Assembly: GCF_009662475.1 (NCBI RefSeq)
Contig: NZ_CP045571.1
Coordinates: forward strand, 2,602,501 to 2,666,500
Direction of reading: 5' to 3'
From: Acidithiobacillus thiooxidans ATCC 19377
Lineage (GTDB): Bacteria > Pseudomonadota > Gammaproteobacteria > Acidithiobacillales > Acidithiobacillaceae
Length of the DNA stretch: 64,000 nucleotides
Shown here: positions 1 through 64,000 of the stretch, piece after piece
How positions within the stretch are numbered: the stretch's first letter is position 1
Layout: each line of letters opens with the position of its first letter
Made by a program: the position numbers and the translations under genes
Notes under the pieces: generated by a model
What the model saw: the letters and a program-made list of their open reading frames with translations, nothing else
The model's database searches: none
Told to the model about the DNA's origin: nothing

Positions 1-2
1 CT

Positions 3-2687
3 GAATATGCGCTGGTGTCCAATCAAAAGAGTAGTTCGGCAATGATGCCTACTTTTGCCTTTAAGATACGACCGGCTCTACTGTCCATTCCCGGGATCTA
101 TCAGGTGCAGGGCACCGGTCGCGGCTGGCCACAGGTGCATGTGGATCTGGATCCGGCACGGTTAGCGCAGCATCACCTCAGTGCCCGGCAGGTCATCAAC
201 GCCTTGCAATCCGCCCAAGGTCCATTTTTTTCTGGGGTTCTGCACGCCTATCATCAGCAGTTGATTCTGGCGACAACAGCGCGGCCTGAAAACGATCAGA
301 CCTTGGCTGCCTTGACCCTGCCACTGGGGCCACCCGATGCTTCCGGTGCCCGCACTCCGCTGGCCTTGGGCGCCCTGGGTCAGGTGCATACCGGGCCGCC
401 CCCGCTGCTGAGTGAAGCAGCCATACCCGGTTATCAACACGCCCTGATCATTGACGTACTTGCACAGTCGGGCGCCAATGACGTCAGCGTCGCCCACGCC
501 GTGCAAACACGTCTGAACAATCTGCGCAAACATCTCCCCCCGGGCGTCCATCTGGTACCCATTTATGATCTCAGCCACCTGATCAGCCATAGCCTGCGTG
601 ATGTCTGGATTGCCCTGGGACTCGGCAGCCTGATTGCCTGGCTGGTCGTATTGGCCTTTCTGGGACGTTTGGACGGAGCGCTGGCAACGCTGGCCGTGGT
701 CCCTCTGGCCCTGGCTGCCACTTTTCTGGTTCTGCATATGCTCGGATATGGCCTGAATATCATGACCCTGGGGGGCATAACCGCAGCCATCGGTGCTTTG
801 GTGGACCATGCCATCGTCGTGGTCGAACGCGGTCTCCATGGCCTGCAGGGTAAAGCTTCGCAGCGTCGCCAGTTGGCGTTGCGCCGCAGCGCCGACATCC
901 TACCATTGATGAGTCTTGCCACCCTCACCTCCTGCCTGGTGTTTCTGCCCCTGCTCTTCTTATCGGGCACCCTGGGGCTGCTGTTCCGCCATATGGCATT
1001 GGCCATCGTCATTGCCCTGCTGGCATCACAAATGGTGGCCTTGCTGGTCACACCGATTCTGACAGCATGGCTCGCCGGTCGTGTGACCTCATCTTCCCGC
1101 CGTTTGCATCATGCAGAGCGCTGGGTGCGCCGGCACTACAGTCAATGGCTCATCGCCGGGATGCGCCGCCCTTATTGGGCCATTTTACCCGTCGCTATAC
1201 TGGCAGGGGCCGCCGGACTGGCACTCACGATCCTGCCGACCGCTTTTCTCCCGCACTGGGATGAAGGCATTATTTCTGTACCCTATCGCACCCAGGTGGG
1301 CAGCAGCGTTGCCGAAACCACCCGGATCGGCCGCGCTTTCATGCAGGCGGCACTGCACAATCCCAATGTGCAGCGGGCGTCCCTTATGGTCGGTCGTGGT
1401 TTCGAGTTCCGTCATGCACCCGCCAACAAAGGTGCCATCACCATCGTCCTCAAACCGGATCATCACGACAGCACCGAAACCGTGATGGCAGAACTGCGCA
1501 AACAATACCGCAGCATGGCCCCCAATCTGATCGGACTGTCTTTGCATCAGACCATGATTGTCCGTCTGGGAAACCTCTCGGGCGCACATGCCCCCCTGGT
1601 AGTTTATCTGTTTGGCTCCGATTCCAGCGTTTTGCGTGGTGAAGGCGCACGGCTGGCTGCCGCCCTGAAAAACAGTCATGATTTTGCATCAGTCAACTTC
1701 AAGTCCCCATCGGCTGGGCCTGAGTTGGAAATCACCCCCACGCCCATGGCCGCACTTTATGGCATTACCCCGCCGGGCATTGCTGAGCAGCTCAAGGCCC
1801 GTTTCTGGGGAAGACAAGCGGGTTTTTTGCTGCATGGCGAACAAATACTGCCTATTCGCGTTAAACTGGTGGGGCAGCCACAGACCCCGCAGACCTTGTC
1901 CGCGCTGCCTATCCAACTGCCCGACGGGGCCATGACCTCTCTTTCCAGCATTGCTTCCCTGCACATTCAAGGTGCCATTCCTTTTGTGACTCATCAGAAT
2001 CTGGTGCCTGATGCTTACATGTGGTTACAACCAAAGCCGGGAGAAGGCCTGGCCCAGGCTGCCCGTCAGACCAAAAAAATCATCACCCAAATGCACTTGC
2101 CCGGCAACATCACCCCGGTACTGGGTGGTTACTATCGACAACAGCGGCAAAGCTTTCAGCAGATGGCGTTGATTCTGGCTGGTGCACTGGGTTTACTGTT
2201 GATCCTGCTGGGATTTCAGTTCAGCAGTCAACGCGCCGCCGTGGCGGCGCTTCTTTCCATCGCCTTGGCCGCACCGGGCTCCCTGCTTTTGTTATGGATT
2301 TGTGGATTGGAACTCGACAGTACGGCTTTTCTGGGCGTGTTGCTGGTTTTTGCCATTGCCGTCAACAATGTCATTCTGATTTTTGCACGTGCGCGCCAAA
2401 TTGGGGGTACCCATCCCCGCCCGGCTTTGGTGGCCTTTGCTGCGCGACAGCGCCTGCGCCCCATCCTCATGACCATGCTCGCGGATGTTTTCGGGTTTTT
2501 ACCTCTGGCCATTGGCATTGGCCATGGCACGGATTTACTGAAGCCTTTGGCCATTGCGGTCATGGGTGGGTTGCTGCTCTCGATATTCATGTCTTTATGG
2601 TTGGCGCCCGTACTGTATAGCGCTTTGATGTCCAGCGGCCAGATTGACTCAAATCGAAAGTTTGATCAGCAAATAACTCAGCAATGA
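3..2687 (+). CDS. RND efflux pump, heavy-metal (CusA/CzcA) type, 5'-truncated by window edge
   Basis: This is the inner-membrane proton-driven pump subunit of a tripartite RND exporter. The frame is open to the left edge, and about 150 N-terminal residues expected for a roughly 1,040-residue pump are missing, so the first in-window start codon (GTG at 15) is not the real start. The visible part holds the porter domain, a first membrane block with TM4 reading ALVDHAIVVVERG, a second periplasmic domain and the last membrane block. TM4 keeps one Asp, followed by His rather than a second Asp. That resembles metal-type pumps (CusA has VDAAIV) more than AcrB-type drug pumps. The membrane-fusion and outer-membrane partners are not in the window. 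The substrate cannot be told; metal export is an inference. The gene overlaps the convergent DUF202 gene by 39 bp. Confidence 0.88.
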   Translation, partial: EYALVSNQKSSSAMMPTFAFKIRPALLSIPGIYQVQGTGRGWPQVHVDLDPARLAQHHLSARQVINALQSAQGPFFSGVLHAYHQQLILATTARPENDQTLAALTLPLGPPDASGARTPLALGALGQVHTGPPPLLSEAAIPGYQHALIIDVLAQSGANDVSVAHAVQTRLNNLRKHLPPGVHLVPIYDLSHLISHSLRDVWIALGLGSLIAWLVVLAFLGRLDGALATLAVVPLALAATFLVLHMLGYGLNIMTLGGITAAIGALVDHAIVVVERGLHGLQGKASQRRQLALRRSADILPLMSLATLTSCLVFLPLLFLSGTLGLLFRHMALAIVIALLASQMVALLVTPILTAWLAGRVTSSSRRLHHAERWVRRHYSQWLIAGMRRPYWAILPVAILAGAAGLALTILPTAFLPHWDEGIISVPYRTQVGSSVAETTRIGRAFMQAALHNPNVQRASLMVGRGFEFRHAPANKGAITIVLKPDHHDSTETVMAELRKQYRSMAPNLIGLSLHQTMIVRLGNLSGAHAPLVVYLFGSDSSVLRGEGARLAAALKNSHDFASVNFKSPSAGPELEITPTPMAALYGITPPGIAEQLKARFWGRQAGFLLHGEQILPIRVKLVGQPQTPQTLSALPIQLPDGAMTSLSSIASLHIQGAIPFVTHQNLVPDAYMWLQPKPGEGLAQAARQTKKIITQMHLPGNITPVLGGYYRQQRQSFQQMALILAGALGLLLILLGFQFSSQRAAVAALLSIALAAPGSLLLLWICGLELDSTAFLGVLLVFAIAVNNVILIFARARQIGGTHPRPALVAFAARQRLRPILMTMLADVFGFLPLAIGIGHGTDLLKPLAIAVMGGLLLSIFMSLWLAPVLYSALMSSGQIDSNRKFDQQITQQ

Positions 2688-3302
2688 CAAACAGACCAAC
2701 AAAGACAAGCCATAAAACCCATATAATTTGTGGTGGGGATGATACGCACCATGCTCTACCTGATAAACGGTGAGCATAAATCCACCGAGTCCAACAGCAA
2801 TATTGATAATCCCCAATACCAGGAAAATAATGCTCATTCCTGAGAAGCTCGCATGCAACGTAATCACCCGGTGCATCATCAGCGCCAGCTTGGTCAGAAA
2901 AAAATCGAACTTTTCCATCACAAAACCAAAAATTACAATGCTGATCCCGGTTCTGATCCATGAAAGAAAAGTGCGCTCCGCCGAAAAATAAATACGTGGA
3001 TCCTGAATTTCTTTGGCAGTGACCGGGGCACCACGATTGATATAGCGCAGATCACGCACAAAAAAATAAAAAACCATAAATAACAAAATCAGCACTGGCC
3101 AGGTCAAAAGCTTATACAAGTCCTGAAAAAAAGGAATCAGCCCATAAAAATGCAAAGCAGCCAGTAACAAGATCATTTTTTTAGAAAGAATACCTGTACC
3201 AAAAGCTATAAACATAAATTTCAAGTAAGACAGGTAAGTTCTTTCCATGCTCAGGTAAAGCCTGGGCTCGCGCACAGTGGGCAGGTGTTTTAGCAGAAGC
3301 AT
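2649..3302 (-). CDS. Membrane protein with two DUF202-like repeats
   Basis: A 217-residue integral membrane protein with about five or six hydrophobic segments. Residues 101-119 (DPRIYFSAERTFLSWIRTG) carry the DUF202 (YidH-type) signature, and the following residues form its usual membrane helices. Residues 12-28 (EPRLYLSMERTYLSYLK) repeat the same signature, so the protein appears to be an internal duplication, whereas DUF202 proteins are usually about 100-120 residues with one copy. The function of DUF202 is not established. The start ATG is at 3302, 45 bp from the stop of the upstream permease gene on the same strand, so the two may be co-transcribed. The 3' end runs 39 bp into the convergent RND pump gene. 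Confidence 0.75.
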   Translation of the reverse strand: MLLLKHLPTVREPRLYLSMERTYLSYLKFMFIAFGTGILSKKMILLLAALHFYGLIPFFQDLYKLLTWPVLILLFMVFYFFVRDLRYINRGAPVTAKEIQDPRIYFSAERTFLSWIRTGISIVIFGFVMEKFDFFLTKLALMMHRVITLHASFSGMSIIFLVLGIINIAVGLGGFMLTVYQVEHGAYHPHHKLYGFYGLSLLVCLSLLSYLLIKLSI

Positions 3303-3347
3303 ATTATCCGGCGAGCCTTTGGATTATAGTCATGATTCCATTCTTAT

Positions 3348-4976
3348 CTAAGGAGCGGCTGGAGGCACCTTGTTGCCAAACTGACGCATATATATGCGCA
3401 TGGTTTTATCCGCTACTGACTCACGAATAGCCAGATAAAATACGCTGAGAGCCAAAACCGCCAAGGCCCCCATACTCGGGAAAAATGCCAAATAACCCAG
3501 ACCACCCAGATCTTTGGGACCAACCCAACTGAGGGCCCACATCCCTATAAAATATGGGAATATCCACCACATGTACTGCCAGCCCATTTCTGCCCAGCGG
3601 CCTTTTCGAAAAACTCCAGTAAGCGCATAAATAGCCAATAACACAAATAGCGTAATAAAAATAAAGTTCAGCGTGCGCAAACCTGACCAGTAAACAATCC
3701 AGGTGGATACCACAAAGGCGATAGGGGCCAGCACCGGTGCCCCCCACAAACGAAATGGACGCTCAAGATTGGGCATGGCCTTACGAATCTGAATCAGGGC
3801 AATGGGTCCGATAGCATAGGAAAGCACCGTCATGGAGGCAATATATCCGACCATTTTCTGCCAGGACGGGAAAGGCAGAAAAAATATAATGCCAACCAGA
3901 AACAATAGAATAAGCGTCACCCAGGGAACGCCATATCGATTGATCTTGTTCAGCCACATGGGTGCTGCACCAGTTTCAGCCGTAGCCAAGGTAACCCGCG
4001 CCGCAGTGGTCGTGTAAATCAGCCCGGTGCCTGCGGGCGAAATAAAAGCATCCACATACAGTAAGGTAGCCAACCAGCCAATGCCCACCGCCGCTGCCAA
4101 GGCCGCAAAGGGGCCATTTACCCCCTGGAAATGCAAATGTACCCATCCATCTTTGGCAATATCTGCAGGATTCACCGCACCGAGAAAAGCAACCTGGACG
4201 GCGATGTAGACCGCTGAAGCAATCAGCACCGAACCGATAACGGCAATAGGCACATCCCGCTTGGGATTTTTACTTTCTCCGGCCAAATCTATGGCATGAC
4301 GAAAACCCAGCAAACTGAATATGACCCCACCGCTGGCAATGGCGATGAACATGCCATGCACATCACTCAGGGTATTGTCAGCGCGCATGTGAAAGTTTCC
4401 GGGATGCCAGGCCACCGCAATCAACATCACCGCCGTTAATAAAGGAATGCCAATTTTCCACCAGGTCGCCGCATTATTGATCCTGAGTACCCAGCCAATC
4501 ACCATGAAATTGGTGATTACAAACAAACCGAGCATGATCACGGCGATCAAAAACCCGAAACTACTCAGCAAATCCGTATGCGGCTGCAACAGACCCGGAT
4601 AATAGTTATTGGCATAGGTCAATACGGCCGTCACTTCCAGCGGGGCGATGGAGGCGTAGGAAAGAAATAAAATCCAGCTCCACATATGTCCGACAATAGG
4701 TCCATTGCCGACATGCGCCAGATGGACGACTGCTCCGGCACGCGGAATCATGGGTGCCAACTCGGCAAACACCAGGGCCAGCAAAAGAATGGCCGCCGCT
4801 CCCAGAATCCAGGACCCGATGGCCAACGGGCCAGCCATTTTTGCCGTGAACAACGGCCCGAATAACCAGCCAGAACCTATGGATGCTCCTACACAGGCCA
4901 ATATCAGACCAACGAGTCCGCCTTCACGTTTTAGAGCATTTTTTTGAGAAGTGTCGGATTTCCTGGACACAGGCAT
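3348..4976 (-). CDS. APC-superfamily amino-acid permease
   Basis: A 542-residue inner-membrane transporter with about 12-14 hydrophobic helices. The first helix carries GASIGSGWLFGP (residues 30-41), the substrate-binding glycine motif of the amino acid-polyamine-organocation superfamily. A second family motif, DLAGESKNPKRDVP, lies near residue 230. The overall pattern recalls YveA-type aspartate:proton symporters, but the substrate is inferred only from that resemblance. The ATG at 4976 has an ideal Shine-Dalgarno sequence (AGGAGG, seven bases upstream). The upstream region is AT-rich and probably contains its promoter. The DUF202 gene follows after 45 bp. Confidence 0.85.
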   Translation of the reverse strand: MPVSRKSDTSQKNALKREGGLVGLILACVGASIGSGWLFGPLFTAKMAGPLAIGSWILGAAAILLLALVFAELAPMIPRAGAVVHLAHVGNGPIVGHMWSWILFLSYASIAPLEVTAVLTYANNYYPGLLQPHTDLLSSFGFLIAVIMLGLFVITNFMVIGWVLRINNAATWWKIGIPLLTAVMLIAVAWHPGNFHMRADNTLSDVHGMFIAIASGGVIFSLLGFRHAIDLAGESKNPKRDVPIAVIGSVLIASAVYIAVQVAFLGAVNPADIAKDGWVHLHFQGVNGPFAALAAAVGIGWLATLLYVDAFISPAGTGLIYTTTAARVTLATAETGAAPMWLNKINRYGVPWVTLILLFLVGIIFFLPFPSWQKMVGYIASMTVLSYAIGPIALIQIRKAMPNLERPFRLWGAPVLAPIAFVVSTWIVYWSGLRTLNFIFITLFVLLAIYALTGVFRKGRWAEMGWQYMWWIFPYFIGMWALSWVGPKDLGGLGYLAFFPSMGALAVLALSVFYLAIRESVADKTMRIYMRQFGNKVPPAAP

Positions 4977-5106
4977 GTGCGAACCTCCTGATTAATAAAA
5001 TATGAAAAAAACGTTAAAGCTGGACAAATAATATTTATTTTTATAATAAACAAATATTGAATGTTTCCATATATATCTCATATTTATATAAAAATGTCAA
5101 TTTTTA

Positions 5107-5136
5107 TTAAAACGACAACATGGTAAACTTTATAAT
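5107..5136 (+). promoter_or_regulatory. Candidate sigma-70 promoter for a micro-ORF
   Basis: TTAAAA (5107-5112), an 18-bp spacer and a perfect TATAAT (5131-5136) lie in an AT-rich stretch. The predicted start of transcription near 5143 is about 38 bp before a Shine-Dalgarno sequence and ATG. AT-rich DNA gives such matches by chance, so support is modest. Confidence 0.3.
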
Positions 5137-5180
5137 TTATTATTCATATCATAAACTCAGACATCAACAGGAGATGGGAT

Positions 5181-5261
5181 ATGATGGATAAAATAAATAA
5201 AATAGAGATCAAAACACATCTTATTACAACAGATATAACGCATAAAACGCCTTACGCATGA
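5181..5261 (+). CDS. Possible 26-residue micro-protein
   Basis: A short frame (MMDKINKIEIKTHLITTD..., 26 codons plus TGA) has a good ribosome-binding site (AGGAG at 5169-5173) and a plausible promoter upstream. It points away from the amino-acid permease gene. It is not recognised as any known peptide, and at this length chance cannot be excluded. Confidence 0.22.
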   Translation: MMDKINKIEIKTHLITTDITHKTPYA

Positions 5262-5431
5262 ATTTTAAAACTGCATTCAAAATTGGCTAGTTATGAGTGA
5301 ATTTCAGCGCTTAGATTGATTCAATGGGATAGACAGAATAAAGTCACCGCAAACATAACTACGCTGACGCGTTGATGCATAATCATTGCTTAACACTATT
5401 GGAACCTTCGAGAGTAGGTACATCATACTCA

Positions 5432-5605
5432 TTATGCAGTCATTCTTGCCAGAGCCTGTCTACCATCGCTCAAGCCTATCACGGCAATGCCTTTTTTCTT
5501 TTTCCAGTTTCCGTCGCCATACCGCGCCCTGAGACCCGCCAACTCCCGAATGCCTGAACCATCAGCGATGGCCTCAATATACTGGATGGGTCCAATTATT
5601 TTCAA
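5432..5605 (-). pseudogene. Remnant of a small conserved hypothetical protein
   Basis: A 57-residue frame starts at a TTG (5605). It contains IEAIADGSGIRELAGLRARY followed by GDGNWKKKKGIA. From memory this resembles small proteobacterial hypothetical proteins with a core like 'DGSG-R-L--LR--YG-G-WRK-KG-A' and a longer C-terminus containing HWYEAHG-I. That C-terminus is absent here, and the frame drifts into unrelated sequence before a TAA, suggesting a 3'-truncated gene. The weak start codon and lack of a ribosome-binding site agree with decay. The family assignment is recollection, not a search. Confidence 0.3.
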
Positions 5606-5710
5606 TCAAACCTCTTCGCCATATTTTCTGCCATCAACTGATTGTACCGCCTCAACTTCTGAAATGTCTTGTGGCCTTAGTGGCGGCGACTTCCGTTGGA
5701 TTAGAGCCAT
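5606..5710 (-). pseudogene. Short frame abutting the remnant gene
   Basis: A 34-residue frame (ATG at 5710) ends in a TGA exactly adjacent to the TTG of the next frame. Its C-terminus reads EAVQSVDGRKYGEEV. It is not recognised. It may be the broken 3' end of a neighbouring gene or a chance frame; the tight junction to the next frame is the only support. Confidence 0.18.
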
Positions 5711-5841
5711 TCTCGAACAAGTGGTGGTGGTTTCTTGTGGATCTACCAGCGTTCCAGTTGGCGTACCAAGCTTAACTCAGCAAAGAGCCGCATAAATGCA
5801 GCGTTTATTTGACAGGTGCAGGAGAATTTTTTTAATTTATT

Positions 5842-5915
5842 TGGAGGCTGGGCCCGGAATCGAACCGAGGTACGCGGCTTTGCAGGCCGCTGCATGACCA
5901 CTCTGCCACCCAGCC
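5842..5915 (-). tRNA. tRNA-Cys (anticodon GCA)
   Basis: The minus strand folds as a complete tRNA with a GGCTGGG/CCCAGCC acceptor stem, discriminator U and genomically encoded CCA (5842-5844). The D arm, an anticodon loop CTGCAAA with anticodon GCA, and a T arm containing GGTTCGATTCC are present. It lies about 40 bp downstream of tRNA-Gly and was probably transcribed with it. Confidence 0.96.
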
Positions 5916-5954
5916 TTAAAAGAAAAGGGAAAGCGTAAAACTTTCCCTCGATAT

Positions 5955-6029
5955 TGGAGCGGGAAACGAGGCTCGAACTCGCGACCCCAACCTTGGCAAG
6001 GTTGTGCTCTACCACTGAGCTATTCCCGC
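5955..6029 (-). tRNA. tRNA-Gly (anticodon GCC)
   Basis: A complete cloverleaf on the minus strand has acceptor GCGGGAA/TTCCCGC, anticodon loop with GCC, T arm GAGTTCGAGCCTC and encoded CCA (5955-5957). It follows pgsA by about 20 bp, as glyW does in E. coli. Confidence 0.96.
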
Positions 6030-6050
6030 ATGGGCGCAAAGATAAAGGTA

Positions 6051-6638
6051 TCACCCATCCTTGTCAAGATCAGCGCCAGAGGCCATCAAACTGGGCCAGG
6101 CAGCTTGCAGGTAACCGAGCATACTCCACAAAGTCATGATGGCGGCAATAACCAAAAGCCCGATTCCGATAATACGGGCGGACACCCCCCACAACGCTTC
6201 GCGATAAACCAGAAATAAAATGGCCAGCATCTGGGTAGTCGCCTTGGCCTTCCCCAGCCAGGACACCGCCACCTTTTTGCGCTCACCGAGTTCCGCCATC
6301 CATTCCCGCAAGGCAGACACGGTAATCTCCCGGCCCACGATCACACTGATGAGTATTCCGGCCAGCACGGGCGGCATTTCCTGCGAAGAGGCAATAAGTA
6401 TCAGGGCGGTCACCACCATGATCTTGTCGGCCACCGGGTCCAGAAAGGTTCCGAATGGTGAAACACCCTGATAGCGTCGCGCCAGATAACCATCTGCCCA
6501 GTCGGTAATGGCGGCAATGGCAAAAACAGCCGTTGCTGCACAGGTTCTTGCTTCGCCCCCCCAATAAAACAGGGCAACAAATATAGGCACCAGCAGAATG
6601 CGGAGAATGGTCAGATAATTGGGTAAACGCTTTATCAC
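6051..6638 (-). CDS. pgsA: CDP-diacylglycerol-glycerol-3-phosphate 3-phosphatidyltransferase
   Basis: PgsA makes phosphatidylglycerol phosphate from CDP-diacylglycerol and glycerol-3-phosphate, the committed step to phosphatidylglycerol and cardiolipin, in the inner membrane. The full CDP-alcohol phosphotransferase motif D-x2-DG-x2-AR-x8-G-x3-D-x3-D is present at residues 46-71 (D46, D49, G50, A53, R54, G63, D67, D71). The 195-residue length and several hydrophobic helices fit the family. It lies 15 bp downstream of uvrC and just upstream of tRNA-Gly and tRNA-Cys on the same strand. Confidence 0.96.
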   Translation of the reverse strand: MIKRLPNYLTILRILLVPIFVALFYWGGEARTCAATAVFAIAAITDWADGYLARRYQGVSPFGTFLDPVADKIMVVTALILIASSQEMPPVLAGILISVIVGREITVSALREWMAELGERKKVAVSWLGKAKATTQMLAILFLVYREALWGVSARIIGIGLLVIAAIMTLWSMLGYLQAAWPSLMASGADLDKDG

Positions 6639-6653
6639 AGTCCGCTGGCTTCC

Positions 6654-8513
6654 TTAATGAAAATGATCATAAATGCGTTGGGCCAATTCCTGATGAATTC
6701 CCTCCACTCGTTGCAAGTCGTCCAGACCCGCATCGCGAATGCCCTTCAGCCCGCCAAAAGCACGCAGCAACGCCATGCGGCGTTTGGCACCAATGCCCGT
6801 GATGCTATCCAGATCTGACTCCTGACGGTTTTTGCTCCGTCGCGCACGATGACCGGTAATGGCAAAACGATGCGCTTCATCCCTGATTTCCTGAATCACC
6901 AACAAGGCAGGATCATCGGGCGGCAACTGCCGGGCCATCGGCCAACCGGGTACATACAGCAGTTCCATTCCGGGTCTGCGGGTTGTCCCCTTGGATACGC
7001 CGCAAAGCTGAATCTCATCAATTTCCAGCATCGCCAGTGCCGCCTCGGCACGTGCCAATTGCCCTGGTCCGCCATCTATCAGAACAATCTCAGGCAACGC
7101 CATTCCTTCTTTTTGCAGACGACCATAGCGCCGATAGACCGCCTGCTCAATCGCCGCGTAATCATCGCCACCGGTCACATCACGGATGTTGAAACGGCGA
7201 TAGGCTTCCTTCATCGCCCCATCTTCACCGAAAACCACGCAGGAAGCTACTGCCGCCTCACCCCGGGTATGACTGATATCAAAACATTCCACTCTCTGCG
7301 GCAACTCAGGAAGCTCAAAAAACTCCTGCAGCAACAACATTCTCCGCCGCCCCGCACGAGCGTTATGGGTACGCTGACGCAATGCCCCCACAGCATTGGT
7401 ATGTGCCATAGCCATCCAGCGTTTACGGGGCCCCCGCTGCGGCGCATCCATAACCACTTTATGCCCGGACTGGGTTATCAAGGCTTCTGTCACTGCAGCG
7501 CCGTTGCGAGGCAATATATTGATTAAAAGATTCCCCGGCACATCCTTGTTATTATAGAACTGCATGAGAAAACCTGCCATGACATCCGGCCCGCGCAGGT
7601 CTTCAGTATGCTGAGGAAACAAGGCCCTGCCACCCAGTTGGCGACCATTGCGGATAAAGCTGACAAAAATGACCCATTGTCCATTTTCCTGGACCAGGGC
7701 TATCACATCAAAATCGCCACCACCCGCTTGCGCCACATATTGGCGCTCCTGAATTTTGGACAGGGCGGCAATCTGATCGCGACGCCGAGCCGCTTCTTCA
7801 AAATTCAACTGTTCTGATGCCTGTTGCATCCTTTCGCCCAGATTGCGAATGGCCTCGTCACTCCTGCCCTCCAGAAAACGAACGGCATCATTCACATCCC
7901 GGGCGTAGTCTTCAGGGAGAATATGCCCCACACAGGGGCCACTGCAACGCTGAATCTGGTATTGCAGGCAGGCGCGACTGCGATTGCGAAACGTAGGTTC
8001 TTCACAAGTCCGCAAACGGAAAGCCTTTTGCAGCAGCACCATACTTTCACGTAAGGCCGTCACCGCCGGGTATGGACCAAAATAATGTCCCTTTTTCTTT
8101 TGTGCGCCACGGTGCAGACTCATTTGCGGGTAAGACGCACCGGTTTCAATCAGCAAATACGGATAACTTTTGTCATCGCGCAGCAAGATATTATAGGGGG
8201 GATGGTGGCGCTTGATGAGATTCGCCTCAAGCACCAGGGCCTCTGTTTCCGTATGGGTGACGAGCACTTCGACCTGTTGCACCTGCGCCAGCATAGCGAG
8301 GGTTTTGGGACTATGCCGCTGTTTCTGAAAGTACGAACTCACGCGGCGTTTCAGATTGCGCGCCTTACCGACATAAAGCAGGCGTCTGCCGACGCCGTAC
8401 ATCTGATAAATGCCGGGCTGACTGGTCAGCGTACGCAAAAACTCCCGGAGATCAAAAGGTGTATCAGATTCCAGCACCTGATTGGCAGAATTTTCAGAGG
8501 ATTCTTGCGTCAT
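6654..8513 (-). CDS. uvrC: Excinuclease ABC subunit C
   Basis: UvrC makes both incisions around a DNA lesion during nucleotide excision repair after UvrB loading. The GIY-YIG nuclease domain starts at about residue 34 (PGIYQMY, then LLYVGKA at 47-53). It is followed by a cysteine-bearing insert (CEEPTFRNRSRACLQYQIQR region), a UVR motif near 230, an RNase H-like domain with FDISHTRGE, and C-terminal helix-hairpin-helix motifs (ITGIGAKRR). About 619 residues is the usual length. The frame offers GTG at 8516 immediately followed by ATG at 8513; ATG is preferred. pgsA follows after 15 bp. uvrB is about 10 kb away. Confidence 0.97.
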   Translation of the reverse strand: MTQESSENSANQVLESDTPFDLREFLRTLTSQPGIYQMYGVGRRLLYVGKARNLKRRVSSYFQKQRHSPKTLAMLAQVQQVEVLVTHTETEALVLEANLIKRHHPPYNILLRDDKSYPYLLIETGASYPQMSLHRGAQKKKGHYFGPYPAVTALRESMVLLQKAFRLRTCEEPTFRNRSRACLQYQIQRCSGPCVGHILPEDYARDVNDAVRFLEGRSDEAIRNLGERMQQASEQLNFEEAARRRDQIAALSKIQERQYVAQAGGGDFDVIALVQENGQWVIFVSFIRNGRQLGGRALFPQHTEDLRGPDVMAGFLMQFYNNKDVPGNLLINILPRNGAAVTEALITQSGHKVVMDAPQRGPRKRWMAMAHTNAVGALRQRTHNARAGRRRMLLLQEFFELPELPQRVECFDISHTRGEAAVASCVVFGEDGAMKEAYRRFNIRDVTGGDDYAAIEQAVYRRYGRLQKEGMALPEIVLIDGGPGQLARAEAALAMLEIDEIQLCGVSKGTTRRPGMELLYVPGWPMARQLPPDDPALLVIQEIRDEAHRFAITGHRARRSKNRQESDLDSITGIGAKRRMALLRAFGGLKGIRDAGLDDLQRVEGIHQELAQRIYDHFH

Positions 8514-8528
8514 CACGTCAACGGGGGT

Positions 8529-8846
8529 TTATGCTGTCCCGGCCTGCTGCGCGTCCAGACGACGCAGATATTCCCAGGTAAAAATCCCGGTGCTGTGGCC
8601 ATCGCTGAAATGAATTTGAATGGCATAGTTTCCAACCGGCAGCACATCGACAATACTCACGTCTTCCTTGCCGGTGATCACCCGGGCTTCATCCGGGGTG
8701 TGACCCTTGCATTCCGCGCAGGGGCACTCCACCCGCAAATGTTCAAAACTGAGAACACTGGTATGACCGTCTGCCCAGTCAATTTCCATCTTCCGACTGA
8801 TCATCAAGGGGCGAATTTCCAGGGGCTGGGTGTGCGTGTCGGACAT
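8529..8846 (-). CDS. DUF971 protein (gamma-butyrobetaine hydroxylase N-terminal-like)
   Basis: A 105-residue soluble protein matching the DUF971 fold that occurs alone in many bacteria and as the N-terminal domain of gamma-butyrobetaine dioxygenases. Visible hallmarks are IDWADGH (22-28), the cysteine cluster ECPCAECKG (C41, C43, C46), and the C-terminal GHSTGIFTWEYLRRL. The cysteines suggest a metal or Fe-S site, which is an inference. Stand-alone DUF971 has been discussed in connection with Fe-S metabolism, but I know of no firm role. It lies 15 bp upstream of uvrC on the same strand and is divergent from efp. Confidence 0.85.
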   Translation of the reverse strand: MSDTHTQPLEIRPLMISRKMEIDWADGHTSVLSFEHLRVECPCAECKGHTPDEARVITGKEDVSIVDVLPVGNYAIQIHFSDGHSTGIFTWEYLRRLDAQQAGTA

Positions 8847-8870
8847 GAGAAACCTCGTAAAGGAGCGGAC

Positions 8871-8899
8871 TGGTCAGCAATAAACCTCTAGGGTACAAT
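8871..8899 (+). promoter_or_regulatory. Predicted sigma-70 promoter of efp
   Basis: TGGTCA (8871-8876), a 17-bp spacer and TACAAT (8894-8899) lie about 39 bp before the efp start codon. The match is 4/6 and 5/6 with optimal spacing. Confidence 0.55.
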
Positions 8900-8937
8900 T
8901 CACGCCCTCTAAAGGGAATGCCCACAAGGATGATGGT

Positions 8938-9498
8938 ATGAAGATTTCGGCCTTTGATATTCGCCCCGGCAATATTCTGGAACATGAAAAAGGGCTTTGG
9001 CGTGTACTCAAAACGGATTTTGTGAAGCCTGGCAAAGGCGGGGCCTTCGTTCAGGTCGAAATGAAAAACATCGAAACAGGAACCAAATCCAATACCCGTT
9101 TCCGCTCGGGTGAAACCATGGAAAAAGCCGTTGTGGAAGCCCGAACCATGCAATATTTGTATGCCGATAGCACCGGTTATGTATTCATGGATAACGAAAG
9201 CTTTGAACAATCCATTCTCAGCGAAGATCTGCTGGAAGGTCAGACCGGGTATTTATTGCCCAATACGGAAATTCAGGTCAATTTGCATAATGATCGCCCC
9301 ATTGGGGTGGAATTACCTTCGGTGGTCGTTCTTGAAGTGACCGAAGCCGATCCGGCCATCAAAGGACAGACAGCAACCGGCTCCTACAAATCAGCGCGCA
9401 TGGAAACTGGCATTACGGTGATGGTGCCCCAGTTTGTGAATTCCGGGGAGAAAATCCGGGTAAATACTACTGATGGGACGTATATAGACCGGGCCTGA
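8938..9498 (+). CDS. efp: Translation elongation factor P
   Basis: EF-P binds between the P and E sites of stalled ribosomes and promotes peptide-bond formation at polyproline stretches. The 186-residue protein has the three beta-barrel domains, and the tip loop reads VKPGKGGA with Lys33 in the modifiable position. That implies EpmA/EpmB-type lysylation, or possibly another lysine modification, rather than the arginine rhamnosylation of EarP systems. No modification enzyme is in the window. An AAGGATG sequence precedes the ATG. A strong hairpin follows the stop codon and is shared with the convergent ftsB. Confidence 0.97.
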   Translation: MKISAFDIRPGNILEHEKGLWRVLKTDFVKPGKGGAFVQVEMKNIETGTKSNTRFRSGETMEKAVVEARTMQYLYADSTGYVFMDNESFEQSILSEDLLEGQTGYLLPNTEIQVNLHNDRPIGVELPSVVVLEVTEADPAIKGQTATGSYKSARMETGITVMVPQFVNSGEKIRVNTTDGTYIDRA

Positions 9499-9504
9499 AT
9501 GAAA

Positions 9505-9536
9505 AAGCCGCCTGAGCAAAACAGGTTAGGCGGCTT
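9505..9536. terminator. Bidirectional rho-independent terminator between efp and ftsB
   Basis: AAGCCGCCT (9505-9513) pairs with AGGCGGCTT (9528-9536) in a 9-bp perfect stem with a 14-base loop. It lies between two convergent genes and is preceded by an A-run and followed by a T-rich stretch. Confidence 0.75.
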
Positions 9537-9538
9537 GT

Positions 9539-9874
9539 TCAGGATTTTTCCGTTGCCGGAATCACCCAGACAAAAATTTCGCCTTTACTGACCATCCCCA
9601 AATGGCGGCGCGCCAACTCTTCTACGGCGCGATCTCCGCTTTGCAGGCTGACCACCTTGGCTTCCAGATGATCATTGCGCGCTTCCAGCTTTTTCAAAAC
9701 TACTTCCTTGCTCTCCAGCTTGTGATGTAATTCACCCACATTTAACCAGCTGCCCGTTCCAAACCACAGCGGGTATTGCAAAGCACACAAAGCGGCGAGC
9801 AACATGAAATCAACCAGGCGCATTTCTGATTTTGCCGTATTCACTTTGGCTTTGAACTGCGCCCAATCAAACAT
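9539..9874 (-). CDS. ftsB: Cell division protein FtsB
   Basis: FtsB joins FtsL and FtsQ in the divisome subcomplex that activates septal peptidoglycan synthesis. The 111-residue protein has a short cytoplasmic tail, one membrane helix at about residues 21-40 (DFMLLAALCALQYPLWFG), then a periplasmic coiled coil (LHHKLESKEVVLKKLEARND). The C-terminal GDRAVEELARRHLGMV matches the family's conserved 'EE.AR..LGMV' element. It lies about 60 bp downstream of eno on the same strand, a frequent neighbourhood in proteobacteria. Confidence 0.9.
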   Translation of the reverse strand: MFDWAQFKAKVNTAKSEMRLVDFMLLAALCALQYPLWFGTGSWLNVGELHHKLESKEVVLKKLEARNDHLEAKVVSLQSGDRAVEELARRHLGMVSKGEIFVWVIPATEKS

Positions 9875-9933
9875 ATCGAAATAATCTCCGGGAAATGCAA
9901 GCGCCTTTGCAAACGCTCTATAGTATCTACCTT

Positions 9934-14877
<4,944 letters not shown>

Positions 14878-14908
14878 AATATCTCCTTAAATCACTTATC
14901 GTGTGTAC

Positions 14909-15580
14909 TTAACTGCCATCTGCCGACAAAGGCAGATGGCCCGTCTTGACCAGAATCAGACAACCTTCCTTGCTGAAAGGCTGGTGGGCACTCCAATGGG
15001 GACTCCGCATCCAGGTTCCGGCGGGGTATTCGCCGTGCTCATCGGCAAATATACCTTCCAAAACCAGTATTTCTTCACCGCCATAATGACGGTGTGCCTG
15101 AAAATAAGTTTCCGGCTGCCAGCGCACCAGCGCGGTATGCTCTCCCTCAAAGTCAGCCAGAGGGAGTACCGTAAGGCCATCTACCAGACCGGATGACCAA
15201 CGCGCCTGGGCCAGGTTGACACGTACCGGTTGCAGATCCCGAGGATTGAAGTGGCGCAACTTCACAAAGAGGATGCAGCCCTCATCTGAATAAGGGGCAT
15301 GGGCAGAACCAGGAGGATTACGCAAATAAGTCCCGGGACCATAACTTCCTGTCTCATCGCAAAACGTCCCAGTCAGAACAAAAATTTCTTCACCCAGAGG
15401 GTGTTGGTGTTCTGGAAAATGGGCACCGGGAACATAACGTACCACGGAAGTCGCACGGGCCGCTTCCTCCCCGTCCCGCTCCAGCAAACGACGCTGAACG
15501 CCCTCTGCCGGAGAACCCTGCCAGGGTAAGTCCGGGGTGTAAATGACCACCATTTTGGACCAATCGGTATTGAGCTGCAT
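14909..15580 (-). CDS. Two-domain cupin protein (ChrR-like cupin repeats)
   Basis: A protein of about 223 residues made of two homologous cupin domains. The first has H59-x-H61-x3-E65 (EHQHPLGEEIFVLTG) and the second H164-x-H166 with E170/E171 (AHRHYGGEEILVLEG). Each domain ends with a similar 'SDEGCILFVKL / SKEGCLILVKT' strand. The metal sites are intact in both. This resembles the cupin part of ChrR anti-sigma factors, but no zinc-binding anti-sigma domain and no sigma factor gene are adjacent, so a metal-dependent oxygenase, isomerase or sensor role remains open. GTG at 15583 directly precedes the chosen ATG; CAGGAG lies upstream. Confidence 0.75.
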   Translation of the reverse strand: MQLNTDWSKMVVIYTPDLPWQGSPAEGVQRRLLERDGEEAARATSVVRYVPGAHFPEHQHPLGEEIFVLTGTFCDETGSYGPGTYLRNPPGSAHAPYSDEGCILFVKLRHFNPRDLQPVRVNLAQARWSSGLVDGLTVLPLADFEGEHTALVRWQPETYFQAHRHYGGEEILVLEGIFADEHGEYPAGTWMRSPHWSAHQPFSKEGCLILVKTGHLPLSADGS

Positions 15581-15599
15581 CACTATCTCCTGTTATTAC

Positions 15600-15617
15600 A
15601 TACCGTCTGGTTGGTAT
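15600..15617 (-). promoter_or_regulatory. Possible operator upstream of the bicupin gene
   Basis: An imperfect 18-bp palindrome has arms ATACC (15600-15604) and GGTAT (15613-15617), 20 bp before the bicupin start. The size and 'ACC...GGT' layout recall TetR-type sites. No regulator gene is adjacent, so this is a weak call. Confidence 0.25.
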
Positions 15618-15661
15618 AAATTTTAGGAAATAGCGACCCAAACGTCAAGTCGCCAACGGCA

Positions 15662-16969
15662 TTAGACCAGAGGCAACCACCAGGCCAGCATCAACAGAGT
15701 CAAAAACAATACGGGTGGAGTGATGAGCAGACCGGTTTTCATATATTGCCCCCATCCCACGGTGACGCCCTTACGGCTGAGCACATGCAACCAGAGCAAG
15801 GTGGCCAGACTGCCGATGGGCGTAAACTTCGGCCCCAGATCGCAACCGATGATGTTGGCATAAATCATGATTTCACGGAGCATGGGATCCGCCGTGGCAG
15901 GCAGATGATGAATAGCCAGCGCACCCACCAGCACAGCGGGCATATTGTTCATGATCGAAGACAGCAGCGCGGCCATGAAGCCGGTGCCCAGCGCCGCCAC
16001 TACCGGACCATGGCTGGCAAAATCATGGAGTGCTATGGTCACAAAACGGATCAGTCCGGCATTGCGTAAACCATAAACCACCAGATACATGCCCAGACTG
16101 AACACCACAATGGCCCAGGGAGCGCCGCGCAACACCTTGCGCACCGGAATCTGTGCATCGCGACCACCCTGCAACCAGCGACCAGCCAAAGCCAACATGA
16201 TCAAGGCCCCGGTTCCGGTGACTACCGACACGGGTACATTCCAGTGCGCCGTCACAAAATAGGCTACCAACAATAAGATAAGCACTGGAAAACTGGCACG
16301 AAACACCAGATGATCTTTAATGACCGTCGCCGGATCCGGCAAATGCGCCGTAGGATAACTGCCTGGCAAACTGCGTCGGAAATACAGCCAGAGAACCGCC
16401 AAAGTGGAAAGCAATGCCACAATATCAACGGGCACCATGACGGTCGCATATTGTGAAAAGGAAATATTAAAATAGTTGGCGCTGACAATGTTCACCAGAT
16501 TGGAAATCATCAACGGCAAACTGGTGGTATCGGCGACAAAGCCAGTAGCAATAATAAAAGCAAAAGTCGCTGTGGGTGAAAAATCCAGACGGAGCAAAAT
16601 GGCCATCACAATGGGCGTCAACAAAAGAGCGGCGCCATCATTGGCAAAAACCGCAGCAATACAAGCACCCAACAAGACAATCAGGACAAAGAGCAAGCGA
16701 CCGCGTCCCCCGCCCCAACGCGCTACATGCAGGGCTGCCCAGTGGAAAAATCCGGCCTCGTCCAGAATCAGGGAAATGATAATCAGGGCTACAAAGGTGA
16801 AGGTAGCATCCCAGACGATGTGCCAGACAATAGGAATATCGCTCCAGGTAATAACGCCCGTTGCCAAGGCAACGACCGCCCCGCCCATGGCACTCCAGCC
16901 TATGCTCAGGCCTTTGGGCTGCCAGATGACCAAAATCAGGGTAACGAGAAAAATGACTACGGCCAGCAT
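15662..16969 (-). CDS. arsB: Arsenite efflux permease ArsB
   Basis: ArsB exports arsenite (and antimonite) from the cytoplasm as a proton antiporter. The sequence closely follows classical Ars[15 protein letters not shown] near the start, then [37 protein letters not shown], and the [13 protein letters not shown] motif, across about 12 helices. The reading frame is open further upstream (to 17074), but ATG at 16969 is preferred. It gives 435 residues (E. coli ArsB has 429), aligns with the known N-terminus, has GGAG nine bases upstream and lies downstream of the predicted divergent promoter. It is transcribed divergently from arsR. Confidence 0.94.
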
Positions 16970-17003
16970 GGGGCTATACTCCAGACGATTGGAAAGTGAC
17001 ATC

Positions 17004-17036
17004 AGTCTTGACGAGGCGTTGATACTTGTCAATACT
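17004..17036. promoter_or_regulatory. Face-to-face ars promoters inside an inverted repeat (putative ArsR operator)
   Basis: AGTCTTGAC (17004-17012) and GTCAATACT (17028-17036) are inverted repeats matching at 8 of 9 positions, 15 bp apart. On the plus strand TTGACG (17008-17013), 17 bp and AATACT (17031-17036) form a promoter for arsR. On the minus strand a perfect TTGACA (17032-17027), 17 bp and AAGACT (17009-17004) form one for arsB. Each arm therefore supplies the -35 of one promoter and the -10 of the other. ArsR binding here is an inference. Confidence 0.6.
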
Positions 17037-17061
17037 ACAAGAAATGTTCGCGGGTAGAATG

Positions 17062-17427
17062 ATGGAAATTTCAAAAGAAACGGAAAATGTTGTTCAGCAA
17101 CTGGAGTCGCTAGCCTCTCCCGTGCGCCTGGAAATTTTTCGCTTGCTCGTTGAACAGGAGCCCACAGGACTGGTTTCCGGTGATATTGCCGAACATCTGG
17201 ACCAACCCCACAATGGTATCTCCTTTCATCTGAAAAGCCTTCAACATGCCGGTCTGGTTACGGTGCAACGCGAGGGTCGTTATCAACGCTATCGGGCTGA
17301 CATGAGCGTAGTTCGGGCATTAGTCGCCTATCTGACAGAAAATTGCTGTCGTGGTACCCGGAATTGTTCTTTACCCCAACCTACAGATCTGCCACTTGAC
17401 GAGGAAGCACTGAATGAAAACTCCTGA
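17062..17427 (+). CDS. arsR: Arsenite-responsive repressor ArsR (C-terminal Cys-triad type)
   Basis: ArsR/SmtB-family winged-helix repressor that leaves DNA when trivalent arsenic binds. The HTH lies around [20 protein letters not shown]. The E. coli-type C-x-C site in that helix is absent. Instead Cys95, Cys96 and Cys102 ([10 protein letters not shown]) match the As(III) site described for A. ferrooxidans ArsR. That numbering holds exactly if the start is the ATG at 17062. Starts further upstream (17026, 17044, 17059) are possible, but 17026 would precede the predicted transcription start. It overlaps arsC by 14 bp and is divergent from arsB. Confidence 0.93.
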
Positions 17428-17905
17428 AATCCTGTTTCTTTGCACCGGAAATTCCTGTCGTTCCATTCTCGCCGAAGTCACCATGAACGGACTGGCCGAT
17501 TCACGTCTGCACGCGACCAGTGCCGGAAGCCATCCTGCGGGTTATGTTCATCCGCGTTCGATACAGCTTCTCCAGCAGGAGGGGTTTGCCACGGAAGGCC
17601 TGAGCAGCAAATCCTGGGATGAACTGAAAACCACGCCGGACATTGTCATTACCGTTTGTGCCAGTGCTGCTGGCGAGGCCTGCCCCGCCTACCTCGGACC
17701 CGCCATACGCGCGCATTGGGGGGTGGAAGATCCGGCCAAGGCCACCGGCAGCGAAGCAGAAATTGATGCGGCTTTTCAAACAGCATACCGTATTCTCCGG
17801 CACCGCATTGAAGCCTTGCTGAAATTGCCTGTTGCTGAATGGCTCGAAAAAGATCCCGCTCAGTTAAGGCAGGAACTGAATCGCATTGGCAGCATGGAAC
17901 CCTGA
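17414..17905 (+). CDS. arsC: Arsenate reductase, low-molecular-weight phosphatase family
   Basis: ArsC reduces arsenate to arsenite, which ArsB then exports. The P-loop is C10-TGNS-C-R16, as in low-molecular-weight tyrosine phosphatases. Cys82 and Cys90 lie where thioredoxin-linked ArsC of the pI258 type carries its C82/C89 redox pair, with one extra residue between them here. An Asp in WGVEDP (about 106) fits the general acid. 163 residues, longer than pI258 ArsC because of a C-terminal helical tail. Thioredoxin coupling is inferred. The start lies within the end of arsR; the VOC gene follows after 4 bp. Confidence 0.92.
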   Translation: MKTPEILFLCTGNSCRSILAEVTMNGLADSRLHATSAGSHPAGYVHPRSIQLLQQEGFATEGLSSKSWDELKTTPDIVITVCASAAGEACPAYLGPAIRAHWGVEDPAKATGSEAEIDAAFQTAYRILRHRIEALLKLPVAEWLEKDPAQLRQELNRIGSMEP

Positions 17906-17909
17906 GCGT

Positions 17910-18398
17910 ATGGATACAACCAATCAGAACCCGGTGATGATTCCGGATGCCCAGGAATTTCATCTCAGTTTCCGGGTCAGCAACCTAGCCGAAAGCACTC
18001 GTTTTTACGAGCACTTTCTGGGGGTCGCGCCCAAACAGAGCACGGCACGCTTCAGCACTTTTATCGTCCCGCATTTGTGCCTGAATCTCGTTATTCTGGT
18101 GAATGACCGGGGAGAAGCGCTGGACACTTACAGCCTTTACCATGTGGGGCTGGGTGTGAAAGACCGGGCGGCAGTCATCGAAAGCTATCATCGCGCCATG
18201 GCGGCAGGTGCCGAAATTGTTAAACCGCCCCGCACCACCTGGCGCGGTACGCCTCTACATGAACTTTGGCTGCGGGATCCTACGGGCTACAACATTGAAG
18301 TGTACGCCCGCCTGACTGATGCCGAACTGGCAGAAATGCCCGCTGATCAGGAGTCGTTTTTCCTGGTAGCGGGTACTGAACCGAAAGAAAACGCCTGA
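17910..18398 (+). CDS. VOC-family protein in the ars operon (CadI/ArsI-like)
   Basis: A 162-residue vicinal-oxygen-chelate protein. The start FHLSFRVSNLAESTRFYEHF and metal-site features (H in FHLSF, H in YHVGLGV, E in GYNIEVY) fit a two-module glyoxalase-fold enzyme. Position after arsC and the general sequence recall CadI and the ArsI C-As lyases. However, the vicinal cysteine pair that ArsI uses to bind organoarsenicals is not visible; only one Cys (PHLCLN) is present. An arsenic-related role is therefore contextual, and organoarsenical demethylation is not supported. ATG at 17910 follows the arsC stop by 4 bp. Confidence 0.8.
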   Translation: MDTTNQNPVMIPDAQEFHLSFRVSNLAESTRFYEHFLGVAPKQSTARFSTFIVPHLCLNLVILVNDRGEALDTYSLYHVGLGVKDRAAVIESYHRAMAAGAEIVKPPRTTWRGTPLHELWLRDPTGYNIEVYARLTDAELAEMPADQESFFLVAGTEPKENA

Positions 18399-18410
18399 TT
18401 TATCATGAAG

Positions 18411-18608
18411 CTAAAAACGGCAGTTGCCGTGGGTGCTTTGCAGCGACTTTTGTTTTGAGCCGTCGTTGTTCTTGGCGAAATCCAGCGCCCGTCAGGAGAT
18501 CTGTTTGAGCCCGCAGGGCGAGTTCTCTCCTGACAGCAGGATGAGCCCTAGAACAACAGGCGAGGAACAACGGAGCAAAAAACACCCACGGCAACTGCCG
18601 TTTTTTGG
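18411..18608. repeat. Structured palindromic intergenic repeat, probable bidirectional terminator
   Basis: Two perfectly complementary 23-bp arms (18413-18435 and about 18583-18605; core GGCAGTTGCCGTGGGTG) enclose about 150 bp. Inside lie a perfect 9-bp hairpin, GTCAGGAGA (about 18490-18498) with TCTCCTGAC (about 18525-18533), containing a smaller GCCCGCAGGGC hairpin, and a looser pair CGTTGTTC / GAACAACG. The right arm ends in TTTTTT and the left arm is preceded by AAAAA, so a transcript from either side would meet a stem plus U-run. The element sits between convergent arsRC-VOC and uvrB. Short frames beginning MPWV and ending HPRQLPF on both strands are a consequence of the palindrome. Confidence 0.7.
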
Positions 18609-18632
18609 ATGAATGATCTAACCGGTCTGGTA

Positions 18633-20660
18633 TTAGTCTTCTAACAAAGACACTTCCAGATCGGTACCCAACAGACGGGTTTCCAGTTTTTTTATTTCGT
18701 CCCGCAATGCTGCCGCCTGCTCAAATTCCAGGTTGCGCGCATGGCGGAACATTTCCTCTTCCAGCTCCTTGATTTTTTTGGCAACGGCTTTGGGGTCATT
18801 GAGCAGACGATAAGCGCTGTTTTTCTCTGCCACCTTCGCTGCAGGTTGCGCGTTACGCCGATACACGCCCTCAATAATATCCGCCACGGGTTTCACTATA
18901 CCCTTGGGGGTAATATGGTGGATCGCATTAAAATGCACCTGCTTTTCGCGGCGGCGATCTGTCTCTGCCATGGCCGCCGTCATGGATTTGGTGATCTGAT
19001 CCGCATACAAAATCGCTCGACCGTGCAAATTCCGGGCTGCGCGGCCAATGGTCTGAATCAACGAGCGCTCCGAGCGCAGAAAGCCCTCCTTGTCTGCATC
19101 CAGAATCGCCACTAACGCCACTTCGGGCATATCCAGCCCCTCACGCAGCAGGTTAATGCCAATCAGCACATCAAAAACGCCTGCGCGTAAATCCCGAATA
19201 ATTTCCACCCGTTCAACTGTTTCAATATCTGAATGCAAGTAGCGGCATTTGATACCCAGATCATGCAGATAATCGGTCAAGTCTTCTGCCATACGCTTGG
19301 TCAGGGTGGTAACCAGAATGCGCCAGCCACTGCGGATGACTACATGGATTTCACTAATCAAGTCATCGACCTGGCCTTTTGCCGGGCGTACCTCCACGAG
19401 CGGGTCCACTAATCCGGTAGGCCGCACCACCTGCTCGACAATCTGCCCGGAGTGCTCCATTTCATAGGGTCCGGGAGTTGCCGAAATCATGATGGTCTGG
19501 GGCATGAGTGCTTCAAACTCAGGAAACATCAGGGGTCTATTATCCAGCGCAGAAGGCAGGCGAAAGCCATATTCCACCAGAGTTTCCTTGCGGGAGCGAT
19601 CCCCCTTGTACACCCCCCCGAACTGGGGCACGGTGACGTGAGATTCATCAATAAACAGTAAAGCATTGGGTGGCAGGTAATCCATCAAGGTAGGCGGTGC
19701 CTGCCCGGCGCTTCTTCCCGATAAATAACGGGAATAGTTTTCGATACCCGAGCAATATCCCAACTCTGCCATCATCTCCAAATCAAAACGGGTGCGTTGT
19801 TCCAAACGTTGGGCTTCTACCAGTTTGTTGGCCTTGCGGAGATCTTCAAGACGCTGCCGTAATTCATCCTTGATACTGTCCAGCGCTTCCAGAATTTTCT
19901 CTCTGGGGGTTACATAATGGCTTTTGGGATAAATGGTATAGCGCGGCAAACGCACAATGGTTTTCCCCGTGAGCGGATCAAAAAGCGAAACCCGTTCAAT
20001 TTCCTCCCCGAATAATTCCACCCGCACGGCTTCGTCTTCACTTTCTGCGGGCCAGATATCAATCACATCACCGTTAACCCGAAAGTTACCGCGTTTCAGT
20101 TCCAATTGGTTACGGGTGTACTGCATTTCTGCCAGCCGCTGAAGAATCGCACGCTGATCCATGACGTCGGATTCGCGCAAATGCAAAATCATGCCATGAT
20201 ATGAAGCGGGATCACCCAGTCCGTATATGGCGGAGACCGTCGCCACAATAATGACGTCAGGCCTTTCGAGCAGAGCTTTCGTCGCGGAAAGGCGCATCTG
20301 TTCAATATGGTCATTAATGGAAGCATCTTTTTCAATAAAAGTATCCGAAGACGGGACATAGGCCTCCGGCTGATAATAATCGTAATAACTGACAAAATAC
20401 TCGACGGCGTTATGCGGAAAAAAACTGCGCATTTCTGCATAGAGCTGCGCCGCCAGCGTCTTGTTGGGGGCCATGATAATGGCTGGGCGCTGGGTCGTGG
20501 CAATGACATTGGCAACTGTAAAGGTCTTCCCGGAACCGGTTACCCCCAGAAGCGTCTGGAAAAATTCTCCGTCCGTCAGCCCCTGGACCAGCTGACGAAT
20601 CGCCTCCGGCTGATCGCCCTGGGGCGAAAAGCGGCTTTCCAGAATAAGGCTTTTGTCCAT
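18633..20660 (-). CDS. uvrB: Excinuclease ABC subunit B
   Basis: UvrB is the damage-verifying helicase-like subunit that hands lesions to UvrC. Walker [15 protein letters not shown] lies near residue 40. The beta-hairpin that inserts into DNA ([20 protein letters not shown]) follows. Later come the DEAD-like DESHVTVPQ, the helicase motif VI IGRAARN and a C-terminal UVR motif ([12 protein letters not shown]) that contacts UvrC. The ATG at 20660 is preferred over the GTG at 20672 because GGAG sits six bases before it and would overlap the GTG frame; the result is 675 residues. Confidence 0.97.
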
Positions 20661-20774
20661 TGGCCACTCCACGAGTTACGTTTGGTTTACTTCAATGCAG
20701 ATCTACGCCCTTCCCTGATCACGATGCCTACTTTACAATATATCGGCTTGTACAAACATCCGTTGTTCGTTCAT

Positions 20775-20851
20775 GCGCCTGTAGCTCAACTGGATAGAGC
20801 AACGGCCTTCTAAGCCGTAGGTCAGGGGTTCGAGTCCCTTCAGGCGCACCA
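20775..20851 (+). tRNA. tRNA-Arg (anticodon TCT)
   Basis: A full cloverleaf has acceptor GCGCCTG/CAGGCGC, D arm GCTCAACTGGATAGAGC, anticodon loop CTTCTAA with anticodon TCT, T arm GGGGTTCGAGTCCCT and encoded CCA at the end. It reads AGA/AGG codons. It is convergent with the neighbouring ligase-like gene, whose stop is 10 bp away. Confidence 0.96.
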
Positions 20852-20861
20852 ATAAAGTCAA

Positions 20862-22070
20862 TCAAAAAGCATTTTCAGGAGCTAATCTTTTTTCTTGCCC
20901 ATATTGCACAGCCATTAAAATGGCAAAAGGAATTGCCTGACCCTCCAGCCAGATAAATGTATCTGCAAAGCTACCCAGCACAAACCATAACCAGGTAACC
21001 ACCTGCACATAGCGCAGCAGTGGATCACTATGGCGCCATGCCCGGATCCCCAAATAGCCTATCAAAATAACCAGCGGAATAAATCCAAACAAACCCAACT
21101 CTGATAAATAGGCCAAAAATGAATTATTAGGACCGATCATGCTATCCACAACAGGAGGCAATTTAGGCTCCAGACCTCTTCTTGCCAGATCATAATAGGA
21201 CGTTCTGAACTGTCCTGCGCCCACTCCAAAAAAAGGATGTTCAGCAAACATCTGTATAGCTGAGTGTGCATAGACCAGACGTAAACCAACACTGGTAATC
21301 ACCCAGCCATTAAAAAACAGATAAACATCGTACACAGCCTGAATCCAGCGACTACGCAAAACCGGGGAAAGCAAGGCAATGCCCGCAAGAACAAAACCGG
21401 CTACTGTTCCGGCAACCCGATAGCGCGGAAACATCCACAATAAAACCAGCAAAGCCAATATAAAATATACCGCCTGCCCCGTTCTGCCAATCGTAAACAT
21501 CAACTGCCAGAGCAATAATATAAATATGCCAAGAGCAATGCGTGGGCTCCAGAACAAAGTTTTTTCCGTGATGGCAAACATCAACAGCAACAACCCTGAG
21601 GCCAGCATCATACTGAAAGTAATATGGGTTTGTGCTAGACCAATTGGCCCCTGCCCAAGGAGATCCCGGAAGTGCCAACCCAGTACTTGCAATATACCTA
21701 TCAATCCATTGGTGGTCAGCGCGACAATAAAAGATCGCAACAGGTAAACATAGTCTTTCTTCTGCCAGGGCATTACCGCCACCAGGGGCAAAAACCATAA
21801 ATACCAAATATGTCTTACTGGCTCGTAATCATTCGCAGCCAAATGATAACGAAACAAATCATACATATTGATAATGAAAATAATAGCTATCGTCAAAACA
21901 AAAATGTTTGGCCGCAATTGTCGCCAATATCCCGACCATAAGAACGTAATCAAAAAAATTATGGCTGCATATTTGGTGAGCGAAATGGCCAAAGGAATGG
22001 TTAGAAATAACAACCATAATGCCATGAACGGGACTTTTTCACGACACCAAAGAACTGTTTTCGCTCCCAT
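20862..22070 (-). CDS. O-antigen ligase / polymerase-like membrane protein (WaaL/Wzy family)
   Basis: A 402-residue protein with about ten to twelve hydrophobic helices and a larger periplasmic loop late in the chain. The loop contains HPFFGVGAGQFR, the 'H.hfGvG.g.F' signature of O-antigen ligases (Wzy_C domain). Such proteins either attach O-polysaccharide to lipid A-core or polymerise repeat units; sequence alone does not separate the two. It lies alone between tRNA-Arg and pssA, about 31 kb from the main polysaccharide cluster, which fits a lipopolysaccharide ligase better than a cluster-specific polymerase. That preference is inference. Confidence 0.82.
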   Translation of the reverse strand: MGAKTVLWCREKVPFMALWLLFLTIPLAISLTKYAAIIFLITFLWSGYWRQLRPNIFVLTIAIIFIINMYDLFRYHLAANDYEPVRHIWYLWFLPLVAVMPWQKKDYVYLLRSFIVALTTNGLIGILQVLGWHFRDLLGQGPIGLAQTHITFSMMLASGLLLLMFAITEKTLFWSPRIALGIFILLLWQLMFTIGRTGQAVYFILALLVLLWMFPRYRVAGTVAGFVLAGIALLSPVLRSRWIQAVYDVYLFFNGWVITSVGLRLVYAHSAIQMFAEHPFFGVGAGQFRTSYYDLARRGLEPKLPPVVDSMIGPNNSFLAYLSELGLFGFIPLVILIGYLGIRAWRHSDPLLRYVQVVTWLWFVLGSFADTFIWLEGQAIPFAILMAVQYGQEKRLAPENAF

Positions 22071-22104
22071 CTAAACACTTCCCTGTGGTGATATAAAAAT
22101 CAAC

Positions 22105-22857
22105 TCAAGACGAATGGCTTCCACGGCGTCTTTTTAAACGCCGGCTGCGGATCTGCCAAAGGGTCAGCACCAAACCCACTGCCACGTATATAATCCCGGC
22201 AAAGAAAAGCACCAAAGGCGGATGTACGGCGATCAGGGCAACCACCAAAACGACAATAATAGCCAGTGCAAAAGGAACACGCCCGTGCAGGTCAAAGTCT
22301 TTGAAACTGCGAAAACGGACATTACTGACCATCAGCAGCCCCAGAACATAGACCAACCCCAAGGCGATATATTCACTGATTTGGGTCAGCCAGGGATACC
22401 CCTCGCCAACCGCCACCCAGACCAGACTGGCCAGAACGGCTGCCGCAGTGGGGATAGGCAAGCCCTGAAAGTAGCGTTTTGAAGTGCTGTGCACCTGGGT
22501 ATTAAAACGCGCCAGACGCAAGGCTCCACAAGCCGTATAAACAAAAGCACCCAACCAGCCGAACTTGCCGAAATCTTGAAGCCCCCAAAGCAGTACCAGA
22601 ATAGCTGGAGCCAATCCAAAGGCGATTACATCGGCCAGTGAATCATATTCTGCACCAAAAGCACTTTCCGTATGCGTCATGCGGGCAACTCTGCCATCAA
22701 GACCGTCAAGAATCATGGCGATGAATATGACGATTGCGGCGGTACGATAATGGCCATGAATAGACGCAACAATGGAATAAAAACCGGCAAAAAGACTGGC
22801 TGTCGTAAACAAATTGGGGAGTACATAAACGCCCCGCCGGGGATACCGGGGATTCAT
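22105..22857 (-). CDS. pssA: CDP-diacylglycerol-serine O-phosphatidyltransferase
   Basis: PssA makes phosphatidylserine, the precursor of phosphatidylethanolamine, in the membrane. The CDP-alcohol phosphotransferase motif is visible as LDGLDGRVARMTHTESAFGA plus EYDSLADV, in the membrane-embedded type II (Bacillus-like) form. The frame continues upstream to 22887, but ATG at 22857 overlaps the psd stop as ATGA and gives 250 residues beginning MNPRYPRRGVYVLPN, the usual N-terminus. Translational coupling with psd, which uses its product, is likely. Confidence 0.94.
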   Translation of the reverse strand: MNPRYPRRGVYVLPNLFTTASLFAGFYSIVASIHGHYRTAAIVIFIAMILDGLDGRVARMTHTESAFGAEYDSLADVIAFGLAPAILVLLWGLQDFGKFGWLGAFVYTACGALRLARFNTQVHSTSKRYFQGLPIPTAAAVLASLVWVAVGEGYPWLTQISEYIALGLVYVLGLLMVSNVRFRSFKDFDLHGRVPFALAIIVVLVVALIAVHPPLVLFFAGIIYVAVGLVLTLWQIRSRRLKRRRGSHSS

Positions 22858-23525
22858 GATATGGATCCAGGCAAAGTAGCCAGACACTGCGCGCCGGAAC
22901 GCACCCTCTCACCAATCCGCACCTGAACTTCCGTGTCCAGTGGTAAATAGGTATCGACCCGCGATCCAAAACGAATAAAACCAAAACGCTGTCCACTGGC
23001 CACGTCATGATCGTTACGGACATAGCAGACAATGCGCCGGGCCACCAGACCCGCCACCTGCACAACGGTGACGTCATGCCCTCCGGAAGTTTTCACCCAA
23101 ATCGCATTCCGTTCATTTTCCACTGAGGCTTTGTCCAGGGCGGCATTAAAAAACCTGCCCGGGAAATACCAGACATTTTGTATATGTCCACTGACCGGCA
23201 TGCGATTGACGTGTACATCAAACACATTCATAAAAATACTGATTTTAAGCGCGGGCCGCGACAGGTAAGGATCATCGACCTGCTCAATGGCAATCACCCG
23301 ACCATCCGCTGGACAAAGGACAGACCGAGAGGACAAATCCGGTAAGGGCCGACGAGGATCCCGAAAAAACTGCAGACTGAACAAAAACAACAGATAAAAA
23401 AACGCCGAGAGGAGCAACCACCAACCTGTCAAAAAAATCTGCAAGACAACGGCGATAATCAGAAAGGCGAGCAGAAAAGGCCAGCCTTCACGCGCCAGAA
23501 CAGGATATGGATAGTCAGTTTTCAT
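22854..23525 (-). CDS. psd: Phosphatidylserine decarboxylase, short proenzyme type
   Basis: Psd converts phosphatidylserine to phosphatidylethanolamine. This 223-residue form is the compact type with one N-terminal hydrophobic hairpin (residues about 13-50). The self-cleavage site appears as RFGSRVD near residue 186; Ser would become the pyruvoyl group of the alpha chain. Other conserved elements are PADGRVI and MNVFDVHVNR. It directly precedes pssA with a 4-bp overlap. Confidence 0.93.
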   Translation of the reverse strand: MKTDYPYPVLAREGWPFLLAFLIIAVVLQIFLTGWWLLLSAFFYLLFLFSLQFFRDPRRPLPDLSSRSVLCPADGRVIAIEQVDDPYLSRPALKISIFMNVFDVHVNRMPVSGHIQNVWYFPGRFFNAALDKASVENERNAIWVKTSGGHDVTVVQVAGLVARRIVCYVRNDHDVASGQRFGFIRFGSRVDTYLPLDTEVQVRIGERVRSGAQCLATLPGSIS

Positions 23526-23556
23526 GGGCGGAGCGTATCAGGACCGGAGCCATGAG

Positions 23557-23604
23557 AAAAGGGCGAACACCCAAGGCTCTGGCCCAAGAGGAATTCACCC
23601 TTTT
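23557..23604 (-). terminator. Possible terminator of the ilvIHC operon
   Basis: Arms AAAAGGGCGAA (23557-23567) and TTCACCCTTTT (23594-23604) pair over 11 bp with one G-U, loop 26 bases. It starts 19 bp after the ilvC stop in the direction of transcription, and the 3' arm ends in TTTTC. Confidence 0.4.
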
Positions 23605-23622
23605 TCAAAAGTGCAAACAAAT

Positions 23623-24675
<1,053 letters not shown>

Positions 24676-24686
24676 TCAGGAAAAAT

Positions 24687-25172
24687 TCAGATGGCCTTGG
24701 CCCCGCGACTGATGGCGCTGGCACCACTGCGCACCACCTCAATGACCATGCCCGGGTCCAGCGCATGAATAAAGGCATCCAGCTTGTCACCAGGACCCGT
24801 GAGTTCAATGGTGTAAGAACGATCAGTGACGTCAATGATCCGCCCCCGGAAAATATCCGAAAGCCGCTTCACCTCTTCACGATCAGGGCCGACAGCGTGA
24901 ACCTTGATCAGCATCAGCTCACGCTCAATGTGCGGCCCTTCGCTGAGATCATGCACGCGAATCACTTCAATCAGCTTGTTCAACTGTTTGAGTACCTGCT
25001 CCATGATTTCTTCGGAACCGCTGGTGGCCACAGTCATGCGCGAGATGCTGGCATCATGGGTTGGCGCTACCGTCATGGCCTCAATGTTATAACCCCGCGC
25101 CGAAAATAAACCTGCCACCCGCGACAAGGCACCCGCTTCGTTTTCCAATAAAATAGAAATGATATGGCGCAT
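24687..25172 (-). CDS. ilvH: Acetolactate synthase small (regulatory) subunit
   Basis: IlvH activates the catalytic subunit and confers valine feedback inhibition. The N-terminal ACT domain begins ISILLENEAGALSRVAGLFSARGYNIE, and the family signature SISRMTVATSG follows. The C-terminal domain contains RGRIIDVTDRSYTIELTG. 161 residues is typical. It begins 2 bp after the ilvI stop. Confidence 0.97.
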   Translation of the reverse strand: MRHIISILLENEAGALSRVAGLFSARGYNIEAMTVAPTHDASISRMTVATSGSEEIMEQVLKQLNKLIEVIRVHDLSEGPHIERELMLIKVHAVGPDREEVKRLSDIFRGRIIDVTDRSYTIELTGPGDKLDAFIHALDPGMVIEVVRSGASAISRGAKAI

Positions 25173-25174
25173 GC

Positions 25175-26920
25175 TTACACCAGGATCATTTCAGAAAGTG
25201 CCGCACCAGCAGGCACCATGGGATAAACATTCTCCTTGGCATCCACGCGGAAATCCATGAATACCATACGATCCTTGAGAAGTAAGGCTTCGCGGATGAC
25301 TGGCTCGACGTCAGCGGGAGTATCCGCACGCAAACCAATATGCCCATAGGCTTCAGCCAGTTTCACGAAATCCGGCAAGGCATCCACATAGCTCATGGCA
25401 TAACGATCTTCATAAAAGAATTCCTGCCACTGGCGGACCATACCGAGATAATGATTATTCAGGCAGGCCACCTTGAGGGGCAACTTGTATTGCTGACAGG
25501 TAGATAATTCCTGAATATTCATCTGGATACTGCCATCACCGGTAATACAGACCACCGTAGCATCGGGCTCAGCCACCTGCGCTCCCATGGCTGCAGGCAA
25601 GCCAAAACCCATCGTTCCCAAACCACCACTATTCACCCAGCGACGGGGTTTATCAAAACCATAAAACTGGGCAGCCCACATCTGATGCTGTCCCACATCA
25701 GAAGTCACAATGGCATCTCCGCCAGTCAGTTCAAACAGTTTTTGTACCACAAACTGCGGCTTGATGATCTGCTCATCCTGCTGGTAATGGAGACAATCGC
25801 GCTTGCGCCATTCCGCAATCTGCGCCCACCAGGCCTGCATGGCATGGGGGTCGTTCAGTGCATCCAATTCACCAAGTACCTGATTCATTTCCGTCAGGAC
25901 CTGCTGGAGATCACCAACAATCGGCACATCCACCCGGACATTTTTGGAAATGGAGGAAGGATCCACATCCACATGCACAATTTTGGCATGCGGCGCGAAC
26001 TTGGCGAGATTACCGGTAACCCGGTCATCAAAACGTGCGCCCAACGCCACCAGCACATCACAATGCTGTACCGCCATGTTGGCTTCATAAGTGCCATGCA
26101 TACCCAACATGCCTACAAACTGGGGGTCAGAAGCAGGGTAAGCGCCCAGGCCCATCAGGGTATGGGTAATGGGCACATTCAGGCTCCGGACCAGCTTGCG
26201 GAGCTCTTCAGAAGCATTCCCCAATATCACCCCGCCACCGGTATAAAACATCGGACGCTGGGCACTGGCAATCATCTGCATGGCCTTGCGCACCTGCCCG
26301 GGATGTCCCTTGACTGTCGGCTTGTAGGATCGCAAGGAAATCTTGTCCGGATAGTGATAGGCAAACTGATGGCTGGTCACATCCTTGGGAATGTCCACCA
26401 GCACCGGGCCAGGTCTGCCGGTTGCCGCCAGATAAAAAGCGGCCTTCAAGGTACTAGCCAGATCCTTGATGTCCTTGACAAGGAAATTGTGCTTGGTACA
26501 AGGCCGGGTAATACCCACCGTATCCACTTCCTGAAAGGCATCATTACCAATCAGCGCAACGGGAACCTGTCCACTGATCACCACCAGAGGGACGGAGTCC
26601 ATGTAGGCCGTGGCGATGCCGGTAACGGCGTTGGTGGCACCCGGACCACTGGTCACCAGCGCCACGCCCACCTTGCCGGTCACCCGGGAATAAGCATCAG
26701 CAGCGTGCACAGCCGCCTGCTCATGGCGTACCAGTACATGCTGCACGGCTTCCTGCTTATCCAGGGCATCGTAAATGTAAAGAACAGCACCACCGGGATA
26801 ACCAAAAACGAATTCCACACCTTCATCACGCAGGGCGCGCACCACAATCTCGGCACCGGTCAAGGTTTCGGATTCAGTTTTTGGGCTCAGGCGCTCATGG
26901 GTGGTGGTCGGGGACGTCAT
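25175..26920 (-). CDS. ilvI: Acetolactate synthase large (catalytic) subunit
   Basis: ThDP-dependent acetohydroxyacid synthase that makes acetolactate from two pyruvates, or acetohydroxybutyrate with 2-oxobutyrate. The catalytic Glu lies in GYPGGAVLYIYDAL. The ThDP/Mg motif is GDGSIQMNIQELSTC...N (about residues 450-475). 581 residues. The 2-oxobutyrate would come from ilvA at 49.7 kb in the same window. ilvB and ilvI cannot be separated by sequence alone; the adjacent short ilvH-type subunit guides the symbol. Confidence 0.96.
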   Translation of the reverse strand: MTSPTTTHERLSPKTESETLTGAEIVVRALRDEGVEFVFGYPGGAVLYIYDALDKQEAVQHVLVRHEQAAVHAADAYSRVTGKVGVALVTSGPGATNAVTGIATAYMDSVPLVVISGQVPVALIGNDAFQEVDTVGITRPCTKHNFLVKDIKDLASTLKAAFYLAATGRPGPVLVDIPKDVTSHQFAYHYPDKISLRSYKPTVKGHPGQVRKAMQMIASAQRPMFYTGGGVILGNASEELRKLVRSLNVPITHTLMGLGAYPASDPQFVGMLGMHGTYEANMAVQHCDVLVALGARFDDRVTGNLAKFAPHAKIVHVDVDPSSISKNVRVDVPIVGDLQQVLTEMNQVLGELDALNDPHAMQAWWAQIAEWRKRDCLHYQQDEQIIKPQFVVQKLFELTGGDAIVTSDVGQHQMWAAQFYGFDKPRRWVNSGGLGTMGFGLPAAMGAQVAEPDATVVCITGDGSIQMNIQELSTCQQYKLPLKVACLNNHYLGMVRQWQEFFYEDRYAMSYVDALPDFVKLAEAYGHIGLRADTPADVEPVIREALLLKDRMVFMDFRVDAKENVYPMVPAGAALSEMILV

Positions 26921-26956
26921 CGTCGTACTCCTCAGGGAATAAAGTATCAGCGCAAA

Positions 26957-26985
26957 AAACTAGACAGTTTTCCCATGCAGGTCAA
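26957..26985 (-). promoter_or_regulatory. Predicted sigma-70 promoter of ilvIHC
   Basis: On the minus strand TTGACC (26985-26980), a 17-bp spacer and TAGTTT (26962-26957) lie about 35 bp before the ilvI start, which has TGAGGAG upstream. No leader peptide rich in Ile, Val or Leu codons fits between promoter and gene, so classical ilv attenuation is unlikely. Confidence 0.45.
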
Positions 26986-27030
26986 ATAAAAATGCCTTGG
27001 CGTACTTTGCCCGCCATCTATAGCCCGCCA

Positions 27031-28572
27031 TTAGTAATGCTTATGTAAATTTTCCATGTAATCGCGGGCCTTGGCGACCAGGTTTTCCGGCAGGCCGCGT
27101 TTGGCGGCAATCACCAGTCCCAGCGAACGGCCAGGCACACCAATCTCCAGCTCGTAGGTAGGCTCCAGCCGTTCATGATCAAAACGCATGGAAGCATTAC
27201 GCAGACAGGCATGGCTTTCAGCAAAGGATTTGAGAGGGGTCAAATGGGTCGTCACCATGCCGCGCACCCCCCGCTCGGCCAGGTGGTCCAGTACCGCCAT
27301 GGCCAGGGCGGCGCCCTCTTCCGGGTCGGTACCAGTACCCAATTCATCCAGTAAAATCAGGGTATGATCATCGGCGTCGGCAAGAAGACGTTTGAGCACT
27401 TCCACATGCCCGGAATAGGTGGAAAGCTGAAAAGCCACACTTTGCGGATCGCCCATATCGACAAAAATCCGGGTGAAGTTACCGACCACAGCCCGTCCCG
27501 CCACCGGAACATGCAGTCCGCAATGGGCCATTACGGTCAGCAGGCCCACGGTTTTCAGTGAAACACTTTTCCCGCCCGTATTAGGTCCGGTCACTACCAG
27601 AATCGGACAATCGGGATTTATATGTACCGTCAGCGGCTTGGGTTGCGGGCCGCGCTTTTCAGCGTAGGCCAGGATCAGTTGCGGGTGATAGGCCTCTTCC
27701 AGAATCAATACCGGTTCATCCACCATTTCTGCCGCCTTGGCCTGTAAATGAATGGATAATTGCGCACCAGCAATGGCCAGATCCAGCCAGGTCAGCGATT
27801 CCACCAAGTGCTGCAGGGCACTGAGCCGTTCCCTGCCTTCATCACTGAGCGCACGCAGAATGGCCTGATTTTCCTGCTCAATACTCCCGGCGATTTTCTC
27901 CAGCCGATTATTGCTGGCCACCAGTTCCATAGGCTCTACCAGATAACCATGACCACCCGGACCAGTACCCCGCCGCACGCCGCGAATCTGATCCGTAGCG
28001 CCATCGGGCAGATGTACGCAGGCACGCTGCCCGGACCAGTGCAATTTGGCACCCGGAGTGCCCAGGTGGGACTGCATGGACCTCTGAATCTGATCGCGTT
28101 CGGTTTTGAGTTCGGCATGCAATTGGCGCAGCGCGGCGTTACCATCTTCGCGGACGCTGCCGTTGGGCATCAACACGGCGTCAATTTTGGGAAGGAGATC
28201 GGCGGCTGCATCCAGACGTTCCGGCCCGGTTGGCAACAAGGTAGGTCGCTTTTCAGCAAAAGGACGCAATTCCTTGCCCACGCGCAACACCAGCGCCAGG
28301 TTGCGGAAAGCGGTTCCTGCCAGTGCTGCACCAGGACTGGCAACCTGGCGGATAGCAGCACGAATATCCGGTAATTCCGGAACCACCGGTCCTTCGCCGG
28401 ACTCCAGACCAAAGCGCGCCGCCGTAATGGCATCCTGTAACTGCCGGGCGACACCGACACTGGGGGCAGGCCCCAAATTACGGGCCGCATCGGCACCAAA
28501 AGGGGTCGCACACAATTTTTCCAGTAATCGGCGAATCCCCTCGAATTCCAGGGGTTTCAGGTCGGCTTCCAT
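27031..28572 (-). CDS. MutS2-like ATPase lacking the Smr domain
   Basis: A 513-residue MutS-family protein with the MutS2 core layout: N-terminal 'LEF..I...L......G' helices, clamp region, then the ABC-type ATPase. Walker A is GPNTGGKS at 329-336, followed by STYSGHVEVLKRLL, Walker B LILLDELGTGTDPEEGAALA and the H-loop TTHLTPLK. MutS2 proteins are normally about 780 residues, with a coiled coil, KOW and a C-terminal Smr nuclease. Here the protein stops just after the ATPase and the downstream DNA encodes no Smr segment. ATP-driven binding to branched DNA or collided ribosomes is possible by family analogy; the nuclease step would be absent. It is last in the tadA-yjbQ-unknown-mutS2 run. Confidence 0.85.
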   Translation of the reverse strand: MEADLKPLEFEGIRRLLEKLCATPFGADAARNLGPAPSVGVARQLQDAITAARFGLESGEGPVVPELPDIRAAIRQVASPGAALAGTAFRNLALVLRVGKELRPFAEKRPTLLPTGPERLDAAADLLPKIDAVLMPNGSVREDGNAALRQLHAELKTERDQIQRSMQSHLGTPGAKLHWSGQRACVHLPDGATDQIRGVRRGTGPGGHGYLVEPMELVASNNRLEKIAGSIEQENQAILRALSDEGRERLSALQHLVESLTWLDLAIAGAQLSIHLQAKAAEMVDEPVLILEEAYHPQLILAYAEKRGPQPKPLTVHINPDCPILVVTGPNTGGKSVSLKTVGLLTVMAHCGLHVPVAGRAVVGNFTRIFVDMGDPQSVAFQLSTYSGHVEVLKRLLADADDHTLILLDELGTGTDPEEGAALAMAVLDHLAERGVRGMVTTHLTPLKSFAESHACLRNASMRFDHERLEPTYELEIGVPGRSLGLVIAAKRGLPENLVAKARDYMENLHKHY

Positions 28573-28635
28573 GGGTTCTCCTCAGTTTGGAATTTTATCA
28601 AGAGTACAAAAGGCTACCGTCTAATGCCAATCCGC

Positions 28636-29061
28636 TTAAGCTTGAGTCAGTTCTCGCCACCAGCGTTTGCGGCCTTCCGGGACGATAAATGATCCGAGAT
28701 CATCAGGTGCCATGCGCGACAAAATCCAGCCGGGCGGAACCAGTTTGCCACTGCTGCCGCAAGATGCGCCGAGGTTGTTGGGATCATATATTTTAATGAG
28801 TTGTGGATGGTCAAAATCATCCACATAGACAATACCCAGGTATTTTTCGCGATGATCCTGGTGCAACAGCGCACTGATGGCCGCCAGACGCTGCCGGAGC
28901 ACTTCAGCCTTCACCGGCTGTTCAGGATAATCCACCCCGACAAAATACACATACCAGCCATCATCGGCCTGAGCGTCCAGGGTTTCCACAAAAGTGTCCC
29001 AACGTGCCCAGTCCTTGATACCCCACAGCATCCCCCGATAAACATCTGTAAATTTCGACAT
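28636..29061 (-). CDS. Conserved-looking hypothetical protein, function unknown
   Basis: I do not recognise this 141-residue soluble protein. It has no signal peptide or membrane segment and is rich in aromatic residues (GMLWGIKDWARWDTF, GWYVYFVGVDYPEQP). A middle segment, YLGIVYVDDFDHPQLIKIYD, looks like paired beta strands, and GASCGSSGKLVPPGWILSRM looks like a loop plus helix. Only one Cys is present. The start follows the yjbQ stop with no gap and the stop is 63 bp before the mutS2-like gene, so it is probably a true coding gene in that operon. No function is proposed. Confidence 0.7.
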   Translation of the reverse strand: MSKFTDVYRGMLWGIKDWARWDTFVETLDAQADDGWYVYFVGVDYPEQPVKAEVLRQRLAAISALLHQDHREKYLGIVYVDDFDHPQLIKIYDPNNLGASCGSSGKLVPPGWILSRMAPDDLGSFIVPEGRKRWWRELTQA

Positions 29062-29493
29062 TCAAAATTCTCCTGTTGCGCCCTGAAAACTGAGCAATAC
29101 CTGCCGGGTCAGGGGGCGGGTACGATGTTCAAATAAAAAAACGCCCTGCCAGACCCCAAGGGCTGCGCGGCCTTCCCTGACCGGTATGACCAGACTATTT
29201 TGGGTCAATACACAACGCAAATGCGCAGACATATCATCCGGGCCTTCATTGCGATGATAAAAATGGGGATCATCATCGGGCACCAGCCGGGCAAAATACC
29301 CGAGAATATCCCTTTGCACGTCCGGATCAGCATTCTCCTGAATAATCAGACTGGCCGAAGTATGGGGAACAAACACATTCACCAGCCCCTCCCGGGCACC
29401 TATGCTCTGGAGCCAATCCTGGAGCTTTTCCGTCAGCTCATGCAGCCCCCGGCCACCGTGTTGAATTTTCCACTCCGCACTGAAATGCTTCAT
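29062..29493 (-). CDS. yjbQ: YjbQ family protein (UPF0047, thiamine-phosphate-synthase-like activity)
   Basis: A 143-residue member of the UPF0047 family, trimeric small beta proteins. Signature segments are VNVFVPHTSASLIIQENAD and the C-terminal LGVWQGVFLFEHR. Some homologues have been reported to show weak thiamine-phosphate synthase activity, but the physiological role is unclear. It overlaps tadA by 4 bp and abuts the downstream unknown gene exactly. Confidence 0.9.
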   Translation of the reverse strand: MKHFSAEWKIQHGGRGLHELTEKLQDWLQSIGAREGLVNVFVPHTSASLIIQENADPDVQRDILGYFARLVPDDDPHFYHRNEGPDDMSAHLRCVLTQNSLVIPVREGRAALGVWQGVFLFEHRTRPLTRQVLLSFQGATGEF

Positions 29494-29981
29494 GCTTTAC
29501 CCTTTTGTTGGGCGCGCCGCACCCGAAAAAAATCCCGCAATAAGATTGCTGACTGTTCTGCCAACAGACCACCTTCCGCCATAATGCGATGATTAAAACG
29601 CGAGTCGTCCAGTAAATGATAAAGGCTTTCCACCGCCCCCGCCTTGGGATCAGCCGCTCCGTAAACTACCCGGCTGACCCGGGCATGAAGCATGGCTCCT
29701 ACACACATGACACAGGGTTCCAAAGTGACGTAGAGCGTGGATCCCGTCAGTCGATAATTCTCAGCCAGACGTGCTGCTGCACGCAACACCCGTATTTCTG
29801 CATGCGCGCTGGGATCGTGTTCGGCAATGGGTGCATTGTGGGCGCCCGCCATGAATACTCCGTCCTCGTTCACCAGCACCGCACCGACCGGCACCTCTCC
29901 GACAGCAGCCGACTGCGCCGCCAGATCCAGAGCCATGCTCATCCAGCGCCTATCCGATATTTGTTGCTCTGCTGTCATCAA
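29490..29981 (-). CDS. tadA: tRNA-specific adenosine deaminase (A34 to inosine)
   Basis: TadA converts the wobble adenosine of tRNA-Arg(ACG) to inosine. The zinc site is DPSAHAEIRVLRAA (His and catalytic Glu near residues 60-62) with PCVMCVGAMLHARVSRVVYG (two Cys ligands). The ending resembles TadA helices that contact the tRNA (SILLRDFFRVRR). 163 residues is typical. It is first in a leftward operon with yjbQ, the unknown gene and the mutS2-like gene, and is divergent from pilM. Confidence 0.95.
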   Translation of the reverse strand: MMTAEQQISDRRWMSMALDLAAQSAAVGEVPVGAVLVNEDGVFMAGAHNAPIAEHDPSAHAEIRVLRAAARLAENYRLTGSTLYVTLEPCVMCVGAMLHARVSRVVYGAADPKAGAVESLYHLLDDSRFNHRIMAEGGLLAEQSAILLRDFFRVRRAQQKGKA

Positions 29982-30051
29982 GGTTCCTGCTATTTGCCTG
30001 ATTTATAGCCGTACCGGACACTACAAGAGTAACTATTTGTAGTCTCGCGCC

Positions 30052-30079
30052 TTGACAGAATCCGGAATGCTGCTAATTT
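30052..30079 (+). promoter_or_regulatory. Predicted promoter of the pil operon
   Basis: A perfect TTGACA (30052-30057) is followed after 16 bp by TAATTT (30074-30079), about 105 bp before the pilM start. A separate inverted repeat, ACTACAA (30020-30026) with TTGTAGT (30037-30043), lies just upstream and may be an operator or hairpin for the divergent tadA side. Confidence 0.4.
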
Positions 30080-30183
30080 CCACCGCAAGTTGCGAAAAAG
30101 ATACTAGCCATGCATACGTTTCATCAACTTAATTTGCAAGGCAATGATTGTAACATTTGTCAGACCATAAAAAAGGAATAGAC

Positions 30184-31248
30184 GTGCTAAGCATACCAAG
30201 TTCTCCTTTGCTGGGCCTGGATATCAGCTCTGATGCCGTAAAGCTCGTTTCGCTGGCCCAAAGCCGTGGAAAAATCCGGGTGGAGCACGCTGATTCCGAG
30301 ACATTACCGCCAGGAGCGGTCAGTGATCGGGATATTCTGGATACTGAAGCCGTTTCCCGCGCCCTGCGCACTATTCTGGAACGTTCACGCATTCGTACCA
30401 AGGCTGTTGCTACAGCCCTTCCCGCCAATACCGCCATTGTCAAAGTCATTTCCCTGCCGGCTGATCTGGACGAAGTCGGGATCGAAGACCAGATCCGCTA
30501 CGGAGGCAGTCAATACATCCCCTACAGTATTGATGCCGTGAATTTTGATTTTTCTGTTCTTGGTCCAGATGAGACGCGCAAGGGCTTCAATCACGTTTTG
30601 CTGGTTGCCAGCAAAAAAGAAGCTATTGAAGATCGCGCAGCAGTTCTCGAAGAGGCAGGCTTGAAGCCACAGATTGTCGATGTCAAACCGTTTGCACTGT
30701 GGTTACTTCATGAGCATCTGAATGGAGCAAATACCAAAACCGTTAACCAAGCTGGCAAAGGCATTGTTCTAGTAGAAATCGGCAGTATCACTACCAACAT
30801 TTACGTCTTTCAGGATGGACATCCCGTATATTCCCGGGAACATAATTTTGGTCTGAGCCGACTACTGGAAGAAATTCAGCGCCGCTATAATCTCGACAGT
30901 AACGACGCCCAGCGCATGGAGCGTTTTGGCGGACTCCCACCAGAATACGAAAAAGAAGTGCTTCAGCCTTTTGCCCGCAATATGGCTCAGGAACTTTTCC
31001 GTTCTCTGGATTTTTTTCAGGCCAGCATGCCCGACGTACCCACAGCAGCCGTCCACCTTTTTGGAGTAGGTGCAAAAATTCCACAACTGGCCGACCAGTT
31101 ACGGCAAATGGTCAGTTTTCCGGTCTTGGTCCCCGATCCCTTTGCTGGCATGGAAATTTCACCCCAAATCAGCAGGCGTTTTATGGACTCCGATCGCTCA
31201 TCCCTGGCGGTTGCCTGTGGTCTGGCTTTGCGGAGGATTTCGGCATGA
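30184..31248 (+). CDS. pilM: Type IV pilus assembly protein PilM
   Basis: PilM is an actin-like cytoplasmic ATP-binding protein of the pilus alignment complex that binds the N-terminal tail of PilN. The start is LLGLDISSDAVKLVSLAQS, and the phosphate-binding loops and IVLVEIGSITTNIYVFQDG fit the SHS2/actin fold. The frame is open to a TTG at 30157, but the GTG at 30184 is preferred since AAGGA lies six bases before it; this gives 354 residues. It opens a cluster in which each gene through thyX except aroB is joined to its predecessor by overlap or a very short gap. Confidence 0.95.
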   Translation: MLSIPSSPLLGLDISSDAVKLVSLAQSRGKIRVEHADSETLPPGAVSDRDILDTEAVSRALRTILERSRIRTKAVATALPANTAIVKVISLPADLDEVGIEDQIRYGGSQYIPYSIDAVNFDFSVLGPDETRKGFNHVLLVASKKEAIEDRAAVLEEAGLKPQIVDVKPFALWLLHEHLNGANTKTVNQAGKGIVLVEIGSITTNIYVFQDGHPVYSREHNFGLSRLLEEIQRRYNLDSNDAQRMERFGGLPPEYEKEVLQPFARNMAQELFRSLDFFQASMPDVPTAAVHLFGVGAKIPQLADQLRQMVSFPVLVPDPFAGMEISPQISRRFMDSDRSSLAVACGLALRRISA

Positions 31249-31838
31249 TTCGCATCAACCTGCTTCCCTATCGCGAAGCGCGCCGCACCAAACGCAGCCA
31301 GTTCCTGGCCGCCGCACTCCTCGGCATTCTTTTGCTGGCAGCACTTTTTTATTATGGAATTTACAGCATTTTCAGTGCCCGGGTCGCCAGTGAACAGACC
31401 AAAGTCAATTACCTGCAGGGTGTAACCACACAACTGGACAGCAAAATCGCGTCCATTGCCGACCTCCGCAAAAAACGGGATGAATTACTCGCCAGAGAAG
31501 GTATCATCACCGATCTTCAGGATAAACGGGATATGGTAGTACAGGTTTTCAATACCCTGGCCGCAGAAACCCCCAATGGTGTTTTTCTGACCCATTTACA
31601 GCAATCCGGAAATTCCATGACCGTGAATGGTTATGCGGAAGATAATGATCAGGTAGCCGCTTTTATGCGGAATATTGATGCCTCCAAAATATTTACCGAA
31701 CCGCAGTTAAACATTATCAGCAAATCCAAACTGGGTTCCGAGGAGGTTGGACAGTTCACCTTACAAATGAACATCCGCAAACCCACCGCAGCCGATAAAA
31801 GCGCTCAGACAACGGGCACACAGGAGGTCCAGCCGTGA
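31245..31838 (+). CDS. pilN: Type IV pilus assembly protein PilN
   Basis: PilN is a bitopic inner-membrane protein. The N-terminal IRINLLPYREARR motif (residues 2-14) is the PilM-binding tail. It is followed by one membrane helix (about 23-43) and a periplasmic coiled coil plus ferredoxin-like domain that pairs with PilO. 197 residues. It overlaps pilM as ATGA and pilO as GTGA. Confidence 0.95.
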   Translation: MIRINLLPYREARRTKRSQFLAAALLGILLLAALFYYGIYSIFSARVASEQTKVNYLQGVTTQLDSKIASIADLRKKRDELLAREGIITDLQDKRDMVVQVFNTLAAETPNGVFLTHLQQSGNSMTVNGYAEDNDQVAAFMRNIDASKIFTEPQLNIISKSKLGSEEVGQFTLQMNIRKPTAADKSAQTTGTQEVQP

Positions 31839-32485
31839 CTTTCGACGAAATTCGTAATTTGCAGGTGGATGACGTCCTCCGCTGGCCGCTAAAAACCAAA
31901 TTGATTGCCATTGCCATCATTATCGTGATTTTGGGCATTGTCGTCTGGTTTGAATTCATCTCCCCGGAAAACGACAAATACGATGCGCTGCATACTCAGG
32001 AACAGAGCCTGAAAATCCAGATCAGGCAAAAGCAGCTACTGGCGGCATCGTTACCGGCCTATCAAGCACAAATCAAGGAAATGAATGTGCGGTTTCAGAA
32101 GTTTCTGGAACAGCTTCCAAACCGGACCCAGATTCCATCACTCCTGGATGATGTGACTTTGGCAGGACGCAGCCGGGGGCTGGATTTTGAGCTGTTTCAA
32201 CCCACTGGTGAAATCAACAAGAATTTTTACGCTGAAATTCCGGTAAAACTGAAAGTGGTTGGTACCTATAATGACATCGGACGTTTTGCTGCAGCAGTAG
32301 CTGCCATGCCCCGCATCGTCACTATCAGCGGGATTGATATTACCCGGGTTCCTGATACCGGTAGCACACCTGCCGCCAAGGCCCTTGCTGCCCAGCAGCT
32401 GACCATGCAATGTACGGCAACCACTTATCGTTATCTGGATAGCGGAGACAAAAGCAATAATAACCAGGCCGGGGGTAAGCCATGA
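31835..32485 (+). CDS. pilO: Type IV pilus assembly protein PilO
   Basis: PilO heterodimerises with PilN in the inner-membrane alignment complex. A short cytoplasmic segment, a membrane helix at about 27-46 (KLIAIAIIIVILGIVVWFEF), a coiled coil (QIRQKQLLAASLPAYQAQIK) and a periplasmic ferredoxin-like fold ending at residue 216 are visible. Start GTG at 31835 overlaps the end of pilN. Confidence 0.94.
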   Translation: MTFDEIRNLQVDDVLRWPLKTKLIAIAIIIVILGIVVWFEFISPENDKYDALHTQEQSLKIQIRQKQLLAASLPAYQAQIKEMNVRFQKFLEQLPNRTQIPSLLDDVTLAGRSRGLDFELFQPTGEINKNFYAEIPVKLKVVGTYNDIGRFAAAVAAMPRIVTISGIDITRVPDTGSTPAAKALAAQQLTMQCTATTYRYLDSGDKSNNNQAGGKP

Positions 32486-33054
32486 AACCAATCCGAGCGA
32501 ATTTCTATATAAAAACCCGTCATATTCTGGCTTTCAGCGTCGCCATCACTTTGCTGGCGGGCTGCTCGGACAGCGATAACTTAAGTCATTTACGGGAGTT
32601 TGTGGCCAACGGACCAAAAACCAACCATCACATTACGCCCTTGCCCAAAACTCCGGCTTATCAGCCTACTGCCTATAATAACCCGGCCAATCATGATCCA
32701 TTTACCAGCTTTTCCGAAATGCTGCTGCGCAAGGAAGCCGCCAGTGAAGATACCGGCCCTCGTCCGGCTTCTCATGGCCCTGTTCAACCCCTCGAGAAAT
32801 ATGCACTTTCCAGCCTGAGCGTCAGCGGCATCATGCGTACTGCTAACGGACAGCTCTGGGCCGTCATTGCGGCTCCAGACTCAAAAGTATATCGCGCGAC
32901 ATTGGGTAGCTACATCGGAACACATGACGGACGCATAACGGGCATTGACGACAGGATGGGCAAACAATCTGTCACTGTTGAGCAATATTTACCCAATGCT
33001 TTTGGTGGTTACAAAAAACAACAGACCGTTTTACACATGCAGGGTGGTAACTGA
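32482..33054 (+). CDS. pilP: Type IV pilus assembly lipoprotein PilP
   Basis: PilP links the PilN/PilO complex to the PilQ secretin. A signal peptide with lipobox LLAGC places the lipidated Cys near residue 28. After a flexible linker, the beta-sandwich domain (LSSLSVSGIMRTANGQLWAVIAAPD) is typical. 190 residues. It overlaps pilO as ATGA; pilQ follows after 2 bp. Confidence 0.93.
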   Translation: MKPIRANFYIKTRHILAFSVAITLLAGCSDSDNLSHLREFVANGPKTNHHITPLPKTPAYQPTAYNNPANHDPFTSFSEMLLRKEAASEDTGPRPASHGPVQPLEKYALSSLSVSGIMRTANGQLWAVIAAPDSKVYRATLGSYIGTHDGRITGIDDRMGKQSVTVEQYLPNAFGGYKKQQTVLHMQGGN

Positions 33055-33056
33055 AC

Positions 33057-35435
33057 ATGACGAGCCTGACCCCGAAGAATACAGAGGAATACAAAAAGAT
33101 GCGCACAGCAAACAATGCCCAGCTTCCACTCAGTAGCCGTCATCCGCGCCTGCGTCCATTAACCGGCGCCATTTTGGCTGCGGCACTCAGCCTGAGCTCT
33201 GGGGCAGCCTGGGCGGAAAGTCTTATCAGCAGCATCACGCCCAGCCCGGATCAACATGGTACCGCTTTCATCATTCATAGTGATTCGCGCCCTGCCTATG
33301 ATGTCAATACCCTTAACGGCGGGTATAGGGTTCAAATCGATTTCACCAACGCGCACTTTCTGCCCTCTGTGGGCACCGTCATGGGTAGCGGAGCAGTACA
33401 AAATGTACTGACCGAAAACGAGGGACATAATGCTCGGCTGGACCTGCTGCTGAAATCTCCCCAGGCAGTCATGATAGAACCTACAGTTGGCGGTTATCGC
33501 CTGGCGTTTGTCGACAGCACCGCACCTGCAGCAGCTCCTGCCCCGGCAGCGACCTCAAGCGCAACAGAGGTATCCAGTCCTGCTACTGTCATGGCAAGTC
33601 CCGCAGCAGCTCCTGCTCCGGTCATGACCTACGGCACTCAGGTCAATGGCCTGAATTTCAAGCGCGGCAAACAGGGTGGCGGTATTCTGGATTTATCCAT
33701 CACCGGACCGCAACCGGAAATGAACGTTACCCGGGAAGATGGCAAACTGGTGGTTGAACTCAAAAACACGACCTTACCCGCCAGCTACACCCATCGCTTT
33801 GGGGTGACCCAGTTCGGCACTCCGGTACAGTTTGTGGATAGTTATCCTATTGGCCGGAATACCCGCCTGGTATTTGCCATTCATGGTCCCTATGAATACT
33901 CGGCTTATCAACTGGGTCAGCAGACCATGATTGATGTGCATCCCAAGACCGAAAGTGCGGTTGAGAATCCCAAGGATAGCGCCCGTCTGAGCATGGATTT
34001 CCAGAACATCAGCGTACGGGATGCCTTGCAGGTTATTGCCGACTTCACCCACCAGAATATTGTGGTTTCCAATAATGTGACGGGCAGCCTTTCCATCCGT
34101 TTGAAAAATGAACCCTGGGAACAGGCTTTCAAGGTCATTCTCGAATCTCAGGGATTGGCGGTCAAACACATTGGCAATATCCTCTGGGTGGCGCCCGCCA
34201 ACCAGATTACCAGCCAGGAAGAGGCGGAACTTAAAGCCGATGCCAGCAAGCGCAAGCTGGAACCTTTGGAAACCCAGCTCATTCAGATCAAGTACGCCAA
34301 GGCCTCGAGTATTGCTTCACTGCTGGAAGGTTTTGACCAGAACAAGCAACCTGGTGCCCCTGACGATCAGATGAGCAGCTATCAACAACAATCTCTGGCA
34401 AACGCCCTTGGACTGCCAAAATCCAGCATTATCGGTAACTCCCTGCTTGGCCCACGCGGCTCCGTGGCCGTAGTAACGAGGACCAACAGCCTGCTGGTCC
34501 GGGATACCCCGCGAGACATTGAAAATATCAAAAAACTGATTGCCAAAATCGACAAGCCCGTACCGCAAGTCCTGATTGAGGCGCGCATTGTCCAGATAAC
34601 CACCAGTGCGGCGCATTCTCTGGGCGTCAACTGGGGTGGCACCTATACCTCCAACGGTGCAGGTGGCGTCGTCAATCTTTCCGGAACCGGAGCCACGGGC
34701 ACAACGGAAACCCAGGGTGGTGCATATCCCATCCAGGGCGGCAGCAGTTCCAGTTCTACGACCGGCACGGGCTTCACCGTACCGGCTCTTGCCAATCTCG
34801 CTGCTTCCAATGCGGGTACGGCCTTGGCCAGTGCTAGCCCAGCTTCTCTGGGCTTTGCCCTGGGAACGGCTGCAGGTAATCGCATTCTGAACCTGCAATT
34901 GCAGGCCCTGCAGGTGAATAACCGCGCCAAAATCATCTCCAGTCCGAAAGTCATGACTGAGGATAATGAAAAGGCAGTCATTTCTCAGGGTCAGGAAATC
35001 CCCTATCAGCAATCCACCAGCAGTGGCGCCACTTCGGTTTCCTTCAAAAAAGCCGAATTGAGTCTGGATGTGACGCCGCATATTTCACCCAACGGCAAAA
35101 TCACCCTGGATGTGGACGCCAAAAACAATCAGCCCAATTACGCCAATGCCTTGCCTTCCGGTATTCCCATCCAGACTCAGGAAGTCAAAACCAAACTGCT
35201 GGTCAACAATGGACAGACCATCGTTATTGGCGGTATTTATACGGACACCACCAATCACAACCAGACAGGTATACCTCTATTGAAAGATATTCCGCTGCTG
35301 GGCTGGCTCTTCAAAAGTAACGTTGACAGCGTCGCCAAAACCGAATTACTGGTGTTCATCACCCCCAAAGTTGTGGGCGGTGACGCCCAGGACGGCCTCG
35401 CGGGTGCCGACGGCGATAGCAATCTCGGACAATGA
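33057..35435 (+). CDS. pilQ: Type IV pilus secretin PilQ
   Basis: PilQ forms the outer-membrane pore for the pilus. A signal peptide (LTGAILAAALSLSSGAAWA) precedes two AMIN domains that bind peptidoglycan, separated by an Ala/Pro-rich linker (about residues 155-195) made of two near-repeats of 'PAAAPAPVM/PAAAPAPAATS'. Next come a secretin/TonB short N-terminal domain, N1 domain and the secretin barrel, ending with VNNGQTIVIGGIYTD and PLLKDIPLLGWLFKS. A Gly/Ser/Thr-rich insertion (about 530-600) interrupts the barrel region. ATG at 33099 would give a tidier signal peptide than 33057. Confidence 0.95.
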   Translation: MTSLTPKNTEEYKKMRTANNAQLPLSSRHPRLRPLTGAILAAALSLSSGAAWAESLISSITPSPDQHGTAFIIHSDSRPAYDVNTLNGGYRVQIDFTNAHFLPSVGTVMGSGAVQNVLTENEGHNARLDLLLKSPQAVMIEPTVGGYRLAFVDSTAPAAAPAPAATSSATEVSSPATVMASPAAAPAPVMTYGTQVNGLNFKRGKQGGGILDLSITGPQPEMNVTREDGKLVVELKNTTLPASYTHRFGVTQFGTPVQFVDSYPIGRNTRLVFAIHGPYEYSAYQLGQQTMIDVHPKTESAVENPKDSARLSMDFQNISVRDALQVIADFTHQNIVVSNNVTGSLSIRLKNEPWEQAFKVILESQGLAVKHIGNILWVAPANQITSQEEAELKADASKRKLEPLETQLIQIKYAKASSIASLLEGFDQNKQPGAPDDQMSSYQQQSLANALGLPKSSIIGNSLLGPRGSVAVVTRTNSLLVRDTPRDIENIKKLIAKIDKPVPQVLIEARIVQITTSAAHSLGVNWGGTYTSNGAGGVVNLSGTGATGTTETQGGAYPIQGGSSSSSTTGTGFTVPALANLAASNAGTALASASPASLGFALGTAAGNRILNLQLQALQVNNRAKIISSPKVMTEDNEKAVISQGQEIPYQQSTSSGATSVSFKKAELSLDVTPHISPNGKITLDVDAKNNQPNYANALPSGIPIQTQEVKTKLLVNNGQTIVIGGIYTDTTNHNQTGIPLLKDIPLLGWLFKSNVDSVAKTELLVFITPKVVGGDAQDGLAGADGDSNLGQ

Positions 35436-35953
35436 CCGGAACGGTCATTCTGATCGGGCCGATGGGCTCGGGCAAATCGACCATCGGGCGGCTTCTGGCC
35501 GCCCGTTTACGTATTCCCTACGTTGACAGTGACCAACTGATCGTCACCCAAACGGGCGTGGACATACCCACTATTTTTGAAATTGAGGGAGAAGCCGGCT
35601 TTCGCGAGCGCGAAGCGAAAGTCATTGCCGATCTGGCTGAGCACAATCAGGATATGGTCCTTGCCACTGGCGGCGGTGCTATTCTCGATCCCCGCAACCG
35701 CGTTCATCTGCGCCACAAGGGTCAGGTAATTTATCTGGATGTCAGCGTAGAAGAACAGTTAAAAAGAGTCCGCCACGACCGTAACCGTCCTTTGCTGCAA
35801 ACTTCAGACCTGGAAAGTCGTCTGCGCAGCCTCGCCCAGCAAAGAAGCAGCCTTTACCAGCAGACCGCCCATTGGCGGGTGAGCGGTGATGGCCTGCGCT
35901 CAGATCAGGTATTACGGCGAATTTTAAGGTATTTACACACACAAACAGGTTAA
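35432..35953 (+). CDS. aroK: Shikimate kinase
   Basis: AroK phosphorylates shikimate at the 3-OH in chorismate synthesis. Walker A is GPMGSGKSTIGR (residues 9-20). The shikimate-binding DSDQ (aspartates near 32) and the LATGGGAIL loop are present, with the lid arginines in RHDRNRPLL. 173 residues. It overlaps pilQ by 4 bp, keeping the widespread pil-aroK-aroB arrangement. Confidence 0.96.
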   Translation: MTGTVILIGPMGSGKSTIGRLLAARLRIPYVDSDQLIVTQTGVDIPTIFEIEGEAGFREREAKVIADLAEHNQDMVLATGGGAILDPRNRVHLRHKGQVIYLDVSVEEQLKRVRHDRNRPLLQTSDLESRLRSLAQQRSSLYQQTAHWRVSGDGLRSDQVLRRILRYLHTQTG

Positions 35954-36032
35954 ATGAGGACGCCCCTCTTGCCTGCAGGCCCAAGAAACTCAACAATGGA
36001 AGGGTAAACCCGCCCACAAGAGCTCAGATTAT

Positions 36033-37124
36033 ATGCAAAGTCTTCGTGTAGAACTTGGTCAGCGCAGCTACTCCATTCATATTGGCAGCGGCATTATCGG
36101 CGACACAACCTTCTTCGCTCCGGTTTTGAGTAAGGGACCGGTCGCCATCATTACCGACACGAATGTCGCGCCACTTTATCTGCAGGCCCTGCAAAACACC
36201 CTGAAGGCCCTGAACAAGGATTCACTGGTCATCACCCTGCCAGCGGGGGAAGAAAGCAAGTCTCTCGACAATATCCAGCTCATCGCCGGGCATCTGCTCA
36301 GTGCCGGTTATGGTCGCGACTGTACACTCTGCGCGCTGGGCGGTGGGGTGGTGGGTGATATCACCGGCTTTGCTGCTGCCGTTTATCAACGCGGCGTGGC
36401 CTGTGTGCAAATTCCCACCACCCTGCTGGCCATGGTGGATTCTTCCGTGGGTGGAAAAACCGGCGTCAATCATCCTCTGGGTAAAAACATGATCGGTGCG
36501 TTTTATCAACCCCGCACGGTCATCGTCGATACAGACACCCTCGATAGCCTGCCAGAACGGGAGTTTCGTTCAGGTCTTGCCGAAGTGATCAAATACGGAT
36601 TGATTAATGATCCCGGTTTTTTTTCCTGGCTGGAAGACAACCTGGATGCCGTGCTCGCCCGCGACACCGAAGCCCTGGCAAAAATCATCAAAACCTCCTG
36701 CCGGGACAAGGCGGATGTGGTCGCCAGGGACGAGCTGGAAGGGGGGCTGCGCGCCATTTTGAATTTTGGTCACACTTTTGGCCATGCCATTGAAGCCGCC
36801 AGTGGTTACGGACATTATCTGCATGGCGAAGCCGTAGCTATCGGAATGGTCATGGCCGCTGATCTGTCCCGACGTCTGGATTTGCTGCGGGAAAGCGAAC
36901 AAAATCGCATTTTCAAATTGATCAAGGCAGCGGGACTCCCTACTCTGGCCCCACGCCTGGAAACTTCCGTCTATCTGGATTTCATGAAAGTCGATAAAAA
37001 AGCGGAAGGCGGTCAAATCCGCTTCATTCTTCTCAATAGCATTGGCAACGCCCTGATTACCGGCGATGTGCCGCCTGCGGCCATTATCCAGACCCTGCAG
37101 GCTTTTATGGAGCGTAGTGCATGA
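36033..37124 (+). CDS. aroB: 3-dehydroquinate synthase
   Basis: AroB converts DAHP to 3-dehydroquinate using NAD+ and a divalent metal. NAD-binding elements (PAGEESKSLDNIQ, ALGGGVVGDITGFAAAVYQRG) and metal ligands (GLAEVIKYGLI; NFGHTFGHAIE with His ligands) are present. 363 residues. It starts 79 bp after aroK and overlaps thyX by 4 bp. Confidence 0.97.
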   Translation: MQSLRVELGQRSYSIHIGSGIIGDTTFFAPVLSKGPVAIITDTNVAPLYLQALQNTLKALNKDSLVITLPAGEESKSLDNIQLIAGHLLSAGYGRDCTLCALGGGVVGDITGFAAAVYQRGVACVQIPTTLLAMVDSSVGGKTGVNHPLGKNMIGAFYQPRTVIVDTDTLDSLPEREFRSGLAEVIKYGLINDPGFFSWLEDNLDAVLARDTEALAKIIKTSCRDKADVVARDELEGGLRAILNFGHTFGHAIEAASGYGHYLHGEAVAIGMVMAADLSRRLDLLRESEQNRIFKLIKAAGLPTLAPRLETSVYLDFMKVDKKAEGGQIRFILLNSIGNALITGDVPPAAIIQTLQAFMERSA

Positions 37125-37963
37125 ACGAAATCAACAAGGCCACTGCAGAATTGCAGGCAGAAATGACACAGCGCATGGCTCTCAATCCCGGGGGAACCCG
37201 GCGCATTGGTAATTTTGGCTTCATCGAGCTGGAGGAAAGCTGGGGAGATGAAGCCACCATCATCAATACCGCCCGCATCAGTACGACCAATCAACGCCTG
37301 AAAAATGGTCATGACTTTAACGAGCGCGATCGCAATCTGCTCTACCAGTTGCTCCGCGATCAACATGGCACCCCCTTTGAAACCATCTACTTCCGTTTTC
37401 GCTTTATTGCGCCCATTTTTGTGCTCCGCCAATGGGTCAAACACCGGGTTTCCAGCTGGAATGAATTTTCCATGCGTTACCGCAAGCCCATCTCTGTTGC
37501 CTATATTCCTGATGAGTCGGCACGCACGGTAGATGGTTATGCCGTTTTGGACGATACGGTGATGTCCGAATACGAAGCCCTGATGGGTCAACTTTTCCGG
37601 TGGTATGAAACCCAGTACAGCGCTGCCTGCACACGTATTGATCAGGCCCGCGAATCCGGCGAACTGGCACCCAAGGAAGGCGGTCGTGACCCTTATCGGG
37701 GCCGTGCCCGGGAGCTTCTCCGTAACGTCATGCCGGTTGCTGCCTACTCGGATGTGTATTGGACCATCAACTTTCGTAGCCTCATGAATTTTTTCAAATT
37801 GCGGCGCAAAAAAGATGCCCAGTATGAAATCCGCGAATATGCAGATGCGGCCTATGCGCTTTTTGCCGCCCGCCTGCCATTGCTGGCAGAAACCATGCAG
37901 CGGGTCATCGACGAGTCGGAACAATCCCCGCCCAGCGAGGAGCATGCCGGTCGTGCAGAATAA
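37121..37963 (+). CDS. thyX: Flavin-dependent thymidylate synthase
   Basis: ThyX makes dTMP from dUMP with methylene-tetrahydrofolate and FADH2. The ThyX motif R-H-R-x7-S appears as KHRVSSWNEFS at residues 107-117, with Lys in place of the first Arg. Later, FRSLMNFFKLRR supplies the substrate-binding helix. At 280 residues it belongs to the longer group of ThyX proteins. The start overlaps aroB as ATGA and the end overlaps dgt by 20 bp. No thyA is in the window. Confidence 0.93.
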   Translation: MNEINKATAELQAEMTQRMALNPGGTRRIGNFGFIELEESWGDEATIINTARISTTNQRLKNGHDFNERDRNLLYQLLRDQHGTPFETIYFRFRFIAPIFVLRQWVKHRVSSWNEFSMRYRKPISVAYIPDESARTVDGYAVLDDTVMSEYEALMGQLFRWYETQYSAACTRIDQARESGELAPKEGGRDPYRGRARELLRNVMPVAAYSDVYWTINFRSLMNFFKLRRKKDAQYEIREYADAAYALFAARLPLLAETMQRVIDESEQSPPSEEHAGRAE

Positions 37964-39125
37964 TCAAGGCAGCGTTTTTCAGGGGATGCTGGCCCCCTAC
38001 GCCGCCCGTGCCGAAAGCAGCCTGGGCCGCAAACATCCCGAAACGCCTCCGGAAAGCCGCAGCCCCTTTCAGCGCGACCGCGACCGGGTCATTCATTCCA
38101 GCGCTTTTCGCCGTCTGGAGTATAAAACCCAGGTGTTCGTCAATCATGAGGGAGATTTGTATCGTACCCGCCTCACCCACACCCTTGAAGTCGCGCAGGT
38201 TGGGCGTGCCATTGCCCGGCAGCTGGGACTCGATGAAGATCTGGTAGAAGCCATCGCCCTGGCCCACGATCTCGGCCATACCCCCTTTGGTCACGCCGGA
38301 CAGGATGCCCTGCAGGAATGCATGGACGATCTCGGCGGCTTCGAGCACAATATTCAGTCGCTGCGGATTGTGGACCGTCTCGAAGTCCGTTATGGCGATT
38401 TCCCCGGTCTGAACCTGAGTTTTGAGACCCGGGAAGGTATTCTCAAACATTGCGCCAAAAGCAAAGCCGCCGATCTGGGCGATGTGGGCGAGCGTTTTCT
38501 GCGCGGTACCCAACCTTCCCTGGAAGCGCAAATCACCAATCTGGCCGATGAAATCGCCTACAATAATCACGATATTGACGATGGCCTGCGCGCGGGCCTG
38601 CTGGATTTGCAGGAACTGTGCAGCAACAGTTTGTACGGCTCGATCTATTCCGAAGTACAGGATCGGTATCCGGAGGCTTCTAAAACCATTCTCCGTCACG
38701 AAACCGGCAGGCGCCTGATCAATCTGCTGATTAATGACCTGGTTGCGGAAACGCGACAGCGTATCCAGAGTAATCATATCACCAGCATTGCCGAGGTCCG
38801 GGCCAGTACCCGGCCACTGGCGGCTCACAGCCCGGAAATCGCTGGCCAAATCAAGTCGCTGAAAAGCTTTCTGTTTCATCGCATGTATCGGCACCCCCGG
38901 GTTCACCGGCAGGCGGAAAAAGCCAAACGCCTGGTGCGCCGTCTTTTTCACACCCTGCGCGAAGATCCCCGCCTGCTTCCCTTAAAGTATCAGGCACGCA
39001 TTCAGGCCACGGATCAGCAGGACAAAAGCAAGGCCCGCATAGTCGCTGATTACATTGCCGGCATGACCGACCGTTTTGCCATTGCTGAATATGACCGGCT
39101 CTTTGATCCCCACGGGGAGGCCTGA
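37944..39125 (+). CDS. dgt: dGTPase-like deoxynucleotide triphosphohydrolase
   Basis: An HD-domain enzyme that removes triphosphate from dNTPs, 393 residues. The motif SPFQRDRDRVIHSSAFRRL and metal-binding residues H79 (RTRLTHTLEVAQ) and H108-D109 (AHDLGHTPFGH) are visible, with a third Asp further on (NHDIDDGLRAG). ATG at 37944 follows GGAG and overlaps the end of thyX. The open frame begins earlier (37815) but lacks support there. Pairing with thyX suggests a nucleotide-balance role. Confidence 0.9.
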   Translation: MPVVQNNQGSVFQGMLAPYAARAESSLGRKHPETPPESRSPFQRDRDRVIHSSAFRRLEYKTQVFVNHEGDLYRTRLTHTLEVAQVGRAIARQLGLDEDLVEAIALAHDLGHTPFGHAGQDALQECMDDLGGFEHNIQSLRIVDRLEVRYGDFPGLNLSFETREGILKHCAKSKAADLGDVGERFLRGTQPSLEAQITNLADEIAYNNHDIDDGLRAGLLDLQELCSNSLYGSIYSEVQDRYPEASKTILRHETGRRLINLLINDLVAETRQRIQSNHITSIAEVRASTRPLAAHSPEIAGQIKSLKSFLFHRMYRHPRVHRQAEKAKRLVRRLFHTLREDPRLLPLKYQARIQATDQQDKSKARIVADYIAGMTDRFAIAEYDRLFDPHGEA

Positions 39126-39146
39126 CAATCGGCCCTCCTGCGCCTC

Positions 39147-39175
39147 TTGGAGCTCGTCCATAAGCCCGCTATAAT
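39147..39175 (+). promoter_or_regulatory. Predicted sigma-70 promoter of gltBD
   Basis: TTGGAG (39147-39152), a 17-bp spacer and a perfect TATAAT (39170-39175) lie about 57 bp before the gltB start in an otherwise GC-rich gap. Confidence 0.6.
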
Positions 39176-39231
39176 GTCCAGCCCTGCTTTGCAGTTCAGC
39201 GACAGGGTGACGGAACGGACCAGGTGACCTA

Positions 39232-42200
39232 ATGACGCAAAGCTTATACTCCTCCGACTTTGAAAGAGATTCCTGCGGCTTCGGGCTGATTGCCCAGATG
39301 GATAATCAGGCCAGCCATGCTATTGTCGCCACGGCCATTGCCTCACTGGCCCGCCTGACGCATCGCGGTGCAGTAGCCGCTGATGGTAAAAGTGGCGACG
39401 GCTGCGGCCTGCTGGTCCAGATGCCGCGCGCGTTCTTCCACAGCGTTGCTGCGGAAATGGGGATTAAGCTTCCTGAACATTTTGGTGTGGGTCAGTTTTT
39501 TCTGCCCCGGGACGCCACCCTTGCCCAGACCATCCGTGATGCATTAGATGCAGAAGCCCGGGATCTCGGCCTGAGCAGTGTTGCCTGGCGGCAGGTACCG
39601 ACCGACAACTCGGCATGCGGAGAAGAAGCCCTGAGCAGCTTGCCCGCCGTCTGGCAGGTATTTGTCGGCCTGCCCGAAGATCAGGACGTGGATACGCATG
39701 AGCGGCTGTTGTATCGCCTGCGTCGCCGGGTAGAAAAGCGTTTCGTCGCAGACCCGCAATTTTTTGCCGTCACCTGTTCTTCTCAGGTAATCGGCTATAA
39801 GGGCCTGGTCCTTCCGGAAAATCTTCCAGTATTTTATCCCGACCTGCGCGACGCGCGCTTCAGCTCGGCACTGGTCACCTATCATCAGCGATTTTCCACC
39901 AACACCTGGCCGGAGTGGCGCCTTTGCCAACCTTTCCGCATTCTCGCCCATAATGGCGAACTGAATACGGTGCAGGGTAATCGACTCTGGGCTAAGGCCC
40001 GGGAAGCGCAATTGCACAGTGACCTGCTGCCCATGGCTGAGGTACTTCCGGCCGTAGGCGGTGGCAGTGATTCCTTCAGTCTCGACAACATGCTGGAGCT
40101 GCTGGTGCAGGGCGGCATGGATTTCTTCAAGGCCATCCGCCTGCTGGTGCCCCCGGCCTGGCACAATGTTCCGCATATGGAACCGGCTCTGCGGGCTTTT
40201 TATGAATATCACTCCATGCGCATGGAAGCCTGGGATGGCCCCGCCGGTCTGGTTCTGAACACCGGCCGCATCGCCGCCTGCGCTTTGGATCGCAATGGTT
40301 TGCGGCCCGCGCGTTATGTCATCACCAAAGACCGCATCATCAACATTGCTTCGGAAGTAGGCGTTTTCGACTACCAGCATCAGGACATTGCCGTGCAGGG
40401 GCGGGTCGGACCCGGCCAGTTGGTCGCGGTAGATATGGCGAGCGGACGCTTCCTCGACTCGGAAAGCATCGATACCGAAATCATGAACAGTCATCCTTAT
40501 CGGGAATGGCTGGATGAATTTGCGGAGCATCTGCATCGCGATGACCATGATCTGACCCCGGCCCTGCCCGTTACCGACCTGCTGCTCAGCGAAAAGGCCT
40601 TTGGCGTCAGTTTTGAGGAAGAAGATCAGGTCATCCGCATTCTCGCCGAAGGCGCTCAGGAAGCGGTGGGCTCCATGGGCGACGACACCCCCATGGCGGT
40701 ACTTTCCCGGCAGAAACGCCACATTGCCGATTATTTCCGCCAGCAGTTTGCGCAGGTCACCAATCCTCCCATTGATCCCCTGCGTGAAGCCCTGGTAATG
40801 TCCCTGAATACGGTGATTGGCAGCGAAAGCAATCTGTTCGCAGAGCGTCCCGAATATGCCCGCCGCATCGAAATTCATTCACCGATTCTTTCCGATAGTA
40901 CTTTTGTCGCTTTGACCAGTCGTGAAGAACCGGCCTTTCGCAGCCAGACTTTCAGCCTCTGCTATTCTGCCACAGACAGCAACCTGGGTGGGGCCATTGA
41001 AGCGCTCTGTGAAGAAGTAATTACCGCCGTCCGCCATGGTGCCGTCATTCTGGTGCTGTCCGATCATGCTCTGGAGCGGGATCGCCTTTACATTCCGGCG
41101 CTCATGGCAGTAGGGGCTGTTCATCATGCACTCATTGATGCGGGCCTACGGACCCGAGCCAACATTGTCGTAGCCACGGCGCATGCCCGCGATCCCCATC
41201 AATTTGCCACCCTGATTGGCTATGGTGCGACCGCCGTCTACCCTTACCTCGCCTATGCCATTGTCCGCAGCCTCAGCGAACGGCACGCCTTCAGTCAGCC
41301 CCTGACCCTGGTCAAGGCCCTGGAAAATTATCGCAAGGGCATCGACAAGGGGCTCTACAAAATCCTCTCGAAAATGGGCATATCCACCCTCGCCTCCTAT
41401 CGCAGTACCCAGCTTTTTGAAGCCCTGGGTCTGGATGAACTGGTGGTGGAGCGGTGCTTCAAGGGTACTGTCAGCCGGATTGCCGGGGCCAGTTTTGAAC
41501 TGCTCGAAGCCGATATCCGCCAGCAGGTGCGCGATGCCTACATTCCCAGAAAAACCCTGCCCGTGGGTGGACTACTGAAATATGTGAATGGGGGTGAGTA
41601 TCATGCCTACCATCCTGATGTCGTCCAAAGCCTGCAAACAGCCGTCAAATCCGGACGCTATGAGGATTACCAGGTGTTTGCAGGGTTGGTCAACGAACGT
41701 CCGGTCACCAACTTGCGGGATTTGCTGCAACTGAAAAGCACTGCGCAACCCATCCCCCTCAGCGAAGTGGAGGCCATTGAATCCATTACTCCGCGTTTTG
41801 ATACAGCAGCCATGTCTCTGGGGGCACTGTCGCCGGAAGCCCACGAAGCCCTGGCGATCGCCATGAACAGCATTGGTGGGCGCTCCAACTCGGGTGAAGG
41901 CGGCGAAGATCCTGCCCGCTACCACAACAACAAGGTCAGCAAAATCAAGCAGATTGCTTCTGGGCGTTTTGGCGTGACGCCAGAGTATGCGGTCAATGCC
42001 GAAGAATTGCAGATCAAGGTTGCCCAGGGAGCCAAACCCGGTGAAGGGGGTCAACTGCCCGGTCACAAAGTCAGTGGCATCATTGCCCGGTTGCGTTATG
42101 CCAAGGAAGGCGTGGCCCTGATCAGCCCCCCGCCCCACCACGATATTTACTCCATTGAAGATCTGGCTCAACTCATTTTTGATCTGAAGCAGATCAATCC

Positions 42201-43659
42201 CCAGGCTTATGTGTCCGTCAAACTGGTTTCCGAAGCGGGTGTCGGCACCATTGCTGCGGGTGTGGCCAAGGCTTATGCCGATCGCATTACCATTGCCGGT
42301 TATGATGGTGGCACCGGCGCCAGCCCGCTGACCTCGGTCAAATATGCCGGATCCCCCTGGGAACTGGGACTTGCCGAAACCCAGGTCACCCTGCGTCGCA
42401 ACCAGTTGCGGCATCGGGTACGCCTGCAGGCTGATGGTGGTTTCAAAACCGGTCTGGATGTCATCAAGGGGGCCTTACTGGGTGCAGAAAGCTTTGGCTT
42501 TGGCACTGCGCCGATGATTGCCCTGGGCTGCAAATACCTACGTATTTGCCATCTCAACAACTGCGCTACCGGCATTGCCACCCAGGATGAAACCCTGCGC
42601 AAGCATTTCACCGGTCTGCCGGAAATGGCCATCAATTATTTCCGCTTTGTGGCCGAAGAAGCCCGTCAGATCATGGCGCAGTTGGGCATCCGCCGCTTTG
42701 ATGAACTGATTGGCGCCAGCCAGTTGCTGGAAATCGGTGGAGCCCAGACTGAAAAGCAGGAACGTCTGAATTTGTTGCCACTGCTCGCCAATGCAGAGCT
42801 GCGTAATGCTGATGTCAACTTCCACACCCAGGACCGCAATCCGCCCTTTGATCAGGGTGAACTGGCTGAACAGATGGTCAAGGATGCCCGTCCGGCACTG
42901 GAAGACAAAATTCCCACCCGTTTGCACTATCCGATCCGCAACGTCAATCGCTCCATTGGTGCCCGCCTGTCCGGAGAAATTGCGCGCCGTTACGGGAATA
43001 GCGGCCTGCCAGAAGACAGCATTCATGTGGAACTGACGGGCACGGCCGGTCAGTCTTTTGGTGCCTTCTGCGTGCAGGGTGTAACCCTGCAACTGCATGG
43101 GGATGCCAATGATTATGTGGGCAAGGCCATGAACGGCGGCACCATTGTCATTGCCCCCCCGGCAGGGACCAGTTATGCCAGCCAGGACTCGGCCATTGTC
43201 GGCAACACCTGCCTGTATGGCGCCACAGGTGGGCGCCTGTTTGCCGCAGGGCGCGCCGGAGAACGCTTTGCAGTGCGCAATTCCGGGGCCATTGCCGTCA
43301 TTGAAGGCGCAGGGGATCATGCCTGCGAGTACATGACCGGAGGCCAGGTCATCATTCTCGGCTCCGTGGGTGTCAATTTTGGTGCGGGCATGACAGGTGG
43401 TCTCGCTTTTGTCCGCGATCAGGCCCGGCAGTTCGCCGATCAGGTCAATGGCGAACTGGTCAACTGTCACCGCATCGAGACCGAATCCATGCGCGGCTAT
43501 GCGGCCCTGCTCCGCCGTCATGTCGAAACCCACGTTGCCCAAACCGGCAGCAGCTACGCCGCCAGCCTGCTGAAAGACTGGTCTCATTTCATTCGTGATG
43601 TCTGGCTCGTGGTGCCCAAGGCAGCGAAGCTGGATGTTCTGCTGGAAGAAGCCAGCTGA
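39232..43659 (+). CDS. gltB: Glutamate synthase large subunit
   Basis: GltB hydrolyses glutamine and passes ammonia to 2-oxoglutarate to form glutamate. The class II amidotransferase Cys lies in DSCGFG, so a propeptide of about 14 residues (MTQSLYSSDFERDS) is probably removed. The central domain, the FMN-binding synthase domain (EGGEDPARYHNNKVSKIKQ, GYDGGTGASP) and a 3Fe-4S site C-x5-C-x4-C (CKYLRICHLNNC) follow. The C-terminal GXGXG beta-helix includes GGQVIILGSVGVNFGAGMTG. 1475 residues is the expected length. gltD follows after 27 bp. Confidence 0.98.
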   Translation: MTQSLYSSDFERDSCGFGLIAQMDNQASHAIVATAIASLARLTHRGAVAADGKSGDGCGLLVQMPRAFFHSVAAEMGIKLPEHFGVGQFFLPRDATLAQTIRDALDAEARDLGLSSVAWRQVPTDNSACGEEALSSLPAVWQVFVGLPEDQDVDTHERLLYRLRRRVEKRFVADPQFFAVTCSSQVIGYKGLVLPENLPVFYPDLRDARFSSALVTYHQRFSTNTWPEWRLCQPFRILAHNGELNTVQGNRLWAKAREAQLHSDLLPMAEVLPAVGGGSDSFSLDNMLELLVQGGMDFFKAIRLLVPPAWHNVPHMEPALRAFYEYHSMRMEAWDGPAGLVLNTGRIAACALDRNGLRPARYVITKDRIINIASEVGVFDYQHQDIAVQGRVGPGQLVAVDMASGRFLDSESIDTEIMNSHPYREWLDEFAEHLHRDDHDLTPALPVTDLLLSEKAFGVSFEEEDQVIRILAEGAQEAVGSMGDDTPMAVLSRQKRHIADYFRQQFAQVTNPPIDPLREALVMSLNTVIGSESNLFAERPEYARRIEIHSPILSDSTFVALTSREEPAFRSQTFSLCYSATDSNLGGAIEALCEEVITAVRHGAVILVLSDHALERDRLYIPALMAVGAVHHALIDAGLRTRANIVVATAHARDPHQFATLIGYGATAVYPYLAYAIVRSLSERHAFSQPLTLVKALENYRKGIDKGLYKILSKMGISTLASYRSTQLFEALGLDELVVERCFKGTVSRIAGASFELLEADIRQQVRDAYIPRKTLPVGGLLKYVNGGEYHAYHPDVVQSLQTAVKSGRYEDYQVFAGLVNERPVTNLRDLLQLKSTAQPIPLSEVEAIESITPRFDTAAMSLGALSPEAHEALAIAMNSIGGRSNSGEGGEDPARYHNNKVSKIKQIASGRFGVTPEYAVNAEELQIKVAQGAKPGEGGQLPGHKVSGIIARLRYAKEGVALISPPPHHDIYSIEDLAQLIFDLKQINPQAYVSVKLVSEAGVGTIAAGVAKAYADRITIAGYDGGTGASPLTSVKYAGSPWELGLAETQVTLRRNQLRHRVRLQADGGFKTGLDVIKGALLGAESFGFGTAPMIALGCKYLRICHLNNCATGIATQDETLRKHFTGLPEMAINYFRFVAEEARQIMAQLGIRRFDELIGASQLLEIGGAQTEKQERLNLLPLLANAELRNADVNFHTQDRNPPFDQGELAEQMVKDARPALEDKIPTRLHYPIRNVNRSIGARLSGEIARRYGNSGLPEDSIHVELTGTAGQSFGAFCVQGVTLQLHGDANDYVGKAMNGGTIVIAPPAGTSYASQDSAIVGNTCLYGATGGRLFAAGRAGERFAVRNSGAIAVIEGAGDHACEYMTGGQVIILGSVGVNFGAGMTGGLAFVRDQARQFADQVNGELVNCHRIETESMRGYAALLRRHVETHVAQTGSSYAASLLKDWSHFIRDVWLVVPKAAKLDVLLEEAS

Positions 43660-45084
<1,425 letters not shown>

Positions 45085-45089
45085 GGATT

Positions 45090-46160
45090 ATGGCCAGCAC
45101 CTTGCACAATGACCGCTTTCTGCGCGCCTGCCTGCAGCAGAACGTAGATCAGGTACCGGTCTGGCTGATGCGGCAGGCGGGTCGCTACCTCCCGGAATAC
45201 CGTGCCACCCGCGCCCGGGCGGGTGACTTCCTGACTCTTTGCACCACGCCAGAACTGGCCTGCGAAGTCACCTTACAACCCATCGACCGCTTCCCCCTGG
45301 ACGCCGCCATCCTTTTCTCGGACATTCTCACCATCCCCTACGTGATGGGTCTGGGCTTGAGTTTTCAGGAAGGAGAAGGCCCGGTTTTCGCAAAGCCCCT
45401 GCGCTCTGCGGCGGACATTGCCCGCCTCAGTCAACCTGATCCTGAAAATGAACTGCGTTTTGTGATGGATGCCGTACGCCTGATTCGTCGCGAGCTCGAT
45501 GGGCGCGTACCCCTCATCGGTTTTGCCGGCAGCCCCTGGACCCTCGCCTGCTACATGATCGAAGGTCGTGGCAGCCGGGATTTCATCCATATCAAAAGCC
45601 TGCTTTACAGCGACCCCGCCACCTTGCACCATTTGCTGGCGCATCTTGCCATTTCAGTAACCGCCTATCTGAATGCCCAGATTGCTGCTGGTGCCCAGGC
45701 TGTCATGCTTTTTGATACCTGGGGCGGCAGCCTCAGCACTCCCGCCTATGCAGCGTTTTCTCTGGCCTATATGACCCGGATTATTGCTGGCCTGCGCCGC
45801 GAAGCAGACGGGAGAAGAGTTCCCGTCATTATCTTTACCAAAGGTGGCGGCAACTGGCTGGAGGCCATGGCCGACAGTGGTGCTGATGTCATCGGACTCG
45901 ATTGGAGTACGGAACTGCATGTCGCCCGGCAGCGGCTGGGTCAAAAGGTCGCCCTGCAAGGAAACATGGACCCTATTGCCCTGTATGGCAGCAGCGAAGG
46001 CGTACGGCAGGAAGCTCTACGGGTTCTGGAAAGTCATGGTGCTGGAACAGGTCATATTTTCAATCTGGGACATGGAATCACGCCCCAAACACCCATAGAG
46101 AATGTTGCCACCCTCGTGGACACGGTCCATGGCTGGAACCCTGCAAGGCAGTCCATTTAA
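45090..46160 (+). CDS. hemE: Uroporphyrinogen decarboxylase
   Basis: HemE removes four carboxyl groups from uroporphyrinogen III to give coproporphyrinogen III. Signature segments are [40 protein letters not shown] and [10 protein letters not shown]. 356 residues. The tight junction with gltD suggests co-transcription; glutamate is also the tetrapyrrole precursor, although coupling of the two pathways is only suggestive. Confidence 0.97.
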
Positions 46161-46179
46161 GTTTGAAAAGAGTTAAATC

Positions 46180-47088
46180 TCAGCCACCGTGGCTGCGTCG
46201 CCAGGCTGCCCAAGCATCGCGCAGCGGATGACGCCCGCGCCGTGGTTGCAGATAAGTTACAGAAGCACCCTGTTCCATGCGCTGCAAGGCCTCACTGATT
46301 GCCATACGGGTTTGCTGTGCGAGCTGCCGCCGCCCCAGTTCAGAAGGTAAGGCGGGTAGAAATTCCACCCGCAGGGTTAAGGGTGCTGCAGCGGCCAGCC
46401 GCCAGAGATGTCCGAACAAACTGTCGTCCCCAACAAAAGGACACAATCCATCGGGTTGCCCCGGTTGCAGCACGTCCTCATAACGCAGGGCCACCGGAAC
46501 CGTTTCAGCTTTGGCGGCTGCGGCTGTTTCAAAAGGCGCGGCATAAAATTCGCCCACCGATTTACCATCACTGGTGGTTCCTTCCGGAAACAGCACCACG
46601 CTGGTTCCGGCCATAATAATGTCACTGGCCTGACGCATGATGCGCTGACTGGCACGGGCATCGCTGCGATCAATAAACAAAGTTCCCAGCCAGACCCCCA
46701 TGATCCCGAAAAAGGGCCAGTCACGCATCTCCTTTTTCGCCACAAAACGGCCGGGAATCAAGGTCGCCAGAGCCAGAATATCCAGATAAGACACATGGTT
46801 GGCGGCAATCATCACGGGTTGTACCGGGATTTTACCATCTACACGCAGGCGAATTCCCAAAACCCGCAAGGCGCGACGGCTCCACCAGGCAAAAGCCCGA
46901 TAACTGGACGCATCAGGTTGCGCTTTGCGGGCACAAGTCCACAGCGCCAGCGGATAAGCCAACAAGAGATAAAGCAACAGCATAGGGATCCGCCAAAAAC
47001 GCCGCAGGGCATTGGGCCGCATACGCCGCAAACGCCGCCCCGGATAGTGAATGAGAACCGGAGCCGGCGTTTGTTTGCGCCTTCTCAT
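46180..47088 (-). CDS. olsA: PlsC/OlsA-type lysophospholipid acyltransferase
   Basis: A 302-residue membrane acyltransferase with an N-terminal hydrophobic stretch (about 34-52). The catalytic H98-x4-D103 is in AANHVSYLDIL, and FPEGT lies at 167-171. It overlaps by 4 bp with a gene for an OlsB-type N-acyltransferase. The ordered olsB-olsA pair makes lyso-ornithine lipid O-acyltransferase the likeliest role. PlsC activity (1-acylglycerol-3-phosphate acylation) is the main alternative, since the window holds no other plsC. Confidence 0.8.
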   Translation of the reverse strand: MRRRKQTPAPVLIHYPGRRLRRMRPNALRRFWRIPMLLLYLLLAYPLALWTCARKAQPDASSYRAFAWWSRRALRVLGIRLRVDGKIPVQPVMIAANHVSYLDILALATLIPGRFVAKKEMRDWPFFGIMGVWLGTLFIDRSDARASQRIMRQASDIIMAGTSVVLFPEGTTSDGKSVGEFYAAPFETAAAAKAETVPVALRYEDVLQPGQPDGLCPFVGDDSLFGHLWRLAAAAPLTLRVEFLPALPSELGRRQLAQQTRMAISEALQRMEQGASVTYLQPRRGRHPLRDAWAAWRRSHGG

Positions 47089-47861
47089 TTTCTGGAGCCC
47101 ACCGGTTCCAGAAAGCGCTGCTGATAACGGGGGGTGATGAGGCTGGATTCACACCATACAAAAAAATCTGCGCAGTGAAACTGGGGATCCCAGAACGGCT
47201 CTCCCCCCACCCGGACACCGGCCCGCAAATATCCTTTCAACAGAGAAGGCAAAGAAGCGGCTTCCACCTCTGCAAGCCGGTCAAAACCCGGAACCTCGCG
47301 CAGCGGGAAAACCCGTTGTTCCTGCGGAGTCAAATATTGCTGAAGTTGCTGATACAACGCCCCAAGGGCCGGGCCATCCGTACTGTGCACACTCGCGCAA
47401 CCCATCAGGTAATCGATCTGCCACATGGACATGGCCTCAGCCAGCCCCGACCAAAGCAGGGTAATCACCCCGCCCTGACGGTAATCGGGATGTACGCAGG
47501 AACGACCCAGCTCCATGATCCGGCTGTTCAGGGCGAGCAAACGGGATAAATCAAACTCTGTCTCGGCATAATAGCGGCCCACTGAAGGGACTTTCTCGGG
47601 CAGGAAAAGGCGATAAGTCCCCACCACCTCCTGACGGTTTTCATCTTCTACAATCAGGTGCTCACAGAAAGGATCATATTCATCCTGGTCCAGACCCGGC
47701 CCACCACTGAGTTGGGCGCCATATTCGGCACTGAACACTTCATAACGTAAACGTTGCGCTGCCTCCACTTCGTCCTGATGACGGGCCAGATAAAGTCGCA
47801 AGGAACGATCTTTTTTCTTAGTCACGTGATCGGTACTGCCGTGAGATTGAGTGCTTAACAT
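47085..47861 (-). CDS. olsB: Ornithine N-acyltransferase-like protein (OlsB, GNAT fold)
   Basis: A 258-residue acyl-ACP-dependent N-acyltransferase of the OlsB/'putative hemolysin' family. Visible landmarks are RYEVFSAEYGAQL, the Asp-rich DQDEYDPFCEHLIV, the GNAT strand VVGTYRLFLP and the motif ELGRSCVHPDYRQGGVI. OlsB acylates ornithine with 3-hydroxy fatty acid, the first step of ornithine lipid synthesis. ATG at 47861 with GGAG eight bases upstream is preferred over GTG at 47912, which lacks a ribosome-binding site. Confidence 0.82.
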   Translation of the reverse strand: MLSTQSHGSTDHVTKKKDRSLRLYLARHQDEVEAAQRLRYEVFSAEYGAQLSGGPGLDQDEYDPFCEHLIVEDENRQEVVGTYRLFLPEKVPSVGRYYAETEFDLSRLLALNSRIMELGRSCVHPDYRQGGVITLLWSGLAEAMSMWQIDYLMGCASVHSTDGPALGALYQQLQQYLTPQEQRVFPLREVPGFDRLAEVEAASLPSLLKGYLRAGVRVGGEPFWDPQFHCADFFVWCESSLITPRYQQRFLEPVGSRK

Positions 47862-48061
47862 GCAGAGCTCTCCGTGCAAAAACGATAGCAAACCTTCCTT
47901 ATTATGACTCACAAATATGACAATAGTGCGGCACTTTTATGAACCTTTTGTGACAAACAAGATCCAGTTCACCCAATAGGGCCATTTTATAGCATGATTC
48001 AGACATTACCAGCCCCAAGTGCAAAATAATCGACTCCCTGCAAAAATCCGCTGTCAAAGTC

Positions 48062-48090
48062 TTGCACCCCGCGCCCGCAATGGCTACTGT
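48062..48090 (+). promoter_or_regulatory. Weak candidate promoter of the BFD-like gene
   Basis: TTGCAC (48062-48067), 17 bp and TACTGT (48085-48090) precede the BFD-like start by about 45 bp. Both boxes match at only three positions; only spacing and placement support it. Confidence 0.25.
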
Positions 48091-48135
48091 ATGGCATTGT
48101 TCCAGCGTACCTTGCTGAGAGGTGAAGCTTTTACC

Positions 48136-48345
48136 ATGTCTGCCGAACCCGAGGAAGCCGATGACAGCCCTTACTGCTGTTGTTCGGCCGCCACTTTTAT
48201 GGAAATTCTGGAGCGCCAACGCGCTGAACCTTTACCTTTTATGGAACTGCTGATGGTCCACGCCGGTTGTGGCGGCGGTTGTGGAAGCTGTATTGACGAT
48301 CTTGAGGCTTACCTACGTCAGCACGACGCTTACATCGAAGATTAA
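48136..48345 (+). CDS. Small BFD-like [2Fe-2S] protein
   Basis: A 69-residue protein with four well-placed cysteines, C14-x-C16 and C49-x2-C52 (CGGGCGSCIDDL), the order found in bacterioferritin-associated ferredoxin domains. Extra cysteines C15 and C45 flank the site. The helix between (FMEILERQRAEPLPFMELLM) fits the family's helix-turn-helix. The frame is open to 48019, but ATG at 48136 gives the clean domain. Acidic termini are notable. Iron release or electron transfer is inferred from the domain; bacterioferritin is not nearby. The YheT-like gene starts 2 bp after its stop. Confidence 0.65.
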   Translation: MSAEPEEADDSPYCCCSAATFMEILERQRAEPLPFMELLMVHAGCGGGCGSCIDDLEAYLRQHDAYIED

Positions 48346-48347
48346 AG

Positions 48348-49310
48348 TTGTCCTGTGAATTTCAACCACCCTGGTGGTCCCGGGGTGGGCATCAGCAGAC
48401 GATCTGGGCCCCCTTTTTCGCCCGATCCGGCAAGGTTCCCCTGCGCCGTGAAATCTGGACCACACCCGATCATGATCAAGTGGCGGTCGACTGGATAGAC
48501 GCCCCTCCCCAAGCGCCCGTGGTCATTTTGTTTCATGGCCTGGGTAGCAGCTCACGGGGACATTATGCACTGGCACTGGCAAGTGCCCTGCGCCACAGAG
48601 GATGGGGCGGCTGTTTCATCAATTTTCGTGGCTGCGGTGGTATCGACAATCGCCTGCCCCGCAGTTATCACGCCGGCGACAGCAGCGAAATTGCCTGGAT
48701 GCTGGAAAAAGTTGCAGAACTCCTGCCCGACAGAAATCGTTATGCAGTAGGTGTTTCGCTGGGCGGCAATGCTCTTCTGAAATATCTCGGTGAACAGGGA
48801 GCCAACGCTGAGCCGATCCTGAGTAAAGCCGCTGGCGTCTGTGCCCCCATTGATCTGGTAGCGACTGCTGAATTTTTGCAGAAAGGCAGAATTCGTTTTT
48901 ACAATCGTTACTTTCTGAAAAACATGAAACAAAGTGTGCGCCGTTTTCAGCGACACTATCCAGAACTGGCAGATTGGCCACAGGTTTTTTCCGCCAAAAA
49001 CCTGTATGATTTTGACGAGCATTTTACGGCCCCGGTACATGGTTTCGCAGGCGCCCAAAGTTTTTGGGAAGAAGGATCATCCGCTCCCCTGCTTCGTCAT
49101 ATTACCGTGCCTACCCTGCTGCTAAACAGCGCGGATGATCCGATTGTACCCATAGCCAGCGTTCGTAAGGCGATGTTGAGTGCGGCGATAACGCCCTGCG
49201 TAACCCCACATGGGGGGCATGTAGGCTTCATGTCCGGGCCTTTTCCCGGACGTCTGGACTGGTTACCGCACACATTGCTGGATTATTTTGACGGGAGGAA
49301 CAACGCATGA
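48348..49310 (+). CDS. YheT-family alpha/beta hydrolase
   Basis: A 320-residue hydrolase of the YheT/ABHD1-3 group. Landmarks are the N-terminal GGHQQTIW, oxyanion-region FHGLGSSS, nucleophile S137 in GVSLGGNALLKYLGE, Asp in NSADDPIVP and His in PHGGHVGFM, completing a catalytic triad. The natural substrate is unknown; lipid ester hydrolysis is plausible. The start is a TTG at 48348; no in-frame ATG is better placed. The end overlaps the ModE-type gene by 4 bp. Confidence 0.85.
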   Translation: MSCEFQPPWWSRGGHQQTIWAPFFARSGKVPLRREIWTTPDHDQVAVDWIDAPPQAPVVILFHGLGSSSRGHYALALASALRHRGWGGCFINFRGCGGIDNRLPRSYHAGDSSEIAWMLEKVAELLPDRNRYAVGVSLGGNALLKYLGEQGANAEPILSKAAGVCAPIDLVATAEFLQKGRIRFYNRYFLKNMKQSVRRFQRHYPELADWPQVFSAKNLYDFDEHFTAPVHGFAGAQSFWEEGSSAPLLRHITVPTLLLNSADDPIVPIASVRKAMLSAAITPCVTPHGGHVGFMSGPFPGRLDWLPHTLLDYFDGRNNA

Positions 49311-49678
49311 GCGATCATCTGCAACCACGTCTGCGGGTTTTACTGGCAGAAGCCATTGCCATTGGCCCCGGCAAAGCCGAGTTGCTTCGCCATATCCGCG
49401 CAACCGGTTCCATTTCCGCTGCGGCCCGCTGTATGCACATGAGTTACCGACGCGCCTGGTTATTGGTAGACACCATGAATCACAGCTTTCTTACGCCTGT
49501 GGTCAGCACTGCCACCGGCGGCAGTCACGGCGGCGGTGCCCATCTGACGGAAATGGGTGAAGAAGTGCTGCGCCGCTATGAAACCATGGAAGAAAAAGCC
49601 AATGCCGCACTGGCCCCGGACATTGCCGAATTCCGCAAACTCATGCAACTCCAGCCCCGGGAGCAGCCAAAATCGTGA
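49307..49678 (+). CDS. ModE-like winged-helix regulator without effector domain
   Basis: A 123-residue DNA-binding protein matching the N-terminal domain of the molybdate regulator ModE. The HTH is RATGSISAAARCMHMSYRRA, the wing ends at GGGAHLTEMGEEVL, and a dimerisation helix follows. The molybdate-binding TOBE domains are absent, so it belongs to the short 'LysR-HTH only' group found in many genomes. It lies between a hydrolase and ilvA with 4-bp overlaps on both sides. No molybdate transport genes are present here. Its target is unknown. Confidence 0.85.
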   Translation: MSDHLQPRLRVLLAEAIAIGPGKAELLRHIRATGSISAAARCMHMSYRRAWLLVDTMNHSFLTPVVSTATGGSHGGGAHLTEMGEEVLRRYETMEEKANAALAPDIAEFRKLMQLQPREQPKS

Positions 49679-51201
49679 AAAATCTGCTTCGGGAAGTCCT
49701 TTGCAGCCGGGTTTATGATGTTGCCCGGGAAACCCCGCTGGAAGCCGCGCCCAAGTTGAGTGCACGCCTGCAGCGCGAGGTTCTGTTTAAGCGCGAAGAC
49801 CTGCAACCGGTATTCAGCTTTAAGCTACGCGGCGCCTACAACAAAATCGCCCAACTTTCCGCCGCCGAAAAAGCCGCCGGAGTGATTACCGCCAGCGCGG
49901 GCAATCATGCCCAGGGCGTCGCCTACTCCGCCCAGAAACTGGGCATTCGTGCCATCATCGTCATGCCTGCCACCACGCCCGAAATCAAGGTCAATGCGGT
50001 GCGGGCGCGGGGCGCTGAAGTGATTCTGCACGGCGATAACTTTTCGGACGCCCAAACCTATTGTTTTCAACTGGTGCAGCAATCGGACATGGTATTTATC
50101 CCGCCCTTTGATGATCCCCTGGTCATCGCCGGGCAGGGAACCGTGGGGGCGGAAATATTACGGCAGCGGGGTGCCGGTCTCGAGGCGATTTTTGTGCCCG
50201 TCGGGGGTGGTGGACTGATCGCCGGAGTAGCCGCCTACCTCAAGTCCATTGTCCCGGAAATTCGCATCATTGGCGTCGAACCCTTTGAAGCCGATGCCAT
50301 GTATCAGTCCCTGCAGGCAGGGAAACGGATCACTCTGCCCCAGGTAGGTATTTTTGCCGACGGTGTGGCCGTCAAACAGGTCGGTGAACACACCTTTGCC
50401 CTCTGCCAGCAATATGTGGATGAGGTCGTCCGGGTCAGCAATGATGAAATCTGCGCCGCCATCAAGGATGTGTTTGATGAAACCCGTTCCATCATGGAAC
50501 CCGCTGGCGCTCTTGCTCTCGCCGGACTGAAACGCAAGGCGGCTGAAGACCCTGGACAGGGTGGGGCTTGGGTCGCCCTGCTCTCCGGCGCCAACATGAA
50601 TTTTGACCGGCTGGGCTTCATTGCCGAACGCGCCGAACTGGGCGAAGCCCGGGAAGCCCTGTTTGCTGTCACCATTCCGGAAATGCCCGGTGCCTTCCAG
50701 GACTTTTGTACGGCAATCGGCCAGCGCGTCGTCACCGAATTCAACTATCGGCTGCACCGACGGGATTGCGCCCATATTTTTGTCGGCGTCGCCATTCGTA
50801 ATCGGGAAGATGCCGCTGCCCTCCTCCGGCAATTACGCGAAAGCGGACATCAGGCGCTGGACCTCAGCGATGACGAAATGGCCAAGCTGCATATCCGCCA
50901 CATGGTCGGCGGGCATGCCAGCGAAGCGCAAAATGAGCGCATCTACCGCTTTGAGTTCCCGGAAAGGCCGGGGGCGCTCATGGAATTTCTGGAAAAGCTG
51001 GGCGGCCAGTGGAATATCAGCCTGTTTCATTACCGGAATAACGGGGTGGACCTGGGGCGCGTCCTGGCCGGTTTTGAAGTCCCTGATACGGATTTGCAGC
51101 GCTTTGAAGACATGCTGACCAGAATAAACTATCCCAATTATCCCGAAAGCAGCAATCCCGCCTATCGCTTTTTCCTGGACCAGGGTGACGGCCCGGCCTA
51201 A
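49675..51201 (+). CDS. ilvA: Threonine ammonia-lyase, biosynthetic
   Basis: IlvA deaminates threonine to 2-oxobutyrate, the entry to isoleucine; acetolactate synthase at 25 kb uses the product. PLP-binding Lys50 is in FSFKLRGAYNK. SAGNHAQGVAYSAQKLG and the phosphate loop VGGGGLIAGV are present. Two C-terminal ACT-like regulatory domains (about 325-400 and 420-500) indicate isoleucine feedback control. 508 residues. The GTG start overlaps the ModE-like gene as GTGA. The stop overlaps that of the convergent globin gene. Confidence 0.97.
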   Translation: MKNLLREVLCSRVYDVARETPLEAAPKLSARLQREVLFKREDLQPVFSFKLRGAYNKIAQLSAAEKAAGVITASAGNHAQGVAYSAQKLGIRAIIVMPATTPEIKVNAVRARGAEVILHGDNFSDAQTYCFQLVQQSDMVFIPPFDDPLVIAGQGTVGAEILRQRGAGLEAIFVPVGGGGLIAGVAAYLKSIVPEIRIIGVEPFEADAMYQSLQAGKRITLPQVGIFADGVAVKQVGEHTFALCQQYVDEVVRVSNDEICAAIKDVFDETRSIMEPAGALALAGLKRKAAEDPGQGGAWVALLSGANMNFDRLGFIAERAELGEAREALFAVTIPEMPGAFQDFCTAIGQRVVTEFNYRLHRRDCAHIFVGVAIRNREDAAALLRQLRESGHQALDLSDDEMAKLHIRHMVGGHASEAQNERIYRFEFPERPGALMEFLEKLGGQWNISLFHYRNNGVDLGRVLAGFEVPDTDLQRFEDMLTRINYPNYPESSNPAYRFFLDQGDGPA

Positions 51202-51602
51202 TTCTCGCGAGGCGCGAACATCAAGCGCAGGGATTCACCAATACCCGCAGCCATACCGTGCCAGCGTTTGGCCAAATCCGCGTCCATGTGGTCCAGCATG
51301 GTCTCGTGAAACAAAGCCAGCCAGTCATCCACCAAAGGATTGGTGACCCCCACCGGGGCGTGCTTGTCCCCCAGCGCATAGCGGTAGTCCTTGTAGGGCA
51401 GTCCACCCGATACCGTCCACCAGTAATGCACCAGACGATCCTTGTGCAAGTCCCAGTCCTGAACAATGGAAAATGGCTCGGCCAGGGTCGGATGCACCTG
51501 AATACGATTGTAAAAGTCATCTACCACCGCGCGAATCACCGGCAGGGATATTTTGTCACAGAGCGGCTCAAGCCGCCGCTTGGGGGGATTGCTGGTTTCC
51601 AT
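51198..51602 (-). CDS. Truncated hemoglobin, group III-like
   Basis: A 134-residue haem protein of the truncated globin family. Features include FYNRIQVHPTLAEPF, the DWDLHKDRLVHYWW helix, and KHAPVGVTNPLVDDWLALF, in which H81 is the likely proximal ligand. This matches group III (Campylobacter Ctb-like) proteins, associated with oxygen or nitric-oxide chemistry and peroxidase-like functions. It stands alone between convergent ilvA and the polysaccharide locus. Confidence 0.85.
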   Translation of the reverse strand: METSNPPKRRLEPLCDKISLPVIRAVVDDFYNRIQVHPTLAEPFSIVQDWDLHKDRLVHYWWTVSGGLPYKDYRYALGDKHAPVGVTNPLVDDWLALFHETMLDHMDADLAKRWHGMAAGIGESLRLMFAPREN

Positions 51603-51752
51603 TGGATGTATCCGAAAAATCTTGACTGGAGGATTTTAGCAGAATTTCATACCGGAAGCAGAGGCATTCCAGTGCATCATCAGAAAGCGATATTTGTCTT
51701 GCCATCCAAACCCTTTATAATCAGCCCACATGCAAACCACCGGACACCCCCA

Positions 51753-52928
51753 ATGACGCTCCAAAAGCCACGCGTGGCCATCGTTCATGACTGGCTGGTA
51801 ACTTATGCTGGTGCCGAACGCGTACTGGAACAGATGATCCAGTGCTATCCCGAAGCAGATCTGTTTAGTCTGGTAGATTTTCTTCCCGACAACAAACGTG
51901 GCTTCATCGCCAACAAGCCCGTCCACACCTCATTTATTCAAAAACTGCCCAAAGCCAGGACCAAGTACCGTAGCTATTTACCCCTCATGGCTCTAGCCAT
52001 CGAACAATTTGATCTCTCCAGTTATGACCTCATCCTCAGTAGTAGTCATGCCGTTGCCAAAGGTGTACTGACCGGGCCGGATCAACTACACATCAGTTAT
52101 GTGCATTCGCCCATTCGTTATGCCTGGGATCTCCAGCATCAATACTTAAAGGAGTCCCGACTGGATCATGGTATCAAGGGATGGATAGCGCGCATTATCC
52201 TGCACTATGTACGTCTTTGGGATACCCGCACAGCCAATGGTGTGGACAGTTTCATCGCCAACTCTACCTTTGTTGCGCGGAGAATTTTCAAGGTGTACCG
52301 GCGTCAGGCACAAATTATTGCGCCACCGGTAGACATTTCCAGCTTTACTCTGCAGCAAGAAAAACAAAACTATTATGTAACCGCCTCGCGCATGGTCCCT
52401 TACAAAAAAGTAGACCTGATTGTCGCGGCCTTCACGGCCATGCCCGACAAAAAACTGATCGTCATCGGTGATGGACCAGACTATGAAAAAGTCAGGGCCG
52501 CTGCAGGTCCTAATGTGCAGTTACTGGGCTTTGCCGAAAGCCAGGTGTTGCTGGAGCATTTGCAGAATGCGAAAGCCTTTGTATTTGCAGCAGAAGAAGA
52601 TTTTGGCATCGCACCGTTGGAAGCCCAGGCTTGCGGTACGCCAGTGATAGCCTTTGGCAAGGGGGGGGCGCGTGAAACCATCGTTCCGCTGCTTGAAGGT
52701 AATGCCCAACACAATGGACCAGAAATGCAGAAAGCTACCGGCGTCTTTTTTTACGAACAAACCCAGTCAGCTATCAGGGCAGCCGTAGAATACTTCGAAA
52801 AAAATATTGCGCTGATCAAACCCATCAACTGCCGGGAAAACGCTTTGCGTTTCGGCTCTGAACGCTTTTGTGAAGAATTTAAAGAGGTTACAGAAAAAGA
52901 ATGGATAAGCTTTAATGATAAAAATTAA
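51753..52928 (+). CDS. Glycosyltransferase family 4 (WbaZ/mannosyltransferase-like)
   Basis: A 391-residue GT-B enzyme using an NDP-sugar donor. The N-terminus VAIVHDWLVTYAGAERVLEQM is typical of WbaZ/WbdC-like GT4 proteins. The donor site has EEDFGIAPLEAQACGTPVIA, the E-x7-E motif of retaining GT4 enzymes. The frame is open far upstream, but only ATG at 51753 gives the family N-terminus; no convincing ribosome-binding site precedes it. It is the only rightward gene of the polysaccharide locus and converges on the leftward cluster. The sugar is not predictable. Confidence 0.88.
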   Translation: MTLQKPRVAIVHDWLVTYAGAERVLEQMIQCYPEADLFSLVDFLPDNKRGFIANKPVHTSFIQKLPKARTKYRSYLPLMALAIEQFDLSSYDLILSSSHAVAKGVLTGPDQLHISYVHSPIRYAWDLQHQYLKESRLDHGIKGWIARIILHYVRLWDTRTANGVDSFIANSTFVARRIFKVYRRQAQIIAPPVDISSFTLQQEKQNYYVTASRMVPYKKVDLIVAAFTAMPDKKLIVIGDGPDYEKVRAAAGPNVQLLGFAESQVLLEHLQNAKAFVFAAEEDFGIAPLEAQACGTPVIAFGKGGARETIVPLLEGNAQHNGPEMQKATGVFFYEQTQSAIRAAVEYFEKNIALIKPINCRENALRFGSERFCEEFKEVTEKEWISFNDKN

Positions 52929-52949
52929 AAATATAAATAAATTCAATAA

Positions 52950-53948
52950 TTAACGAATATTAGAGTAAAAATTTTTTCTTTTAAGAGAAATAAATCGCGT
53001 CGACAAAGAATGTGGAAGCATACACAAAATGAAACCTATAACACATCGAAGCGATCTGTATTTCTTGACACAAGGCGCAAATAGTTTACGCGCCTCCTTC
53101 TTATTACCAGAAACTAAACGAGCTTTTGCACTTCTGAATGTAGCATTGGCAATCCTTTTATTAATCAGTTCATTCTTATCCGGAAACCACTGTTCATGAA
53201 GTAAAAAACCATAAATATATCTTTCTGAATCAGGGAGCCTGGGTGTACCACCGTTAGTTTCAGAATCTCCATGAACACGGTAACTTGCTAAACGATCAGG
53301 AATATAGTAGATAGGTAATTGCGAATGCACATATACGCATGCCATCCATAAATCAGCACACACGCCAACGTCTTTATAGGCCATTGAAGTATCAATAAGG
53401 GATTTTCTGAATACGCTTGTCGAACCAACAGATATAGATCCGTTAAACAAGTCTTCAACCGGATTTTTTAACTCTCCCTCCATCAGGGAATTTCGATGCC
53501 AATATGTTGTATTACTGTCACTTAAATAATTTTGTATAATTCCATGCTCGTCAATAATCCAGTGATCACAAAAAATCAAAGCCAAATGTGGTTTATTTTC
53601 CATAATATTTACAGAACGCTCCAGAAATTCAGGAGCGATCAAATCATCATCATTCAAGACAGTGATATACTGCCCATTAGATTCAGATACGGCATTATTG
53701 CAACTTACAAGGACACCCAGACGGATTTTATTAGATCGATAAGTCAACCTTGCGTCCTCGAAACTATCGCAAATATTTTTAATATCTTCTGAATCAGAAT
53801 CATCAACAACAATAATCTCAATATTTTTTAAAGTTTGCGCGAGCGCCGATCGGATAGCATCACCAACATAACGTGTGCGCCTAAAAGCAGGAATGATGAT
53901 TGTAGCCAACACTTCCATACTAGTTATTGTACAATTATTTTCATTCAC
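52950..53948 (-). CDS. Glycosyltransferase family 2
   Basis: A 332-residue GT-A enzyme with N-terminal ATIIIPAFRRTRYVGDAIRS, EIIVVDDSDSED and the metal-binding NDDD (YITVLNDDDLIAPEF). The DNA is clearly more AT-rich than neighbouring core genes and codon choice is unlike them, suggesting recent acquisition. The start may be GTG at 53948, 1 bp after the preceding gene, or ATG at 53918; neither has a good ribosome-binding site. Last gene of the leftward cluster. Confidence 0.88.
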   Translation of the reverse strand: MNENNCTITSMEVLATIIIPAFRRTRYVGDAIRSALAQTLKNIEIIVVDDSDSEDIKNICDSFEDARLTYRSNKIRLGVLVSCNNAVSESNGQYITVLNDDDLIAPEFLERSVNIMENKPHLALIFCDHWIIDEHGIIQNYLSDSNTTYWHRNSLMEGELKNPVEDLFNGSISVGSTSVFRKSLIDTSMAYKDVGVCADLWMACVYVHSQLPIYYIPDRLASYRVHGDSETNGGTPRLPDSERYIYGFLLHEQWFPDKNELINKRIANATFRSAKARLVSGNKKEARKLFAPCVKKYRSLRCVIGFILCMLPHSLSTRFISLKRKNFYSNIR

Positions 53949-53949
53949 T

Positions 53950-55131
53950 TTAATGGCCCAAAAAAGAGTTCATATTAAAATAATGACAGCAATTATCGGA
54001 CTCATTAGATGACATACAATCATATAACTCAACATACTTTTTAGAAACAATTTCCCACGATAGATTCATGGCCGAATTACGCGCAGCAGTTGCCATTTCC
54101 TTGCGCTTTGAAAGGCTCATTTGAGCATAGCCCTGCATAAACTCTGCAATAGACTGATAGTCGTCAGGATCATCAAGAATCCATCCACCATTAGCGGGGA
54201 TCTGAAATGAAGCCCCAACCGTTCTGGCGGTAATCACCGGCACAGCACAAGCCAGAGATTCAGAAACAATCATGGCCCAAGGATCATAACGTGAAGGGAA
54301 AACCAGCAGATCGACGGAATGCAAAAAAGCCGTCACATCTTCGCGATAGCCCATAAAATGTACGCGATCAGCAAGATCCATGTCTCGAACCATATCGGGG
54401 TAGGGACTATGCTCGAGATATCCAAGAACAATCAGGTGCCAGGATCTGGCGACAATTAAAGCACGCAATACCGTTTCTAGATTTTTTCGTGAGGAACGCA
54501 AATCTCCTGCAAATAAGGCCACATCATTCATCTTCCTAAATTCAGGCAGTTCTCGTCCAGCAGTCCTGGGACAATATTCCAAAACATCTACGCCGTTAGG
54601 CAAAATAATAATTTTTTTTGGATCAACACCAATACCAATCAACTCTTCAGCAACATTCGGAGACACTGCAGTCACCCATCGCGCCTGTCGATACGATCGG
54701 CGCTCCAACACTGCATTTATCCAAGTAAATACCTGATGATATGCCTTCTTGAGCCCCTTTTCAGTACGGGTTTCATTGTATGGAGAATCTTGCCATGCTC
54801 CATGGACGAAGTGCGCTGAATTGATTTCAGCCGGATACCAGGTAATGAAGCCATTCGCATGCACCAAATCGAAAACTAGCGATGTTCTCTTCAACCACCA
54901 CCAGCTACGCAAGGCAAACAACTGGTTACGCAACAACTGGGTAGGCCAGCCCGAGACAGGTACAGGGATCCACGTCACACCCTCCAGACTAGCTATCTCC
55001 GGAGCACATTCACTGGCCAGAAGAGTAATGGCATACCCTGCGGAGTGGGCCGCCAGCAAAATTTCATAATTAACTCGCCCCTGACCGTCCCCTTTTTTCA
55101 ACTTATGGGTAATGATGCACACATTTTTCAT
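53950..55131 (-). CDS. Glycosyltransferase family 4
   Basis: A 393-residue GT-B enzyme. The N-terminal domain starts VCIITHKLKKGDGQGRVNYE, and the donor site carries SRYDPWAMIVSESLACAVPVI (E-x7-E-like region) and ILPNGVDVLEYCP. ATG at 55131 overlaps the preceding GT4 gene by 4 bp (ATGA) and gives the family N-terminus; the open frame upstream to 55194 is probably untranslated. Confidence 0.88.
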   Translation of the reverse strand: MKNVCIITHKLKKGDGQGRVNYEILLAAHSAGYAITLLASECAPEIASLEGVTWIPVPVSGWPTQLLRNQLFALRSWWWLKRTSLVFDLVHANGFITWYPAEINSAHFVHGAWQDSPYNETRTEKGLKKAYHQVFTWINAVLERRSYRQARWVTAVSPNVAEELIGIGVDPKKIIILPNGVDVLEYCPRTAGRELPEFRKMNDVALFAGDLRSSRKNLETVLRALIVARSWHLIVLGYLEHSPYPDMVRDMDLADRVHFMGYREDVTAFLHSVDLLVFPSRYDPWAMIVSESLACAVPVITARTVGASFQIPANGGWILDDPDDYQSIAEFMQGYAQMSLSKRKEMATAARNSAMNLSWEIVSKKYVELYDCMSSNESDNCCHYFNMNSFLGH

Positions 55132-56177
55132 GACTGCAGAACTCGTTGATACAAAGTCAGAGTTTCTTGGGTCATGCGTTGAACGGTGAGCCATTCAATA
55201 CCAGTGCATGCACGTTTGGCAAATTGTTCGCGCAAATTCTGATCGCACAAAAATCGATACAAGTGATTACTCAAATCAGTGACATCTCCGGCAGTAAACA
55301 ACTGTCCCGCTTTTCCACCTTCCAAAGCCTCAGGAATACCATCCACATCACTGGCAATAATGGCACAGGCATTTTCTCTCGCCTCCAGAACAACCAGCGG
55401 AAAAGGATCTTTGCGGGAAGCGAGAACAAAAATATCCGCACTTTTCAAATAAGAGTGCGGCTGAGGCTGGAAGCCTTCAAAAAAAATGTGGTCCTTACGT
55501 GAACTGTTTCTTGCCATCTCCTCAAAAACCGCACGATCTGGCCCCTCTCCAACAATATACAAATAGCTGGGGAGGTCCGCAGGCAAGTTTGCAAAAGCGG
55601 CTATCAGATCGCGAATACCTTTCCTTTCATACATCCCGGCAACCGTAACAATGGCCGGATGAACCAACGGCTTGGCTTCGACTCCTTGCATACGGGGGCT
55701 ATTGATTGTGCCATTACGGACCACATGCAATTTTCTGGCTGGTATTCCGCGCCCTATCATGGAACGACAGACTGCATCACTGACTGCAATTACCGCATCA
55801 CCGACAGACATAATTCGCGCACTTTTTTGAAATTCATTATGCACATGGGTAATCAACCGGTAGCGCCTACGTATTCGCAGTAATTTTGCAAGCAGGGCTC
55901 CTGTCATCATATGGGCATGGATGATATCGGGACGGGTTTGCTGTATAACCCATTCTAGATTAACGAGCATTTTAGGAAAACCAATCAATGACTTGCTAAA
56001 ACTCATAGAATGGTGCTTCACCCCATGGCAATCCAGAAGCCTTTCATATTCTCCACCGCCGGAGGCATAAAAAACATCATGCCCAAGCGCACTTTGTGAG
56101 CAGGCCAAGTCAACAGCAACGTTTACGATACCATTACCGACCTCGAGGACGTGATTAGTGATATGCAAGATCCGCAT
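55128..56177 (-). CDS. Glycosyltransferase family 4
   Basis: A GT-B enzyme of about 349 residues starting MRILHITNHVLEVGNGIVNV. Further landmarks are the acceptor-domain PDIIHAHMMTGALL, and VAGMYERKGIRDLI plus SRKDPFPLVVLEARENACAI at the donor site. The chosen ATG at 56177 has GGGAG seven bases upstream. An alternative ATG at 56222 overlaps the wzy-like gene by 8 bp and also has a GGAAGG upstream, so the true N-terminus is uncertain by 15 residues. Confidence 0.88.
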   Translation of the reverse strand: MRILHITNHVLEVGNGIVNVAVDLACSQSALGHDVFYASGGGEYERLLDCHGVKHHSMSFSKSLIGFPKMLVNLEWVIQQTRPDIIHAHMMTGALLAKLLRIRRRYRLITHVHNEFQKSARIMSVGDAVIAVSDAVCRSMIGRGIPARKLHVVRNGTINSPRMQGVEAKPLVHPAIVTVAGMYERKGIRDLIAAFANLPADLPSYLYIVGEGPDRAVFEEMARNSSRKDHIFFEGFQPQPHSYLKSADIFVLASRKDPFPLVVLEARENACAIIASDVDGIPEALEGGKAGQLFTAGDVTDLSNHLYRFLCDQNLREQFAKRACTGIEWLTVQRMTQETLTLYQRVLQS

Positions 56178-56214
56178 TTTTTTACTCCCGTGCAGATCGC
56201 TACCGAGTTTATCC

Positions 56215-57636
56215 TCAGTCATTTTTCATACCTTCCGCCTGACGATAGTGAATGCCGGCAATAGCAGTTCCTGCAAATGCCCAAAACAGCATCCCGGTAC
56301 TACCAATTAAAGTATCCACAAATATTAAAGTGGAAAACACCGCCAGGCTGATCCCGGAAGAAATGGCTATAAATGGATCTTTTTTTGACCACTTATTATT
56401 TAATATGGATATTAATGTCCAGATAGTACCCAGAAAAAATAAAGTTCCTCCTGCCCATCCGAGGACATAAGGAATCTCCATGATACCACTGTCAAAATTG
56501 ATCACATGCCCTTTTTGACCAAGCCGGGCTGCAGTACCGGTACTGCCAATACCTGCTCCCAATGGTGTTTCAAAGGCCTCTAAAAAGAACTCTTCATAAA
56601 ACTTCGTTCGCGCTTGGTAACTGGCATTTTGCTTTACATTTTCAATGGAATTGAAACGCGCTTCCAATCGATCATAAACTGGTTTGTAAAGCAGCATAGG
56701 TGTTGCAAGTATAAAAATTACAATAATCCCTGCGAGATAACGCACCATGTGTGCTGGTTTCAGCCGGGACAAGATATAAAGCAAACCAATAAACCAACCA
56801 CCCCAGGCTGCTCGAACAATAGACAACAAAAAAGCCAAATAACCAAAAAGTGCTGCAGGAATTCGCCAAAAACCGCCTCCAGCAAACAACATAAGCAAGG
56901 TTCCCATCAATTCAAAGGCGAAAGGCCCTGGAGAATTCATTGTGCTGAAAATACGAACCTGAAAGGGTTCTGGACGACCGATACTCAACAATTTTGAGGC
57001 AGTCATCCAGTAGGTATCCCAGGGTAGAGGATGGGCATATTGAATCAGGCCATACCCCCCCATAACCAGGGTTCCCCAAACGAAAGTGTGATACAGGGTG
57101 CGACGAACTTGCGGATAATCCCGCCAGCGAATAGCCATGTGCAAGCCAAATAAAACCGGAAGTAGCCAGTTCAGCAAACCATAGGTGGCAGGCATAAAAC
57201 CTGCAGTCAACATTCCGACTACATAGGCATAAAAAATGCCTACGACCACCAGCGCCATGGGAAACAGGGTCTTTCGACGCAATTCCGGGAGATAATTTAT
57301 TACAGTAAAAAATGCAAGCCCCGTCACCAAATAAGGAGTAAGCATAATTGGATCAACGGGCTGAAATCCAATTTGATAATCCACCAGGCGCCTTATTTCC
57401 GGCGTAACGAACCAGAGCCACCACATATTACTGACATATAATGTTGGGAAATTCCGATACAGCTTTACCCCTAAAACAAATCCAAAAAGTGGAAACAAGT
57501 AATTGGTTAATGAGCTTAGGTGGGCAAAATAAAAAGCAAATGGAAATGTCCAATAAAGCACAATATAAAGCCATATCCCATTTACGCCTCGACGATAGTG
57601 AACACTCGAGCTGAGGTCTTTCAATATCGTAGCCAA
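56215..57636 (-). CDS. wzy: Wzy-like polysaccharide polymerase / O-antigen ligase family membrane protein
   Basis: A 473-residue protein with about 11-12 hydrophobic helices and a periplasmic loop containing RTKFYEEFFLEAFETPLGAGIGSTG, the Wzy_C-type region where G-x-G-x-G follows. Position between glycosyltransferases and with a flippase and Wzc-like kinase argues for the repeat-unit polymerase of this locus. Ligase activity cannot be excluded. It overlaps the GT2 gene upstream by 16 bp. Confidence 0.8.
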   Translation of the reverse strand: MATILKDLSSSVHYRRGVNGIWLYIVLYWTFPFAFYFAHLSSLTNYLFPLFGFVLGVKLYRNFPTLYVSNMWWLWFVTPEIRRLVDYQIGFQPVDPIMLTPYLVTGLAFFTVINYLPELRRKTLFPMALVVVGIFYAYVVGMLTAGFMPATYGLLNWLLPVLFGLHMAIRWRDYPQVRRTLYHTFVWGTLVMGGYGLIQYAHPLPWDTYWMTASKLLSIGRPEPFQVRIFSTMNSPGPFAFELMGTLLMLFAGGGFWRIPAALFGYLAFLLSIVRAAWGGWFIGLLYILSRLKPAHMVRYLAGIIVIFILATPMLLYKPVYDRLEARFNSIENVKQNASYQARTKFYEEFFLEAFETPLGAGIGSTGTAARLGQKGHVINFDSGIMEIPYVLGWAGGTLFFLGTIWTLISILNNKWSKKDPFIAISSGISLAVFSTLIFVDTLIGSTGMLFWAFAGTAIAGIHYRQAEGMKND

Positions 57637-58544
57637 GAACGTACCCCCATGTAACGGCCATACAGGTTATCCCGAAACTTGGCAAGTGCCTGTTTTTTTT
57701 CTCTCGAAACATAGCGCAGCATTTGTATCATTCCGTAACTTTCACTGGTCCCGACCAGGATGGCCCAAGTCAGAAACACCATTCGGTTAATGCTTGGCAA
57801 ATAACCTAGCAACACCAGGGTTTCATTATGAGAACGATTACGCACTTCTTCGAAATTATAAACATCTCTTGAACGATCCTCAAAAAGTTTTCCCGGATAG
57901 TGGTTTACTCGTATTTCCGGATCATACAGCAGGCGCCAGCCTCTTTGGTGCAAACTCAGACCCAGAGAAAGTTCCCAGTGCCATTGCGCACCCCTTCCAC
58001 GCAAGCGTCGGTCAAAACCAATCTCTTTCAATACAGACAAACGATAAGCACCATTGACTCCTTTCAGCAAATCGACAAATTGTGCCTTGTCTATACGTAA
58101 ATGATGATTGGCAATAATCTTTCCATACCACAATACTTTCCCAACGCGACGAACCGGGTCATCTAGCAGCGTACCATTTTGACGAATAAAGTCCCGTCCG
58201 CCAACACCAGCAAGCGTTTGATCTTTTTGAAAAGTTTTCTCGATACGCTGTAACCAATCCGGAAAAGGTGCCGAATCGTCGTCAGTAATCGCCAGTATAT
58301 CCCCACCTGCTGCATTCAGACCCAGGTTCATCGCCGTAACAAGCCCAGGAAGATCCACGATGACCACATGCAGTGGCAGGGATGTTGCTGCATCACCATT
58401 AAGCACGTCATGGGTTTCCAAGTCATCACGTCGCGCCACAACGATGATTTCATCGGCGGCACGATACTGATCACCCAAGGCACGCAGGCATCGCTCCAAA
58501 TCCTTTGGGCGACGATAGGTAGGAATCATCACAGACACATGCAT
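57621..58544 (-). CDS. Glycosyltransferase family 2 (tandem paralogue 1)
   Basis: A 307-residue GT-A enzyme with intact nucleotide-binding start (VSVMIPTYRRPKDLERCL) and metal motif TDDDSAP. It shares a string of motifs with the gene immediately upstream: AGVGGRD, WYGKIIANHHL, GVNGAYR, WELSLGLSL, YPGKLF, NET and ESYG. Tandem duplication is the simplest reading. The enzymes presumably add sugars to the same lipid-linked unit. Confidence 0.88.
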   Translation of the reverse strand: MHVSVMIPTYRRPKDLERCLRALGDQYRAADEIIVVARRDDLETHDVLNGDAATSLPLHVVIVDLPGLVTAMNLGLNAAGGDILAITDDDSAPFPDWLQRIEKTFQKDQTLAGVGGRDFIRQNGTLLDDPVRRVGKVLWYGKIIANHHLRIDKAQFVDLLKGVNGAYRLSVLKEIGFDRRLRGRGAQWHWELSLGLSLHQRGWRLLYDPEIRVNHYPGKLFEDRSRDVYNFEEVRNRSHNETLVLLGYLPSINRMVFLTWAILVGTSESYGMIQMLRYVSREKKQALAKFRDNLYGRYMGVRSWLRY

Positions 58545-58546
58545 TA

Positions 58547-59503
58547 TTATTCCTTTATCATTTGGTGCGGAATTGGGTTGTCAGGGAACATCCATGTCTG
58601 CATACCATTATAGCGTCCACGCAAGGCATCCAGAATCTTACGGAAGGCCAAGCTCCCTTCTCTGGGCAAATAGCGCATTACTTGCAGCAAACCATAGCTG
58701 TCCCGGCTGCCAACCATAAGAACGTACACCATACAAGCGAAGCGTCCGAACATGCTCAGGTATTTCAGAAGAATATATGTTTCATTTTGCGCCCGTTTGC
58801 GAGTCGAGGCAGACCAGTAACCATCCTTCTGATCAGAAAACAGTTTGCCGGGGAAATGTTCTACCACCATGTCGGGATCATACCATTGCTTAACACCTTG
58901 TTTTTTGAGTGCCATGCCCAGCGCCAGCTCCCAAAACCATACTGTATCCTGTTGCCATTGCAAACGCTGATTTAGACCTGTAGCCATCAGAATATCATGA
59001 CGATAAGCCGCATTAACCCCGGAAAGAGAATCAACTTTACGGGCACTCGAACAGGGTAAATGATGATTTGCGTAAATTTTTCCATACCAGGTAACCCTGC
59101 CCATCACATCGCAGTAAGGCGTATTTTCAAAGTTAGAAGACACCGGCAAATCTCTTCCTCCCACACCCGCCATCTCGGGCATACAAGCAAAAAGACTCTC
59201 TATCCTCGCCAACCAATCCGGCCGAGGCGCAGCATCATCGTGCGTGAAGGCGACCACATCACAAGACATCAAATGTAAAGTTTTCAGCATGGCCGCAATA
59301 GGGCCAGATTGATCTTTGTAGATCAGGGTATAAGGGATAGCTGAACCAAGTATGTTTTTCAGCAAATCAGCAGTTTCGGTATCACGGGGATGAATCAAGA
59401 TGAACAACGCATCAAGCTTGCGAGTTTGCGCCATCAATGCCGACAGCATCCTTTCCATATCCCGAGGCCTGTTTCCACCATTTATCAAAACATTGATTCT
59501 CAT
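58547..59503 (-). CDS. Glycosyltransferase family 2 (tandem paralogue 2, divergent)
   Basis: A 318-residue paralogue of the gene 2 bp downstream, sharing AGVGGRD, WYGKIYANHHL, GVNAAYR, WELALGMAL, FPGKLF, NET and DSYG. Its N-terminus is unusual (INVLINGGNRPRDMERML instead of SVMIPTYRRP), and the metal motif reads THDDAAP rather than TDDDSAP. It may have changed donor or activity. The start overlaps the upstream GT2 gene by 4 bp. Confidence 0.86.
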   Translation of the reverse strand: MRINVLINGGNRPRDMERMLSALMAQTRKLDALFILIHPRDTETADLLKNILGSAIPYTLIYKDQSGPIAAMLKTLHLMSCDVVAFTHDDAAPRPDWLARIESLFACMPEMAGVGGRDLPVSSNFENTPYCDVMGRVTWYGKIYANHHLPCSSARKVDSLSGVNAAYRHDILMATGLNQRLQWQQDTVWFWELALGMALKKQGVKQWYDPDMVVEHFPGKLFSDQKDGYWSASTRKRAQNETYILLKYLSMFGRFACMVYVLMVGSRDSYGLLQVMRYLPREGSLAFRKILDALRGRYNGMQTWMFPDNPIPHQMIKE

Positions 59504-60471
59504 ATTAGCCTTCTTAAAAGATTTTTAAAAAAAGATTTATATTCTCTGTAGCATTGAGATGATTTGGCATTCTCTCTAATATAGCCCAATGCTTTAACGC
59601 CAATTAAAAATGATTTTTTTATACCACAAAATCCTTCATGCTTGATCCTTGATAGTAATAAATGCGCCATGGCAATAAACAGAAAAATCCACGATTTTAA
59701 ACGCTTATTATCCACCATATAATAGCGTTTAAACGTCACATAAATCCTTGATGATTCAGTATATGGACTATAATAATCTCTATTTACTACAGAAGGATAA
59801 TGGTAAACGTTAGCTTTATCGCAATATTTAACAACAGCTCCGTAATGGCGGCATCTGGCGCAAACATCTACCTCGTCATACCCATACACCAACAGGTCAT
59901 CAAAACGGACTTTACTCAACATGGAACGAGGGAAAACGGTAGCCATAATATTTACTGTATTAAGCTCTTCTCCAGGTTGGTAAAATACATTCTGAAAGCC
60001 CAGAAAACTTTGATCATGCGGCTTTATACTCACCCCATCTTCTATCTGATTTCCCGTAACCATTGTGTTTTGTAAATTTAATTTATCTTTGGCTACCAAT
60101 TCGTCAACAGCAGCAACAAATCCAGGATCAATTTCTGAATCATCATCTAGAAAAATTAAATACATACTGCTAGCACTATCAATGGCACAATTCCGGTTAG
60201 CACCAAGCCCTTTTTTTGGACCAGTGACATATTTTGCAACAGGAAACTTCAATCGAATCATTTCCGCAGTTCTGGTGTCTGTGCTGTCATCAGAAACAAT
60301 TATTTCATTGACTTCTTTACCACATGCAAGGACCGATAACAGACATCGTTCCAACTCATCCGGCCTGTTTCTGGTGCATATGCATACACCAAGGTTACCA
60401 GCAACAGTCTGATTACAATTTTCCTTTTCACTTCTCTCTAACATTTTACAAGCCTCTTTACTTCTGCACAA
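59500..60471 (-). CDS. Glycosyltransferase family 2
   Basis: A GT-A enzyme of up to 323 residues; ATG at 60444 (residue 10) is an equally likely start. Landmarks are GVCICTRNRPDELERCLLSV, EIIVSDDSTD, the ANRNCAIDSASS segment and the metal motif FLDDDSEIDP. A cysteine-rich DVCARCRHYGAV follows. The gene is AT-rich relative to core genes. It overlaps the downstream paralogue by 4 bp and lies 39 bp after wzx. Confidence 0.88.
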   Translation of the reverse strand: MCRSKEACKMLERSEKENCNQTVAGNLGVCICTRNRPDELERCLLSVLACGKEVNEIIVSDDSTDTRTAEMIRLKFPVAKYVTGPKKGLGANRNCAIDSASSMYLIFLDDDSEIDPGFVAAVDELVAKDKLNLQNTMVTGNQIEDGVSIKPHDQSFLGFQNVFYQPGEELNTVNIMATVFPRSMLSKVRFDDLLVYGYDEVDVCARCRHYGAVVKYCDKANVYHYPSVVNRDYYSPYTESSRIYVTFKRYYMVDNKRLKSWIFLFIAMAHLLLSRIKHEGFCGIKKSFLIGVKALGYIRENAKSSQCYREYKSFFKNLLRRLI

Positions 60472-60510
60472 AAATGCAATCGCGCCACCATATAAAGAAA
60501 TCTTAAAATA

Positions 60511-61983
60511 TCATTTTTGTACCTCTTTGAATTTATTTCCAGCAACTTTTCCAACCCATATAAATACCGTATTTCTCAATTCAGGGGAAACATATCCTAC
60601 CCAAATTATAGAAAGAATAATCAGCAAGGTTGAAAAAAAGTACCAAGCCATCTCTGCTTTATAAAAACTCCAAGCCAAAAATTCAGCAATAAAAATCCAT
60701 GCCACTGATTGCCAAAATATTTTGTTCATGAACACAGGAAGTCCAGCCCCAAAAAACAAAAAAATCATATCCAGAACAGATACAAATAATAACCCAATAC
60801 CTCCTCCAATCAAGCCTAAATAATGAATAGCTGTCCACAGCACCAAAAAATATGGAAGCAACTCCAAAATACGTAATTTTGCTGCTATATCCGGGCGTCC
60901 ACGTGCTTGCAACAACATGGAGGGGAAGTAATTCAAGCCGACTATCCAGATTGTTGCAGCGATGATCAATCCAACCGGCCCGGCTTTTTCTGCTACCGAC
61001 CAGCCCACCCAAATGCCGAGAAAAGGCTGCAAAACAAGAATGAGGGCACAAATCAACGGCGTCTGAATAAGGAGCAAGAGGTCCAAGGAATGTAAGGTAA
61101 TTTCTCGTGCATCATATTCATTCCCAGCCGACAACTTAGGAAACAATGCACGGGTAACTGCGCCAGGAACTATGGCACCTTGACGCGCCAGACGCTCTGG
61201 AAGGGCAAAAAAAGTAACAGCAGCTGGACCCACCATACTCCCAAGCATGAATTTGTCCATGGCACCAGTTATCGGCACCACCATACTTGAAATAGTGGTC
61301 CAACCTCCATATCCCAACAACTTTTTTACCCAGTGCCACTGAGGTAACTCAGGCTTGGCCGCCCCAAGAATCCGGATAGCTACAACGCCCATCGGCAACG
61401 CACCAAACAACAACCTGGATAGTACCGTCACAGCAATAATCCATGTCAAATTGGGGCCGTGGAGATAGGCTGTCAATAACGGCAGGACTTGCAAAAAAAA
61501 GGTACTTGCTACACCCAGTGCATTGAGCATCAAAAATTTTTGGCGGCCATCTATTACTCCGGAAAAAATTCCGCTTACTGTTATTACAGGAACCGCCAGC
61601 GCCAGCCAAGGTAAGGCACCCACTACCGATGCGTGCATCTCGTTGGACATTTTAAACAGGTGTTCGAATAAATAGTCTCCCAGAAAAAAAAGGACTCCCG
61701 CACCTATTATCCCCAATACCAGGTTAGTCCATACCCCTGTCCAGAAAACGCTGGCCATCTCTTTGTGATTAGAGAGTTTTGAAAACTGGTTAGCTGATGC
61801 CATGCCCAACCCAAGATCAAAAACCCCAAAGTAGCCCAGAAACAACCAAACTATCGCCAGCACTCCATATCCATCCACACCTATTAGCCGCAAATACAAA
61901 GGGACCGTTACCAGTGAAACCACAATAGGCAACAAACTGCCCATCAAGTTATATAAAGTGTTAAGTTTTAGGCTAGCAGCCAT
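60511..61983 (-). CDS. wzx: Wzx-type oligosaccharide flippase
   Basis: A 490-residue member of the MVF/PST (MOP) superfamily with about 12-14 helices. It would flip undecaprenyl-diphosphate-linked repeat units to the periplasm. Family-typical segments are LYNLMGSLLPIVVSLVTVPL at the N-terminus, VFDLGLGMASANQFSKL and LPERLARQGAIVPGAV. Context between a Wzc-like kinase and glycosyltransferases supports the role. Confidence 0.9.
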   Translation of the reverse strand: MAASLKLNTLYNLMGSLLPIVVSLVTVPLYLRLIGVDGYGVLAIVWLFLGYFGVFDLGLGMASANQFSKLSNHKEMASVFWTGVWTNLVLGIIGAGVLFFLGDYLFEHLFKMSNEMHASVVGALPWLALAVPVITVSGIFSGVIDGRQKFLMLNALGVASTFFLQVLPLLTAYLHGPNLTWIIAVTVLSRLLFGALPMGVVAIRILGAAKPELPQWHWVKKLLGYGGWTTISSMVVPITGAMDKFMLGSMVGPAAVTFFALPERLARQGAIVPGAVTRALFPKLSAGNEYDAREITLHSLDLLLLIQTPLICALILVLQPFLGIWVGWSVAEKAGPVGLIIAATIWIVGLNYFPSMLLQARGRPDIAAKLRILELLPYFLVLWTAIHYLGLIGGGIGLLFVSVLDMIFLFFGAGLPVFMNKIFWQSVAWIFIAEFLAWSFYKAEMAWYFFSTLLIILSIIWVGYVSPELRNTVFIWVGKVAGNKFKEVQK

Positions 61984-62033
61984 GACCCGGAATCCTCAAC
62001 AGATTGGCGCTTACAAGGTGCGTTATCGTCATT

Positions 62034-64000
62034 TCAACGCTTTCTCTGGAACTGACTAATGAGGCTGCGCACTCGGTTCTCCAGATCCAAACGAACGGAA
62101 GATCTGGGGTGATAGTGGTACACCCCTCCCTGAGAGGTTGGAGCCCCATTAATTAACAAGGCCTGTGGGCAACCAATTTCCGCCACCCCTTGTATGTGCT
62201 CTTTAAAAGCCGACCGAGGGGTTTCACCGACGCGAATTACAGATACCAAGCGGTCGACCAACCGGGCGATAATCAGGCCATCAGACAGCACAGGAAACGG
62301 TGGTGTATCTATGAGTACATAATCATACTCGGAACGAGCTTTATCAATTAGTTCAGCAAAACGCTCCTTGCCAATCAGCTCCACTGGACTATCGGGAGTT
62401 TGACCAGAGGGTAAGCAAGTCAGCGGTACATCAAATCTAGTCATGACGCGCGTACAGTCCTCCAATTTTGCATTACCTGCCAGATATTCCGCTAATCCCG
62501 GACTTTGTTTGCAATCAAATGCCGAATGTAACTGTGGATGCCTGAGATCAGCATCAATCAACAGTGCGCGTTTTCCGTCTTTCGCTAAAGCCACGGCCAA
62601 CTGACTGACCACAGTTGTTTTTCCATCTCCCTGGAATGCCGAAGAAAACATCAATACCTTGCCTGCATTTCCCGCTCCGGAATCAAGATAAAGCTTCCCG
62701 CGCAACAAACGCAACGCCTCTCCATATGTGGAACGAGGATCAGAAGGAACAATTGGCTTGATTTTTGCTGAATCGCCCACGCTCTGAAAGGCTTCATATT
62801 CTGGTAATTTTCCAAATAGTGGTATCGAAGGATATCTACTCAGAATTCCTTCATCCGAATGAAACCCTTTGTGCAGGAGAAACCTCGCAAAGACTACAGC
62901 GAGACCAAGGAGTAAACCCAAAAAAGCACCTATGAGAACAGCCTTAGAAGCCTTTGGTGAAACCGGAACACTATGGACTAATGCAGTATCTAATATGCGA
63001 TTTTTGGTAATCGTGCTCGCCCTACTGATGGCAGCTTCCTTCTGTTTTTCGAGCAGGAACATATACAATTTGCCTAACACTTCCGTGGATCGCGTGAGAG
63101 ACAGAACCTGTAAGGCTTCCCTAGGATATTGCCCCATCTTGCCCTTGTATTGTTCAATCGCGCCATCCAGCGACTTGAGTTGCTGTTGTGTTTGTACTTC
63201 CTGATTATGAATCACGCTGCTAATCGCAGATCTGATAGAGGCAATTTCCTTATCCAGTTGCTGAATTTCCGGGGCGCGGTCAGTGTACATGGTCGCCAAT
63301 GAAGCCTTGCGGTTTTGGGCAGTCACCAATTTTTCAGAAAGGCTATTGAGCACACTATCATTCAACGAAGTGACCAAATAAGAATCAACATGGCTTCCAC
63401 CTTTACCACTGAGTTCGGAAGACACTTGTTGAAGATTTTTTAGCTTTAGATCAAGAGCATTGCGTTGGCTTTCATAATTGGTCATCTGGGTGATCATCGC
63501 CTGAGCATTCGAAGTCACCGACAACAAGCCACTGTGACTCTGATAGCGAGCCAGTTTACCGTCCGCTGTTGCCAAAGCGGTTCGCACTTTTTCCAGTTGT
63601 CCATTCAAATAATCATAGGTAGATGACGCTTGACCCGTAGCCCATGCATGTGTTTGTTCCAGATAACTCAACATCAGGCTATTCAGGAACCTTTGGGATA
63701 CATAGGGATTGGGATTTTTGAAAGACAAATAGATCAAATAACTCAGCGTAGGTGTCCCACCATTATCCTTAATGTCTTGGCTTACCGAAATATTGCCAGC
63801 AAATTCCTTGTAAACAGCCAGAGGCGAGCTGACTGTCAAATGATAAATACTATTATTACCAGGAATGAACCCTTGAGCATCTGGTTTAATGATTATACGT
63901 AGGTTTGGGCTTACTGCAGGCTCATCAAGCACACCGTTCAATATCAAATTTTTATCATCGAAAATTTGATAGTGACCATCTTTAGTAAATTTCAGATCCA
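62034..64000 (-). CDS. Wzc-like chain-length determinant / tyrosine autokinase, 5' end beyond window
   Basis: This BY-kinase polysaccharide co-polymerase controls chain length. The frame stays open through the right edge, so the internal TTG at 63947 is not the start and the N-terminal membrane helix is missing. Counted from that TTG: a periplasmic coiled coil (about 110-310), a GNVR-like element (TRSTEVLGKLYMFLL), the second membrane helix (about 335-357), then the kinase with Walker A SSAFQGDGKTT (about 435-445), Walker A' LLIDADLRHPQ and Walker B VLIDTPPFPVLSD. The C-terminus has only two nearby tyrosines (VYHYHP), not the usual Tyr-rich cluster. Confidence 0.9.
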   Translation of the reverse strand, partial: DLKFTKDGHYQIFDDKNLILNGVLDEPAVSPNLRIIIKPDAQGFIPGNNSIYHLTVSSPLAVYKEFAGNISVSQDIKDNGGTPTLSYLIYLSFKNPNPYVSQRFLNSLMLSYLEQTHAWATGQASSTYDYLNGQLEKVRTALATADGKLARYQSHSGLLSVTSNAQAMITQMTNYESQRNALDLKLKNLQQVSSELSGKGGSHVDSYLVTSLNDSVLNSLSEKLVTAQNRKASLATMYTDRAPEIQQLDKEIASIRSAISSVIHNQEVQTQQQLKSLDGAIEQYKGKMGQYPREALQVLSLTRSTEVLGKLYMFLLEKQKEAAISRASTITKNRILDTALVHSVPVSPKASKAVLIGAFLGLLLGLAVVFARFLLHKGFHSDEGILSRYPSIPLFGKLPEYEAFQSVGDSAKIKPIVPSDPRSTYGEALRLLRGKLYLDSGAGNAGKVLMFSSAFQGDGKTTVVSQLAVALAKDGKRALLIDADLRHPQLHSAFDCKQSPGLAEYLAGNAKLEDCTRVMTRFDVPLTCLPSGQTPDSPVELIGKERFAELIDKARSEYDYVLIDTPPFPVLSDGLIIARLVDRLVSVIRVGETPRSAFKEHIQGVAEIGCPQALLINGAPTSQGGVYHYHPRSSVRLDLENRVRSLISQFQRKR

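Follow-up and report, generated by a model that had tools for sequence, protein, structure and literature searches.

A probable miniature inverted-repeat element with IS1380-like ends, inserted at gene ends in Acidithiobacillus thiooxidans

A nested palindrome between a glyoxalase gene and uvrB

The sequence analysed here, referred to as the window, is a stretch of 64,000 nucleotides from the genome of Acidithiobacillus thiooxidans ATCC 19377. Positions 15662-18398 of the window are an arsenic-resistance cluster, in which an ArsB-type pump on the minus strand diverges from a plus-strand group of an arsR-like regulator, a low-molecular-weight phosphatase of the arsenate-reductase type and a glyoxalase-fold gene. 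The glyoxalase-fold gene (17886-18398, plus strand) is the last of its group and converges on uvrB (18633-20672, minus strand), as the initial annotation of this DNA had described. Between the two genes lies an element of 199 bp (18410-18608), whose plus orientation is defined by its core motif GTTTGAGC..GCGAGTT. Copies in the same genome, and absence from the orthologous site of two relatives (G003 and G010), define it as an inserted unit. The 5-bp sequence ATGAA stands directly to its left (18405-18409) and to its right (18609-18613), and these duplications set the bounds; the previously proposed end at 18608 was correct, and the start lies one base further left than the 18411 given.

The ends of the element are CCTAAAAACGGCAG inverted repeats with 5-bp duplications of the form NTNAN. 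The left terminal repeat, or outer arm (18410-18434, plus strand), reads GCTAAAAACGGCAGTTGCCGTGGGT and resembles the end CCTAAAAACAGCAGTT of an IS1380-like insertion sequence; the right one (18582-18608, minus strand) ends in CTGCCGTTTTTTGG and was delimited by alignment and by pairing of the arms. The core with its nested helices (18435-18581, plus strand) is conserved also in copies whose arms differ. At its centre is a hairpin, CTGTTTGAGC-CCGCAG-GGCGAGTT (18501-18524, plus strand), that is common to palindromic repeats of other proteobacteria.

An inverted-repeat scan recovered all three helices that had been read from the sequence by eye. The outer arms extend over 27 nt (18413-18439 and 18579-18605) at 96% complementarity, with the outer 23 pairs perfect; a second stem of 9 bp is perfect (18491-18499 and 18526-18534), and a looser third pair is 73% complementary (18465-18486 and 18536-18557). 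The predicted RNA fold of 18390-18630 had an energy of -112.8 kcal/mol; shuffled sequences averaged -73.4 (sd 4.65, z -8.5), and none of 200 was as stable, so that the long nested palindrome is confirmed by sequence, scan and a fold energy far from chance. The A- and T-runs at the ends of the outer arms were also seen in the sequence. The protein reading MPWV...HPRQLPF mentioned in the initial annotation is literally there in open frames of both strands: 62 aa on the plus strand (MPWV...HPRQLPFFG) and 63 aa on the minus strand (MPWV...HPRQLPFLAS), both with TTG starts. These palindrome-derived frames are the only ones of at least 40 aa, and the element has no protein-coding capacity.

Terminator-like hairpins, each a GC stem followed by a T-run, were found within both arms by a consensus scan only: for plus-strand transcription at 18588-18608, formed by a small palindrome within the right arm, and for minus-strand transcription at 18410-18430 within the left arm. 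The 1.4-kb stretch around the element held four terminator-like sites, one of them outside the element, compared with 2.1 ± 1.7 in shuffles, and the scan alone is therefore weak.

Copies, empty sites and target sites

A DNA search with re-mapping located the element in 40 places of its own 3.4-Mb genome; two of these are fragments, and the other 38 align over 139 bases or more. Among 40 genomes searched, counting its own, 11 matched at E ≤ 0.001. Two of these (G006 and G007) gave only single weak matches of 38 bases and were dropped from the list of carriers. Besides the own genome, this left as carriers six further members of the genus (G001, G003, G004, G008, G010 and G016) and two of a neighbouring genus placed in the same family by the taxonomy used (G017 and G020). 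The matches listed from a pattern scan of named genomes included Acidithiobacillus sulfurivorans, concretivorus, sp. HP-2, marinus, montserratensis and sulfuriphilus, a ferrivorans MAG and one proteobacterial MAG. Stretches of G003, G004, G008, G010, G016, G017 and G020 have 100% identity with named records of this kind. The matches listed also included records from other groups, mostly Prevotella-like, and these latter records were taken as chance matches of a short pattern. A blastn search of phage and plasmid collections (E ≤ 1e-5) found nothing that matched the element.

This is a dispersed repeat with a family in relatives, and not the single-copy sequence lacking compensatory change that the initial annotation had named as a refutation, since it is multi-copy and its helices covary. 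An ordinary, non-mobile bidirectional terminator unique to the glyoxalase/uvrB pair would fit the position between convergent genes, the A- and T-runs at the arm ends and the terminator-like matches on both strands. However, the 40 genomic places refute that explanation, which also meets empty orthologous sites, and we give it practically no credence.

At the window locus, the flanks on both sides align gaplessly in G003 and G010, which lack the entire element, arms included. The junction in G003 reads CTGATTGATTAAGAATGATC, compared with CTGATTTATCATGAA-element-ATGAATGATC here, and the target is present as a single copy at the empty sites of the two relatives (AAGAA and AGGAA). The element is carried at this locus by G004, and both of its ends are found in G001 on two contigs. 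A second empty site was seen at another locus (L008), where the copy is absent from G010. The same L008 locus in G004 (L396) carries the element reversed with the right junction unchanged, which suggests either inversion between the arms or a second insertion.

Empty sites also bear on a very improbable alternative, in which only the core is mobile and lands in the loops of pre-existing host terminator hairpins. Such mobility would account for outer arms that differ between copies, in some of which the arms vary almost completely while the core stays alike, and at one locus (L029) three relatives hold arm-like sequence without a core. On the other hand, the empty sites at the window and L008 loci lack the arms as well as the core, and the target duplications sit outside the arms. 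The L029 observation can also be put down to loss of the core together with the right arm, since no right flank was found at that locus either. For the window copy, invasion of a host terminator by the core is ruled out by empty sites without arms.

The loci analysed contained 185 raw copies; after removal of identical copies and of those too near a locus end, 140 remained, which include orthologs of one insertion across several species, so that counts over them are not independent. Both ends were located automatically in 69 of the 140 copies and were not recognised in 71. A perfect 5-bp duplication was present in 14 of the 69 and absent from 55, compared with 2% when partners were shuffled (about 1.4 expected); this count of perfect duplications is too low, as the end finder was off by one base in some copies, including the window copy. 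The mean duplication match was 2.83, compared with 2.14 in shuffled pairs (highest among 2000 shuffles, 2.51). All 14 perfect duplications were of the form NTNAN, and all 26 copies with at least four duplication matches had T at position 2 and A at position 4. The earlier suggestion of a mobile palindromic element thus finds good support in the 40 places of its own genome, the empty sites and the target duplications. It has the features of a miniature inverted-repeat transposable element (MITE), being short, multi-copy and non-coding, with terminal inverted repeats, a target duplication and empty sites.

The middle of the target, TNA, is a TAA or TGA stop codon on one strand. With genes around the copies called by a simple longest-ORF rule, 64 of the 140 copies were flanked by convergent genes and 15 by divergent ones, the two tandem arrangements accounted for 31 and 25, and five copies had a neighbour missing. 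The 136 element sides with a recognised end included 101 with an inward-pointing gene of at least 100 codons; 84 of these genes were kept, and 17 with a longer frame on the opposite strand were dropped. Among the 84 gene ends, the stop codon fell exactly on target positions 2-4 (offset -1, one base before the repeat) in 11. The adjacent offsets had six (zero bases before the repeat) and two (two bases before), and every other offset had five or fewer. There is thus an excess of insertions at stop codons or directly after them, to which target choice and removal of harmful insertions may both contribute.

A GC stretch followed by a T-rich tail, scored by a simple rule, was present in at least one direction in 22 of 38 copies from the own genome and in 38 of 102 from relatives. 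Over all copies this amounted to 60 of 140, compared with 13 of 134 control stretches, leaving 80 of 140 with a tail in neither direction. Tails in both directions were found in 34 of 140 copies and in one of 134 control stretches. A tail in one or both directions was seen in 46 of the 69 copies with both ends recognised and in 14 of the 71 others, a comparison in which end recognition and tail are not independent, since the end pattern itself contains an A-run. A role of the element as a terminator is plausible: an intact terminal repeat would form a small GC hairpin followed by T, and a fresh copy would act as a bidirectional intrinsic terminator.

Several irregular forms were observed among the loci. 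Around position 463 of one locus (L100, G000:C1:2050662) is a solo 27-bp palindrome, CCTAAAAACGGCAGTTGCCGTTTTAGG, which is the two end repeats joined without a core and flanked by CTGAC and CTGAA; it has the look of a remnant left by a deletion and may still act as a terminator. At L025 and L099 (G000:C1:3150283-3151347), two parts of an element in opposite-end register are separated by about 0.9 kb of other sequence and are perhaps one copy split by insertion. Two further copies (L083 and L146) have a 12-base duplication-like insertion ahead of GAACAACAGG in the core.

A putative IS1380-like helper

Insertion sequences of the IS1380 family, with which the ISEcp1 group belongs, have ends beginning CCT and make 5-bp AT-rich duplications. 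The element resembles this family, whose DDE transposase is PF13701, in its CCT-type ends and 5-bp AT-rich duplications. It differs in carrying no transposase, and the nearest transposase falls below the NCBIfam cut-off.

The own genome contains one PF13701 relic above cut-off, with an interrupted transposase. A search with the MITE end matched CCTAAAAACAGCAG directly upstream of this relic; the end-pattern search is unspecific at two mismatches (260 matches, 202 in the control), so that only the position of the match is telling. A second PF13701 match in the own genome (L098) was rejected as a helper, being an IS701-type transposase. A relative of the transposase was found in 10 of 17 genomes of the genus. 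When 15 insertion-sequence loci were scanned for ends, nine showed both, the left such as CCTAAATTCGGCAGTTACC and the right such as CCTAAAAAAAGCAGTTA. Eight of these nine copies, seven in G011 and one in G008, had perfect NTNAN duplications; the exception was the own relic (ATCAA and TTTAT), with the left end CCTAAAAACAGCAGTT. The MITE end and the insertion-sequence ends are similar, not identical: CCTAAAAACGGCAGTTGCC compared with CCTAAAAACAGCAGTTTCC in the own relic and with CCTAAATTCGGCAGTTACC and CCTAAAAAAAGCAGTTA in G011.

An intact transposase of 513 aa in G011 scored 146.7 bits against the NCBIfam IS1380 model (NF033539; cut-off 180), the best of the models listed, and the transposase scored 77.7 bits against Pfam PF13701 (cut-off 34.7). 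As the NCBIfam score is under the cut-off, 'IS1380-like' is the safe name. G011 has the most intact copies of the insertion sequence, yet carries no MITE. The MITE-bearing G008 has an intact transposase frame of 512 aa between both ends, and the MITE-rich G004 has a frame of 467 aa with a right end, the left end not being found.

The similar ends of this insertion sequence and its perfect NTNAN duplications make it most reasonable to interpret the element as its MITE. With good though not complete confidence, we propose that the copies form a new family of MITEs, with an IS1380-like element as the likely helper and a target resembling a stop codon. That it is an inserted mobile element is more secure than this joint statement. 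The sequences show an insertion of DNA bounded by terminal inverted repeats and by 5-bp NTNAN duplications; an IS1380-like transposase, whose own element has similar ends and the same target form, may move it in trans. As the TNA core of the target is a stop codon on one strand or the other, and insertions within genes are presumably selected out, copies would pile up directly at gene ends, often between converging genes.

Bacterial MITEs described to date include NEMIS, RUP, ERIC, YPAL, Bcr1, Nezha and EFAR (PMC3733652) and Correia (PMC4133298). By the descriptions drawn on from these two articles, the element is like them in being short and non-coding, with terminal inverted repeats, a frequent position beside coding sequences and foldable transcripts. 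It is unlike those named there in its IS1380-like ends, its NTNAN target containing a stop triplet and a hairpin common to other proteobacteria. It shares a dispersed, intergenic distribution with the REP/BIME palindromes, which are associated with RAYT transposases (PMC3733652), and differs from these sequences of 20-40 bp in its length of 199 bp, DDE-type ends and 5-bp duplications. The Tn3-derived miniature elements termed TIMEs are, in the account drawn on, similarly non-autonomous, named by the ends of their parent and foldable as transcripts, with duplications of 5-6 bp; unlike the element, they have Tn3-type ends of 38 bp and are usually single copy (PMC4133298). IS1380 has been reported in three strains and as peculiar to A. 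caldus, in an article whose sections drawn on here do not use the term MITE (PMC10214660). In the open-licence PMC literature we found no description of a miniature inverted-repeat element of Acidithiobacillus, and none of the articles there on IS1380 and MITEs concerned Acidithiobacillus by title.

Helix maintenance and the central hairpin

The covariance check proposed in the initial annotation gave a strong signal. Across 46 diverse copies, 36 of 65 consensus pairs had changed on both sides, and 96.0% of cells were paired compared with 84.7% after shuffling (none of 500 shuffles as high). The outer arm helix was the most variable, with double changes in 21 of 22 pairs.

Covariation alone does not prove RNA; under selection on a one-strand RNA, G.U departures should be tolerated and A.C departures should not. 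Counted with no energy model, G.U and A.C departures were 76 and 71 in the arms (129 copies) and 47 and 38 in a broader family of 32 elements. In the core helices they were 151 and 157 (137 copies; no energy model and no multiple alignment), a count that crosses internal loops and is thus diluted, 1126 of the 7138 core cells being other mismatches. A small control of 20 distinct tRNAs from the same loci gave 6 G.U and 1 A.C in the acceptor stem. For pairs predicted from both strands, the counts were 10 and 14 in the core and 23 and 23 in the arms. Strand-specific tolerance of G.U was not seen in the covarying helices. A plus-strand consensus count for the core (91 G.U and 16 A.C) had looked biased towards one-strand RNA selection; the bias vanished with the both-strand pairs and in the energy-model-free count.

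These counts bear on the proposal that the element is a structured RNA, either a trans-acting small RNA or a 3'-UTR element, that was spread by transposition and is kept by RNA selection. Double-sided changes in 36 of 65 pairs, pairing above all shuffles and conservation of the central hairpin and its internal loop in distant genomes speak for it, and the pairs predicted on the plus strand only are rich in G.U cells. However, the model behind that choice favours G.U, and strand-only pairs of the same kind occur on the minus strand as well. Departures of the G.U and A.C kinds are nearly balanced in core, arms and broader family, and the copies show no preferred orientation relative to the upstream gene (31 and 25 in tandem). 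Core loops diverge between ortholog pairs like partly coding flanks (6.9% and 6.3%), and there is no Rfam family match: no curated family of Rfam 15 matched the element, and a low-threshold Rfam scan gave two matches with E above 1, far below gathering scores. We consider this proposal improbable. The structured RNA suggested in the initial annotation is not borne out in its strict, one-strand form, as covariation is strong but departures show no clear strand preference and orientation is neutral.

Two further ideas were unsupported by the ortholog pairs. Strong purifying selection on the core loops did not agree with divergences of 6.9% in loops, 4.7% in pairs and 6.3% in flanks. Templated double changes in the arms, hinted at by one ortholog pair (L030/L241), did not agree with 18 single and 3 double changes in the arms. 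Single changes also dominated in the core (28 single and 1 double). These changes were counted in 12 of 16 ortholog pairs, four being dropped for an unsure alignment or different insertions. Arm divergence in the same 16 pairs was 14.3%, with an unsure arm alignment.

Near equality of G.U and A.C, together with orientation neutrality, favours maintenance at the DNA level or on two strands. Complementarity of the nested helices would be maintained by a process without clear strand distinction. This would most likely act on DNA, through a transposition hairpin or cruciform or through template switching in the palindrome, or else via both transcripts.

The resemblance to repeats of other proteobacteria noted earlier holds for the central hairpin, in matches both to a covariance model and to a pattern. 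The hairpin consists of CTGTYTGAGC, a short G/C stem-loop and GCGAGTT, which leave an asymmetric internal loop (CUGUYUGA/GAGUU) beneath a very small cap. With seven candidates scored per genome, a covariance model built from the core matched at least three of 398 genomes of the phylum (the own genome, G255 and G374); the best matches in G255 span the full model length, and those in G374 cover the central hairpin only. The pattern CTGTYTGAGC-N(3-14)-GCGAGTT was found in 21 of the 398 genomes, nine of them with two or more matches: 35 in the own genome, 14 in G318, nine in G255, seven in G421, six in G415, four each in G374, G396 and G049, and two in G243. A reversed control pattern gave single matches in six genomes. 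Single matches of the pattern at two loci without arm structure (L204 and L213) look like chance.

In the multi-copy genomes the hairpin sits within long, nearly complementary arms. In G318 and G415 these arms are largely uniform; in G421, G396, G049 and G255 they differ from one copy to another. Sequence like GCCGAGNAGCGCAG and GAGCAACGCAGG often borders the hairpin elements, as do further hairpins containing CTTTCTTTTGG-like sequence on the 3' side, and pairs in inverted orientation occur in several genomes. At loci L349-L378 (for example L377, L361 and L374) are multi-copy palindromes that share the central hairpin but have different flanks and additional hairpins on the 3' side. Three of these loci (L374-L376) are in the AT-rich genome G049, and their flanks contain ACCGCACTT, which we take to be a Pasteurellaceae uptake signal; the family may therefore reach Pasteurellaceae. 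No Rfam family matched the wider-family loci tested, and the 'skipping-rope' RNA, which we had considered as a candidate for the wider family, was rejected with no Rfam match in 19 loci.

These matches point to the central hairpin as a module spread over several proteobacterial families and absent from Rfam. A more tentative and rather doubtful idea is that the hairpin is a transferable module, which a common factor would recognise as a hairpin in DNA and which different transposons would have captured, in Acidithiobacillus an IS1380-like one.

A recurrent intergenic palindrome of a biomining genus is here explained as a probable transposon with a likely helper, and its target form would spare genes through insertion at stop codons. 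Comparison of G.U and A.C departures over many copies separates maintenance at the RNA level from that at the DNA level, which covariation alone leaves unsettled. If the idea of a transferable module is true, palindromic elements that otherwise differ would share a hairpin module across several Gammaproteobacteria in the broad sense, and copy-variable arms around a near-invariant, strand-neutral hairpin would reflect an undescribed hairpin-based process of mobility or maintenance.
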